Part shown: one piece after another, positions 1 through 64,000 of the stretch
Numbering within the stretch: position 1 is the first letter of the stretch
Layout of the letters: each line of letters begins with the position of its first letter
Assembly (NCBI GenBank): GCA_023853785.1
Contig: JAJIRX010000842.1
Location: 53,423 to 117,422 of the forward strand
Direction: 5' to 3'
From: Psilocybe azurescens
Taxonomy: Eukaryota > Basidiomycota > Agaricomycetes > Agaricales > Agrocybaceae
Length of the DNA: 64,000 bases
Program-made: the position numbers and the translations under genes
The notes under the pieces: generated by a model
What the model saw: the letters and a program-made list of their open reading frames with translations, nothing else
Databases searched by the model: none
Told to the model about the DNA's origin: nothing

Positions 1-732
1 GAAACAGAGAGCTTATTATGCGAGGCCCAGGTCCCAAATAGCTCCAAATAATCGATTACTAGATCTAACAGGGTTGCTCTGCAGGCCTACTAAGACAGCT
101 GTTTTAAACGTGTTTTCAGCACGCTGAGCGAGGTGATCTCGAGGAATTAGTGTTGCAATGGTGAGTCCAATCTTTTGTCAAGGCACGTCTATGCACAGGA
201 CAACACGGGCTAACGCACCTCATCCCCAGTGATTTTTTCACTCGTTTAGTTGGGGGCCTCAGCTGGGCTAACACCTATCCAGACACACCAGATGTTCAAA
301 ACAATTGGTACAAGACTTATTCTTTAGATCCTCAATTATTTTGGTTAAGTTCTCGACGACATCGTACCTTGCGACAAAAGACGTATTGCCGATAAAAAGC
401 GACTGTATTCTCATTCACTTTTACTTGCCATTTACTTGTGATACCCTAATATTGCCTCTAATTAATACAGTATGAATCAAGGTCCATGTGGAAGACGTAA
501 GACAACAATCGGAAACTCATTGAGTTTCCACGACCTAAACGTTGTATGAGGGCTACCGGTGGGGTGACTATAAGCAAAATTATCTGACCTTTGTGATAGT
601 TATACCGTATTCCATATCGCCACTTTGCGTGTGACTAGATTTCTGATTGTCCAGCTCGTACATAGCGGAGGTGAAAATATGCTGTGGGCGATTTCAATGT
701 CAAGGTCAAAAACAATACCACGATAAGATTGC
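1..732. other. Gene-free stretch, left edge
   Basis: I see no convincing coding sequence here. The few open frames are short and none resembles a known family. The stretch lies downstream of the 3' end of the minus-strand seven-TM gene that stops at 733, so it probably holds that gene's 3' UTR and intergenic DNA. Confidence 0.4.
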
Positions 733-2539
733 TCATACCGCTGGAGCTTCCATTTGAGTGTCCTAATATGAATAATTAGTAGCAAATTTGACAGGACTTT
801 ATTTTCCTTTACCTGTCGGCGACCTGCGGTGGTTGATACAACATTCCTTCTGTGCGAGCTGTATTGAGCCAATTCTTGAAGCTCTTCACGAGCATTGAGT
901 GTTGAAAGAAGACAATTCGTGTACAGCTTGGATAGCGAAAGATCCCATAGGAAGTTTCTATCATATAATCGTCGGATTAGAAGGAAGCGAAAGCATGGCG
1001 ATTCTCTTACAGTGCAGTATGCTGCATTAAATTGTGTAGGGCAGTTATCAGCTTCTATTTGGAAGTGAGGACCTGAGTCTCAGAACGTACGGGGAGAGCT
1101 ATACAACAGAGTCGTGTGAGATACTCGTATAGCAAAATGAACCAAATTTGATTATGAAACTCACACATAAAGAAGATCACATCTCCTATGGCAAAGAACG
1201 CCCTAAGCAGTGTCTATCAGTATCCCAAATTGGCGCTGAATGCATCAGGCCTACGTGAGCATTCCGGTTTGCACCGTCACTGCAAAAAATAATTAATCTG
1301 TTGGTCAAGTACAGCTATGAATATTCATCGGGACTGACTTCGGATGATCTTAGAGATAGCGTCATCAGTGGCAATGAAGCCTGTCCTGCGCTTGGACTAC
1401 GAAGAATGTCACGATGGATTCTACAGGTTGCGAAGACCTGACGCACCAAGGTCAATACCAATACGGTGGTAATCAAGATATCGGCGACACTAGCTGATAA
1501 CAACCAAACCAGGGCTGGCCAATGAAGCTCTGGCTTGCGAGAAAACAGCTTAATCTTGACGAGTAGAACTGTGGTATATGTCCCTCCGCCTTGACATTAA
1601 TCGGTTCAGCACATGGATACTTGGGAGATCAATTGAATATCGTTACCCAAGGAGACAAGAGATAGGACGACCACAACGATGGCGAGCACATTTGATTTGG
1701 TTAGTAGCTTGATTCTCCACGCAAAAAAAGATTTGGATAGGTGTAGATATGGCGACCTGAGATGTTCTCTTAGACTAAAGCGAAAAGTGGCGATAGGATA
1801 TCACTCACAATAAGAACGGGTTCTAAAAATAGATAAATGAATGAAGGGTATAACAACGCAAGGGGTTCATAGCTCACCGGAGGCAAATACTACCGGATGC
1901 CGACAGGCAGGTCAGTCGGGTCCACGTGGAGGGTAACATAGAAACCCACATGTAGGGAAAAACTTCGTCGCTTCCGGTAGACCTAGAGTTTAGAAAAATC
2001 ACATCAGTCTGAATAGCCGAGCTTGCTGTGGGATACCGGGAGATAACTACCAAAATTTTGAATGAGTGGTTGATACATCATCGCCATATCGCAGCCAGTG
2101 TTCACGGACTCGAGGATGAACAGATACAGGACCTGAATGAATTAATCAGTCTTCTAAAACTATGCTGCTGATGAGACCAGCAATTCTTACCAAGTACTTT
2201 ATCCATGGTGCATCCCTGAGTAAAGTATAAGGACAAGGATGAGATCATTAGGAAAGAACTGACCTCTTAAAGGTGATATAGTAGTGGTATGTCTATAACC
2301 GTTTATTAGGATCTGCGCACTCTGAGACCAAAATATCACGAACTTGAACCAATAAAACCTGAAAAATTCGAATGAGTTGATTAATTTGATCGGTAAGAAG
2401 TCAACTACACCGCACCCCATACAAGATCATGTTGAAGAAGACGCCTATGAGCATCGGTCCAAACCTGCAGGACGTTTCGTCATCAATGAGTACGCAAACA
2501 AGCCAGAAGAAGGACTTACGATAATGTAACGTTCACCAT
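733..2539 (-). CDS. DUF6534-like seven-transmembrane protein, multi-exon
   Basis: This is a polytopic membrane protein of the large basidiomycete family usually labelled DUF6534; its function is unknown. I assembled it from about nine short exons. The start exon reads MVNVTLS, followed after an intron by FGPMLIGVFFNMILYG, the usual N-terminal segment of the family. Later exons give DAPWIKYL, LYLFILESVNTGCDMAMMY, FFAWRIKLLTKSNVLAIVV, a helix ending in SASVADILITTVLVL, then TGFIATDDAISKIIR and TVQTGML. The conserved tail SKLYTNCLLSTLNA is followed by a last short exon ending DTQMEAPAV and a TGA at 733. Introns are about 50 nt with GT..AG borders. The order and spacing of family motifs make the identity firm, but the borders of the second to fifth exons are only approximate. 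No stop codon is needed inside the assembled exons. Confidence 0.75.
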
Positions 2540-4519
2540 TCTTGCAGTCAAAGGAATGTGAAGGTGCGAAGGAGAGCAGACGCCAATACAAGGGAGATAG
2601 AAAGGTCCTCCGTTCCACTCATCCAACGGCTGGTTTTAACCAAAGTAGTAAACGTCTAGTCAAGACGTGCGTGTGCAAATAGATGCGAGGATTTACGATG
2701 CACAGTTCCCACTGAGGACAGAACCTCCTTGACGGGTTGAATATGATGAGAATGGAGCAGCTCGGGAACAAAATGTCAAAAGACTCTTACCTATCAGCTC
2801 ACACCACTTATACCGAGCGATAAAAACAGGTCCCGAAGAAGACGAGAACATAGGAGTCCACCCTGTCCCCGCGGCCCCTCCCCAGTGGCCGTGATTCTGA
2901 TTATATTCTATTTATAGAGGGCCAGCATAAGGTGGTCGAGCATTTCTCCATAGACGCCCTCTTCTATTTGATTATCACCCGCTGCATATCGCGCCATTGG
3001 CAAAGCAATTCTAAACATCGGGTGCTTTAGTGAATTATAAATAGATTTTATTGGCACCCATCGTACCCGTTCGCTCTGGGTCAGTTCCTATCAGTACCTA
3101 GTAAGCGTAGGTACGTCCAGGTCCATGTACTGAATTGATCGTTGGGCCACGCTAACTGCCTTTGAGATATTTAAATACTGTCACAATTACCACGCGCAAT
3201 GGAATGCGCGACTTTTAATATTAAAGCCGACTGTTACCGCCGTGCGTATTAAATCCTCTCATGATCGATACAATCCAGGTAACAAGGAACTTCAGCGACG
3301 GATAGGAAGCCTCTCACGACTTTCAATCAAGTTGTAACCCCTCAACATATTTCCAAATTCTCCGAACGGGTCTAAGAATCGTGATCTGCTGACAATGCTT
3401 AACCTTGTCAACACTTCAGTTTGTGCCAACTGCGACTGACATTATCATACTACATTATACGCAGGTCCTCAGTCTGGTCACAGGAAGTGATAGCTTCTTC
3501 AAGGTACTGCAAGTCGCCCAATGCTTAAAGCTAACCTGTTTTTGACATTACTCGGTGATACTTTGATTCAATTTTCAATTCAATTACCAGCAAATATCAG
3601 AATAATACCCATCAAATCATACGAATAAGACCTCGGGCTTTCTTGAGGAGCACATGGAGGTCAGTCTTTTCCAATATCTAAATTCTGATACGGCTAAGTC
3701 CTTCAGACAATTTTTTTGATACATCTATACTATACATTACAAAGTCGCTTATTTCCATAGCCGCCAGTGTTTCTGTAAACAAGTCTGATGTCGTTTTGAA
3801 ACCTTGCCGCTACCATCTAGACCCCGTACTTGCAGGCCGGGCTTGATACTAAAAAACAGGTACACCGCCGAGCCGCTAAAAGAGATCTATAGATGATTTC
3901 AAGGACAAGTGGGAGTTCACTTACCATTTTTGTTTCGTTTTGAACAGTTTTGGAACGGTGTACTGCCACTGTAAGTCCAGTCGTAGATCAGTCCTCACGG
4001 TCAAGATTGAAGCGTAGCCCGCTGATAACGGATGTCAAAGCTGATATTGATAGCAAACTATTTTCAATTTGAAATAATAATGTTACAAAGTTGACAGAGA
4101 AGCACTGCGTTTTTACTTATGTTAATGGACTTCATCTACAGATTGCGAACAATTTCAAGGCCGAGACACTCGTCTTGACTAATGTGTTTCCTTTTGCCAA
4201 ACCAGAGGTTTCTCTTCTCAACAAGTTATAATTCTGTATCTACCACCCTCGACTTCCGGCGCTCGGTAGGGGTGAAGTACACCGTACCAAACATGCATCA
4301 AATGCGCGACAGTGGCGCACTGCGCGTGGAGTGAGAGTGTGATGGCCACACTGTTAAACATCTGTCATCGTTAGCTCTGTACCTGCATGAATTCATTCAC
4401 TCAGAAATGTCCATGTAAAAATTACATTTAATAGATTATGCCAAATACTGATAATTAACAAATCGCAAAGCCTGAGCCATTCTCAGCCTAAATTATGTAC
4501 TATTGGATAATAGAATGAT
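2540..4519. other. Intergenic stretch without recognised genes
   Basis: AT-rich DNA between two minus-strand genes. It should include the promoter and 5' UTR of the seven-TM gene that starts at 2539. I see no family-like peptide, RNA gene or repeat structure in it. Confidence 0.4.
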
Positions 4520-6489
4520 CTAGAGAGCGTAGACAAACCATGCAGAGCGATCTCCTAATCCAGGCTTCTCCTGTTCGATTGTGGATGAAGCTCTGATGAC
4601 CTCTTTCTTTTTATTTTGGTCCCAGAGGTACCACGTGTTTAGACCTGCGAAAACTCCCATAATAATGGCGAAAGAAAGAAGAATCCTCGTAGCAAGGATG
4701 TAGTGCGGCGCAGGTGACAAGGACCCCAAGAGCCATGTCGCAAGGATACCACCAGAGTTGGTCATAATGAAACCGATAGCGATGGCCGTTGCCCTCCGAG
4801 TGTAAGGAGCGGCGTTGTTTGCACTCCATGTAGACAGGCTTGGAGCTGCCAGATACGTTCCAGTAATAGAGAAGAACAAAGATGCGTATTGAATCTTGTG
4901 CTTCGTTGATTCTAGGAAGAATTAAGTAACAATTTTAGGACAACGCTATGGCGAACGTACTTAAGAACATTGCAAATCCAATCACGGCAAGTATTGAAGC
5001 AAATATAGTGACAAGCCCACGGCATCGGTAGCGATCGGATACGAAGGCTCCAATCATGGAGACTAGATGGGTGATTAGGAGCTGGTACCGCTACGTTAGA
5101 CCCATAACTCACCAACAAACGCAGTTGCAAGGGTGGTACGCTCATGAGCTGAGCTCTAGATGCCGTATAGCCAAGACCTTGTACAATAGAAGGAGTGAAG
5201 CTAGAGCGGATGATGTTAGACAGCAAAACCGATATATAAATGATGGTCGTACTAGGCTAGTCCATATAGAATCGTTCCTAAAATTGATGAAATGAGCAGC
5301 ATTCCGAGATATAGAACAACAAAGTCTCACCATCGAAGAAGAACATGATAGCCAACATCCATACCTGAGGTAATTTGAACGCCATGCCGACCTCTCTCCA
5401 GCTGAAGCTATCAGCAGCATCATTCGTTCCGGTAGCACCATCCCGCTTGAGAGCTGAGACTATATAGTCTTTCTCATCGGAATTCAAGAAGCGAGCGTGA
5501 GCGGGAGACCTTGGTAGGAGGAAGTACGACAGAACACCAAAGACGACAGTGAACAGTCCTTCCAGAATAAAGATCCAAGCCCACCCAGGACGGCCGCCAA
5601 CGCCGTTCATCTTGATAATCCCAAAAGCCAACAACCCTGAAAAAGCACCAGAGATTGAGGCTGCAGAGAAGAAAGCAGACACCCTAGATTAGAAACGGGT
5701 CTCAATAAGCCTGCATTATTCATATGAAGCGCAAGGCTAACCTCCACTGAAGCTTTTGTCGGGGATAGAAAAAGGATAAATATAGCACCAATCCGGGGAA
5801 TACTCCACCTAAAATTGATGCGAGCCAGGGTCAATTTCATAGATTAACGAGCATCTGTCACTATACCTTCGAAGAGACCCAGGAAGAATCGGCAAGCTAG
5901 AAGTCCATGATATGTTTTAACTACCCCTGTGAACAGGAGAATTTGCTTATTATGCATAGTAGACGATGAAAAATGAACAAACCTTGCAACGTGGTAACTA
6001 TGCCCCAGAGAGTCAACATAGTAGGTAACATTAAGTTGGGTCCGACAGCCTGGTCGATTGCCATTTCGTAAGCCTACATTAAAAGTATAGTCAAGCGATA
6101 TTATACATACCTTGAGTAGCAAGTTGGACGGCAGTTCCGCAACAATGTACGGAACGTAGGTCACAGTTAATGCGATACTATATTGCTTATTGGTCATCTT
6201 GAGGTTGGGCTGAAGGCCGGCGACTCTCGCGTTTCCAATGTTAGAGCGATCCTTGTAACTGTTAGATGGTTGACATTAGTATAACTGACTGGAGATCACT
6301 CACCAAGAACGATAGAAGATAGAACATTGTGACAACGGGGAGGATGCACAGATCTAACTTGCGCCAAATCCGTTTCTCCAGAACTGGGTCAACATCTCTC
6401 AACGTAACCGGAGAGGCACTACTGACACTACTGCTAGTGTCGTTGAGCTTCTCTGGATCCCCAGAAGTTCGAGAAGAGACCTTGTCCAT
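4520..6489 (-). CDS. MFS permease of the allantoate/nicotinate (Dal5/TNA1-like) family
   Basis: A twelve-helix plasma-membrane symporter of the anion:cation symporter branch of the major facilitator superfamily. In fungi these import nicotinate, allantoate, vitamins or other organic anions; the substrate here cannot be read from sequence. The start ATG opens a hydrophilic leader followed by helix 1 (LPVVTMFYLLSFL). The next exon begins with the family signature DRSNIGNARVAGL, then a helix with YVPYIVAELPSNLLL. Further exons give CRFFLGLFEG, the loop before WAWIFILEGLFTVVFG, and a final large exon (4520-4879) with the last helices and a charged tail ending WFVYAL. About eight introns of 45-60 nt separate the exons, and all visible frames join without internal stops. 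The gene appears intact. It has no obvious functional link to its neighbours. Confidence 0.85.
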
Positions 6490-8940
6490 AATTTGAAGAT
6501 TAAAGGACGCCGTACAGCAATAGAGGTGGAAGGTGAAGTTTTCTGAAACTCATCCAGGTTATGAATACTTCGGCTGGTGTGTGACCGTGGAATGAGTATA
6601 GAGAAGAACCACGATTGTAAAGAAGTGTTTATTCTGGCCCTGCAGGTACGGCTTCGTCGGTTAAGTAGAAGCGGCAGATCTGATCTGTCGCCTACTTTGT
6701 ACCTGTTGTAAACACGAAAATTGATCGCGAAATGGCTTGAAGCTTCAGTTTTATTGCGGAATGACATGTGAAGGACGGTCTGCCATAAGGAAGAAATATG
6801 CTAAATTTAGAATATCAGAATTTGTTAAAAAATCCGACGACTGCAAGTCTGGATTTTGGAAAAGACAGAGCTAATTAACGGTTTAAACTATGCCTCCCAT
6901 ACAGGGGTCAACTGATGTCTTTAAAAAATAATAGTCACTACTCGCAGGGTAGCGCCTAATAGTTCCCTCGCTGACACGTACTTAGTGTCCCACACTGGAC
7001 AATTCTCGGCAAGTAGCACTGGATGAGCTGAACCTTCGAGCTATCGATTAAGAAAAAATTCCTCGGTCCCCATCAAGTCCTCTCATCTTCGTGTTTCATA
7101 TCACCACCTGAGGATCGGACCATCTACACGAAATATGAATGACAAAGACTACAGATGCGAACACTATCGCATGTTCTCGTAGATTGTCAACACACAAAGA
7201 GGGGTCCACATAATCGCTTTCTCACATAGTGTATAGAAAATGTCCAGCAAGCTCCCAACGCTGCTCATGGTTGCAGAGATACTACTACTAGATAACCCGA
7301 GATTTACTTTGAGGTGACACTGGCAGGCGACCTTGGGCTCCTTACTCGGGAAAGCCTCGTATGCCCGGCCCCCGGTCTCTGTGTGAGAAGATCAATTTGG
7401 GCATGGGCCAATATCAAAGTGGGAAATATACTGTAGAGGGAAAAGCTTAGGCAGAAACTGTGTTGATTAACGTAATCTAGAATAGGATGATGTCAGATAG
7501 ACGACTTAAAAGCCTACGTAACGAATGGATGACAGACCGACCAAGATAATAGACTACATGCCAGCTGATCTCAACGATGTATGCACAACTCGAATCTCCT
7601 TTTCTCTCTTTCGAGCTCGGATTTCAGCCTATTGAAGATCTGTTGAGCTCTGCTATTGCTTCTTCGGATGTCTATTGAGGTGGTATTGCCATCGATGGTG
7701 CGGAGGTTGAGTGGTTCAAGCAGTTGACACGATTCAACTACCGGATGATAAACCCTTCTCAGACGCAACTGATCCGACATTCTGCTCTCTGGTGGGAATA
7801 AATACGTTGACCAACAAAACAAACAGGACACAGTTTTCTTGTATGAGAGTCGGACAGCATGTGGCATGCTACCAGTGGCTGCCACGCACTGTCGGTGTCC
7901 ATCAATCAGAACTTTGAAGTGGGCCACTCACCAGAGCTTAATCAGTAGACCACCTGAGTAAGAAATATGTGATCGGGTGATTACCGAAAACATTTATGGA
8001 GAGTGTTGATATCCTCAGGTCAGTAAACTAGTCGCAGGGTGATAAGGACCAGTCCAAGATGATAGAGTCAGCTACAGGATTCCGAGTATACAACATGTCT
8101 GCAGCAAGTATTACAGAGCCCATGGAAGCTGCTACGTCCGTATATCCTGAAACAGGGTAGCAAAATGGACCAACCGATTCGATGTGCCGACCTGGGGAGA
8201 AGTTTTGATAGCTGTCCCCCTCGAGGTTATCATTCAGGTAACAGCAGTGGGTATGGTACCTATCGTCTGCCATCGATCGCTGAGAAGATGGATAGACAGT
8301 GTCTAGACATGCAGTGAATTCCACGTTGAAGCCGATTGAAGACAGTGATACAGTTAACAGCGCCAGTTGGATGGACTTTCGGCACAAACTGCATGTGAAT
8401 TTGTACTAGGAGCTGATTTGGAAGTAAATGAATGACCCAGGGCTGAGATACCTCTAAGCTTGGCTGATCGCTAAACATATTATATGGATGGTGCTTAAAT
8501 TTAGGGGCTATGCACGTCGCGTGAACCATCTACTTGACACGTCATAAGCGTGTTTCACACGGTCACAAAACGCTTTGAATCAACTTTGAATCAAATCGTC
8601 AACGTTTCAATGCTTTGACATAGCTTCATCTCGTTCCATCTACTCTTTGGTTCTTTACTATCCTAAAGCATACTATGATTACTATTCTTTCATGTTCATG
8701 GTTGATTTCGCATCCATGACTGTCTAGAAACTTACTATTATCCACTGTTGATCCACTATGCAACTGTTGAACCAACCGGGACAGTGGACAGCCAGCCTAC
8801 TTTTGACGGACTTGGAAGGACCTCACATTTTATTCGGATCATGGATGCTCGGGAAGTTGAAAAAACAAATGCTGTCATTCATCCGAGCTGCCTATTGCGA
8901 TAGAAATATTCTCGACTACTGTAATAAAAGATGAGACGAC
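6490..8940. other. Long stretch without recognised genes
   Basis: The first part should hold the promoter of the MFS gene starting at 6489. Open frames at 7571-7927 (-) and 8028-8529 (-) are about 90-120 codons long, match no family I know and lack convincing flanking exons. I do not call them genes. No RNA gene or repeat stands out. Confidence 0.35.
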
Positions 8941-8989
8941 TTTGGTCTTAATGCCAGCCCTCTCGCTCCTCGCACGACACGCCTGACGT

Positions 8990-9870
8990 GGCTTCCCTTA
9001 TTTACTTGATCTATCGCCAATTGGAAAATATATAAACCTCAAGATGACGCTCATGCACGCGTTTTCTTGTCCGTCAATATCGTCAAATTGCACGGACAGC
9101 GTAATTGTCACGGTGCCCATAGTGCACCATCGAAACCACAGAGAAGAGAAGAGCAGCTTTGCGCCTCCCTTCGGAAACAATATTTCTCTATCTCACAGAA
9201 GAAACTCGACACACGCTTATGCTTGAACACTTTAGACTCGTACTATGGCCTGTCCCTCTCAACGCTCTTCAATTCAAGATATGCCTGTTACTCTCGCTCT
9301 CAGGTGCTCTTTCTATCTGGATTACCGTAATCCTTTATCCGCTTAGTAACCATCTTATACGCTGGCTCTGTCCCAGGAGCGAGAACTATGTTCTTATGGA
9401 TCTGTTAATGGGCCACAATCCTTCATCGAAATCTGTTCAATTGTCCAATGCGAAATGCAGGTCAAAAATGAGCTGTCGATTACAGTGCATGATTCATTGC
9501 CAACAGATCATCGAGGCATTGATAGATCGTGGTCAACATCGATATCGTTGGTGGTTGGCAAGTTATCCTCTATGTCAGCATGACAAGGGGAAGTTAAAAC
9601 ACATTTCTCTCTTTTGTACGTTTCTCGGCAACGACTGGAGAAATTACTTGGGACTGAAGTCAACAGTTCGACAGGGTTGTCTGAAGTCTTTGAGCTTGCC
9701 GCTTAAACGGACGACTTCAATGCAGGATGGAGATAATAAACTGAAGCTCACTTATTACCGGAGTAGGGCTCATTCTTGTTCCAAAAATCCCAGCATCGAC
9801 GACGACGACGACAAAATGTTAAGTAGCAGTCTAGTCAACACGGTGAATTATAAAGCCTATTACAGGTGAT
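8990..9870 (+). CDS. Possible plus-strand gene, unidentified, exon structure unresolved
   Basis: A TATA-like AAAATATATAAA at about 9026 lies upstream of several overlapping plus-strand frames. An ATG at about 9244 starts MACPSQRSSIQDMPVTLALR, followed by a plausible intron (gtgctc..gcttag). Downstream, peptides of ordinary composition appear in more than one frame, for example one containing FIEICSIVQCEMQVKNEL and one containing VSRQRLEKLLGTEVNSS. The longest single frame (9159-9869) reads through the predicted intron and is probably not the true protein. An acidic run (DDDDD) lies near 9795. I do not recognise a family. Transcript data would be needed to say whether this is a live gene. Confidence 0.25.
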
Positions 9871-10018
9871 TACATGCATGGGCACGAGTGTGTTAACCAG
9901 AACGCGCAGCTTCGTCCTTCGAGTCGACCACAATTCGCTAACCGGCCAATTCACAACTCCAACTTACGCCCTGGCACCTCACGCCTCCGGAGTCCGATTC
10001 CAACACCAACAACTATGG

Positions 10019-11610
10019 TCAAAAGCCCCGACCCCCATTCGCAGACGAAGCCATATTCTCCAACCTGCAAAGCGCCTCATTTAGATCCTCCGGATCGAGA
10101 TACCTCCTCGTCATGAACACAGCCGCCATGTCTTTCGCGCTCTGCGAAAGCGTGCGCGTGCGCACATTGTCTTGTTGGTTCGAATTCTTTGGCGAGTCAC
10201 TATTAATATGGTGCGAGTTCGACGCCGAAGGCGCAGGTGCAGGCATAGGCACGGTAACGAGCACATGCACGGGGCTCGACACCTTCGCAAAGTCCGGGTA
10301 CGCCTTCCACTGCGCGCGCGGCTCGGGCTCGTCGGGAAGTGCGAGCCGCAGGAAGTCGACGACGTGCTTGAGCTGCGAGCGCGTGAGGCGCGTGGTGATC
10401 ATGCTTTCGCTGTCGTCGTCCCTTTCTTCACCGTGCATCTCTTGCTCTCCCTCGCTGTCGGTATCACCAACCGTGTACCGTATGGAATGCGGGGGCCCAA
10501 GCATCATGTTAAACATCGCCACGTCCCTCTCCCTATCGTGGTCCGCCCACGACGAGGCGTTGTTCAGCGGTAGACGCCGCCGCGGGTCGGGCGTCTTGCG
10601 CCGGTAGTCCTCTCTCGGCTTCTTCGTCCTGGGGGTGAGCGGGGTGAGCCGGATGACGTGCGTTGGGTTGACAGGGTACGGATTGTTCCAAGCGCGATTC
10701 CGAGGTTTGCTGACCCGACCGCCAGAGGATGAAGGGGGAGGGAGAGCGGAGAACGACGCCGCTTCGTATTCCCCGTCTGAGAACGCGATGGATATACCGG
10801 GTTTGGGGAAGTGCATCGCGTGCATCGTGGGTAGTGGAGGCTGGACGCGTGCGTTCCTTGCTTGCGTTCGAGTTCGAGTTCGAGTTCGAGTTTTCTGGGA
10901 ATGGGAATGGGATGCTGAGTAGGGATGCGGATAGGGATAAGGCTGGTATTTAAGGGTGATGGGGTTGTACGGTTTGACAGCCTGGAGGCGGGCCTGGTAG
11001 CGGGTCTGGTACCTTATGCTATACACAGCAGGAGGAGGGATGGGTTTTCTTGTCGTTCTTCTGGTAGCGCCTTGGGCTTTGGCCCTAGCTTCGGAGGTGA
11101 CACCGTCGGCGCTGCGGCAACGGGAACTGGTATATCATCTGGAGACACTAGATCAGGCTGAACAGACAGCGCTCTGCGCCGTTCACACTCTCTTCTTGCT
11201 TCGTGCATCATGGCGCGAGTCTTTGAGTGGGCCGGTGGGGAGTCACGGCAAGCTGCAGGGACCGATTTCGAGTCCTCATCAACTGGAGCGTCCAAGTTGG
11301 ATTTGGATTTAGCTGGAGTAGGCGTTTTTCTTCGCATTTTTCCTTGGAGGGCGATCACTCCTGGGAGTATGGCGGGCGCCAATGGTGGGAGGGGCGGTGG
11401 GGGACCGGAAATGGGACGAGAATGAGAATGTGTGCTGGAGATCGAGTTCCTTCGGTCTCTGCTGGGAGGGCGTGTATGCCCATTATTACGACTATGCGGT
11501 GCACCAGCTGTTTCTCGAGTGGCTTTGGCGATCACGCGAGAGTTCCGGTGTGAGGGGTATTCGGTATCGACGTTCTCTTCGGCCTTTCGTAATGTGTATG
11601 CTAGGGTCAT
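10019..11610 (-). CDS. Disordered proline/arginine-rich protein, probably two exons
   Basis: Two overlapping minus-strand frames almost certainly form one gene. The upstream part (11,610-11,014) is rich in Pro, Ser, Arg and Ala and opens MTLAYTLRKAEENVDTEYPS. The downstream part ends at a TGA at 10,019. Its first frame begins at a GTG, which argues for a splice junction rather than a separate start. A 110-nt intron from about 11,024 (GTATAG) to 10,915 (CTCAG) would join the frames in phase, but this is one of several options. After a TRTRTRTR repeat, the downstream part has a more ordered C-terminal region with ITTRLTRSQLKHVVDFLRLA and a last helix around YLDPEDLNEALCRLENMASS. This end is the best candidate for a conserved module. 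No known domain is recognised. GC content is clearly higher than in the flanks. Confidence 0.55.
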
Positions 11611-11726
11611 GGGATTTTGAAGGTGGAGGAAGGCGCTGCGAGAAATTTACTCAATCAATGAATGTTCAGCTCGTGGAGAAGCAGATGGTGTGTGTTCAAG
11701 AGGAACAAGGAGCATTACTCAACCAG

Positions 11727-12260
11727 GTTATAGGACACATAATAACAGGACCCGACGAACGACAGCGACGACAATAACATCGTGTCCCGACATCCAACAA
11801 TAGCGCTTCGAGACTTCGTAGGTGGAACAAGGGGTGTGGTGGGGCCCAAGCGACGAGCCGCCAAGCAGTGGCATTCGTGACTTGCAAATTCAAATTCGAT
11901 CACCCACAGATCTTATCTTATTTTATTCGACTTGTCTCTGCTTTTGACTTACTGAATCACGAACGGACCGCAATTTGGACAGGAACGGCGACTAGGTGAC
12001 AAAAACGTTGCATTGATATTCAACACACACATGCAACCTCCTCTCGTTGAGTTGTCGCGTTTCGAATCTTCAGAATCTCCAAAGGCCGCACGCGCTATGC
12101 TTGCGACGAAGAAATCACGCAGATTGTCGAGTTGCTGTCAAGCGCCAGCCCAGAAGAAAACATCGCAGAACAAGTTCGTTATCGAAAGGAACACCTTGCA
12201 AACAAACACACGTATTTTTGGCATCCGCGTTGTCGCGTTGCTCATTAGCACGAGGAAGTC
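11727..12260 (+). repeat. Degenerate direct repeat, copy 1, with coding remnant
   Basis: This segment is repeated in the same orientation at 12,931-13,385. Shared stretches include the one around CGAGACTTCGTAGGTGGAAC and CAAGCAGTGGCA, and the one around CCCACAGATCTTATCTTAT. Within copy 1 a plus-strand frame at about 12,075-12,250 looks protein-coding: it includes YACDEEITQIVELLSSASPE and ends with HPRC.. before a TAG. I do not recognise the protein. The corresponding part of copy 2 is shorter and stops early (..EIAEIV). The two copies have diverged by substitutions and indels, so the duplication is not recent. Confidence 0.55.
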
Positions 12261-12930
12261 ATATGTATATTCCATTGGGTTGTTTGTTACGTTCGGTGAA
12301 TTACTTACTAGCCCCAAGTACATCAACACAAAGAACCCACAGAAAGCTTGGGGGCCTAGTTGCATTGTTATTTTTTGACGCTGGGACTTTAGGTGAACAT
12401 GTCGGAATGAAGTCGGCTGTCAAAGTAACAATCCAAGAACACATCGCATGCACACTCCTTTCCTCACCCGGTGATCGTGTTTCTGATTTTTGGAAGATTC
12501 ATCGTCTGCAGTTGTAAGATCCCTATGCCTGCGGCGAGTCTAAGTTCCTACCGAAGGTTTGTGTAGTTTACTAAGAAGATCATTGAATTCATCTGATATG
12601 ACGGATCCCATTTAGGCGCCCACCATTCTTTGTATAGGAACATTTTTGGAATGTGTTGATTTCACACCCTTAAGTTAGAAAGAGTGACGCAAATCTGATA
12701 CAGTGGTATAAAATGCTGCAGGTTAACAATATCAACTTTTTGTTCAAGTCCTGTATTCCTTCGGGATGTCTATGTGAGTGTCGTAGACTATGAACTTAAA
12801 AGGTGAAGGATGAAGACTAGGGGGAGCAGTTATTTCAGTTGAACAGAGCTCAGCTGGCCAAGAGGGAAATGATGGTAAGATGGTGCGTGTTGTCGAGAGA
12901 AACAGGAAACACAAAACGTGATTGATCGAC

Positions 12931-13385
12931 AAGGTTGTATGTAAGAAACATAGTAACAGGGCTCAACGAGCGACGACGACAATAGCACAGAGACGCGACA
13001 TTGAGCAATAGCGGTTCGGGACTTCGTAGGCGGAACAAGGGATGTGATGGACTCGAGCGACAAGCCAAGCAGTGGCACTCACACTCACGACTTTCATTAT
13101 TATGATTGACTCAACGAAGTTCGATCGCCCACAGATCTTATCTTATCTTATCAACCTGACTTTCCTGCATTGCCACGGGGCCAAGTCCTCACGGAATGCT
13201 CGTGTTTCCGACTTGAATGGGTGCCTCCACCGCATGTGCTGTGCTTGCAAGCTCGAAGCCCGCTATTATGAAGAGATCGCGGAGATTGTCTAAAAACGCA
13301 GGACAGAACGTAGGTCGAAGAAGAGACTTTCAAATCTCTACCAAATACATACTTATATGTTCTTCTGGCACCGTCGCGTTAGCTT
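12931..13385 (+). repeat. Degenerate direct repeat, copy 2
   Basis: Second copy of the segment at 11,727-12,260, offset by about 1.2 kb. It keeps the block CGGGACTTCGTAGGCGGAAC, the block CAAGCAGTGGCACTC and the block CCCACAGATCTTATC. Its coding remnant (CCACKLEARYYEEIAEIV then TAA, near 13,230-13,294) aligns loosely with the frame in copy 1. Neither copy shows terminal inverted repeats or a target duplication. Confidence 0.5.
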
Positions 13386-13574
13386 AAGATGAAATGATAC
13401 TATTAGAGGTGATTCTGTGGCTACCTCTGCAATAATCTACAGGGGGGAAGTCAGGGGCCTATTTCTGATAGATCTAGAATACTACCAATCTGAGCCCCTC
13501 GTCTGAATCTGTCAATCTTCCGTCGCATTGCAACTGAGCTAGTACAATAATCTGCCTTTACTGGCCGTCAAAAC

Positions 13575-13600
13575 TAGTGTTGCATGGATTAGACCTGACT
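13575..13600 (+). repeat. Left terminal inverted repeat of the Plavaka-type element
   Basis: It pairs with 27,979-27,950 read on the other strand. The shared pattern is AGTGTTGC, two variable bases, GGATTA, then GACCTG. Subterminal GCAAATTTGC copies follow at about 13,623 and 13,672. Confidence 0.7.
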
Positions 13601-14149
13601 AGTAACTGGTTGATTCGCTGGGCAAATTTGCTAAGCCTGCTGAAGGTTCTAATTCGCCCATGCAGAATAGCGCAAATTTGCCCTGGGCATGTTTTCCCCA
13701 AATTGCTGGGAAGATTAGAAAAAAAGAGTCAAATTTGGGGAGAATTAGGGCAAATGTCAATTTTACGGCCGTCAGCCTTGAGAATGAAAGACATAGCACA
13801 TATAGAATAGCAGAAATAATGTTCTGGGTGTCCTCTAGCTCGACTGGATGATTTTTACGTGTGTTTGAACTATATGATGAGCACTGAGCGCTTGTAAATA
13901 TAAATATACTGGATGTGACAATTGAATTTTAAATTGTAATAAACTATAGGCTGTAGATTGATATGATTAATTTGTGGAAATAATGTAATGGGGTTTGGGG
14001 GCAGCTATTTTGATTGTAAAAAGAAAGAGAATAAGGTATGAATTTTGAAATGACACAGTGCTGCAGGTGCAGTAGATATCAAAACAGGATAGTCAACAAG
14101 TAGCCCAGTAATGTATAAAATATCAGACAAGAATGGAATCCCAGTGAAA

Positions 14150-14470
14150 GTCGGACATGGGCTGATCTGCGGATTTCTGGGCTGACATGTGTTGCAGAAA
14201 AGCGCAGCAGGCCCCAACTTTTTTCCCATCTGCAGATTTTTTCTGCAGATTGTCGCGTGTTCTGCACAAGCTTTCGCTTTCAAGTTTTCAAGAACTGCAG
14301 AATCATCTGCTGGTCTCTGTGTCTGTACGCTGCCTACTGGGTCTATCTGGAGTATTCTGCAAATACAAGTCATATTGCAGAGATGGTGTTAAATACATAA
14401 ATTTATGCTAATGAATTATTTTTCTGTGTGGTCCTGTGCTACTCTGTGCCACTCTGCAGGCCTCTGCAAT
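14150..14470. repeat. TCTGCA-rich subterminal repeats
   Basis: About a dozen copies of TCTGCA/TGCAGA (often as CTGCAG) occur within roughly 300 bp. DNA transposons often carry short subterminal motifs of this kind as transposase binding sites. Here the dense cluster lies inside the left end of the Plavaka-type element, downstream of ORF2. Binding is an inference. The minus-strand frame across it (14,005-14,373) is probably non-coding. Confidence 0.45.
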
Positions 14471-14900
14471 CCCTTGCATCCCCCTTCTCCCCTCCCCTTC
14501 CAGTTCGTTCCTGATATCTCTAAGTCAGTTCATGCTAAATGGGATAGTGAGTACATGCTCTGATACAAAGGTAGAGAGCACCACACCGTTTATGGGCTAT
14601 TTGGTGCTGGTGGTGTTTTCATTGCTGCCTTCTTTTCTTTGCTGAGTGTTTCATATCGCTATTGAATAAAAGGATTTAAGCAAAGATTCATGGTATTTAA
14701 TGAGATCATCTTACCTTGAGTGTTTCAGTGTTGAGATTATCGTATATCTCTTTGAATTCAGTGACTGTAACAGGGTTTTCCTTGTGGTTGTTGTCATAGT
14801 CAATGGTATAGAGGTTTCTGGGCAGTAATGAGTAGTGTACAAGAAAAGATAATTACTAACTTACTGAGCTGTCAGTGCCTTTGACGGCACCATCATCTTG

Positions 14901-15326
14901 TGTTACGACTTCAAGCTTATATTCATGTGCATGGATAAAGCCGACAGTCAAGTAGTCAAGAACAGCGAGTTCCAAGCGGTGTCAAGTAAGAGGAGGTTAG
15001 ATTCTCAAGAACTAGCTAAAGAATACAGTGGATCCTTCCTGGTATAAATACTATGAACCGCACAGCAAGTTGAAACGAGTTTGAATGTTCATCAGCAGAT
15101 GTATATAAGAATAGAGGAAACAGATCAAGTGTTCATCGAAAGATGTATCATAAAAGATAGAAGTGAAAGTCCATCAAAGATATGATGGAGTTTCATAGAT
15201 ATGATGGAAAGCAAAGTTCATCAGAACATACGATGATGTATCAATGATGTGACGGATGACAAAGAAAAGGGAAAAGAAAAAGAAAAGAGAAAGGAAAAGC
15301 AAAAAGAAAATAAAGTGTCCGTAACA
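14901..15326 (-). mobile_element. Solo LTR, same family as the chromovirus
   Basis: A 426-bp sequence closely related to the LTRs at 15,798 and 21,698. It has TGTTAC..GTAACA ends and is flanked on both sides by the perfect 5-bp target duplication TCTTG (14,896-14,900 and 15,327-15,331). It contains the LTR core including the conserved AAGAACTAGCT block (15,007-15,017) and a purine-rich tail. No internal region remains, so it arose by LTR-LTR recombination. It is older than the full-length copy: many substitutions and a missing upstream portion distinguish it from the other two LTRs. It sits in a coding exon of ORF2 of the Plavaka-type element. Confidence 0.9.
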
Positions 15327-15797
15327 TCTTGCCCTTCTTTGGTTTTGGCTTCCCCGCACTTGAAATGGATGACATTGTTGGCGGCAGGGGGACTTCAAAT
15401 GGAGGCTTTGGTATCTTGAGGCCAGAGCTATAATTGTAATTAACATGAATGGGTTGTGTGTTGCGGCTGGAGGGCAAGTTCAATGTACAGGGGTTGAACT
15501 TCAGGATATTGTGTTAGAAACAGAAAAGTGCAGGCCAAGGAATGATAATATCTCTTACCGCCCTTCAACAAGTGACTATTGCACCCCAAGAAGCCTCTCT
15601 ATCCACTGCAGGAACTGAAGACTGAGATGCTGGTATCTCAATGGAACTAATCAGCTTGACGGCGGGAACAGGCTGATAGAACACAACATGAGATCACGAA
15701 AGTACCAAAAAGGGGCCTTACCTGTGATAGAGGTGCTGGTGCTTTGATGACAGCATTTATGACTGGGACCAGACACGATGATATAACAGACAAGGTG

Positions 15798-16268
15798 TGT
15801 TACGATCTCAAGTTAGAATCACGCAGTGTGCGTAATCTAACCACCAATCATTTACAAGAACAAGTTCAAGTTCAAGTTGAGCAGGTTAAGCAGGTTGGAT
15901 TCTCAAGAACTAGCTAAAGAATACAATGGATCCTTCCTAGTATAAATACTATGAACTGTACAGCAAGTTGAAACAAGTTTGAATGTTCATCAGCAGATGT
16001 ATATAAGAATAGAGGAAACAGATCAATCGTTCATCGAAAGATGTATCATAAAAGATGGAAGTGAAAGGAAACAGATCAAATGTTCATCAAAAGATGTATC
16101 ATAAAAGATGGAAGTGAAAGTCCATCAGAGATATGATGGAGTTTCGTAGAATGATAGAAAACAAAGTTCCTCAGAGCAGACGATGCTGTATCAATGATGT
16201 GAAGGATGACAAAGAAAATGAAAAGAAAAGAAAAGAGAAAGGGAAAAGAAAAAAGACTTGTCGTAACA
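15798..16268 (-). repeat. 3' LTR of the chromovirus
   Basis: 471 bp, nearly identical to 21,698-22,172. On the minus strand it is preceded by a short G-rich run (GGGGGTAA) directly before the LTR start at 16,268. This is the likely plus-strand primer (polypurine tract), though it is weak by composition. Confidence 0.9.
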
Positions 16269-16289
16269 TTACCCCCGTACTACACTCCT

Positions 16290-16937
16290 TATGCCTCAGA
16301 AGGAGTGAAGTCTAATACTTGTACGAGTTCATTAGTTTCTGTATGGTTCGCCTGTGGTGTTTGCGATTCCAGCGTTGTCGGTGAAGAGGTCTAGGGCTTC
16401 AAATGTTGAAAGTGTTTGAGCGTAACAAGGTATGGCAGGTCGTTTGCCCTCGTAGATGTGAGTTGGCAGGGGTAGAAGAGGAAGAAGCGGCAGGGGTATC
16501 AATGAAAGACATGTTGCGTTGCTTTGGTAGTTGGAGGTATGGTTTAGAGGTAGAACAACTTGGCCTTTTTAACTACTTTGGCGATCAGTGGAAGGCGTCG
16601 ATGGAGTTCTTGTTCAACCAGATTTAACTTGAGGCATAGAGATCTGGCTTGGTAGTGGGCAGATTTAGCAGCGGCTGGGCGGTAGTTTTGTTTTGCTGTC
16701 TCCTTCTGATCAATCGTTTCTTTGTATGCGGTGAGAATTTCTTTTCGCAGTGTCTCAAGCTCTTCCACAGTCTGATCGGCCAAAGGGGTATCAAAGATTG
16801 GGGTTTTGAGTTGGTTTGTTTCGGAGTTTCGGAGTGAAAGAAGAGGCGATATGTCGGAGGAGGCGAGGCATCAGGATGGTCAGAGTTTGTGTAATCGATG
16901 ATATTCTCAAAGAATCTCGCTGTCATCGTCGAACGCG
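16290..16937 (-). other. 3' internal region of the chromovirus
   Basis: Between the chromodomain and the 3' LTR. The minus-strand frame at 16,783-16,544 encodes a charged helical segment (VEELETLRKEILTAYKETID..) that looks like a short coiled coil and probably continues the Pol C-terminus or a small extra ORF. Overlapping frames suggest another frame break here. I do not recognise a domain. Confidence 0.4.
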
Positions 16938-18190
16938 TCATCTTTTTCCCCACGTTGCTTCGGAGATAGGGAATCCGGTCCATTTGATAAGATACTGATA
17001 TTTTCGCTTTCCTTTCTTGGGTTTTCGTCCTGTCTTTCTGTGATTCAGAATAGTTTCGACTTCCCAGTGTTCTTCCTGATTTTTGATCTCGGGTGGTGGT
17101 CTAGGAAAGTTTGGTCCATATGTTTCTGTCTCGTTATATGGCATGAGTAGAGTGGCGTGGAAAACATCATGGATCTTCCATATCTTGGGTATTTTGAGTC
17201 TGTACGTGAGAGGTCCCAAGACTTCCATGATTGTGAATGGGCCTTCTTGTTTCGGTTTCATCTTTGAATGATACCTAGTGGAGATGTTGCGGGAGTCTAG
17301 CCAAACTTTTGTTCCTTTCTCGAATGGTTTGAAGTTCGATTTTCGTCGTTCGGCTATTCTTTGTCTTGCAAGTTCGTGGGCGGCTAGCGCTTCTTCTCGA
17401 TTTTTAGGAGATGTTTGACTTTTTCCTCCACTGATGGGGCCTTGGTGTTCTCGAATGCAAGTGGAATGGCTATTGGAGATGAACCTAAGGTGAGTTCAAA
17501 CGGGGTCTTGGCTCTTTCGGAGTGTTTCCTGTTGTTGTGCGTGAATTCCAATGTTCCAACTGACTTGTTCCAGTCAGTTGGGTGTGATGAGCAGTAGATG
17601 GATAGATAGGCTTCTATTTCTTGATTGAATCGTTTGGTGGTTCCATCTCCTATTGGATGATAAGCCGTAGTTAATTTTGACTTGATTCCCAAGAGTTTCA
17701 TGAGTTCTTGAAAGACTTTTGCGGTGAATAGGGGATCTCGGTCAGAGATGATACTGTCTGGGAGTCCGAATCGTTTGAAAAGATTGTCGAGTAAGAGTTG
17801 AGCTGCTCCTTCTGCGTCGAGTGCCTCTCCCGGTTTCCCTTTTTTCGGCAAGGTATTAAAATCACCCCTTAGTAAGCCCATGGTCTACCACGACCATGAT
17901 CGCATCCACGATCTGTCCTGCGCTGTTCTTAACTGGTGGTAAGTCGGTTAGAAAGTCCATTGAACAGTTTGCAAATGGTCGCATAGAAGTTGGTCCGGCT
18001 ACTGGCATGAAGGATGGGTGAGAGGGGTTTCTGTTAATTTTGAATTGTTGACAGATCCCGCAGCCTTTGACATATTGTTTAATGAAGGATCGTAGCCCTG
18101 GCCACCAGTAATGTGTTTTTACTGCATTGTAAGTTTCAAGTTCTCCTGGGTGTCCTGCCGATGGTAGATCGTGAAAGGATTTTACCACCT
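16938..18190 (-). pseudogene. int: Chromovirus integrase with C-terminal chromodomain, frameshifted
   Basis: Integrase inserts the cDNA. The zinc-binding region shows FHDLPSAGH and CGIC (His-His-Cys-Cys). The catalytic core shows SMDFLTDLPP (first Asp), IISDRDPLF (second Asp) and RFNQEIEAYL (Glu). A frame change lies near 17,880 between the first two. The tail contains GPLTYRLKIP and, at about 17,090-16,970, a chromodomain with the aromatic/acidic pattern WEVETILNHRK..YLIKWTGF, which in chromoviruses steers integration to chromatin marks. Confidence 0.88.
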
Positions 18191-18310
18191 GTTGTCGTAG
18201 ATTTTGGTTCTTCGGTATATACGTCTTGTCTTTATAAAAAATGACGTTTTCCCATTGAATTCTTCTGTTCTCCAGTCGTCGAGATCTGTTCGTAAATTTG
18301 GTGGTCCCCC

Positions 18311-19125
18311 TTATAGTAGAGCTTTCAAGATTTCTGCAATATCCGTGTCGAATTCTTCTGAATCAATGATTTTCTGTTGTAGTTCAGTGTCGATTAGATT
18401 GACAAAGAGTTCCTCTGGTAATAGAGTCACATCTTCGTTATCGTGGTCTTTGTCCAGTATGAAATCTGGTCTTCTGGATAAGGCATCAGATTGAATCATT
18501 TTCGTCCCAGGCATGTGGATCAGTTTCAGATCGAATTGGGATAGGAATAATGACCATCGAGCTTGCCGTCTGTTCAGATTTCTTGGGCTTCTGAAATAGG
18601 TCAGGTTTTGTGATCAGAATGAATAATTGTTGTATGTTCAGATCCTTGAATGTAATGTCTCCATTCCTGTAATGCTCGTACAATTGCCAGGAGTTCCCGA
18701 TTGTAGATTTCGTAATTCCTTTCTGTTGCGGAGAAGGTTTTGAAATGAATGCGCATGGGTGTCTTTCGCCGTTACCATTGAGTTGAGTCAGAATGGCTCC
18801 AGATGCATATTTAGAGGCGTCGCATTCGATTTGAAATGGTTTGCTTGGGTCTGGCATAGAGAGAACTGGTTCTTCCGTGAATCGTCGTTTTAGTTTGTCG
18901 AATGCTCGTTGAGCTGCGTCCGTCCATTCAAATTTCTTGTCCTTCTTTAAGAGATTGTTCAGGGGTTGTGCCACTGTAGAGAATTTCCTGATGAATTTTC
19001 GGTAGAAATTTCTGAATCCCAGGAATCCCCTGACTTGCTTTACTGTAGCGGGTGCAGGCCAGTCTCGGATTCCTTTAAGTTTCGATTGGTCCATGGAGAT
19101 TTTCCCTTCTTCGATTATCATTCCC
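18311..19125 (-). pseudogene. pol: Chromovirus RT connection and RNase H, frameshifted
   Basis: It begins with the conserved connection motif VRGFLGFRNFYRKFI and continues into RNase H with IECDASKYASGAIL, containing the first catalytic Asp. Near 18,740, after KPSPQQ, the frame shifts. The rest of RNase H (..HSDHK..) runs in another frame to PGTKMIQSDALSRRPD, the usual end of Ty3/gypsy RNase H. Confidence 0.85.
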
Positions 19126-19129
19126 AGGT

Positions 19130-19735
19130 ATTCGACTTTTCGTTGTCTGAAGACACATTTTCTGGTTTGAGGTATAGGTCGTTATCCTTTAGCCTTTGCA
19201 GGACAATTCATTTGTATCTTGCCAAATCTTCTTGATTTTTGGCAAAGATTAGGATGTCGTCCATGTAGATGATCACAAACCCTTCAGAGATTTTGCCTTC
19301 GAACAGTGAATCCATCATGGATTGAAAAGTGGCCGGGAATTGCATAATCTGAAGAACATAACTGTGGGTTCAAAGAGTCCTCGATTCGTTTTGAAGGCAG
19401 CTTTCCATTGATCTTCCTTTTGAATGTGAACATTGTTATACCCTTGTCTGACATCCAATTTGGTAAAGAATTTTGCTCCTTTGAGTTTGTCCAGTAGATC
19501 GGGGATCCATTGCAAAGGGTAGGCATTCTTTACTGTCCATTCGTTCAGGTATCGATAGTCTTGACAAGGTCGCAGTTTTCCGTCTTTCTTGGCTACAAAG
19601 AAAAAGGCGATGTGATGTCCAATTCTGATTTGACAATATATCCCTTGTCCAGCATTTCTTTGAGAAATTTGTCCTGTTCGATTTGTTCTTCCGGGGTGAG
19701 GCTATAGACCTTGCATGGTTTCGGTTTGAACCCAG
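19130..19735 (-). pseudogene. pol: Chromovirus reverse transcriptase, frameshifted
   Basis: RNA-directed DNA polymerase domain. Visible blocks are the LTPEEQ-like start near 19,700, the palm segment [16 protein letters not shown] (about 19,470-19,420), and the catalytic YMDD box at 19,256-19,267 within FVIIYMDDILIFAKN. A frame change near 19,340 separates the palm blocks from the YMDD block. A second one follows the helix after YMDD, before the connection region. Confidence 0.88.
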
Positions 19736-19738
19736 GCT

Positions 19739-20385
19739 TCAGTTCGATTTTGTGGTCCCAGGGTCTTGAGATAGGAAATCGATCAGCTGCCTTTTGTCAA
19801 AAAAGTCCAAGGTAGTCGTGGAGGTCCGGGGAATAAGTTCTTCCAACGGTTTAGCAGGTGTCCTGTTTTCATGTTCCATTGCCAGAGTTTGTGAAGCCAT
19901 AGTTTTCACGTTGATCCATGCCTGATCTATTTCTTCGGAGTCTTTTGCTTCAATAAAATCTATTACCAAAGCGTTGAAGTCCTTGAGTGGGGCGTCTGTG
20001 GTGTCCATGATTGGTTCAGTTTCTTCCAGTTCTTCTTCCATAGTGGTAGAGTGGATGGATTTGGAAACTCTCCATTTAACTCTTCCAGTTTCCCAATCAA
20101 TATCTGGGTTTTGTTTCTGAAGCCAAGGTAGTCCTAGAATAATCTTTTGTTGTCCCAGCCCAGAGACAAACAGAATTTCCTTGTTCGTTCTGTTCCCGAT
20201 GGTAAGATTGAGTTCTACAAAGGTAGAGATTGTTCCTTTCTTGTTGAGAGTTCCGTCCACGTTGTAAACCGTGAGGCTTCTCTTCAAGGGTTTTTGTTTG
20301 AGTCCTAGCTTCCTAGCCGTAGTTTTGGTTGATGAATTTTCCACCAGCTCCAGAGTCAATTAGACCTGAGGTTTCGACAATTTGT
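19739..20385 (-). pseudogene. Chromovirus aspartic protease, frameshifted
   Basis: Retropepsin-type domain that cleaves the Gag-Pol polyprotein. The catalytic motif LIDSGAGGKFI lies at about 20,365-20,335. The following part of the fold (NVDGTLNKKGTIS.., ..LGLPWLQKQNPDIDWETG) is in a different frame. The change lies near 20,320 at a GG doublet and behaves like a one-base insertion. Confidence 0.8.
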
Positions 20386-20509
20386 GGCTTTCCGTTTTTT
20401 ATGGCAGAGAATGAAATCGGTAAATGCATAGATTTATTCTTGAGCATAGCCATAAATACAGAATAGATGCCTAATCGTGGAGAGACTGACGTCGATTTGG
20501 TTCTCCGTT

Positions 20510-21500
20510 TTAAAAATCCTCAGTGTTGTTATCCTCCTCCTGGTTTCCCATCGCCAAACTTGCCAGTTCCTCTCTTTCCTCCATGTTCAACTCCCGGATA
20601 TGGGCATGAAGGTCCTTGGGTGTCCATTTTTTCTTTGGCAACTCCTTCGACATGAACGGGTTGTTGTTTTTCTTCTTCTGAGGGCAATCTACTGCGAGAT
20701 GTCCTGCTTGTTTGCATCTAAAACAAGCCCCCTTTTCCATGAGGCTTGCTCGTTCTTCAGTGGTCATGATGTCGACGTCCATTGCAAAAGAGTCCTTCTT
20801 TGGCACAGCTCTGGGAATGAATCACGCATTTGATTGAGATGGGCCTTTAATCGCCATAGCGAGTCAATAGCTCCTGTCAAAGGTCATGGCTTTGTCGTAC
20901 CATTCTTCGATTTTTGTGGGCTTCTTTTCAGACATGATGATTTTCTGTACTAGCGCCCGGGTTTAGCGCTGTCTTGAACATTTCTATCAAGAGTTTGTTT
21001 GCCGTGTTGGAGTCGTTAGACATCCCTGCCTCTCCAACCAGTAGTTTGAACTTTGTTACTAGTTGTTCGGCCGGTCAGGTTCTTTTGTCGAAGCATTTTT
21101 AATTTGTCCAATGCATCAATGTCTTCTTCTTCTGGCTTGAAGGCCTTCTGGAATTCATTGATAAATTCCCTGTAAGTCGGTAAGTCGATATCCCCCATGT
21201 CGAGGTTCAATTTGTTCTGGACGAATTGTTGTTTCCAAATGACTGCATTCCCTTCTTGCATGTAAGAGAGAATGAATGCGATCCGTTTCAGTTCGGTGTC
21301 GTAGGTGTCCTTGTTGATCCCCATATAGAGGATACATTCTTGAAGGAATTTCTTGCTCTTAAACCGTTCACCGTTGAAGGGTGTAGGTTTGCTAAAAGAG
21401 AGTTCCCTCATCTTTGGGGCATCGATCATTTGTTGGTCAACCATTTGTGTTTCGTTTGGTTCAGAGATTTCAGAGGGTTCAGAGGGTTCAGAGGCGTCAG
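20510..21500 (-). pseudogene. gag: Chromovirus Gag with CCHC zinc knuckle, frameshifted
   Basis: The capsid/nucleocapsid part of the retrotransposon. The minus-strand frame from about 21,500 has an acidic leader with repeated SEP units. The capsid-like core follows (FNGERFKSKKFLQECILYM.., ..YREFINEFQKAFKPEE..) to about 21,070. A frame change then puts the end of the core in another frame, and a further frame holds the nucleocapsid region (20,806-20,510) with the knuckle CFRCKQAGHLAVDC (C-x2-C-x4-H-x4-C). At least two frame breaks separate these parts, so Gag is not produced intact from this copy. Confidence 0.8.
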
Positions 21501-21685
21501 TGAAGTATTCTTTTCCTGACGATAGTCCTGGGGTTCGGGTAGTGGGTTGAACATCTGATGTAGGTGTTTGTTCACCACTGTCGCCGGTGTCGTAGTTTGC
21601 GGAGAAGATTCCGCTTCGGGGTGTCGTGGTGTCTGGTTCAAGCTCCCAATACTGCTTGTGGATGAAGCAGTATGGTAGAGTGAGA

Positions 21686-21696
21686 AGCTAGTTCTT
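21686..21696 (-). promoter_or_regulatory. Primer binding site, self-priming type
   Basis: One base beyond the 5' LTR, the minus strand reads AAGAACTAGCT. This is an exact 11-nt complement of AGCTAGTTCTT inside the LTR (21,815-21,805), 33 nt past the TATA-like box. In Tf1 of fission yeast the first 11 nt of the RNA fold back on the primer site to start reverse transcription. The same length and placement here argue for the same mechanism. No match to a tRNA 3' end was noticed. Confidence 0.7.
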
Positions 21697-21697
21697 T

Positions 21698-22172
21698 TGT
21701 TACGATCTCAAGTTAGAATCACGCAGTGTGCGTAATCTAACCACCAATCATTTACAAGAACAAGTTCAAGTTCAAGTTGAGCAGGTTAAGCAGGTTGGAT
21801 TCTCAAGAACTAGCTAAAGAATACAATGGATCCTTCCTAGTATAAATACTATGAACTGTACAGCAAGTTGAAACAAGTTTGAATGTTCATCAGCAGATGT
21901 ATATAAGAATAGAGGAAACAGATCAATCGTTCATCGAAAGATGTATCATAAAAGATGGAAGTGAAAGGAAACAGATCAAATGTTCATCAAAAGATGTATC
22001 ATAAAAGATGGAAGTGAAAGTCCATCAGAGATATGATGGAGTTTCGTAGAATGATAGAAAACAAAGTTCATCAGAGCAGACGATGCTGTATCAATGATGT
22101 GAAGGATGACAAAGAAAATGAAAAGAAAAGAAAAGAAAAGAGAAAGGGAAAAGAAAAAGACTTGTTGTAACA
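21698..22172 (-). repeat. 5' LTR of the chromovirus
   Basis: 475 bp, TGTTAC..GTAACA ends on both strands. On the minus strand a TATTTATA box (21,848-21,841) lies 33 nt before AGCTAGTTCTT (21,815-21,805), which would place the transcript start close to that 11-mer. It differs from the 3' LTR by two substitutions, one extra AAAAG unit and one base fewer in an A run. Confidence 0.9.
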
Positions 22173-24232
22173 AGGTGGGTGTGGGAGTGACAGTCACCAT
22201 GGGCCTCAAAGTTGGAATGGACTCAGCGGTTGTAGACACATCTTCAGGAGCAGAAGAGGACAATGTGAGGGTTATCCCTGGAACAGGTTGGTGGACAGGC
22301 TCCAGATGGGGGTCTGTGGAAAGCGGTCGTCCATTTGTCATGGGACCCGAAGTAGAAAAAATTCAGTAGGTATAGATGCACCTGATGGAGTTGAAGAGGA
22401 TGCAGGAATTTGGGCTAGAGTAGGTTCCAAGCCTGTGGGTGAAGGTGAAGCAATAGGCAAAGAGTTGATAGCAGGAGTGCTGGGGCGGGTAGCCAGCAGT
22501 CCATTGCTCTCAATTTTGATTACTGCTTCTCCAGGGGGTGGGGTTTGTTTGCACACCATTTTTTTTGGTTTGGGGGCAGTGGTCTCATCTGCCTTGTGTT
22601 TGCCTACAGAGGGCTTTTTCTCCTATTTACAGAAAAAATGATAATAGTGATGGAAAGTTATGAAATATACAACTCACGCATCAAAGTTCCTGGTAGACAG
22701 TAGTGATGAGCCCAGTCAGGGTACTGAATCTTTGCAAATTCCTGGACTTTCCAATCTCCATTGCACCAGTGAAACTCTGTGAATTTTGTGTGCATTATTG
22801 TGCTATAATATTGTAATGCATGTTTGATCTGCTTGGTCCATGTGTGGGGATTGTTACGCCAGTAGTAGAGCTCATTGAAAGCAATCTTGGCGGTCTCTGT
22901 CATCTCATCTCGATGCCCCTTTGAAATCTCCTCCCCTGACTCATCAGAGAGAAAGTATAACTTATTGATCTGCTTATTTTGATTCCTTGCATCTGACTCA
23001 AACTTTGTCCAATCTACTTTGCACCAGAAATGAACATGTGGATAGTCTTCTTCCTTTTCAGGTGGTGGAGATTCTGGAATTTTAATTGAATGTATGTTCG
23101 GCACTCAATCATCGGTGGAGGAATCATAGCGAGAACGTGAGGAAGAGGCCATCTTGGTCAAATCTTGAGCCTCCTTGAGCTCCTCCTTTAGTTTGGAAAC
23201 AAGTTTGCTGAAAGAATGAAATTAAGATGCATATACAATATGTGTACATGAATATATAAAATGAGCAATCGCTTACACTTGCACTTCAAGTTGGTATTTT
23301 GCACACATACATTCAGTGTATAGGTCAGTATGGGCTTGATTAGGAGCCGCCATTAGCATGTAATGAGTTGCAGCTTTGAGAATAGCCTCCAAGGCATAAT
23401 TAGTGGGCTGTGGACCGAGAACATACTGATAAGGATGAGACAAGGCTGTAGAAGCATGGTGGGCCTATCAAAAACAGAAATATAGTAAGTAGAAATACCC
23501 TACTGAAAAACCGACCAAGGACTCACAGAACTGTTGCCCAATTGAGCCTGAGAGAAATTAGTATCAGGTGGCGTGCTAAATTCACTCAAAGGCAAATATT
23601 GCTCTTCAGAGTATGGTTTTTGATAGTTCTGAGTGGGGAAGTGGAAAGTTTGAGCCATAATTGAATTTGTAGTAGAAGGAAGATGAAAGTAGGATGAAAT
23701 ATTGCGGCTCTTGTCCATCTCTGCTTGCACATGTTTGCCATGACCTTCTCAGCCCTGCTCCTCCACTGAGCATTATAAGTCAGTTGCAAATAGTCTCAAA
23801 AGCAGGTTACTACACCTTTAAATACAATAATGATATATTACACAATTGGGTCTACATATCCACTAATCTCTGTGTCATCCAGAACTGACTTCTCAACTAC
23901 AAACCAAAGATCTTCTGGATCTTCTGGGCGTTGAGGAGAGGCTGCATTGAAACAACAGTGAGAATTGAGGAAATTAGAATGATGCAAAAATCCTCAGATC
24001 TGTTGGATTATCAAGGTGTGCATAGCTTTGCATACCATCAGACAGAACAGCAATCTATATCAAATACCAAGTGAACATATAGCATGGTGTGCAACCTATA
24101 TGTCATGCACCATACAGACTATTATTTTCTTCTTCTCCTTTATGTTCATATCCATTTTCATACTACATAGCACACGTACAGGCACTCGGGCGTATCTAAT
24201 ATAACAGAACACCTTGTTTGTTTTCCTCCCTC

Positions 24233-24402
24233 AGTTGATCTTACTGGTCTCCTGAGGTGAGCTTATTTGTCTTTACCATTTCAATGTACCTATACTCACA
24301 GTATTGTAGCCTTACACATATTTGTTTCCTATACATAGGTACTATACAATCTACAGTTGATCTTACTGGTCTCCTGAGCCTTACACATATCTGTTTCCTA
24401 TA
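24233..24402. repeat. Local tandem duplication inside the transposase gene
   Basis: The block GTTGATCTTACTGGTCTCCT occurs at 24,234-24,253 and again about 121 bp further on. The neighbouring block CTTACACATAT.TGTTTCCTATA also occurs twice (about 24,311 and 24,379). It repeats the peptide RKQICVRL at the end of the transposase reading frame, so it post-dates the active element. Confidence 0.7.
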
Positions 24403-27400
24403 AGATCCACTATATGTACATGCCCAGAGTGTCTGGGAAGACTGTTCCAAGATATCTTCATCTGGTGGTCCATAGACAGAAACCAGAGCATATGGGACAA
24501 GCTTCTCATCATCATTGGGATCTTCCAGCTGAAAATAAAATTGAGCTTTGCCAAATTGAATTTTTCCATCCAGAGAAAGCTAATTATATCTGGTTAGTTT
24601 GATTCCTATAAAATAAAAGAATATGCTTGCCTTGAGATTACGTGTGGCATGGGTATTTGGAGACATTCTTCTCCCTTTGGAGAAGAGACTCCTTGCAATT
24701 TGTCTGTTCAGTAAGTGCAGTCGGCCCCACTTTCTGAGAAAAAATATTTGAAGCTCTCCCTCAACAGCCTGTCTCTCAATTCCCTGCAGTCTCTCTGGCC
24801 TTTTCTGCCTTGGAACTAAGAAAAGATAACCATCTCTGTTGTCACACAAGTACATAGGCAAGGGAATATTGGCATCATTGTCAAATTCCAGGTACATAGA
24901 TTTGAGGGTGTTAGTCTGACAACGCTGTAGAGCAATCTGACAAAGATTTGTGTAGGGGTTTGATGGCTGCCAAATTTGCTTTCCCAGATCTACAATTGCA
25001 TGTTCCATTGTGTACTGGCTGATGTATGCACCTGGTCCAATACAGCTGACTTCAGGCCCAACATGAAGAATTGTATGAAGCCATGGGCAGCAAAAATGGA
25101 GGCAATCCATGTGGCACTAATAATAGAGGTTTTCATATTCCTGAACAAACTGAACAAGATATGAATGTGCTTCACGGACTTGCATTATGCTAATATGTTG
25201 TTGAGTCATGGTTCAAATTCCACAAACCAATTTACAAAAATTTTGCCAATATTTTTTTGGAAGAATAACCCAAAAAATGCAGGACCTAGTCCAAAAAGGT
25301 AATGAAAGTATTCTGTTGCTTTGTATCCACTGGAAATTTTTTGGCAGGATTCCAGGGAGGACAATGGAATGATGAAGAGAAATAAAGAGTTGACTCTGTC
25401 ACGAGCATTCCGTGAGCTTGCCAGACATCTCCAGTAAGGGTTGCCCAATCCCACATCAGCTTATCATCAGTCAATTTGCACTTGACAATTCCCGCCAGAG
25501 TGGGATTATAAGTTCACCAATATTGATGGAAAGATGCATGAGATCAACAGAAAGCACATTGGGAGTGGAATGGTATACTTCAGGCCTTGGATTATAGATG
25601 GCTTTGAGAGTCCAGTCTGCTTTCGGTTTCATTCATAGTTGGTTTGATCCTGTGAGTTGACAACTTGGCAAAGTTTTTGTTGATAATCCTCAGTGGAATC
25701 CCAGCCTAGATTTGCTGCATTTTCAAAGTCAAAGTTGGCATGGTTGCAGTCTTCTATGATCAAGTCAAAGGGTCGTAAATGAACAGCAAAATAATGGCCA
25801 CTTGATGGTTTATGCCTTCCTTTCATGGTGCATCCAATTCGACACCCTTAAGCGCACCATGGTGCTCTACATGCCCATCCATTTCCACAAGTCTGACTGC
25901 ATCTGCAGTGGTCAAAATGTGGATAATACGTGAAAGAATGATCTTATCCTTCATGGCATCCCATACATGAATACCAGCACCATTGTTTTCATGTTGAATT
26001 GCAGATGATAAAGTTGGGCACTGTCAAAGGAGAATATAACAGTTGTATCGTCACTGGTGAGGTTCAGTTCCTCACAGAGGTCAAGGTAATCACTTCCAGA
26101 CAGGTAGTCTTCATAGAAAAAATCAGTATCCTCACTGTCTTCAATTGCCTTCTGGATCTCAAGGATCTCCCATGTCCTCCTGTCTTGATATTCCATTGCA
26201 ATAGATCCTTCTTGAAAGCATCAAAGAGCCTGTACTTGTGTACCAAGAGGGAATGTGCAGGCTTCCTTTTGAGGAACTCTGTTTCCAGTTTTCTTGAGGA
26301 CTACAGGATCATATCTGGGTTGTGAACAGTAATAACAGGCCTCCAGATTCGCGAAATGGTCCAGTAAACACATGGCAAGAATTAATGCACATCTCATCAG
26401 AAACAGAGACAACACCAGTGATTCTCTCAACAAGGGTTTTCACAGCATGATAAATCAAGAAAGTCTCTTCAAGTTCCAGTGCCCCAGCCCATTGAATGAA
26501 AGCTTTTTGGGCATCATTGTATGTTTGTTGGGAGGCGTTATCGCATGCCATGAAGAGACTCTCGATGGAAACACGAATATCTCGATCTGATATGTCAACG
26601 AGATCTTGCTCTGCATTTCGCAGACACTCACAAGCTCCATTTTCAAGTTTATCATTGTCCAGTGCCGCATTTTTGATTTCTTCAATAAATTGCTGAGCAA
26701 TTTTAACATGTTCGATCTGCGAGTGGATGAGAGGAGCTTCTCCTGCTACTGGTTCTGGATTTATTGTGGCATGGTCTGGCTGGAGTTGGGCAATTTGCAG
26801 AAGCTGAATATTATTTCTCAACTCCTCTAGCTCGTCTTCATCGACATTGTCTACAGGGACAGCCAAATCGTGATCCTGTGGGTCGAGATCGCCCTCCTGA
26901 TCAAAAGTCTGATGATTAGGCAGATCCACTTCAAGCACCGGGCGCTTCACCCTCCTGAGAGGAAAGTTGGGGTTGTTCAACATTGCTTGGAGAGCCAAGC
27001 CGTTCCTCCATGTTCTTGGGCTGTTGTTTTCAGAAAGAATTGAGCCTCATAATTGTAATGAATTAAAGATGCTTGTACCATGTATATATCATCTTCTTCT
27101 GCATTATCAAAATTGTAAGGAGGAAGAAGACCTGGGTCATTGCCATTGATATCATCCTAAAATAAAATCAGACAATAACCCTCAGATACATACACAGAGA
27201 AAGTTATCCGTAAGATAATATTAAAATTACAACACACATGCCCTTGTTGTCTGATGCGTAACCGTTTTGGTTGTCGTTGATCATTCTCTTCGTCAATATC
27301 CCCTTCTTTCTCTCCAACATCTTCTTCAGAGTCTTCTACACCTCTCTGGTCTTCCATCTCCATATCCTCTTGTCCACCGGAGACCCCTCCTGTATGCAAC

Positions 27401-27546
27401 TTCAACCAATCTTGAAAACCTGGTATCGGTTGTGGTAGCTGACTTGGGTAGAGTTTTCTATGATTTAGAAATGTCTTACGGCTCACTATTGTGCCTTTGC
27501 ATCATGGACAATAGCATACTTGGAATTTTGGAACAGTTTTAGTCAT
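24241..27546 (-). pseudogene. Plavaka-type transposase (ORF1), inactivated
   Basis: Cut-and-paste transposase of the Plavaka group of fungal DNA transposons, related to CACTA/Tnp2 transposases. It starts MTKTVPKFQVCYCP at 27,546. An in-frame TGA at 27,502-27,504 falls inside the N-terminal Cys-x2-Cys zinc-ligand motif, just before CKGTIVSRKTFLNH. After an acidic region and a helical region (26,998-26,400) comes CYYCSQPRYDPVVL with FPLGTQVQALFDAFKK, then the core block with YLSGSDYLDLCEELNL and VIFSFDSAQLY. Later exons give MWDWATLTGDVWQAHG, LHFCCPWLHTILHVGPEVSC, QYTMEHAIVDLGKQIWQPSN and QIARSLFSKGRR. The C-terminal part has FGKAQFYFQLEDPNDDEKLV and ALVSVYGPPDEDIL. A local duplication of about 120 bp disturbs the extreme C-terminus. 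The family assignment is firm; exon borders are approximate. Confidence 0.82.
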
Positions 27547-27949
27547 GGGAGGATGGCTATACACAAGAAATACAAAGGATCAAGGTAAAAGTCCACTGAG
27601 AGTAAAGTGATCAGACAACTACACGCCGTCGACTCGCAATGCAGAACCCATCAGACACATCAAAGGCTTCAATGACATGTCCATTGCCGGTGCACCAACA
27701 TGCTGAGTTCTCAGGGCGGAGCTGCAATCTTTAGAAATCCACAGGTCGGCACAGCTTCTGTCCTCAGCTCGCATAACAGCACAGACCAGCCCATGTCCGA
27801 CTTTCACTGGGACTGAGCACTCAACAGTTGATTGACAGAGAAAAAAGCATTGTTTACGAAGCGGGAAATTTTACCCTAATTCACCTGCCGTTTGCTCCAA
27901 TCTTGGTCAGACCTGCAGACCTGCAGGGCAAATTTGCCGAGGGAATTTT

Positions 27950-27979
27950 AACAGGTCTACAGTAATCCGCGCAACACTG
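27950..27979 (-). repeat. Right terminal inverted repeat of the Plavaka-type element
   Basis: Reads CAGTGTTGCGCGGATTACTG inward on the minus strand, followed by TAGACCTG and a CGGCAAATTTGCC block. It mirrors the left end at 13,575. The 8-bp flank GTCAGAAC directly follows at 27,980. Confidence 0.7.
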
Positions 27980-27987
27980 GTCAGAAC

Positions 27988-28490
27988 CTTACGAAACTTT
28001 AGAATGGTGACGCAACAAGCGGAAACAATGCCGCCAATCTTATCTTATCTTATCGGTCTTCGTGCCGAGTTCCGAACAGACTGGAGTGGTGACGAAAATA
28101 TTACATACGCACTCCTCTCCTCGCCGAGTCCTCGCCTTGCTGGTTTAATTTACAAAATGTACAAAATGCAATTCACCTATCGCGATAAGCTTGGTTTATT
28201 ACAATCGTCCCTTCGTCCCTTCGTTCCACCGTCAGCCTGACTCCTTTCCATTGACGAATCACCCTCATCATCATCACAACTTGGTCTTGGAAATTACGTT
28301 CTGAGACTCGGACTTGCACCTCGGTCTGCTCTTCGTTTCCTTGCGCTGCTCCTCTTCCATCATCATCATTCCCTTCGTCCTCTCCCCCACCCCCAGGACT
28401 GATATCCATCCGTAGTGCCCATTGGCTCGTTGGTCCTGCCACTGGACCCTTGCTCTTTGCTCTTCGCACTTTGTAATTCGTTTTCCATTT
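27988..28490. other. Intergenic stretch right of the transposon
   Basis: Holds no recognised gene. Overlapping frames at 28,173-28,593 (-) are low-complexity and probably spurious. A TCTTATCTTATCTTATC run at about 28,037 resembles the TCTTATCTTAT runs in the two repeat copies at 11.9 and 13.1 kb. Confidence 0.35.
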
Positions 28491-28494
28491 CTGT

Positions 28495-29135
28495 TCTCTT
28501 TTCACATAAACGCCGTCGTGCATCAGCCTTTCTCACATCAGCCTTTCCCGCACGAACACACACGCACTCCGGCGGCAGAAGAACAGGTGGCATAGCACAG
28601 GACGTGGCAGACGATACTGGACGGACGTATTCGCCTGCCCGACGATTTTACATCATCCTTTCTTTCTAAGCCACGGTATTTGGGTAGAGAGTTCTTAGAT
28701 TTGAGGCTGGAATTTTGGATTGCTTCCTTTCGTACAATTCTTTTGGATTGAACAAATAAACTACGAACGACACGAAAGAAACGAAGACACAAAGGTATGT
28801 GATGTTGTGCATTCTCCCCTTCGCCAACTTATACGTAATCTAGAGAACGATCGATATACTCGCAAGCATTAACTCGAACACCACAGCTACTGAACGGCGA
28901 ACGACCTCCTGGCCGACTGTTTTACATCATCCTTTCTTTATAATCCAAGGGTCCACTTCCATTCGGTACTTGCCTTTGAGTAGAGAGTTGGAGCTTTCGA
29001 GGTCGAAATTTGCATATTCGCCTTTCTTTTACTAACGAAACGAAACGAAACAACAAAGGTGTGTGTCATCGCTCTTCTTTCTTTGAGTTTTCACATAAGC
29101 GTTTCTTGCACCAGTCTTTCCCGCATCACCCTTTC
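28495..29135 (+). repeat. Duplicated upstream region, possible alternative promoters/first exons
   Basis: A module is present twice in tandem with a period of about 265-275 bp. TTTTACATCATCCTTTCTT appears at 28,646 and 28,920, a TAGAGAGTT block follows in both, and both end in ACAAAGGTRTGTG (28,789 and 29,053). A TTTTCACATAARCG..CAGYCTTTC block is also shared (28,501 and 29,089). In each copy AAAG followed by GTATGTG or GTGTGTG looks like a 5' splice donor, so each copy could supply a first exon for the gene starting at 29,250. Transcription is inferred, not seen. Confidence 0.5.
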
Positions 29136-29249
29136 ATTTTTTCGCACTTGCGGATACTCCAGAAAACGACCTACACATAAGACACGCTAACTGACGACTA
29201 CGACACACCCACCAATACCAATACCACACTGTTACACCACTTGCGTACC

Positions 29250-32200
29250 ATGTCAAACTCTACACCAGCACCAGAACAACCCTCACCAGCATCCGCATCC
29301 TCATCCACACTCATCATCACCGCCCCGTCCCCACCTTACACCCTCTCGAAAGCGGTGCTCAATAAATCGACTTCAGATGTCGAGCTCCGGTCTTCGCCTT
29401 TGCCTTTACCCCCACATACACCGCGGACTCCTGCCGCGCCCCCGCCGCCAGCCAACATGAGCTTCGCATCGCTCACCGCGCACGCGCGGGCACACGGGCA
29501 CGTCGTCACCCAGCGCGAGTTCTCGGAGGCCGACGAGCGGACGCGGACGCTTCTAGGGCTGGGTTTCGGGGGTGTCGGGCAAACGGCTGGCGTGCAAGAG
29601 CAGGAGGGAGAGGCGAAGATGAGCGCGCGGGGTTCGTGCAGCCGCATCGGAGCCATCTGCCGCGGCGGGTGAGGACGGGGGCGAAGCCGACAGCGAGGAG
29701 CGCAAATGTCGATGAAGCAGAAGCAGCAGAGGAGCCCCCGAGGAAGCAGTTGCAGACGTCATCGACGCCGGTATCTCCGTCGTTGACTCGGACACCTCCA
29801 GCTGCATCTCCCCACTCGACCAATTCCTCCACCACACACCAGGCCGAACCTGAAGCTAAAACCGCAGTCCAGCAAAAGTCTGGACCATCGACATCGTCAC
29901 CGACGTCGACCCCTCTCTGCCTCGCAGATGCACCCGCACCGGACGCACCTGTACCTGTACCTGCACTGGCGCTCCTCTCAGTACCAGCAACACCAGTGCC
30001 GAGTGCAGCAGCGTATCGCACCCCGCCCCCACCCGCGGTCCCGACCACTGTCCCACCCAATTCCAACGTTACTGGCAGTCCAACTCGCACCTTGCCCTCG
30101 GCTTCGGCTTCGGGTCCTGCACTGGGGCCCGGACTCGGTGCGAGTCTTCCGAGACGGGTGTCGAAGAAGGCGAAGGGTGTCATACCCAAGCCGGCTGTGA
30201 CGTCGCGGTTGGGTACGCCATTGAGGGGTGTTTTGCGCGTTCGGAATGGGGATGATTCGAGCGAGGAGGACGGGGCGAAGGCGGCGCCTCTATCGCTACC
30301 AACTGTACCACCAGCACCAGCACCAGCACCGCGAGCAGCAACGGCGCCGCTGTCTTCGCCAGGAATGGCTGTGTTTGCCCATTCGTCATCATCAGTGGCC
30401 GTAGCGGGCACAGCCGCGAAGAACAGTAACAAGAGCAAAAATAAGAGGGCGACGTTCGCGCCTCTGCCTTTGGCTCTTTCTGGTGTCGATGGCGGTGTTC
30501 CAGAACTGTGTGGTCCGGCTTCTGCCCCTGCTTGTATCGCCGCGTTTGGGTCCAAGTGCGCGGGCGCGGGCGTGGGTGCGGATGTGAACGCAGATGCAGA
30601 TGAAGATGCACACGCTCCAGGGATGTGTCCAGCTGCTGGTGCAGACGCCGACGCTGGTACGGGCGCGGGCGCTGCGAGATTGACGACCGGCGCGCGCCGG
30701 TGCATGCACATCCAAGGTTCGCAAACAGCGAACACGGACATGCAACATCCCAGGCTGCACACACGGAGACGACGCGCGGGGAATGCAGCCCAAGATTCCG
30801 ATCGAGATCGAGATGCGGCGCCGCGGTCTCGCTGGGTGCAGTATCTCGGCGGAGGCGTCGAAGTTGGTGTTTTGGATTTTGAGCATGAGGTTGGGGCAAG
30901 GGTTGAGGTTGTGGCTGATGCTGGTGGTGGGGAGAAGGACACGGAGAGGGATGCTGATGAAAAGCGGATGGAGAGGATGCGGAGGGTTGTGTTGCGCGTG
31001 CTTTATGATGGAGATGGAGATGGAGGAAGCGGGTTAGGGGGGAGACGACGACGAGGAGGTTCAGGAGGCGATAGAAGAAGATAAAGAGGAAGAGGAGGGT
31101 GAATCCGAACGCCATCCCGCGTCTCCAACAGTCGTCCCCCAACCGCAATCATTAGTGCTCACGCTACCGGCACCCGAATTCGAGGAGGGCGTTGTTGTCG
31201 CTGACTCGCAATCAGAATCATCGGAATCTGGGACGCACGACGAACAGGGTGTGCCCTCCAGCGCGGTGCATTATGCGGATGGGATGCCGGCGCTGAGTGC
31301 GGTGCAGATGCGCGAGGCGTGGGTGTGGATGAGGGGGTGGTTGTGGATGGGTGTCGGCTCCGGCCACGGGGACGAGGACGAGGACGAGGACAATGAGGAA
31401 AGCAGAGATGGAGATGCGCATGCGCATGCGAGCTCCGACCAGGAAGAGATGAGGCAGAGCAGAAGTAGGACCCGGACGAGTCCTGGATCATCGGCCAAGA
31501 AGCATTCGGGGGCGTGGGCGCGGACAGTAGCGCATGATCTTGTGCCACCACCACCATCTCATCAGAAGCACCAGCAGGAGAGGAGGATACGAATTCGAGT
31601 CCTGGCGGCGCGCGAGCGGAGGGAGGACGCGTTGAGTCTTGCATTGGGCTATTTGGCCCTTTGTCGGTTGGAAGAAGAAGAAGAGGAGGAGGAGGATGTA
31701 GATGTGGATATAGAAGAGGGAGATGAGGATGTGGTTGAAGTTGAGGATGCGGAATGCGATGGAGACAGAGATGAAGAACGTGAATCAGGAGACTCAGAGG
31801 AGTACAGCGACGTGCATCGTATCTGGATGCGCATGATGGACGTTGGCGTCGAGGAAGAGGGCGTCGAGGAGGAAGAGCACATGTGGCGGAGCAGGAGGGC
31901 CAGTCGCAGCAGGAGTCGAGTCAGGAGTCGGAGTCGGAGTCAACGCAGACGGAGAGGGGGACAGGGACAGAGAAGTTTGAGCCGAGCAAGGGATGGGAAT
32001 GGAGATGGTGGTCTTGTTGATGTTGTGGGTGATAGCTCCGACGAAGATGTGGACATGGACATGGACAAGGACGGTGCTGATGGTGCACGAAACTTGTGCC
32101 TGAACAGCGGCGACAAGGAAGAGCAGGAGCAGGAGGAGCAGGAGGAGCAGAAAGAACAAGGGGTAAAGCGGGAGGAAGAAGGACCGCCATCGGGATACGA

Positions 32201-32849
32201 GGATGAATATGCGAACGACTACAAGTTGGCCAACATCGACGGTGACGAAGATGAGTATGTTGACCCGTACGCTTATGGAGAAGACGATATCGGGGACTTT
32301 GATCTCAACATCAACGTCGGCGTTAGACCGGAGATCAAACTAAACCAGCAGTCGCCCTCGCAATCGCCTGCGCCCCCTCCTCCGCGATTTGAGTCTCCGA
32401 TTTTCAACCCTGATTCCAACACCGATGCCAACTTCAATGCCAATGCCAATCTGCTTCCCATCCCTACTACGAGCCCGGCGAACTTCCCATCCCAAAACAC
32501 ACCACAACCGATATCAAACGCGTACCCATTTTCCAACATAAGCACTAAACCCCTTGCCGCAGTGCATGCGCCATATACGCACGCGCACCCCTACCACCAC
32601 GGAGCAGGGTATCCCAACGCTAACGCTATTGTTAATGCCGATGCGGTACCGTACGATACTCGTGATGCACATGGACACGGACACGGGGACAAGCATGGGC
32701 ATAGGGAGCATGAATACGAGTATGGCGCGGATGGAGTGCGGGAGGAGTGGAGGGGCGTGCTTTCGTATGATGGGCTTGCGAGGGTTGCAGATGCTGTGCG
32801 CGGGTTCGAGTTCAAGTTCAAGCGCAAGGGCAATGGAGGGTGCAGTTAG
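29250..32849 (+). CDS. Very large low-complexity (disordered) protein, frame joins unresolved
   Basis: The ATG at 29,250 has a good context (ACCATGT). The first frame runs to 29,672 and contains the most ordered segment, MSFASLTAHARAHGHVVTQR followed by EFSEADERTRTLLGLGFGG. A second frame (about 29,640-31,080) is rich in Ala, Pro, Ser and Gly with LPRRVSKKAKGVIPKP and TSRLGTPLRGVLRVRNGDD. A third frame (from about 31,040 to the TAG at 32,849) has Glu/Asp runs, an Arg/Ser region (SRSRVRSRSRSQRRRRG) and a His/Gly stretch near the end. Two joins are needed, near 29,670 and 31,050, by introns or frameshifts; I could not fix them. The third frame clearly extends upstream through DDDEEVQEAIEEDKEEEE. 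Opposite-strand frames are composition shadows. No known domain is recognised. Nuclear, RS-like function is only a guess. Confidence 0.5.
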
Positions 32850-33893
32850 TGTGTTTGCTTGCTTTTGTTTTGTTTGTGCGCGAGATATCGGGATGAGCGA
32901 GTCTGGAGAGTGCTATCTGTAATACTGATCCTAAAATGTTTGTTGTATGCGTCGCAAATTGTTTTGTTTTTCTGCTTAATTATGGATGACTCGTTGGCCG
33001 CTGTGCGGCTTCCCGCTCTATAACTAAATCTTAGATTCCTCTTGAAATTAAAGTCGGGTAAGGTGCTTTGAATCCTAGAGCTCATGTTTTTGGCTAGTAT
33101 TTGAATGGTCCCATTTAGGTTTCTGAACTCGTATGGTTTATAATATGCTTTTGGGAGCAATTGGGGAGACCGTCTTTCGCCCTTAACAAACTGGAAGTAC
33201 CCGCGAGCGGGTACGACTTCTCGTGAGAAGGAGACGCCACCAGGTGTGTCTTGATCCAGTCGTCTTTCTCTACACTACGTTTGAACTTGCACGATGGCGA
33301 CTAGACAGACCTTTCGCATAGCTCACTCCTTTCCCAATCTTATACCTAGCATTGCTTAAAATCGCACCCAACCATCGCCGTAATCATTTATATCCTAACA
33401 TCTAACACACATACCTTAAATACATTACAGGTAGAGTAGAACCTTTAGAAGTGCGAAAAGGGGTTCACCCTTCAGCACTTCCGCCGACTTTCTACGCCAT
33501 GAAGACGAGGCGGCACCGCCGCCGAAGAACCCCTCACCCCCACTATCAACCTTATAGTCCTCTACAATATCTACCAGGCGCGTCGCACTTCCCTCGAGAT
33601 ATTTTTAGATTTTGGACATTGCTCCGCTTTAGGGAATTACTTCCGTTTTGAGATTTTATTCTTCATCATGGTCTGATTCAAAACGACTGCAAAAATTCAA
33701 GTGGCAAGCACACATATATGCTTGGAAATGGGACTTTAATATAAAAGCTTCGGCACAATCTCACCCAATATCCCGCCTAGTTAGAGCTTCGACATTGTCC
33801 GCGATATCGAAGTGAAGGCTTCATGAAATTAAATATGTATGCATTAGTTACTGGATAACATAGTGAGATATAACATAAAGCCGATATGTATAA
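32850..33893. other. Intergenic stretch between convergent genes
   Basis: Holds the 3' ends of the plus-strand low-complexity gene and the minus-strand UstYa-like gene. No coding signal is convincing. A short palindromic piece (CCGCGAGCGGG near 33,201) and a run of CGCCGCCG near 33,516 are the only local structures noticed. Confidence 0.35.
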
Positions 33894-34696
33894 TCATGTA
33901 ATTGATACTAGATTTCCAAGCTCTTTAAGTTGTTTTTCCCTCAGAGCGGATACTTCAATACATGCATGAGTTTGAGAAATTTCAAAGGTATTTTGGAAAG
34001 GGACTTACGGGATATATTGTGCCTATGCATATATACATACCACTCTGCCCAATCGTTCTCTGTCAATCGATAGAGCTCTCGATAGTCGTGGCACATGTGA
34101 GTTGCACCGGTTCGATGTAGATCAAAATCTCGCTGCGTGAAATCGCCCGGCTCAAGTGTAAGATCCGCAGAACAGAGTGTCATTTCTCGCAGGTAGTTGA
34201 GACAATGCTCTAAATGCTGGCGCTGAAGTTTCATCGGATAGTCCGGCCCAGAGGCGATGGCGCCTCGGAATATGCGCAAGCAATGAAGCTGGTGAAACAT
34301 TGAAATGGTGGAGTACTGGCGGTTGGGACCAAGTCGGAAGGTTCCTTCACCGTGCGGAGAGTCATAAATCCATTCATCGTGAGCCTCTTCGCCAACCACA
34401 TGATAGTGGACGCTTTCTTCGACTGTAACTTCCGCCGACTGCTTAAGCGTAATTGGCACTTCAAGTGGGTAATCGTCCCACGTGTAGCCTAAATGTACAA
34501 TCAACAATGAAGTAAACCGAGAATAAATCAAAGAAAGGTTCTTATACGCACTGTATTTTCTATTTTGCATCATGGAGGCTCCGTTTACCGAGTTAGTTGT
34601 ATCGAAATAGACAGATAACAGACTCCCTGTAAAAAGAACTGAAGAGATGGCACAAAGGAAAACCAGAATGCTCGAGGTTGTCTTCTGAGACTCCAT
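33894..34696 (-). CDS. UstYa/DUF3328-family oxidase-like protein 1
   Basis: UstYa-type proteins carry out oxidation or cyclisation steps in fungal peptide and other secondary metabolism, and carry two HxxHC motifs thought to bind metal. The start ATG opens a cytosolic tag and one membrane helix (SILVFLCAISSVLFTGSLL). An intron then separates NRKY from SYTWDDYPLEVPI. Both motifs are present: FHQLHC (HQLHC) and RQHLEHC (HLEHC). The conserved tail ends ..RLTENDWAEWYVYMHRHNIS. Unspliced, the frame ends at 33,941. A strong donor GTAAGT at 34,008 with an acceptor at 33,953 (56 nt) would instead add a hydrophilic tail ending at a TGA at 33,894, which I prefer. A second family member lies at 40.5-41.2 kb, and a GNAT gene and a small secreted peptide lie between them. 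Confidence 0.82.
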
Positions 34697-35122
34697 GCCT
34701 GTGTTGGGGAATGGTAAAGATGAGAAAGTATTCGCTCTTTACTTCCCTGATAGCGCTGACAGGCTATACACAGCGCGGAGGTGAGCCGGGAATAAATTGG
34801 CCAGCCACCGGGGGGAAAATGCGGTTTGGCCCCGCTCCGAACGCAACGTCCGTCCTGGGGTTCCATTGCTATCAGACATAATTAGCACTCGCTGCGGGTT
34901 TTAAGACGAGATTAAAAGTGCATGCACAGCCGGATATGAACCCGAACTGGAAGACTCTACCAGATAGTCGAAGAAGTCCAGAATTTTCGTGGTATGGAAC
35001 TGCATCGGAGATCCCGAACCGAGATTTTGTGTCTATCATGGTGTTTTCCATTTCTGAGCGAACTATCATTACATCTCAGTAGCTAAGGAAAACGAGTTCC
35101 CATGGTTGTACGCTTGAAAAAA

Positions 35123-36144
35123 TCAGTCGAAGGCTTTCGATGACTGGTCCCGAGTCATCACATGCATATCGAAATCTCCTGTTGGGGCGGGCACATGTAC
35201 GTTTCCGCGCTCGCGATACCCAATTCCGCGGTAGAAATTGACCTAAAACCACTTAGAATTGGTTTGAAGTAATCGGAGAATATGGTTCTTACATTTTCTT
35301 CGGTTGTTGCGATTAATCCCAGCATATTGTCAAGCTTGTCGGCCTAATATTCTTTTAGTTGAAGGAACGGTAGATCAACTCCCACGCCGCTGACTAACCT
35401 TATCGGCTAGAACTTTCATGAGCGCACTTGCGTATCCCTGTCGTTGATACTCGGGATCTGTAACCAAGTTGTAGCACCACCAACGTGACGCAATTTCCTA
35501 TCAAATAATCATGAGCAGTGATAGATGGCATTCAGTGGGACATAATGAACCTCTTTCATAAACAACGTTTCCACTTTCTCGACGACAATTTTTCCAAACT
35601 GAACCGAGGTTTAAAGATAATCAAACTCAGATGATGAGTTGTAGACATACCGTATTCTTTTCCCAATCCTTTGTTTCCTCTGTGAGTTTCAGCAGGAATT
35701 GATTATAACCCAAGGCCTTTTGTGCCTCCCTAATAGGATTTAACGACTGAAGTTTCGCGCCAATGCTTCCACTTACGAGTCGAACATACTCCTTCCCGGG
35801 GAAAACCAGGACGCGGTACTGACTATTAACCCACTCCCTTCTGCGAGACCGACATAAAGTTCGCCTTCAAGAGCCACAGCTCTTGTCTGTGCACGACAAT
35901 ATTCGGCGTGCAAAGTCCAGTCTCCTCCTAGAAAAGCTGCATTCGGCACAGCTTCTCGCGGAGAGGAATCAGCACCAACGGACTAAATTAGAGAAAACTC
36001 CCTGTAACGCACTGCCAGAGAATGCACGGACGGTAAGTTCCACAATGCGTTCTATTTCCTTTTCTGGGTATCATTTCAGTCATCATAGAATCAAACGCCC
36101 GAGGGTAACCAACCGGATGGATTTCGTAGCTGCTTTACGATCAT
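35123..36144 (-). CDS. GNAT-family N-acetyltransferase, multi-exon
   Basis: Transfers an acetyl group from acetyl-CoA to an amine; the substrate is unknown. Exons are too short to show as long open frames. Exon 1 starts MIVKQLRNPS at 36,144 and a 50-nt intron joins it to EKEIERIVEL. The next clear exon has TLHAEYCRAQTRAVALEGEL and TASWFSPGRSMFDS, followed by EAQKALGYNQFLLKLTEETK. The acetyl-CoA binding motif A is LVTDPEYQRQGYASALMK, the R/Q-x-x-G-x-A signature. Then come ADKLDNMLGLIATTEEN and VNFYRGIGYRERGNVHVPAP, with the end ..QSSKAFD and a TGA at 35,123. The junction near 36,000, after VRAFSG, is unclear and may contain a short intron. Typical length for fungal GNAT proteins is about 220-240 residues, which fits. 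Confidence 0.8.
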
Positions 36145-36759
36145 AGTACAAGGGCAAGTCTGGACGATGGTGGATAAGTAGAATGATGGAATATTCGCTC
36201 AAGTATTGACATCCTATAAATCGTGAGATCGGATAGTATTGATTGGATTTCTCCATTTGGGCCAATTGTGCGCGAATTCTCGTATGTGCAATCGCATGGA
36301 TTTTGAAAGGGAGTAAATTTCATCCTACCTACCTATTCACACGGCGCTTCTCGAGGAACGATGTGGACTGTCATACCAACCCTCCCATGTACAAGTTAGG
36401 TATATTCATTCGACATAACACGGTAAGTGGCACAAGTTTATGGTTCAGCACGGGTCTCGGTGATCACTTGTAATATGCTTCTTTCCGCCTCCTCTGTCAA
36501 TTTTGTGTCATTCTGGTTGTTGTACCAAGTGTTCGTTGACTACTTTTAATAATAAGACGCAGTCGGTATTATTCTGACTGTGTGGACATGGTTCCACACT
36601 TCACTAGTAATCCATTAATCGTCTTGCTCGAATTTTAAAATAATATGATAGTCTACAAGCTTTAAATACATCAAACTCTGGGCATTACAAATGTTGAAAA
36701 TTCCTATACACCATTCCCATCAATCTATGTAAGCAACCAATAATTCTGTTTTCATGAAG

Positions 36760-36981
36760 TTATGGCCCTTCGGGTTCGGCAGCGGGAGTAAGGTTAGTGG
36801 CCGCACGAGGTTCACCGGATAGGGCTTCAGCTAAATCATAGGGTTTAGAACCAATTCATGCATATTGAGGAAAACATGTACCTTTTAACGCCTCGTCGCT
36901 GATAGGAGCGGCATAGCCTTGCTGTGCGCAAAGTGCGAAGACTAGGATAGCGATGATGGAGGTTTGAATTGTGTATCGCAT
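36760..36981 (-). CDS. Small secreted peptide precursor (56 aa), one intron
   Basis: A short gene below the usual ORF cut-off. Exon 1 (36,981-36,882) encodes a signal peptide, MRYTIQTSIIAILVFALCAQ.., with a likely cleavage after QQGYA, then PISDEALK. A 51-nt intron (36,881-36,831; GTACATG..TTTAG) is followed by exon 2, which encodes AEALSGEPRAATNLTPAAEP and ends EGP with a TAA at 36,760. The spliced length is exactly 57 codons including the stop. The mature part would be about 31 residues, Ala/Glu/Pro-rich, without cysteines and without Lys-Arg sites. It lies between two UstYa-like genes, beside a GNAT gene. It could be a secreted effector-like peptide or the precursor of a modified peptide; neither is shown. 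Confidence 0.65.
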
Positions 36982-38936
36982 TGTATCGCTCGTGATTGGG
37001 GGATTTCTTCAGTTGTTTTCTTCAGAAGAGTAACGAATTTCTTTTATACCTTTGCGTATGCCCAGCTTAAAACAGACTCCCGGCGGTTCACAAAATGCAG
37101 GTTGATGTATTAGGAAACCAGCGCTGACGCCGTTCTCGGTTTTTTCGACACTGCCGATTCACCCTCATATTGATAGCAATTGAATCCAATGTGTGTCATT
37201 CTATTACTAGCGTGTCAATAAGTAAATCGACCTCTGATCCAGATTTCAGAGAGAAACCTAGCAGATCTGGTCCTCGTTTACAGTACTAACTTACATATGG
37301 TATTGTTCGGCAGCACTTTACTGGAAAGCATTGCAGCAACCCTCACTTATTCTTGGTCTCTAGGCTGCGCCGGAGCTGGGATTCATCTGCGAGAGAGCAA
37401 TTTTGGATAGTGATGATAGATATTTCAAGCCACTCGCTGCACACACGAGAACCCCACGCAGTGGTATGATAGACGGAAAAATGAAAGGGTCAAGTATAGT
37501 TGTTGAGATCCGTAGAGATATAAGGTGGTATTATCAGGGCACTCAGATAAAATAGTATCAGACACCTGACTCAGTCAGGGGTGTCCATTCTCCTTTTACA
37601 AATAGAGAATTTCTAAATCATTGCTTCGTGTCGTCATGGGCGCCTCGGGAGTCAGTAAAGGCTTTCTTCAGATCGCTCCTTAAACATCACGATGCAGTGC
37701 CGAAAAACTGTCGTTCGCAATATTTTTTCTAATTATAAATCCGAGTATCGTTGTGAACTTGGGGGCACGAGCTCGAGGAGTTCGAGAAGTATGGATAATA
37801 GCTATTAACTCCGTGTTTCATCTGAGATCAACAGACCTGTTAGAGAATTCTGACAACCTGCTTCAGCTATAATGGTGACTCCATACCCATCTCGAACGGC
37901 TCTGAGAATTGGCCGCAAATCAAGTCATAGGCGTCTCGGTGTCAATAGCTATCGATGATGGTAGGCAATGCGAGCGACAGTGACAGACGCGTGCCATTCA
38001 TGAATAATAAAACTTTGACTCGAGGCCCGAAGACGTTAGTAGATAACATTTTAAGTCGGTGATATGGCTAATATCTCCGTTCTTCTTTGCACGCAGCAAA
38101 ACCAGCACAAATGGAGCACCAATAACTGTGTGGAAGTGCCGCGGCAGCAATTTGGATGTTGAGAAGCAGTGTGAATAAAGTAAATTTAGGGTAGTTGGAG
38201 GTAAGTATAGGTATGTCATTACATGATGATGCATAGGGGACTGCTGAGAGAGTAGTAACGCAGAGCCATTCCTAACCCAGGCTCGACCTCCAATTGCTAG
38301 TGAGGCCGTATCCAGTTGGCATCCAACGTAAAGTATAAAGTAGTAGCCTGCCGCGCAGACTCGTCAGCATTTGCGGACAGATATTCTCAGAAAATGACTT
38401 GAATCTACCGTGACGGCCTAGAAAGAAAGAAGGTGCTCAGAGAGTATTTGATTTCTAGATGAGTCACCAGTCAACTAAGTAGTCATGCATCATGACTAGC
38501 CAGGCCCAAGTTTGTGCAGATCTTATCCGTTTCCAAGCTTACTTAGATCTCACGTAATATCGGAAATGGCCTCAACGGACTTCGTTGCTCGAGACGAACT
38601 TTGACTTCGGACAAACTTGGGAATCTAATGTGAAGGCTTACATGTCCGTGTATTGTTCACACGGCGGCAGTAATTTGTTAGACTCAGAATATAGGTTGCT
38701 GTCATATTCGGAAACTCTAGCCTGACGCCCAGTGCGCAGTCGTTGTCACTTCAGTCAAGGTCAGATTTTGACGAGCTGCACATTGGGGAATGACCCACAT
38801 AAGGTACTCTGTTGGTTTCGCCCCTTCTATATTCTCTTATATATATATTATTAAATACTATTACAATAAGGTCTGGGACTGAACTAGGTAAAATGCTTGA
38901 TTGTATACTCAGCCACCTCATACTTGAATGCATTAT
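36982..38936. other. Intergenic stretch without recognised genes
   Basis: Contains the promoter region of the small secreted peptide gene (transcribed leftward from 36,981) and otherwise no coding signal I trust. The minus-strand frame at 37,998-38,234 is short, begins with a His run and has no flanking exon support. Confidence 0.35.
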
Positions 38937-39837
38937 TTAGACAGACGTACCATCGTGAACTTTGTCTGAAGTGCGTGTAAAGTTGAAATGGCATCTACTA
39001 CATGCTAATTCAAAAGTGAGATGTGTTCCTGAAGGGCATCTGAAGGCTTCAAATGTTTGAGAAGCTCCGTAGCGGATTGGAGTAGTTGCGATCAGACGAG
39101 AACGATTTGGCCTAGTGTTCCATGAAATCGTATTCCGATCGATTCTTGAATTCGGCTCTCCTACCGCCCATAGCTCAAGTTGACCCTCCGAGACCTCCGT
39201 CGTTTGCTCAGTGGTGTTACTCGAGGGAATATTAAGAGCTAGACTGCAGTTTTCCATGCCATAGTCTATCGCTCGAAATTCAACGAGAGTAGAAATCTTG
39301 TCGTTCGTCAGTATGAAGAGTAGCAAAACAAGACTTTGGGTACCTCAGATGTCACCAATATCTGATAAAATCCATGGGCTGAAGGAATAAACCCCGTAGG
39401 ACCAGGTACTTTCGAGGCCTCTAAAGCAAGCTGTCTTTTTGGCTGTCTTGATGATATTTGGAAGAACCTCCTGGCTTGATTTCGAATGGGAAGATACTTT
39501 TTGAAGGCCGTGGTGTTGGCATAGAGTCTATCTAGACCTATATAGGTACTATTAACCTTCATGTCTGCGTCATTGACTCCAGGGCCCTCAAAGCCCAGTC
39601 GTGTACTGGAATAGAGAAGAACGACCAGGCAAACGTTTACGAAGGCGCATACGAGAACAACTGTGACCGAAATAGGACTGGCCCAGTCGCCAATTCGTCT
39701 ATCTGGATATAGAATACCATTCGTTATGTCCTATAGACCACTGAAGATCTGTAAAACTCACTAGGAGGTACATAGCTCTTTCCCGTATCTTCTTCGTCCT
39801 CGTTTTTAACGAGGGTGTAGGAGGGTGGACCCAGCAT
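38937..39837 (-). CDS. Single-pass membrane protein with conserved extracellular domain (But2-like?)
   Basis: Three exons join cleanly. Exon 1 (39,837-39,762) starts MLGPPSYTLVKNEDEEDTGK. A 59-nt intron leads to exon 2 (39,702-39,344) with the membrane helix VTVVLVCAFVNVCLVVLLY and the motif YIGLDRLYAN. A 47-nt intron (39,343-39,297) leads to exon 3 (39,296-38,937) with ISTLVEFRAIDYGMENCSLA, a WAV..SWNTRP segment and a Cys-containing end. The topology would be a short cytosolic N-terminus and a large outer domain. The YGMENCSLA block is one I associate with basidiomycete proteins carrying a beta-sandwich like the But2 C-terminal domain; this assignment is tentative. It neighbours the second UstYa-like gene on the same strand. 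Confidence 0.7.
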
Positions 39838-40537
39838 AGCACTTTGTTCTGAAGGTCTGAAAGATTGAATAGCTGCGTGACGATTAACCACTGCACCCAG
39901 CTTGATGGTGTTGATAAAGAACTTCTGATACTCGCTTCTCTAATATACTCGCCGCTCAACAATCGAGCAAAATTCAAGTGTGGGAACAGCCTGGGTCGTA
40001 TCAATGAGTCAGGTCTCGAGCGCCCAAGTTCTCCATTGCCCGGCCAATGCACAGATCTCCCGTGCCTCTCTGGCTCGAAATGCTACATACCATGAATTAA
40101 TAGAATAATGTTAACTTGCAACTATTTTTAAGTGCACAGCCCAGAACCTTCTGAAATATCATGTCATGGGCTGATAAGAAGCGTGAGAGATCGTCTAGGA
40201 AACTTCAATCTATTATTAGAAATTCGGCGTTTCCGTGGGTTAGAGGGAAGAAAAAATATTCTGATATTGTACGCTATCTCCAAACGGGGTATCGCAAGTT
40301 CCTTTTCATCATGATCATCTTGGACGTCTCGGCGTTACGAACCGCGGCAGGGTCTAAAGTGAATGACTTTACTTCGAACAAACCGAGTGAGGCACATGGT
40401 TATGTCAACGTCTCGTAGTTCAAGAAGGGGTCCTAAGGCGGTTCCTGAAAAGTTAGGGAACGAATGGAGAAAGAAGAAAAGGATTGGATACCAAAATCTC
40501 TCCTATAAATGACTCGACTTTAACAGATGATAGAAGA

Positions 40538-41166
40538 TCAACGAGTGGAAGGAAACTCACAACCTGTTCCGATAATCCTGTTTTGATTTCTCTCCACCTC
40601 CGAGTATACGGCTTGCCAATCTTCACAGACCATATAGTCCGCTAAGGCGTCGGCGTCAGCGTACGTATCAGCACGACATAGAATCATTTGGCGAAGGTAG
40701 CTCAAGCAGTGTCTTGTAAGCTCCGACGTGGCCAGCTCTTCTCTGCGTACAATAGATTGACGAATAATGTCGATGCAGCGAAGCTGGTGAAACATTGAGA
40801 TGCTGTATGGCTCGTTTCTCTCTCCAAGATAAATGGTGCCATTTCCAGGAGAAAGGGAACCCCATTCAAGTTCATCGTCTAGTCCATAATGTAGGGTGTG
40901 AGGTTCGTAGAAAAGCAAGACTTTAGGTCTTTTCTGAATCGGCCAAAGCCGAGGGTAGTCATCACCAGAATATGCTAATGTCACTTAAGATATGATATCG
41001 CTCTCAATGAATGAATAAACTCACTGTACTGTTCCATATTCTGCGGGGATGAGACCTTACTAGTAGGGTTGAATTTAAGTATTGATAGTGCAAGCATTGT
41101 TTGAGATATCGTCAACACAACTAACACGGTATTAAACCGCATATTGTGAAAGGAGTCGAAGAGCAT
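40538..41166 (-). CDS. UstYa/DUF3328-family protein 2, degenerate HxxHC motifs
   Basis: A second member of the family encoded at 33.9-34.7 kb. The likely start is the ATG at 41,166 (MLFDSFHNMRFNTVLVVL..), with a membrane helix VLVVLTISQTMLALSIL. A 50-nt intron (41,024-40,975) joins MEQYT to YSGDDYPRLWPI, the usual block before the catalytic part. The two motif positions read FHQLRC and ELTRHC: the second His of motif 1 is Arg, and the first His of motif 2 is Leu. Only one of the two paired His is therefore left in each motif. The frame ends at 40,538 just after a GTGAGT that could be a further donor, so the C-terminus is uncertain. It may be a non-catalytic relative. Confidence 0.75.
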
Positions 41167-41704
41167 ACTTGGGTCGTTAGATGGCAAAAAATGTTTGACT
41201 ATAAGTAGATATGGCTTTTGGCCTGACGCCCGGACTCGATAATAAATGGTTCAGACTCAGATATTTCTAGTTCCTCAACTGTATTATGGGATCTCACCTG
41301 ACAAGCAATGGAGAATTGTATCACCGCCCGTGCTGCGTGCAGTACATGCAAAATGCGAATTTGCTGAGATCGATCGGTTTGGCGTGACGCCGATATCTTG
41401 GCACCTGGTGACGCCCTGAAAAGTGTTAATCTATAAATAGAATCCTCAGATAGAACCGATAGGCGACATGCAATCAACAGGCCCAATATCATGTGTGTGC
41501 ATTGTGCCTTGTGTGACTAAGTGTATTATGTACGTAAGGCAGGTCCAGCTGTTCATGCTGATTTGAACCAGTTCACGACCAACATTTGTCAACAAAGGCT
41601 TTGCCCCACAGGACTTTGTGAGTTTGACATATATCAACGAACTCTGGTCTGGTCTCAGTTGATTGAGTCGAGAGGCCCCCTTCTTCTCTGACGGTCATTC
41701 CAAA

Positions 41705-42954
41705 ATGTCTACCCAGCCCATAGAGCTATCAATCTATATTGGCCTAAGCTTTACTGCGATCCTATATGGTACGTTCAGTTGTTCTGCAGATCCTCTTCCT
41801 TTCGAGCTTAAAACTTGTCATAATCTTGCTTTGCTTTGAAATTTTAAAGGAATTTTACTATGTGTGACATTTTCGTCGATCTACCTGTTGATTTTCAACA
41901 GGAAATCCAGACAAGAAGCAAGACGGAACAACTTTTACATCATATACTCTATGATCCTACTCATTCTTTTGACTTTCGCCTTCGCTACGAACGAGATAAT
42001 GGGACAGCTCATGTGGATCCAGCACAGAGACGACGAAGGTGGACCGCTTGCTTATTTTGCGTCGTCGTCAAATAGCTGGTTCGAGACCCTTGGTACTTCG
42101 ACAGACGTGGTGGCAAATATAATGGCCGATGCTCTTTTGGTTTATATCTTTCCCCCATACATCAAGGGGTTATACTGATATCTCTTTATCGACAGGTATA
42201 TCGATGCTACGTTATTTGGAGGCGATCCATATGGATTCTAATCCCACTTGTCCTATTATATATGTCCTCGATAGGTTCGTCGAGTTATGTTCGCTCCATC
42301 CATGATGATTCATACTGACATATCCAATAATCTCTCAGCGTTCTCTCTTTTGACAACTATGCAAAGCGCTCTACCCAACAATACTGTCCTCGCGAATTCG
42401 ACCAACTTTTTTATTCCGTGGATATCACTGACCAGCGGTCTCAATTTCATTGTGACTGGATTGATCGTGTTCCGCATCTTAGCCTTCAGTCGTCGAGCAC
42501 GCGGAACCATGCCCCTGAAGCCCACAAAGTCTATACTGGTGCAGCCTCAATTCTCATCGAATCTGCTTTGCCGTTCAGTATTTTAGGCATTATATTTGCG
42601 GTCTACACCTCGAAGAACCAAGCTCCTCAGTTAGCTCTAGGCTTTATTTGGGGCACCTTCTTTGTAAGCCCATCTTGATGTTATCTTTTCGATGTATCCA
42701 CGTTAATGTTCTTTGTTATCAAGGCCCTCTCTCCGCAACTAATTATTCTACGTGTTGCAATGGGTCGCGCTTGGACAGCCAATACGGAGAAAAACCTTAC
42801 TACTACCTCGATAGCCTTTAAGCCCCCCCTGGCACAGTTGGACAAAGACAGAAGCGAGACAGCTTTTCAGGAGTACAGTAATCCTTCAGGCGATGAGCCT
42901 AAGGATCACTCGTCCGATAAGGATACCCTTGCTATTAGTTCCTCGAACGCATAA
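41705..42954 (+). CDS. Seven-transmembrane protein of a basidiomycete family, one frame break
   Basis: A polytopic membrane protein with a receptor-like layout; ligand and role unknown. Exon 1 starts MSTQPIELSIYIGLSFTAIL at 41,705. Introns at 41,769-41,849, 42,140-42,195, 42,275-42,338 and 42,664-42,723 all have GT..AG ends and keep the frame. Helices include ILLCVTFSSIYLLIF, IIYSMILLILLTFAFA, ADALLVYRCYVIWRR with WILIPLVLLYMSS, FIVTGLIVFRILAF, ILIESALPFSILGIIFAVY and the final ALSPQLIILRVAMGRAW. A hydrophilic tail follows, ending at TAA. Between LAFSRRAR and HAPEAHKVYTGAASILI the frame changes at about 42,495-42,510 without an intron-like sequence; a one-base deletion explains it. It does not match STE3-type pheromone receptors. 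Confidence 0.75.
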
Positions 42955-44377
42955 ATTGCGGGGGTGATTGCCACCAAATCAAAATGTTCCATTCTTTTTA
43001 GCATGTTTTAGTTGAATAGTAGTACAATCGAGCAGCCTAAATTTCTGGAAATGGTACATAGCCTCTGCTTTTGAGCCCTCTTACAGTGGCCAATGAATCG
43101 AGATTTAGGGCCTCGACCAAGCTTCGCCTGAAACCAACCACTTTCAAGCTGCGGCACCCAAACCAAGTTGTACTTATTACTGTTGTTTCGAAAGTCACCA
43201 CATGGCATAATAAATGGGTTACGTCACACTTCAAGCTTCAAGCGTTATGCGAATAATTTACACGATATCGTGGTGGCCTCAGAGTCTACTTATATGTCCC
43301 ATTGCTCCCATCTGTTCCCATCTGCATAATGACCGCACAATATTGGCACAACACATTGCTTATATTTCTTAATCTTCTAATAATGTCTTTCGGCAAGCAT
43401 AATCAAGTAAGAAAGACCGATATCTGAAGAGTTAAGTATGTCGACACACCACTCTAAGGCTGTAAGCAAGCTGTGAGTTCGCCTGTAAATTTGCATGGAA
43501 CCGTTAAGTGGTCCGAGCCAAGGTTGTCCGGCCACAACGTGGGAATTTTCTATGGTACATAATGCATAAGGATTGTTCTGTTTATTGTCTGTCTTTATCC
43601 GTCGTTCTTTTTCTTCTGCCACATCAGACTGTCCTCTTCCTCCCGAGTTCTGCTGTAAAAAAAAATCTTATCATCCCGTTCGCTTTCATTTAATTTCAAG
43701 TTCTCGCCATAATTCTCGGAACGTCAATCTGTCGAAGAATTGCTGGGCCATCGTGGAGTCTAATGCCCTTTAAATGCTCTCTAAAAGCATACGACGTATA
43801 TTATGTATATGGTATCAGCATCGTCCTCGATGTCTCACACCTCAAGCAAATGTGGAAACTTATAGACGGTATCATAACCCCTCTAAATCTCTGCTAGCAT
43901 GGGTCAACTCCACCTAGGCGACTAATATAAAAAATCAAACACAATAAGATCTCACCAATCTAGCAATTATTACTCACTCGTCGCCAGTATATAGATCCCG
44001 AGGATACCTCTTATCATCTTGTATTGCAGATATCCTACGGTTCCGCGTAGTTCCGCATCTCTTGGTGTCTTATTCTGCGCACGAGCATCACACGTTCAGG
44101 ACTAGCTGTCATATTATTCTCGGTGCGAGACAATAACGACGGCGTAAATACTAAAGGTTATCCCACTCGGCCGTGATATAAATACTCCTTTAAGCCGCTG
44201 CTATTGTGAGATTACCATGCTCGGAACTAAAGTCGACGTCTGGCGGGGAGAATAAATAGGCAGAGCTCGCAGTAGCGATGGATTTCTTTAGGACTCTCTT
44301 TTGCTGTTCTCTCTTTCGCTTTCTTCGCCTTCGCGCCCTCTTTTGTTGATATTCTCAACTAAAAAACTTTCCTCATC
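42955..44377. other. Intergenic stretch upstream of the pheromone gene
   Basis: No convincing coding frame. The last part should be the promoter and leader of the pheromone gene. A TATA-like AATAAATA lies at 44,251-44,258, followed by a pyrimidine-rich leader (CTCTTTTGCTGTTCTCTCTT) up to the ATG at 44,378. Confidence 0.45.
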
Positions 44378-44530
44378 ATGGACGCTTTCTTCGCTCTCTT
44401 CACTGCCTCTGGCTCCTCATTCACCGTCGCCTCTACCGCGTCGAACGTACAGGAGAAAAGTACAAGCTTTGAAGCCGTCGAATACGAACGAAACGGAAGC
44501 GCCGGCAACGCTTACTGCATCATCGCCTAG
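44378..44530 (+). CDS. Mating-type-like lipopeptide pheromone precursor (50 aa, CaaX)
   Basis: Basidiomycete mating pheromones are made as short precursors without a signal peptide. They are farnesylated on the Cys of a C-terminal CaaX box, trimmed and cut after a charged pair about ten residues upstream. This 50-codon frame fits each point. The start is MDAFFALFTASGSSFTVAST, the processing region contains EYERN, and the end is ERNGSAGNAYCIIA followed by TAG, so the CaaX box is CIIA. The predicted mature peptide begins after ER and would be about nine residues ending in a farnesylated Cys. The ATG context is CATCATGG. No pheromone receptor (STE3-like) gene was recognised within the window, so this may be an isolated pheromone gene or the edge of a B mating-type region. 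Recognition rests on the overall pattern, which is highly characteristic. Confidence 0.82.
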   Translation: MDAFFALFTASGSSFTVASTASNVQEKSTSFEAVEYERNGSAGNAYCIIA

Positions 44531-45388
44531 GCGTATGATGGCACCACACCACCAGTATACCCTTTGCACGACATTAAGAACACGCCAATGCATTTATATC
44601 GTAAGTCTTCTTTTCTCATCTCATATTATTCTTACTGATCATCCTCATCTTTGCACTTACAGCATCTACACACTTGTAGCATCTTACATCACGCATTCAG
44701 CATACACCAATCATCCATAGCATCCCCCTCACGATCAGCACATCACCAACCCATTTCTTTACATCAATCGGCATCCAGCCCGTGACTTCATTCATTCAAG
44801 CATCATTCACGATTATCCAATTGCACAACCCATACAGTCACTCCTTCATCACGGCGCTACCCCATCACGCTCACACCCACGCATCCACCCGCACCTATAC
44901 AATTTTCGTTCACATACCCAATCTCTGCTCTTGCCTGAAAAGTATCTTATTGCAGAGTTTATTTTGGATAACTTTATTGTTAATGGTTCGTACTAATAAC
45001 TGGTCGAATCGCAATATGCTCAATCAAATGCCGATGAAAAGGCGAAATTCCAAAGTATACTGTAAATGGTTCTTGAATATTTGATCAGTCAATAAGTGCA
45101 ACTCGATGACAAGGTACTACTTGTATCTCTTATACCGTCCCCAAATCCCCTTCTATCTTCAACGCACTTTTATCCTAGCCAGTAGTATCGCGACATTTAT
45201 TGTCGCTACCTAGATAACCCGTCTCTAGACGTCAATGAGGGGAGGGGGGTAGGGGCCGAGCATTGCCCTCTTACAAGTGATACCACCATTATGCCTGTTC
45301 TTATACCCAAAAACATTCAGTATTTTTTTATCTAATGAGACATCAGGAATTGAAATGCTGTAGCATCATATTAGCGTATTAGTGTCTC
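44531..45388. other. Downstream region of the pheromone gene, no recognised gene
   Basis: The longer plus-strand frame overlapping the pheromone gene (44,301-44,720) continues into this stretch but looks like a compositional shadow (Ser/Thr/His-rich). Another short frame at 44,782-45,084 lacks family resemblance. The segment should contain the pheromone 3' UTR. Confidence 0.35.
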
Positions 45389-47370
45389 TTATTTTGGTTC
45401 ATTAATTATTACTTTTATCTCTAGGCTATGAGTGAGCTCCACTTTTCCTTTTGATTCAGATATAAATGAAAGAATGAGAGCTCCCACACTTGTCGCGACA
45501 GCCATCGAGCCTAAGTAGCCAATGTGGATATCAATAACTACGCGGAAGGCATTCTTAATAAATCAAGGCTTACCAACGAATATTTCAACTTTCAGGAAAC
45601 CAAATCCTCCATAACGAGAACCCGAATCGTTGTTAATGTCACGCAGGGAAGCAGCGATGATGGGACCGACGATTGCTCCTACGCCTTTCACGATTGCAAA
45701 AGTCCCCATCATTAAGCTCGTTATATCATTTCGACTTCCTAATAATAATATATATTCAAAACGCAATTTGGCAATTAAAAAAAAGCTTGCTAACCTCCAA
45801 TTTCAGATGCAGCAGCGGGCCAGGCTCCAGGAAATCCGCCGTTCTAATCGGATTGGGTTAGACACAAATGAGTAACGTCAAGCACAGGACCTACAAATCC
45901 GCCAAAGACGACGGAAAATGCGAACATCCAGCCAAGAGTAGATGCATAGCCCCAAAGCAGAAATGCTGCCAACGCACTTCCAACCCCGCTCATCAGTATG
46001 ATGTATGGGTACGGGTACGAATCACAGATCCGTCCAAAAAGTATGTAGCATACGACTGACGCGGCGTTGAAAAGTGCCAGAATCATTGTCGAGGGAAATG
46101 TTCGAACGGAGAGATATGATGTGTATGTCGGGAGAAAGATGCTAACGGGATAGAATCCAAGGGCTTGGACGGAATTGACCCCCATCTCCAACGCAAACTA
46201 AGTCAGCTTCGGTAAATAGTATTTAGAAATGACTCAAACAGTCGTACCATGCTGAGGAATACGGGATTTTTGTAAGGAGAAAGATTTCTTGGAAACCACT
46301 GTCTTCTCGGTCTCTCATCAGTCGGCTTACGCACAGGGAACCGTGGATTGACACCAAGCAGGGCGATACCGCCACAGACGCCCAACACGAGTCCGAATAT
46401 TCTAAAAATAGACATCAGCCAATCAGGTAGGTGGCTGACAGTGATTAAACGAACCTGATTGTCCAGCCAAATCCAACGACATCTAGAAGATAACCCATGA
46501 TTATAGGCAGGACAAACCCTCCTATACCAGACCCTCCGAATATTATGCCGCCTGCAAGGCCTCGCCGCATAACAAACCAATCTGAGAGCCACATGAGAAT
46601 AGGTGCATAGAACACCCCTGCGCCGATGCCGAAAACAATGCCCTGAAGGATAATTAAGTGCCATATCTAGAGGGACTCCATTATGTTACTACACTAAAGT
46701 ATAACGATAAGGTTCACTAGTACTTGCCTTGTTCGCAAAACTCGATAATATCAGGGACCCGACACAAATCACAAGAGACGCCCACATCGCTGGTTTAGGA
46801 AGCTCTGGATATCTCTGGAATACTATATAGGAGTAATAGAGTTAGCTAATGCCAAGTCTTTAATTACATTCCCAGCTTACGAGCAATGACGAGGACCACC
46901 TCGATGTATTGAATTCCCACCGAAGCTGTGCCAATGATGGAAATTTCGCCCGATGAAGCAATATCGAACGGAGGATGTGTTGAATAGTACTCTGGGAATT
47001 GGACATCAGCTTACGTGTATACACCAAACAGAGTTAGAATAATTCATACCTTGGAATATTCCATAGGTGTTATTCCACCCCCATATGAATGAATCAAAAA
47101 TGCATGCCGAGAACACGAAGGTCCATGCTTGCCGTCCCTATGGATGCATATCGTAGGAGTTAACCATGCATAAGAGATCCTGAGACTCACTTTATCTACA
47201 GGCGCTAAGTCCACACCGTACTCTGAGAACTCTCTTGATGTAATGTCGACCTCTATGACGGACGACACGCTAGCTTCGGTGAGCTTGGGGAGGTCCTGTC
47301 TCAGTTTTTCGTCTTGATAAATTGTTAAGGACTTCTTCGGTGAGTTTGAAAGGCCGTAGAATGCAGTCAT
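45389..47370 (-). CDS. MFS monocarboxylate-transporter-like protein
   Basis: A twelve-helix transporter of the fungal monocarboxylate-porter branch (MCT/Mch-like); substrate unknown. The likely start is MTAFYGLSNSPKKSLTIYQD at 47,370, a hydrophilic leader ending VDLAPVDK. Following exons give GRQAWTFVFSACIFDSFIWG, NTYGIFQ, IIGTASVGIQYIEVVLVIA and HLIILQGIVFGIGAGVFYAP. Then come a loop with LSDWFVMRRGLAGGIIFGG, the long cytosolic loop RKPTDERPRRQWF, helix MGVNSVQALGFYPVSIFLPT, helix ILMSGVGSALAAFLLWGYA, and PGAWPAAASEIGG. The last junction uses a 63-nt intron and gives VEIFVG joined to SMAVATSVGALILSFISES, ending INEPK with a TAA at 45,389. All joins are in frame, so the gene looks intact. Confidence 0.8.
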
Positions 47371-48167
47371 GACGGAAGTGTATGGAGGTGTGTTGTAATG
47401 AAGCTCGCATATAAGTATGTGGAATACCATGAATGACTGATCAGAACTGAACATACATATTTAATAAGGCATACCGGCGCATCCAGAAGCATGTGCGTAC
47501 AGAAATATTTTCCAATAGGCAGACTTGGATAAGGACCTCGGATTTTTTAGAGGAAAGGTTACAGTTGTACGAGACTCATGATAAAATATGATGAGCTCAG
47601 ATCGTAACTTTCACTGATAGACTTTGACACTCTTTACTTGGGGACACCTTCCAGACTGTCAACAATCAATACGGCGCCGGCGCTGAATTCGACCTTCTAA
47701 GGAAATAAATTGCAATGGACATACATTCATGTCGTTTTCATTAAATGGTTTCGGTGCAAGAACTGTCGCAAATGAAGTCTGCATTGTGTGCCTCCACTTA
47801 GGCCTTGCTCCCCAAGCTTTAGAACGCGTACGTCCAAAAATACTTCTAGGTCATAATCTGCTTTAGAGTCTACCCGAGGGTAATTTAAGCATTAGAGTAA
47901 GACTTGAGGACGACTTTAATTCGGGAGGGCTATCTTCCTCATTTGTCTATGTAATGGACACTCTGGTCTATAAAGCGAGTACCACCAGGCTCTTGGATTC
48001 TTTCAATTTGGAAAGTTAGAACGAGGTTTATAGTTTCAATTATTATGTAATCAATCTTGTCGCCACGGTCACGATTTTTCTACTCCGCCAGAAATGTCTC
48101 TTTTCAATCTCTTCCGGGTTGTGCCACCTCTAATTGTACCCAGCTCCTTATATTGTTCTATTCTGCA
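47371..48167. other. Divergent intergenic region
   Basis: Lies between the start of the minus-strand MCT-like gene and the start of the plus-strand Crinkler-kinase gene, so it should hold both promoters. No coding frame or structured element is seen. Confidence 0.4.
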
Positions 48168-50130
48168 ATGTCTAGCGAGAAATTGAAGTTGATATGCCTT
48201 CTTCTTTCCGGTGACTATGACAAATTAGACGAATGCATGGTCGAGGTCAAAATCGACGACGACGAGACTGTCTTGTCTCTCAAGAAAATGATCAAAGATG
48301 AGTATAGACTCCAGGATATCGCCGTATCTAACCTGGTCCTCTGGAAGTGCTCCATTCCCGACGACCCGAAATTGAAGGAAACTTTAGACACCATGCGCTT
48401 CGACGACACCGACGCTTCCATTGATCGCATGACACCTCTCACATCGATGCTTTCTGAGCATTTCCCTAATGGTTTACCCCGTAAAACTATCCATATCCTC
48501 GTTGAGGTACACAAAAGGGTGAGTGACTTCCACTTCATTGATCTGTTTACGTTGAAGGGTCATTGTGTTCATAGCTTTTAGCGGGAAGCGACGCATAGGT
48601 GAGTGAACTCGTCTTTTGAAGGTCAACCTGTAAATTCATACCTGGTAGTCAGTTACTCACAGTAATGTTGTCGAAATTTGGCAGTCCAAGCGACTAAAGA
48701 GGCACCTTCCTTCTATTAACGAGCTTATCGGAGCCCTCAAAGAGCCCCTAGTCGAATTGGAGAAAATACCAATCACACCGCTTATGTTTAAGAGCCTCAT
48801 TTCCATGCTTCTCCCCGACAAATGTGACGAGGATACGATCAAAAGTTTGTTCACAATCGGGGAACTTGACCCAAACCTCGTCCTTTTCTACAGCGCTGTA
48901 GCCACACCACCTCCTATAACAGGCACAGAGGAGTCTTTCCATTCATTTTGGGATGATAATATTCGTAAGCCTATTGAGCTCCTGATACCCACTGGGAAGA
49001 CTATTCGTAACAGCAGCGAACATTCGGAGACACGTCAATTGCGCCCTAGTTTTGGTTTCCTTATACATAAAATCTGCCCATTTCGCGGTGAGGAGAAAGG
49101 GCCCGAGAAATCTGAGGATCCTAAGGCCGAACTCGCGGGTAAACTTAACTGGGTTTATGACCCTGCGCCCTATATGCTCGGTGAGCGATCTTATATTTCG
49201 ATCCCGTTCGTCAATTAAGATGTTTTCATAGGTTACTACAGCCGGGGGTCTGAAATGACCCTCGCTGCCATAACCGCACCGGATTCACAAGGAAGCGTAC
49301 CCAAAGTTCATGACTTAATCAGGGTCGATTTGAAGTGGAGAAAAGACCGCATTTCCAATATACGCCACCTCATCAACCTCTCAAATATTCTCCCTCAGCT
49401 GGCCGAGCTTGTACATTCTCCCGTTGATGATTTCGGAACTCTTTGAGGGGTAAGTTCTTCGATCTGAATACGACTGCTTGGAATGACACGAGTCAGGAAT
49501 AATTCCACGGTTGAAATTACGAGTACCCTGGTCATAAAGACGTACACATGCGAGAATCCCGAAGCGAAGATCGAATTCCTCCGACAAATTTATGCAGCGA
49601 TTGCGAAATGGGATATTCCCAATACGGATGCACTGGTCTTCACAAAAAAGAATGTTGCACACCTTAGTCCACGTGGAATTGCTGGACAGCCGCTGGTTGA
49701 GAAAGAGCTACGAGAATGTGTTATTTGTATTCTGGAAACACTTGTAGTGCGGCACCTTCCACCTTTCCTCAATATTGAAGCTTATCCGATCTAGGCTGCC
49801 CATCAAGTGCCGATATATCACCGCGATATTCGATGGAATAATGTTATTCGCAGAATCAACGACCACTCAAAATGGTTCCTTATCGATTGGGAAGATGCCG
49901 CTGGCCCTCCCACAAAGGCCCAACTGTCCTTTAACAAATCAACCCATTCACCAGCCATTTTTGAGGATGGCCATGGGGCAGATGTTGATATTTGGGGTGT
50001 TGGGTATTTGATCAAAACATGCCAGGCGGCAAATGTCTCGACGGAGTTGAAGGCTCTCGGGGATCGCATTTGCCACGAATCTCAGACCTTGACTGCAGTT
50101 GAAGCTTTGAAACTTGTCGACTCCACTTAA
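48168..50130 (+). pseudogene. Crinkler-type protein with C-terminal protein-kinase-like domain, probably broken
   Basis: Crinklers join a ubiquitin-like N-terminal domain to varied effector domains; in fungi many carry a kinase. The start MSSEKLKLICLLLSGDYDKL at 48,168 begins the Crinkler N-domain, which shows VSNLVLWKCSIPDD and ends KTIHILVEVHKR. A 17-nt mini-exon (48,582-48,598) and an exon with NELIGALKEPLVELEK follow. Later comes a region with LGYYSRGSEMTLAAI and DLKWRKDR, then NNSTVEITSTLVIKTY. The kinase part has a catalytic loop IYHRDIRWNNV and a metal-binding DWED in FLIDWEDAAG in place of DFG, followed by DVDIWGVGYL. At 49,444-49,446 an in-frame TGA directly precedes the GGG-GTAAGT donor, and the next exon is out of phase. 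This copy may not give a full product. The stop or the splice choice needs transcripts. Confidence 0.7.
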
Positions 50131-51283
50131 ACTCATTCTGTTTGATATTTTTCACTTTGGTAATTCTGATCCCACGCTTTGTTGCATTGTAAAAGCTTAA
50201 GCGCTTAACTGTTGGTGAGTGCCGCCAAAATATCTTACGTATTCAATTACATAGGTATTGCAGGCACACAAGGCTTGTTCCAATTTGTTTTCCTCGATGT
50301 TTGCGACTGAAGTACTGAGGGGCCTTTATATATACTAGAGAGATTTAAGGTAAAGCATCGGTGAAGTCAAGACGAAAGACGAAAGTGAAAGTCGGAAATC
50401 TAGACTGCCAAGAGGCAAATGAAGGAGACATAGACTCTTCAGATTGATAGCTGCATGGTAATATAAAATCAGCAGGTGGATCAACCGATGGCTGCTAAGC
50501 ACATTAACGGAGGCGGTGTCTCTCACGGGGCTTGAGTTCCTTCCCTCTGTGCCCCATCTGGCTCGTTGCATATATTTGGGTCTGGTACAGGATAGTGCCC
50601 CGAATTTGCGTTTCTGTAAAATGACTAGAAGATTTGAGAAACACCAAAACATTGTCTGACGGCCTCGGGGACAATATATTGTGCCTGCATTGAACACAAC
50701 AATCTGCACGAGAGCAGTATAGTTATAAGAGAACCGAGACGATCTTGAGACGTACGAGTTAGAAACATGTTCACAGACTATGCTATGAAACTGCGGGCTC
50801 TTCAGATATACCGGACAGTGAGCACAGGACCATATCTCCGAGTCACGCTGCACGGTCGGTACAACTATATGGGCAACATCCTTCTCAGGGATGACGCACC
50901 ATGCGCACAGCCCGTTCAGCGCTTGATTAGGACGATGGTTGTGCTCTCCTTTGATTTCGTGATCCATCTGTCAGCAGTTTTATCATTGCAGAGCAGTAGG
51001 AATGAAAGGGGTCTTACAGCTTCACGCCATGTGTAAGCATGGCGGCGATACCGCTCGTGAGCGCCTGATCTCACAGGAACACATGTGTTACATGTGAGGA
51101 GAGAGCGAGCAACAGTGCACGTAGCCTACAACACTTTTCCTACGAGTGAGAGGATAGTAGATCTGGTAGCATTTCCATAGATGCAGTGAAATGGTCTGCT
51201 GTGGTTGATAGTAATCTGGACCTGATTGCATCCATGAAAGGAGTCATTTGGCGGATCTCTGCAATGTGAGGCAGTTATTTCCA
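50131..51283. other. Intergenic stretch without recognised genes
   Basis: A 210-codon minus-strand frame (50,335-50,967) is present but its composition is irregular, it matches nothing I know and no neighbouring exon supports it. I treat it as chance. The rest is AT-rich spacer between the convergent Crinkler-kinase and F-box genes. Confidence 0.35.
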
Positions 51284-52580
51284 TTACATTGGAGAGATGG
51301 AGGCCTTATATTGGTCATAAAGCTGGTCTAATATTTTCAACCTGGCTTGTATGGTCTCTTTTGCCATCTGCCTGCGGAACGTCTGAAGTTTCTCCCCAAA
51401 AATAGGGAAAATCTGTTGCCAAACTGTGGTATAAAGCCATTAGTAAACGATGCATCCTGCATTAACAAGGTACATGCCATGATCAGCTAACTGGATCCTT
51501 TGGCTCACTTGCAGCATTTGATGCAGACAATCTACTTCATCTTGTGAGTAACACAATGCAAACAGTCACTTGAAAATGCTAGTGGATGGTTATCATCAAA
51601 TTTTAGAAAGGGAAGGTGGTTAGTGACGTACATATCTAGGATGTAAGCACCTCTCCAAGGGCTATTTGACAATAATTATACCTGGCATGATTGAACTCAC
51701 CAAATGCATTATTCGCAGTTTAGCTGCCTGATCACTCTTGAATTTAATGAGTACATCCTTTCCCTTAAACAACGTGGCTGCGAGGTTTTCAAATCTTTTT
51801 ATCTTCGATGCCATAATATCCAGGTCTGTTTGAGAAAATACCGTCTTTTCAATTTCTTTTCTGAATCCTCTGGCATAACTTCAATAATAAAAGTAAATAG
51901 TGCCGAGATGGTGCTCACCTTGCGCTCTAGTGATGTACGGTACCAAGTCCAATACAGGCATCGACATCTGATCATCAGTGTAACCGTTTGATTTGTAAAT
52001 CGGAAAGGGGCATCATACTGAAAGACGTGAATAAGAACTATATGAAAAGACTGAATAATAGATCATTACTTTGCCTTTCTACAAGATGGGCAAAGACGGT
52101 GACGGAGATGGAAATCAAAGTTGTGGGTATTTTTCTTCTGCATATCTTTGTTAATAATGTATCAGTGTAGTGACAGATAGAAGTATGAATATAATGAACT
52201 GACCTGGCATTTACAAGTCAAAAGTAAAGCTGCCCAACCAAACACAGTCATGTCACCTAGACAGCCTGCCGCATTATGTTCATCCAAAGCGCGCTTCCCA
52301 TAGTTTTCGAAAAATAATGTCTCTCTGAAAGACTTAGTCCTCTTCGAAAGGTTGACGAGGTCCTGTATATGAAGTACCCCAAATACCTAAGTCAGGTTGA
52401 GACTGAGAGTAAATTAGACCTGAAAGACTGTTGTTGAGTACTTACCTCGGAGAGTACATTTAGTGCCATCGAGGGTAGAAGACTTAAACTCTTATGTCTG
52501 CGACCTGCTTTCTTCGTGGAAGATAACGAGAGTGCTTTCCTGGCTCTTTTTCTGACTTTTGATCCTGGAGAAACCACCAT
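51284..52580 (-). CDS. F-box protein with zinc-ligand motif, copy A
   Basis: F-box proteins recruit targets to SCF ubiquitin ligases; agarics have large F-box families. The likely start is MVVSPGSKVRKRARKALSLS at 52,580, a basic leader. The F-box follows as LSLLPSMALNVLSE, an intron, then VFGVLHIQDLVNLSKRTKSF. Further exons give GCLGDMTVFGWAALLLTCKC, the Cys motif with FDFHLRHRLCPSCRKAK, and RYFLRQTDLDIMASKIKRFE with IKFKSDQAAKLRIMH. The C-terminus reads TVWQQIFPIFGEKLQTFRRQ and ends ISPM with a TAA at 51,284. All of these align with the neighbouring copy at 53.1-55.4 kb in the same order. Exon borders in the middle are approximate. Copy A lacks the acidic/Lys-Ala leader of copy B. Confidence 0.68.
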
Positions 52581-53096
52581 TTTCCAAAGCCACACAAGAC
52601 ACATCCTGCGAATGTGAGTCATCATTATATCCCGAGGAAAATCTCCATCTTCGTCACTGTTTGCGATTGCAATGGTCTCAGTATCGATTTTCGCTTTTCA
52701 ATGTGCCACCCATGCAGCCATAGTGTGAAGGAACGACAATAAAGTCAAGAAAGAGAAGTTCAGAGACGGTCCAGCCAATGTTCAGAACTGTTTCAGTCCC
52801 ATGATGTGCCTCCTACGTAAGCACGCGCACGCGCACAATTGCGAATAATCACATATCAAATGAATAGTCACATATATTTAATTTTACCCACTACTTACAC
52901 GATGTGGTTCGTGGACCAAACATGAACAGGCCAAAATATTAACTACGGCTGGGAACAAGGCCATCTAGAAGATGTAAGACAGATATGAGCTCCACGCCAG
53001 AATTAAGGAGATATTGGTAAACGTCTTACAAGCCTGAGGCTGCGTCTCTCTTTGTTGTTTATTTGAGTATTAATCCTGCTCGGAGGTTGGATACTC

Positions 53097-55393
53097 CTAA
53101 TCCAACCGACGCTGTTGGATTTTTGCCTCCAAGATCGGACAGATCCGTTGCCAGACTGTTGTGTAGCAGACGTAAGCAAAAGTAAGTAGATTCTGCCTAA
53201 ACACGTACTGCGATCGGTCAATACTGCTTTCTGATTCATCTCCGGTGTCGACCGTAAAGACTGAACATCTTCAGAGGTGTATCCCAGCTCAGAAAGTCGT
53301 TCGCCGATACTGGGAATTGAAGTCATCAGGCTCTAAGCTGAAAAGGTAAGTTACTGGTTACGTATGCTTCACAACGTTGGTTGATCAGTGCCCTCCCTGC
53401 ACCACTTTGATTCTGATTATATTGCTTAATCCACTGCATATATGTTCTAAAGTTCTATAAAAGCAGCGAAATGAGTGCATGTAGCAGATAAGACCTGATA
53501 TATCTCACGGTATGCATCAATCGTAACCTGGCCGCTTGCTCTTTCTTGAATTCGATAAGATTCTCCTTGCCTTGAGAAGACTTCTCAGCGAGGCGCTCAA
53601 GTTTTTCCAACTTGGGCATCATGGTAAAGACGTCCTCTTTCAGAAAGTATCTCATACGGGATCTCTTGTCAGGGTCTGGTGACAATCTCAAGGTAACTGA
53701 GATACGATGGTCAGTGGCATTCCAACAGCCAAAAAATGAGAAGCACGCTTGCCTTGTGTTCGGGTTGTATAGGGTACAAGATCCAGTACGGATTTTGGAA
53801 CATATTGGAGTCTGTAAGTGTTTGGAATGTAAACAGGTCCTCTCACTAAGCTACAATATAGAGTACTTATGATCGCGTCGGAGAATTATTACTAAAAATA
53901 TCGCTTACCTGTGCTTTCTACAAGGAGGGCAAAAGCGGCGTCGAATGAGAAAATCGACCTTGTCGGTTCTCTTTCCACATGTCTGCATATCGGGGATCAA
54001 GTACTCAGCCGAACAACCAAGAGCATAGATATCAATAACAAACCTGGCAGTTAGGATTGTAAAGCAGAGAACTGGCGTTCCTCTCCCACCGTCTCACATT
54101 CCTTAAAAGGAAATATGTATAATTTGAGGATACATGATTACTTAAAACTGCTGACAATAAATGCTGGTTAGGTAGAGTGGTTATTTCTGCGAGTTATTTA
54201 TTGTGTGCTCGATGGTTCAATTCCTGTTGAGTGCATTTTATTTTATTTTATTTTTATTTTTTAATACTCAGGGCAATTTCCCAATTGCCATAAGTATTTT
54301 TAATACTGCTTTTAGCTATGTTATACATTGTTAGATAGTTATGTAGGGCTTAGGAGGTTAGAGCTAGGGCTTAGGTATCCATTTCTCTCAATGCAGTAGC
54401 ATATTCTCAGTTAGGTTACAGAGTTAGCGTGGCTGGTTATGTTAGGTGGTTAGTGTATACTTTTTCTCTGAATCCTTTTATTATTGTGCAATAAGCAGAT
54501 GTGGGCTAAGATGCGCAGGTGTAGATGTACACCACTCTGCACTATTGTATCTACTAGTGCTCAAAACATAGAGAGTAACAAAACTTGTATATCTAGGGGT
54601 CTATTCGTAAGGTATAAGGAGATTCAAATTAAGGCTCACTATGAACCAGGGGTTTAGTGTAGGTTAGATTGCTTGCGAACACACTTAAGCGCGTCCTTGA
54701 GCGCACACATAGGCAATGTCCCTCTGCTCAGTCGTGCAATTACCAAATAAGGTAAATCGGTGATCTCCGACGCATCACGTGTAACTGAAAATGTGAGACG
54801 GTGGGAGAGCAAGGACAGTTAAAGCAGAGACACCCAGCTCCGGATTGTCATGTCACCAGGACATTCCGGTGTCCCAGACTCAGCTAGAGCATTCTCCCAC
54901 ACGGTGGTCATTGTCTTGGAGTCTGAGAGAAGCTCCGCTCTGAAAGCCTTCGTCGTCCTTGACAGTATAAGGAGATCCTTTACATGGATCTTTCCAAAAA
55001 TCTAACACAGGTTTCGGTGCAGTAGCGTGGTACGACAGACTACTCACCTCGTACAGTATATCAAGAGGGAGATTAGATATGATATCCGGCTTATTCTTCT
55101 TCTGAATTATTCTCTTCGTCGAAGAGGATGTACCTGCGATCCTGGCTCGTTTGTTGGGCCGAGAATGTCCCACTAGCACAAAGAGACGATTGGCATCACT
55201 ACGGTCTTTGAAGTGTGAGCCACTTACAATCACCTGGAGAATTTTCACGTTCATCTCCGGAGCTTACGCTCTCTAACGTGCCGTAAGCTCTTTCGCTGCC
55301 GTTGTCGTCTTCCGCAATGTCGCTTTCCGGTTCTTCTGATGCGATAGCTTCAATCTTTGCCTTGGCTTTTGCCTTTGCAGATCGTGGTGCCAT
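53097..55393 (-). pseudogene. F-box protein gene copy B, split by a Mutator-like element
   Basis: A paralogue of copy A. The start MAPRSAKAKAKAKIEAIASE at 55,393 is followed by an acidic stretch and RPNKRARIAGTSSSTKRI. The F-box is IISNLPLDILYE, an intron, then IFGKIHVKDLLILSRTTKAF. The exon with ECPGDMTIRSWVSLL is cut by the insertion at 54,071-54,819 and resumes on the far side with YNPNCQ. The Cys motif follows (TCGKRTDKVDFLIRRRFCPP, CRKH), then RYFLKEDVFTMMPKLEKLER with IEFKKEQAARLRLMH, and ERLSELGYTSEDVQSLRS. The end is IWQRICPILEAKIQQRRLD with a TAG at 53,097. With one copy of the target duplication the exon reads through, so the gene was intact before insertion. It is now expected to terminate early. 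Confidence 0.75.
54071..54819 (+). mobile_element. Non-autonomous Mutator-like DNA element (749 bp)
   Basis: The left end reads ACTGGCGTTCCTCTCCCACC and the right end, on the other strand, ACTGTCCTTGCTCTCCCACC. Both continue with GTCTCACATT, giving 30-bp inverted ends that match at ACTG and over the last 20 positions. The perfect 11-bp direct repeat TAAAGCAGAGA flanks it (54,060-54,070 and 54,820-54,830). Long target duplications of 8-11 bp point to the Mutator-like group. The interior is AT-rich, has no transposase frame and contains TTTTATTTTA runs. It lies inside an exon of an F-box gene, and the reading frame on both sides confirms the exact insertion point. Confidence 0.85.
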
Positions 55394-56102
55394 GTATTCA
55401 AGTCTTTAACCAGGAAAATAAGGAGGAAATGGTATCCGTATGTGAAGGTACAGGTAGAGTTACAATTCAGGGAGAACATCAATTTTGCCTCAAATCCGAA
55501 CTTAAACGTTTCTCCACGAGCAGTCACATATCATGTGAAAGGATCACACCGCGTGCAACCACGCGTTGATGGCATTTGGATGGCACCAGCTTTGCCCAAG
55601 GTGAACCAGGCCCTTCCCATTGTCCAAGTTTTTATTTACTTTCCTGGTCCTTGTGATTGAATAACAGCCCATCAGAAGCATGGAGATACTGCAACCGTTC
55701 ATTCAGTTCTGAAACTATACCATTTAAGAACATCTACCATCGTATACCTTAAATTCAAGATTCAAGACTCAGAACGCATTCCAAATACAAGCTAAGCAGC
55801 AGGTCAATCAATCTTTCTAGTCGCAGCCTGACACGCCGAGGGCGTGGTTCAGAGAACAGCGATTTTGTGCGTGTCTGAGACCCGACGATCATGAGCGACG
55901 AAGAGCAGCAATAGAGTAAACTTCTCACATCTCGTCGTCGTCTTGTACCCCCGTACCTCCTCATAGTCCGAAGCACTATTGGATTCTGGACTTTCTTTAC
56001 GCTGAAGCTCCACTCGCGCTTTCTTACTGCTGGCAGTACACGGCTCCGAGGGATTCTTCCTCTTCTTTCTTGCAGTTGCATCATTGGAAGCTTCAGTTTT
56101 GT

Positions 56103-57748
56103 TCAGGGGTTCCCAAGTTTTTGCCCATTTGCAAAATCCTGTGCGCGTTCATGGTTATATGACACGCAGACTACCTTCACAATGCTGATTTGCTACAAAC
56201 ATGAGATCGTGAGTGACTGATGCTTAATTTTTCCAGACTCGCAAGCATCCTACAAGTCAATAAGCACTCACCTCGTCGCCCCGTTCGAACGCGGCTATCA
56301 CATCCTCGCACGTTAGCAGGCTTGTGTAGCCTTTTGCCTTGATAAGGTCGGCTTCTTCTGCGATCTGTTCTGTTGTCGGCTCGCATTTCAGCTGTAGGCG
56401 AAGAGTCGCCGGCGCACGAAGATCACGGTATTTGGGATATTTCTTATACTGGGCAATCTTCCTACCCCATGCCTCCTTGACCTACAATAAATGCACGTTG
56501 AGCTTGAGCATCCACTAAAAGCCGCAGAGATAGCACTCACAGACAATTCCTAAGCCACAAACTCCTGATGCGTCATTTTCCCGACAGTATGGCCCATACT
56601 CGCCTCGATATTCCATTAACGCCTTTTTCTGTCCCTCGATTTTTACCCAAACAGCGTCCATGGTCCATTGTTGCAAATCTCTTCACGACAGCTAAGGAGC
56701 AGTCCCGGTGCCCCTGAAGAATGGGGCATCTCGGGATTCACGCCATATGTCGGGATAAGGAATCGATATCGCATGTTCTTCGAGGTCCGCATGAGTGCCA
56801 TGCCTGGAAGTCCAAATACCTTGGATAGTGCCCTTCGCGACACGGCGACTGGAATTGGCGTTGGGTTGATGAAGAGAGATGTAGTGTCGTTGAGGTATTT
56901 GGAGACTTGAGAAGAAAGGCAGAGTCCATCCTCCCTCCGACTTAACGTCCTTTTTATCATTTTAATGTCTTCAGACCCAAACTTTTGATCTTATGCTTAG
57001 AAGACGGAGAAGTCTTGAATTTCACCTGAACGAGAATTGATTAGATAGGTACAGAGAAATACCAGATGTTTTACCCTCGTTTCAGTCAAGTCTATTTTCA
57101 AGGGGTTTGCCGCCTACCTGCAGAGCTAGCCTCTGAAACACTTTGCCGACGTTCGCCCATGGTAACAGGAAGGCGGGAGGCAGCTCTACTCGTCCTGTGC
57201 GGCCGTGATAGGCTGCAACTGGTGGAAAATCTGAAGAGCTATCTGTCAGGACCTATGAGTCGATGCTTGAGACCTTTGTTAGTCCCAAGTTGAAGCAGTG
57301 TGCTCGCACAATGATATCGTCTTTCCCAGGTTGAAGTTATTAATAAAGTAAATGCCGAATCCACGACCCAGGAGTTAACGTTAAGAGCTTACTAGGTTGC
57401 TTTTGTCGTTGTCTAGGTCTATCTTCTTGACGTTCACCTGAATTCGTATCGTTGAGACAAGTCCATAGAGATAACGAACGGTCCAACCTCTTTGTCTGTC
57501 GTGTCTAATCTCACGGTAGTCTGTGAATTCTGCGAGCCAATAAATGAGATATTCTTGTTCGAAAGATGTACAAGTACATGCTTTCTTCGTTCTTCTTCGT
57601 ACTTATTCTCGAGTTCAAGATAAGAAAAACGCCATTTGACGGTTTCTGCTTCTGCGTCAGTGGTTTTTTGTCTAACTCTGTCGCGCTCTTTGCGCAGAAT
57701 TTGAACCTCTTCCTCAAGACGCACGTTCTTGGGGACTAGAGCATTCAT
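56103..57748 (-). CDS. DUF6697-domain protein with N-terminal coiled coil, one frame break
   Basis: A basidiomycete family of unknown function. The start MNALVPKNVRLEEEVQILRK at 57,748 opens a coiled coil (ERDRVRQKTTDAEAETVKW.., LELENKYEEERRKH). Downstream exons include RVELPPAFLLPWANVGKVF (about 57,180) and SKYLNDTTSLFINPTPIPVA. The DUF6697 core follows: YRFLIPTYGVNPEMPHSSGA and PGLLLSCREEICNNGPWTLF. At about 56,646 (GGG) the frame changes by one base, then KIEGQKKALMEYRGEYGPYC continues. After an intron come VKEAWGRKIAQYKKYPKYRD and CEDVIAAFERGDE, then a last part with CVSYNHERAQDFA. The end is taken as the TGA at 56,103. A Lys/Arg-rich extension in another frame (TARKKRKNPSEP..) follows, so the true C-terminus could run to about 55,900. 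Confidence 0.65.
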
Positions 57749-57989
57749 AAGATAAACGTGGAAGTGAACTTTTACGTTGATGTTGACAGCAGGTTCAAAT
57801 TGATTTGGGTTGATAGTCGGTGGTTAGTTGTGGTCAAGCGGCGCTGCCGAAGGTCCGCCTATTGTTTGGCAGTGGCGTCACTTTATTACAAACTAAGGAC
57901 GTGCCTTCGATCCTGGCAAATACACTTCTTTCCAACTTCTTTCGCTGCTGCCGTCATAGTCTCCTTCACAACTCTATGTCAACGACTCA

Positions 57990-58488
57990 ATGGCTGATTT
58001 GAGTGGCCTATTCATGTGTTGCTCGTGTTGTAAGTCCTATTATTCCAACAGTTTTTATCTAATGTGTGTGGATTTACGAGTAGCAAAAGAAGGCTGACAG
58101 GGATCGATCTTGAACTTCAACAGGTTGTGCCGCGGACGGTTCATACTCTAGCAAGAAGGCTAAGCCTGACCCAAGAGAACAGCAGATAGACGACGAATTT
58201 CTTGCTAGGAATTATCGTCAAGATTCGTCGGGGCGGTTCCATACTCAACCCACGCCGACGAGTTCGATGTTTTCTCCGCAGGGTCCAGGAAGCAATCGGT
58301 CAAATAAGGCGGAACAGAAGAGGGATGAAAGCTCTCTCGGCGATCCGGAAGTACACCGTCTGGGAGTGGTGCAACTGAAGCCTCCGACTTTGGGCATCGA
58401 CGGTTCTGCATCAACGGACTCGATGAACGTATCAAGTGGGAGCGACGGTAAAGTGAATCCAGAAATCGTGGTCTCTGCTCCTGGATGA
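57990..58488 (+). CDS. Small Cys-rich N-terminus protein (134 aa)
   Basis: Two exons: 57,990-58,029 and 58,124-58,488, split by an intron with GTAAGT and CAACAG ends. The spliced frame is exactly 135 codons with the stop. The N-terminus MADLSGLFMCCSCCCAADGS carries six cysteines within eight positions, a pattern often palmitoylated and used to anchor proteins to membranes. The rest is hydrophilic and probably disordered, with KKAKPDPREQQIDDEFLARN near the start and Ser-rich runs later. It starts divergently from the DUF6697 gene, with about 240 bp between the two starts. I do not recognise a named family. Confidence 0.65.
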
Positions 58489-59085
58489 GGGCAAGAGATA
58501 TACTGCGGTTTTATACATTCGGCCAATCGCCCCTATCAGACGAGTTGTACTATTTAATGGAAGTGAGATACCCGAGTAAATGCGTGCGGCTTCCGCTAAT
58601 ATTGCATTTGTATCACAGGGTTAGGATTTATACCCCAAGGAGATGGATACGTGAGATTCTCCTGTGTTGTATGTTTAGTATTTTGTATTGTACCACAATC
58701 GCTCTCAGGTTTTGACTTTTAAACTCGAGAAAAGGGGTTGAAATCTCACATGGAGAATCAAACTCAATTGAAGCATCAAGTGAATCAGCAAATGGCGATT
58801 TCCCTCCGAGAAGAATAACTATATACGTGGTCCCATGTGGCCAATATCCGTGAAACGAAGCACGAAATCAGATCACAAGCGGCTATAACTGGGAGGAGCA
58901 CTATTCCATTGATCCACCCATACGGGCATTTTAAATAGAACGATACGTAGCAGGCCAGGCTAGGTGCGATCCCTCCTGCGTTTCTTGGCTGACTGCATAC
59001 TTAGACTCACTCTTCCCTTCGTTTTGCGTCTTCCATCCGTTGGACTGAAGTTGTTATATCCCCAACACGAAATCAAGCGAAGGCG
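58489..59085. other. Intergenic stretch with promoter-like sequence
   Basis: No coding frame of interest. A TTTTAAATAGAACG sequence at about 58,929, some 155 bp before the next start codon, could act as a TATA region for the DUF6593-like gene. Confidence 0.35.
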
Positions 59086-60049
59086 ATGGAGGCCATTTTT
59101 GACAACAAAGCCAATGTACTCGATGCAAAGCTACGAACATCGCACGACAATTCCGTGATTTACTCAATATCTACCGAACAGACGACATGGTCGAAGACGC
59201 ATACGTACGTTAGGGATATGAATCCCGCCCTTCGAGGGGAACCAGCAGTTGTGGGTATTATCAACTGGGGCAAGAAGACATTTGAGGTAAACGGACATCG
59301 TAAGTCTTTGAAAGAGATCAGAAGGAAGCCGGGAAGGTTCAGATATAAGTGAGAGCATTATTTGTTTCGGTTTGTGATGCAGTCCCAGAGATAGTGAGCA
59401 GGGCGAAGCTGTGGAAATGGAGTGACGACAGAGAGGAGTATGCTATTGTTCATCGGGAGGAGGGATGGCAGGTATGTGTTATGGAATATCCGTCTATCTC
59501 GCTGAGATATTGTGACGACGCAGGCGTCGTCCACGAGCAAAAATGCCGTCGAAGCCACGTTGAATGTTCCATATCGCCCACAGTTATTCGGAAAGTCGAA
59601 GCCCATGGTTATAAACCTTTCGAGGCCTGCATTAGCGAAGGACGAAGTGTTCCTGATACTCGCTTTCATATATTGCGAGCACAGGAGACAAGAAAAGACG
59701 GTGAGTTTGTTCCTGTTGGTGGATAGCCACCAGTTAAAAATCAAATCCGTGTGTAGAACAGTTCGGGTGGTTGGTGATGCAGCTTCGATTCAAATATTTC
59801 GCCAGCTTCCAGTTTCTGTCATATCGGACATCTACCTTCATTATAGCTAGGGTCTACGCAGTATTTCAGTATATTTCCAGATGTGTTCGAATCGTTGACA
59901 TGAAAGACGGAACACCCATCAAGTTATACATTGGCAGATTAAGTTTTGCGGTGAATTTATTGGTTTCGTGTTCTCTTGAATGCCATAAGCACACGAAAGT
60001 CAGGCTGTTCCGTATAATAATAGAGAGTAAAGAGAGTTTTAGAGTTTGA
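59086..60049 (+). CDS. DUF6593-like (tubby-like fold) protein
   Basis: A basidiomycete family of unknown function related to tubby/scramblase-like folds. The start MEAIFDNKANVLDAKLRTSH is followed by SVIYSISTEQTTWSKTHTYV, VVGIINWGKKTFEVNG and KSLKEIRRKPGRFR. A short intron near 59,349-59,385 leads to VSRAKLWKWSDDREEYAIVH. A second intron (GTATGTG..GACGCAG) leads to ASSTSKNAVEATLNVPYRPQ and the family tail PALAKDEVFLILAFIYCEHR. The first intron leaves a one-base phase problem I could not solve. The 3' end is uncertain: a donor at 59,701 with an acceptor at 59,761 gives an end at 60,049, while read-through gives 59,850. Confidence 0.6.
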
Positions 60050-60142
60050 AAGGTTTAATGATGGCCAATGGGGTTAGTCAAAAATGTGCGAAAAGTGGTG
60101 ATAGTTGATCGTGAGAATTTTATCAAATTTTTGTCAGTGTCC

Positions 60143-61528
60143 ATGGTCGCCGTCGCAGGCGACGTTGAACCTTCCTCAATGCCTTCTGAAACTGTTGATA
60201 GTCGTCGTCTTGTTGGCGTTCTCGCTGAACGTGTTACCAATGTCTCCAGTAACGACTTTCCAGGGCATTACCCCGGTGAAGATCACTCATGGGATCTGAC
60301 AAATTTCCAAAAGGTACGTCGGGTCGGTTATCTCTGATGAAGTATTTTCATCGAATAAACTGCTTTTGCAAGGGCAGAATTTGACAGTAAAAGTACAACG
60401 GCTATCGCAGCACTCAATAGACTTTGATATTGTGGGAGTGGATGCGTCAATAGCCAATGCCTTTCGAAGGATCATGATTGCTGAAGTTCGTGTTTCTCGT
60501 TTCGTTGGATGTCAGACTTTTTACTTGACTTTCTTGTTAGGTACCCACTGTGGCCATCGAGCAGGTCTTTGTGTGGAACAACAACACCGTTATTGTGGAC
60601 GAAATTCTGGCTCACCGACTAGGACTTGTCCCGCTGAACGTAGATCCCTCGCTAATGATTATGAAAGGTCTGTTCGTATGCTTCTATAATTGTGAATAGA
60701 TCTGACTTGCATTGTAGGTCCCGATGACCCGCCAACCGACCAAAACACCCTCGTCTTCCACGTCGATATCACCTGCGAGCGTAACCCAAAAGCGCCAAAA
60801 GGCACACTCAACCCCCACGAATTGTACATCAACTCCGAATTTCTATCTTCACAGCTCACCTGGACACCGGCTGGCGAACAAGAGGAGGTTTTCGCTGATA
60901 ATAAACCCGCGCCTACGAATTCGAACATCGTTCTCGCGAAACTGCGACCTGGGCAGCAGATCAATATGGAGCTGCATGCGGTGAAAGGCGTTGGAAAGGA
61001 TCATGCCAAGTTCAGCCCCGTTGGTGCGTTTTGCAGTCTCTTTCTCTCCATTCGTATTCTAATATTACTCGCTCAGCGACGGCATCGTACCGTCTACTCC
61101 CTCAAATCAAAATCACCAAGCCAATACCACCGAGCAAAGCGGAGAAATTTCAAAAATGCTTCTCGCCTGGTGTAATCAAAATCGACCCGCGAACGCAAGA
61201 GGTCAGCGTCGACGAGAAGAACGTGCGGAACGATACCGTCAGTCGGGAGGTGCTGCGGCATCCTGAATTCGCCGGTTCAGTGGAGCTGAGCAGAGTGCGG
61301 GATTACTTTTTGTGTATGCTTTATTTGACTCCTTCGTCGTGTCAATCTCATTCGTCCTTTCTTCGTTTAGTCAACGTGGAATCTGAGGGACCGTATGCTC
61401 CGGAGCGTATATTGCCTGAGGCTATAAAGGTTATGCGCGAAAAGCTGGCCGTTATACGTCAAGCAGCTGAGACGCTACGGGATAAATCTACAACTATTGA
61501 TAGCGATGTCGTCATGGCAGACTCATGA
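60143..61528 (+). CDS. RPC40: RNA polymerase I and III subunit AC40/RPC40
   Basis: The alpha-like subunit shared by RNA polymerases I and III, which pairs with AC19 to start enzyme assembly in the nucleus. Six exons: 60,143-60,313, 60,378-60,485, 60,541-60,667, 60,718-61,023, 61,077-61,313 and 61,371-61,528. All joins are in frame, for 368 residues, close to the usual 335-370. Family blocks are [40 protein letters not shown] with E then [45 protein letters not shown] followed by [21 protein letters not shown] and [20 protein letters not shown]. The ATG at 60,143 (TCCATGG) is chosen because the family N-terminus fits. A later Met (MPSET) is possible. The gene is intact and is the best housekeeping anchor in the window. 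Confidence 0.95.
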
Positions 61529-62003
61529 TTTGTACTTTTTTTTTTCTTTCTGTATTCCATTCACCATTTCTTTCTCGACATGCTCTGTAGTTCCTGAACC
61601 CGGTGCACAAATTCGTACCTCATTGATTCGTCTTGTCTGCATGCTGGGTAAGCCTAGAAAAGAACGGTTTAATTTGCAGACGCTCTAGCTGGCTCGATTT
61701 CTTGCCTTTCCTGACTCTTAAATCTCGGTGATACACAGATAATAGAATTCAATGTCACTTGGTGAATACTTAGTTGAGTCTGAACTTATGAAGGGTTACT
61801 GATGTAACCATTTTTGCAATTCGCGTCTGCTACCAATCGCACGTGGTCCCCGACATCTACCGTGACGGTACACTTATTCGCGCGGGTCAATCAAAATTAG
61901 CGGTCCCACTGAGCTTGTAGTCAACGCCAGCTCTTACTTGACTTTTACACCACTTTTCCTGGCTGTCTACTGACTTTAAACATTGAATATAACATTCTAC
62001 ACC
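61529..62003. other. Intergenic stretch downstream of RPC40
   Basis: Holds the RPC40 3' UTR, including a long T run near 61,537, and the probable promoter of the decayed F-box gene. No coding frame is recognised. Confidence 0.35.
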
Positions 62004-63690
62004 ATGGAGACAAAGCACCCACTAGAAGTGAAGGTAACTGATATGCTTGCAATATGTTTGAACGTTTTAAGCGTCAGGGACGCACTTTCTCATTGTTTTA
62101 TCTATTAGACGACTTGAGTTTACAAAGGTCAAGTTGGATAGCTTGTCTTCCGAAGAAATACAACGAATACCGCAGTTCTTTTAACCTCTTTGCCCTATGA
62201 CATCCTGTACGAGGTAGTGATTCGCTATTCTTGGGATCTTCACTCCCCAAGGATTCTTTCAGACCTTTGGATATATCGATCCTGGTGATCAGTCAGCCTC
62301 TCCTAGACGAACCATCTACTGAATGAGATGTTTCTTTTCGACGGTCTTGTTCCTTTGTGGAACCAATCACGGGAAATTCGGCGCGGCCCTGATTGTCCCA
62401 ACGACATGACAGAGCCTGAATCGGTAGCTTTTCTCTTCTTACATGAGTGTCAGGTCTGGCTTTTCTTTCTCGGTACCTCTTTTACGCGTGTACTGAGCTT
62501 TCTGTACTCAGAAATGTGGAGCGAAAGATATTCGAAAGGCTGATTTGTTGATCCGTCATCGTCTCTATGTGCCTTGCAGAAAACGAAAGTGCGATTCAAA
62601 TATGTTGTTCTCTTATTAGTTGTTACAGTTGATTGCGGTCTCCGATGTTATACAGTTGTATCCCGATATTCCTAAATACATCCTGGATCTTCTGCCTTTC
62701 AATACTGCTGCGAACGGTATCCGATTTCTAATTCCAGTGGATTACTGAAGGCACATTGCATGCAGTTGATTGTTACATGAGAGTAGACCCACAACGGAGG
62801 TCGCGCCAGCTGTTCCTCTACAGACCTGATATAAATCCAATGCTTATCAAAATTGCACAATACGAGCAACTTACGTCGACCTCTCCCGCTTCGCAGATAA
62901 ATACAAGGCCAATAAGATACAAAGGATTCGAAGGATGAATGAAGTAAGCGGTAAATTATTCTCCGTCACCTCATAACTGAGGAGATTCAGTCTGACACTG
63001 GATAATGATAGCAATCAAGCTCGGATATAATAAAGACGATGTTTTGTAATAGAAGATCGTGTTGAATGCGGTCTTCCATCTCAGTGGAGATTGTTAACCA
63101 GGGTCCATGAAGTCTACGAGTTCGCCTCATTCACAGAGCTTATCAATGCTTCAAGCGATTCCATGCCGACCCCCGCTGATAACTTCCAACGTGCTACGGG
63201 GCTACTTCCTAGTCATCTGGATGCGACTTATGAAGGCAAACTTGATCAGTTTCGCATGGTGTTACCTGTTTCAGGCTCTTCCCTGCAGCCTGGAGTCGAT
63301 CGTTTTGATCTGACTACCTCTGTCTTGCGCTACCACCTGGAACCCGGTTCATTCATGCAAAATCTTACGTCCTTGTAGGTATCGACGACCTAGTGTCCCA
63401 CCATTGTGACATGCATGAGGACTACTTAAATCCTGCCTCCTCTCGAGTCAGTCATAGGGAGCTCAGCGCCAACGGGATACGCATTGCACGCCGTCCAATT
63501 CAACTAGCAGGATTAGAGAGCAAAACCGCGTTGGTATCAAATGTGGATGCGAAGGCCTCCGATTTTTGTGTGAACGTTACGAAAATTTTCAGCCCCGGCG
63601 GATGTTGTATCTATCAGCAAGCTTGCCTTCACCTGGCGCTCCGCTGTAAGATTTCTTATTACCTATGGACTCTATCTGATAACGTTTTTT
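62004..63690 (+). pseudogene. F-box gene copy C, decayed
   Basis: Third member of the local F-box family, on the opposite strand. The ATG at 62,004 (ACCATGG) starts METKHPLEVK before an intron. The F-box appears as LTSLPYDILYE, an intron, then TFGYIDPGD. A frame change follows, and a TAG sits within the next stretch (..VSLS, TNHLLNEM..). CPNDMTEPESVAFLF, HECQ, a spliced KCGAKDIRKADLLIRHRLYV and PCRKRK match copies A and B. Later pieces KIAQYEQL, FADKYKANKIQRIRRMNE and LGYNKDDVL also align but in shifting frames. Frames at 63,091-63,378 and 63,393-63,692 (with ELSANGIRIARRPIQLAGLE) may be its C-terminal part. At least three frame breaks or stops make it a pseudogene. Confidence 0.6.
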
Positions 63691-64000
63691 AAGATTGGAC
63701 ACTGCCTACCCATTGCCTCTGGACTGTCTCAGTTTAATGGCTCCCTATTTTTAGTGCTTCTGGGCCTTCTCAGTTTCGGGAATCATCAGATGAATACTCG
63801 TGAAGAGCTATCCCAGAGCATCAGGAGATTTAGATAAAGGCTCAGGAAATGAACGACGTTAAAAGCACATCTTGTCTATGGACCTGTGGTCACTGCCCGT
63901 GAGGCTGTTGTCACCCATCTTGCAAACATGTACAATACTTGATGATTTTGTTCATATTCGCAAAGCCGTCGTACATGTACTACACAAATACGGACTGCAC

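What the first reader, a model, noticed from the sequence alone, without database searches (positions are those of the whole stretch)
44378..44530. Unannotated lipopeptide mating-pheromone precursor gene with no receptor gene in sight
The 50-codon frame has all the marks of a basidiomycete pheromone precursor: no signal peptide, the EYERN processing region, a nine-residue predicted core and the CaaX box CIIA at the stop codon. Such genes are usually missed because they are short. The window shows no STE3-like receptor: the nearby seven-TM protein at 41.7-43.0 kb is of another family. Either this is an isolated pheromone gene outside the B locus, or the locus continues beyond the window. The core NGSAGNAYC may be a new specificity.
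Basis: partly seen in the sequence, partly recalled or inferred. Interest (0 to 1): 0.8.

Follow-up and report, generated by a model that had tools for sequence, protein, structure and literature searches.

The report
Mushroom pheromone-like peptide gene, probably non-mating
This small gene is very likely real and encodes a lipid-tailed pheromone-like peptide, but it belongs to a known and strongly conserved mushroom peptide family that lies away from the mating-type genes and whose role is still unknown.

Summary
Window 44378-44530 (+) encodes a 50-residue precursor with MDAF start, EYERN, a G-rich core and CIIA at the stop codon. A profile of 64 public relatives scores it 26.6 bits; the best of 30 randomised windows scores 10.3. 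Eight paralogues lie on six other contigs; over the last 14 codons pN/pS is 0.18.

The interpretation needs changing. None of the 43 listed STE3 receptor matches of the genome is on this contig; two other contigs carry receptors together with diverged pheromone genes, like a B locus. [quoted passage not shown] Its core differs from the commonest sibling core NGSGGNAYC by one residue, Gly to Ala, seen in 0 of 118 public relatives ending in a CaaX box and 0 of 8 siblings.

So it is a new member of a known kind; a new mating specificity is not supported. Most novel reading left open: this peptide family supplies ligands for the orphan non-mating STE3 receptors. Expression, processing and allelic variation could not be tested.

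The parts
44378..44530 (+). coding frame of the 50-residue pheromone-like peptide precursor, stop included
   Evidence: profile score 26.6 bits; eight paralogues
44378..44389 (+). MDAF start motif, shared in form (MD-x-F/Y) by the nine family members
44486..44491 (+). Glu-Arg pair, presumed processing site (7 of 9 members have ER, 2 have ET)
   Evidence: processing role is taken from the literature, not tested
44492..44518 (+). predicted core NGSAGNAYC
   Evidence: the exact cleavage point is a prediction
44516..44527 (+). CaaX box CIIA, presumed farnesylation signal
44601..44662 (+). [quoted passage not shown]
   Evidence: score 7.0; 1.8% of 5000 random stretches reach 6.5; no transcript seen. 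Not class-specific: B-locus genes show candidates too
44253..44258 (+). TATA-like word TAAATA, 125 bases before the ATG (a second one at 44179-44184)
   Evidence: the window gene lacks the stricter TATAA[AG] form that 7 of 9 members have

Best explanation
The gene encodes a precursor of the non-mating-type, pheromone-like farnesylated peptide class of Agaricomycetes (about 85% likely). Shown here: the frame, its place in a nine-member family with a conserved core, and the absence of a receptor gene on its contig. Inferred from the known pathway of CaaX pheromones: the Cys of CIIA is farnesylated, the last three residues are removed and the Cys is methylated; the N-terminal part is cut near the Glu-Arg pair; a lipopeptide of about nine residues (NGSAGNAYC) leaves the cell without a signal peptide. 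Most likely (inferred, about 50%) it then signals through one or more STE3-type receptors encoded elsewhere, in growth, hyphal self-sensing or development, rather than setting mating type.
For: Precursor anatomy at the stated place. Eight paralogues on six other contigs with closely similar cores. Pooled pS 0.70 and pN 0.12 over the last 14 codons in 36 pairs: synonymous sites have drifted, the peptide has not. 122 distinct public relatives listed, with named sources in ten agaric species. Published description of such peptides in Agaricus bisporus, scattered and at best loosely linked to mating type, with consensus cores in C. cinerea and L. bicolor and 3' UTR introns in transcripts (PMC8305134, passages). 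No STE3 match on this contig or on the six contigs with siblings.
Against: No transcript or peptide was seen. PF08015 does not hit the window gene: 0 families at E up to 10, and it is not among the 6 matches of the genome search. The paralogues were found by similarity in this very region, which lowers pN by selection of the sample. Only 11 of 118 public relatives have ER/EH before the core, so the processing site is not a constant of the class. Receptor and function are unknown; [quoted passage not shown]
Confidence: 0.75

Rival explanations
1. It is a true B mating-type pheromone that has moved away from its receptor and still acts as a mating-specificity ligand.
For: It has the ER pair and CaaX box of B pheromones, and a residue (Ala at -5) not seen in 118 public relatives or 8 siblings.
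Against: Its core groups with the conserved class and not with the six diverged precursors found on C777 and C800; no STE3 match on its contig; one copy found in an assembly that holds two B-like contigs, although an allele could have been missed because the short allelic contigs do not reach this place.
Confidence: 0.08
2. It is a prenylated small protein that stays in the cell and acts at a membrane, not a released peptide.
For: A CaaX box alone does not prove export; no signal peptide was seen by eye; no receptor pairing is known; secretion was not tested.
Against: Conservation lies in the start motif and the C-terminal core, while length and sequence of the middle vary, as in pheromone precursors. 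In 52 of 118 public relatives the core occurs twice in one chain (40 of 122 by a stricter rule), which suits release of a short peptide.
Confidence: 0.1
3. It is a decaying or silent family copy, or a chance frame.
For: It carries a private change at a nearly constant position and lacks the stricter TATA word that 7 of 9 members have. No transcript data.
Against: Frame and motifs are intact; the profile score is far above that of randomised windows; pN is well below pS in each of its eight pairs.
Confidence: 0.07

Closest known systems
[quoted passage not shown] it cites Niculita-Hirzel et al. 2008, not read)
   Same: Short precursor with MD[S/A]F start, charged pair, G-rich core ending in AYC, CaaX box, scattered loci, candidate 3' UTR intron.
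   Different: Core NGSAGNAYC instead of GGGSGNGAYC or GGGSGNNAYC; nine loci found here against four in A. bisporus.
B-locus mating pheromone precursors (here: six on C777 and C800)
   Same: MD-x-F start, ER pair, CaaX box, candidate 3' UTR intron.
   Different: Those lie on contigs with STE3 receptors and have other, variable cores; the window gene does not.
Rhodotorucine A precursor of Rhodosporidium toruloides (PMC3068285, passages)
   Same: Several public relatives of the window gene carry two core-CaaX units in one chain, as that precursor carries tandem units.
   Different: The window gene and its eight siblings have one unit; sequence relation to rhodotorucine A was not tested.

Membership tests
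[quoted passage not shown]
[quoted passage not shown]
   NGSAGNAYC; profile score 26.6 bits against 10.3 for the best randomised window; consensus
[quoted passage not shown]
   ER at -10/-9
[quoted passage not shown]
   none of 43 listed STE3 matches on C723; linkage beyond the contig unknown
[quoted passage not shown]
   candidate at 44601-44662, score 7.0; no transcript; B-locus genes show candidates as well
[quoted passage not shown]
   one copy found; short allelic contigs do not reach the locus
B-locus mating pheromone | Beside a STE3 receptor gene | tested here: not met
B-locus mating pheromone | Variable core, unlike paralogues | tested here: not met
B-locus mating pheromone | Multiple diverged alleles | tested here: inconclusive
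Pfam PF08015 (Pheromone) | Match to the model | tested here: not met
   0 families at E up to 10; not among 6 matches in the genome. The sibling on C809 reaches the cut-off only with its neighbours in the frame
Farnesylated pheromone (any class) | Farnesylated, methylated peptide released and bound by a receptor | not testable with these tools
   needs mass spectrometry and receptor assays

The most novel reading that the evidence does not exclude
The nine-gene family to which the window gene belongs, with its strongly conserved NGSGGNAYC-type core, supplies the ligands of the orphan non-mating STE3 receptors, forming a self-signalling system common to agarics that works beside the mating system; the window copy with Ala at -5 would be a variant ligand.
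Probability: 0.18. Interest if true: 0.65.

Novelty: new member of a known kind. Interest (0 to 1): 0.33.

Why it matters
The non-mating STE3-like receptors of Schizophyllum are described as orphans (PMC8161036, passages), and the function of such receptors in Agaricomycetes, and whether they bind pheromones, as unknown (PMC8305134, passages). A genome with nine such peptide genes, conserved cores and receptor genes on separate contigs makes the pairing testable with a few synthetic lipopeptides. The gene is also a further case of a short CaaX gene that a standard model misses: PF08015 does not hit it.

Tried and rejected
B-locus gene: rejected as main reading because no STE3 match lies on the contig and the core is of the conserved class. 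Chance frame: rejected. Segmental duplicates: about 10 kb on each side of the window gene and of the C809, C484 and C529 copies share no similarity outside the peptide genes (blastn E up to 1e-3, blastp of frames E up to 1e-3); the other five sibling loci were not compared. Pheromone response words (ACAAAG or reverse) within 600 bases upstream: 3 of 9 family members, not the window gene, and 2 of 6 B-locus genes, so uninformative. 3' UTR intron as class marker: rejected; a score of 5 or more is reached by 5 of 9 family genes, 5 of 6 B-locus genes and 17.8% of random stretches, and 2 of 9 family genes gave no candidate. TATA words: one search printed positions offset by 400; one search gives the right ones. 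The 10-kb DNA search did not list even the window itself (4 of 5 candidates scored), so it is used neither for nor against an allele. A two-core public precursor as query found only the one-core siblings. The receptor genes on C457 and C551 were looked at in frames but not modelled; the stretches were fetched and not analysed. No structure prediction was run. Unused: one protein search, one paper search, three genome searches.

Full report
What was checked. The window is the right-hand 64 kb of contig C723 (117,422 bases) of a 70.4-Mb fungal assembly of 937 contigs. It is the only frame of the window that fits an ER/EH motif plus terminal CaaX box; 200 first-order Markov windows give 0.05 on average, or 0.005 with the MD-x-F/Y start required (the pattern was written after seeing the gene). 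A profile of 64 public one-core relatives, with none from this genome and without the near-identical Psilocybe cyanescens protein, scores the frame 26.6 bits; the best frame of 30 randomised windows scores 10.3. The relatives had been collected with profiles that included the window gene, so this control is strong but not fully independent.

Family in the genome. Protein searches find nine loci: C723 (window), C809, C484, C529, C214, C651 and three on C479 within about 15 kb. A public two-core precursor finds the eight siblings and not the window gene. These searches score only the best candidates, so nine is a lower bound. All nine end in a CaaX box. Over the last 14 codons pooled pS is 0.70 and pN 0.12 in 36 pairs, ratio 0.18: the DNA has drifted, the peptide much less. 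The loci were found by similarity in this region, which biases pN downwards. Seven of nine have ER before the core and two ET. The commonest core is NGSGGNAYC (5 of 9); the others are NGSAGNAYC (window), NGCGGNAYC, DGSGGNAYC and NGDSGNAFC. Each of the nine has a TATA-like word within 200 bases upstream, against 1 of 6 B-locus pheromone genes and 14.6% of 10,000 random stretches; with the stricter TATAA[AG] it is 7 of 9 (not the window gene) and 1 of 6. This was noticed afterwards and is not an independent test.

Receptors and the B locus. STE3 (PF02076) gives 43 matches in the genome, exon by exon, on C777, C800, C457, C551, C434 and C776, and none on C723 or on the six contigs with siblings. 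C777 and C800 carry several receptor matches each and, between them, six pheromone precursors with other cores; they look like two B haplotypes. A 1.5-kb stretch of the window (60500-62000) also has copies on C90 (99%) and C724 (100%). Both facts suggest an assembly from a dikaryon (inference). The window gene was found once, but C90 and C724 are under 19 kb and, if colinear, do not reach it, so allelic divergence could not be tested.

Relatives elsewhere. Two profile searches list 122 distinct public relatives (57; 147, of which the best 120 are shown). Of the 122, 118 end in a CaaX box. At -5 from the Cys these 118 have G 103, S 10, T 3, P 1, N 1; the window's Ala is in none of them nor in its eight siblings. 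Only 11 of 118 have ER/EH near the core, 66 only an acidic pair, 41 neither. The sibling on C214 differs from the C-terminal 37 residues of a Psilocybe cyanescens protein at one place (compared by eye), so the host is probably Psilocybe or close to it.

Two-core precursors. Of the 118, 52 hold two core-CaaX units in one chain by a loose rule, 23 of these with identical ten-residue units; a stricter rule gives 40 of 122. The window gene and its siblings hold one. Tandem units are known for rhodotorucine A in a basidiomycetous yeast (PMC3068285, passages). Two searches of the paper library for tandem pheromone precursors listed no paper whose title or abstract reports them in agarics; the library lacks most subscription papers, and the rust and red-yeast papers were seen only in the listing.

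Comparison with what is known. PMC8305134 (passages only) describes four precursor genes in Agaricus bisporus, unlinked or at best loosely linked to mating type, at least three expressed with an intron in the 3' UTR, and three of the four peptides resembling the non-mating-type consensus of C. cinerea (GGGSGNGAYC) and L. bicolor (GGGSGNNAYC). PMC4101180 (passages) reports four similar precursors in Pycnoporus cinnabarinus that resemble presumed non-mating-type peptides.

Verdict. The farnesylated-peptide mechanism is inferred from the known pathway. Receptor and role are unknown; a ligand role for the orphan receptors is the most novel reading not excluded.

Noticed in passing
Public relatives among P0002-P0123 (e.g. 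P0002, P0003, P0074, P0095): Many relatives carry two core-CaaX units in one precursor (52 of 118 by a loose rule; 40 of 122 by a stricter one). The inner unit is followed mostly by H, Q, R or K after CVV[A/S], which poses the question of how the inner Cys could be prenylated.
   Followed up: partly
C777 and C800 of the same genome (L001-L003, L006-L008, L013-L016, L018): Two contigs with several STE3 receptor matches and pheromone precursors each, apparently two B haplotypes of a dikaryon.
   Followed up: partly
window 33944-34738 (-) and 40541-40984 (-): Two frames match UstYa (PF11807; 53.7 and 41.8 bits, cut-off 25), a family known from modified-peptide pathways. No peptide precursor for them was sought.
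   Followed up: no
window 60500-62000; C90:11745-13246; C724:5839-7338: Stretch with an RNA polymerase Rpb3/RpoA insert domain match present three times in the assembly at 99-100% identity.
   Followed up: partly
window 18489-19181 (-): Reverse-transcriptase RNase H domains (PF17919, PF17917), a retroelement remnant or copy.
   Followed up: no
C479:344777-360061 (L029, L031, L033): Three family members within about 15 kb, a local cluster.
   Followed up: no
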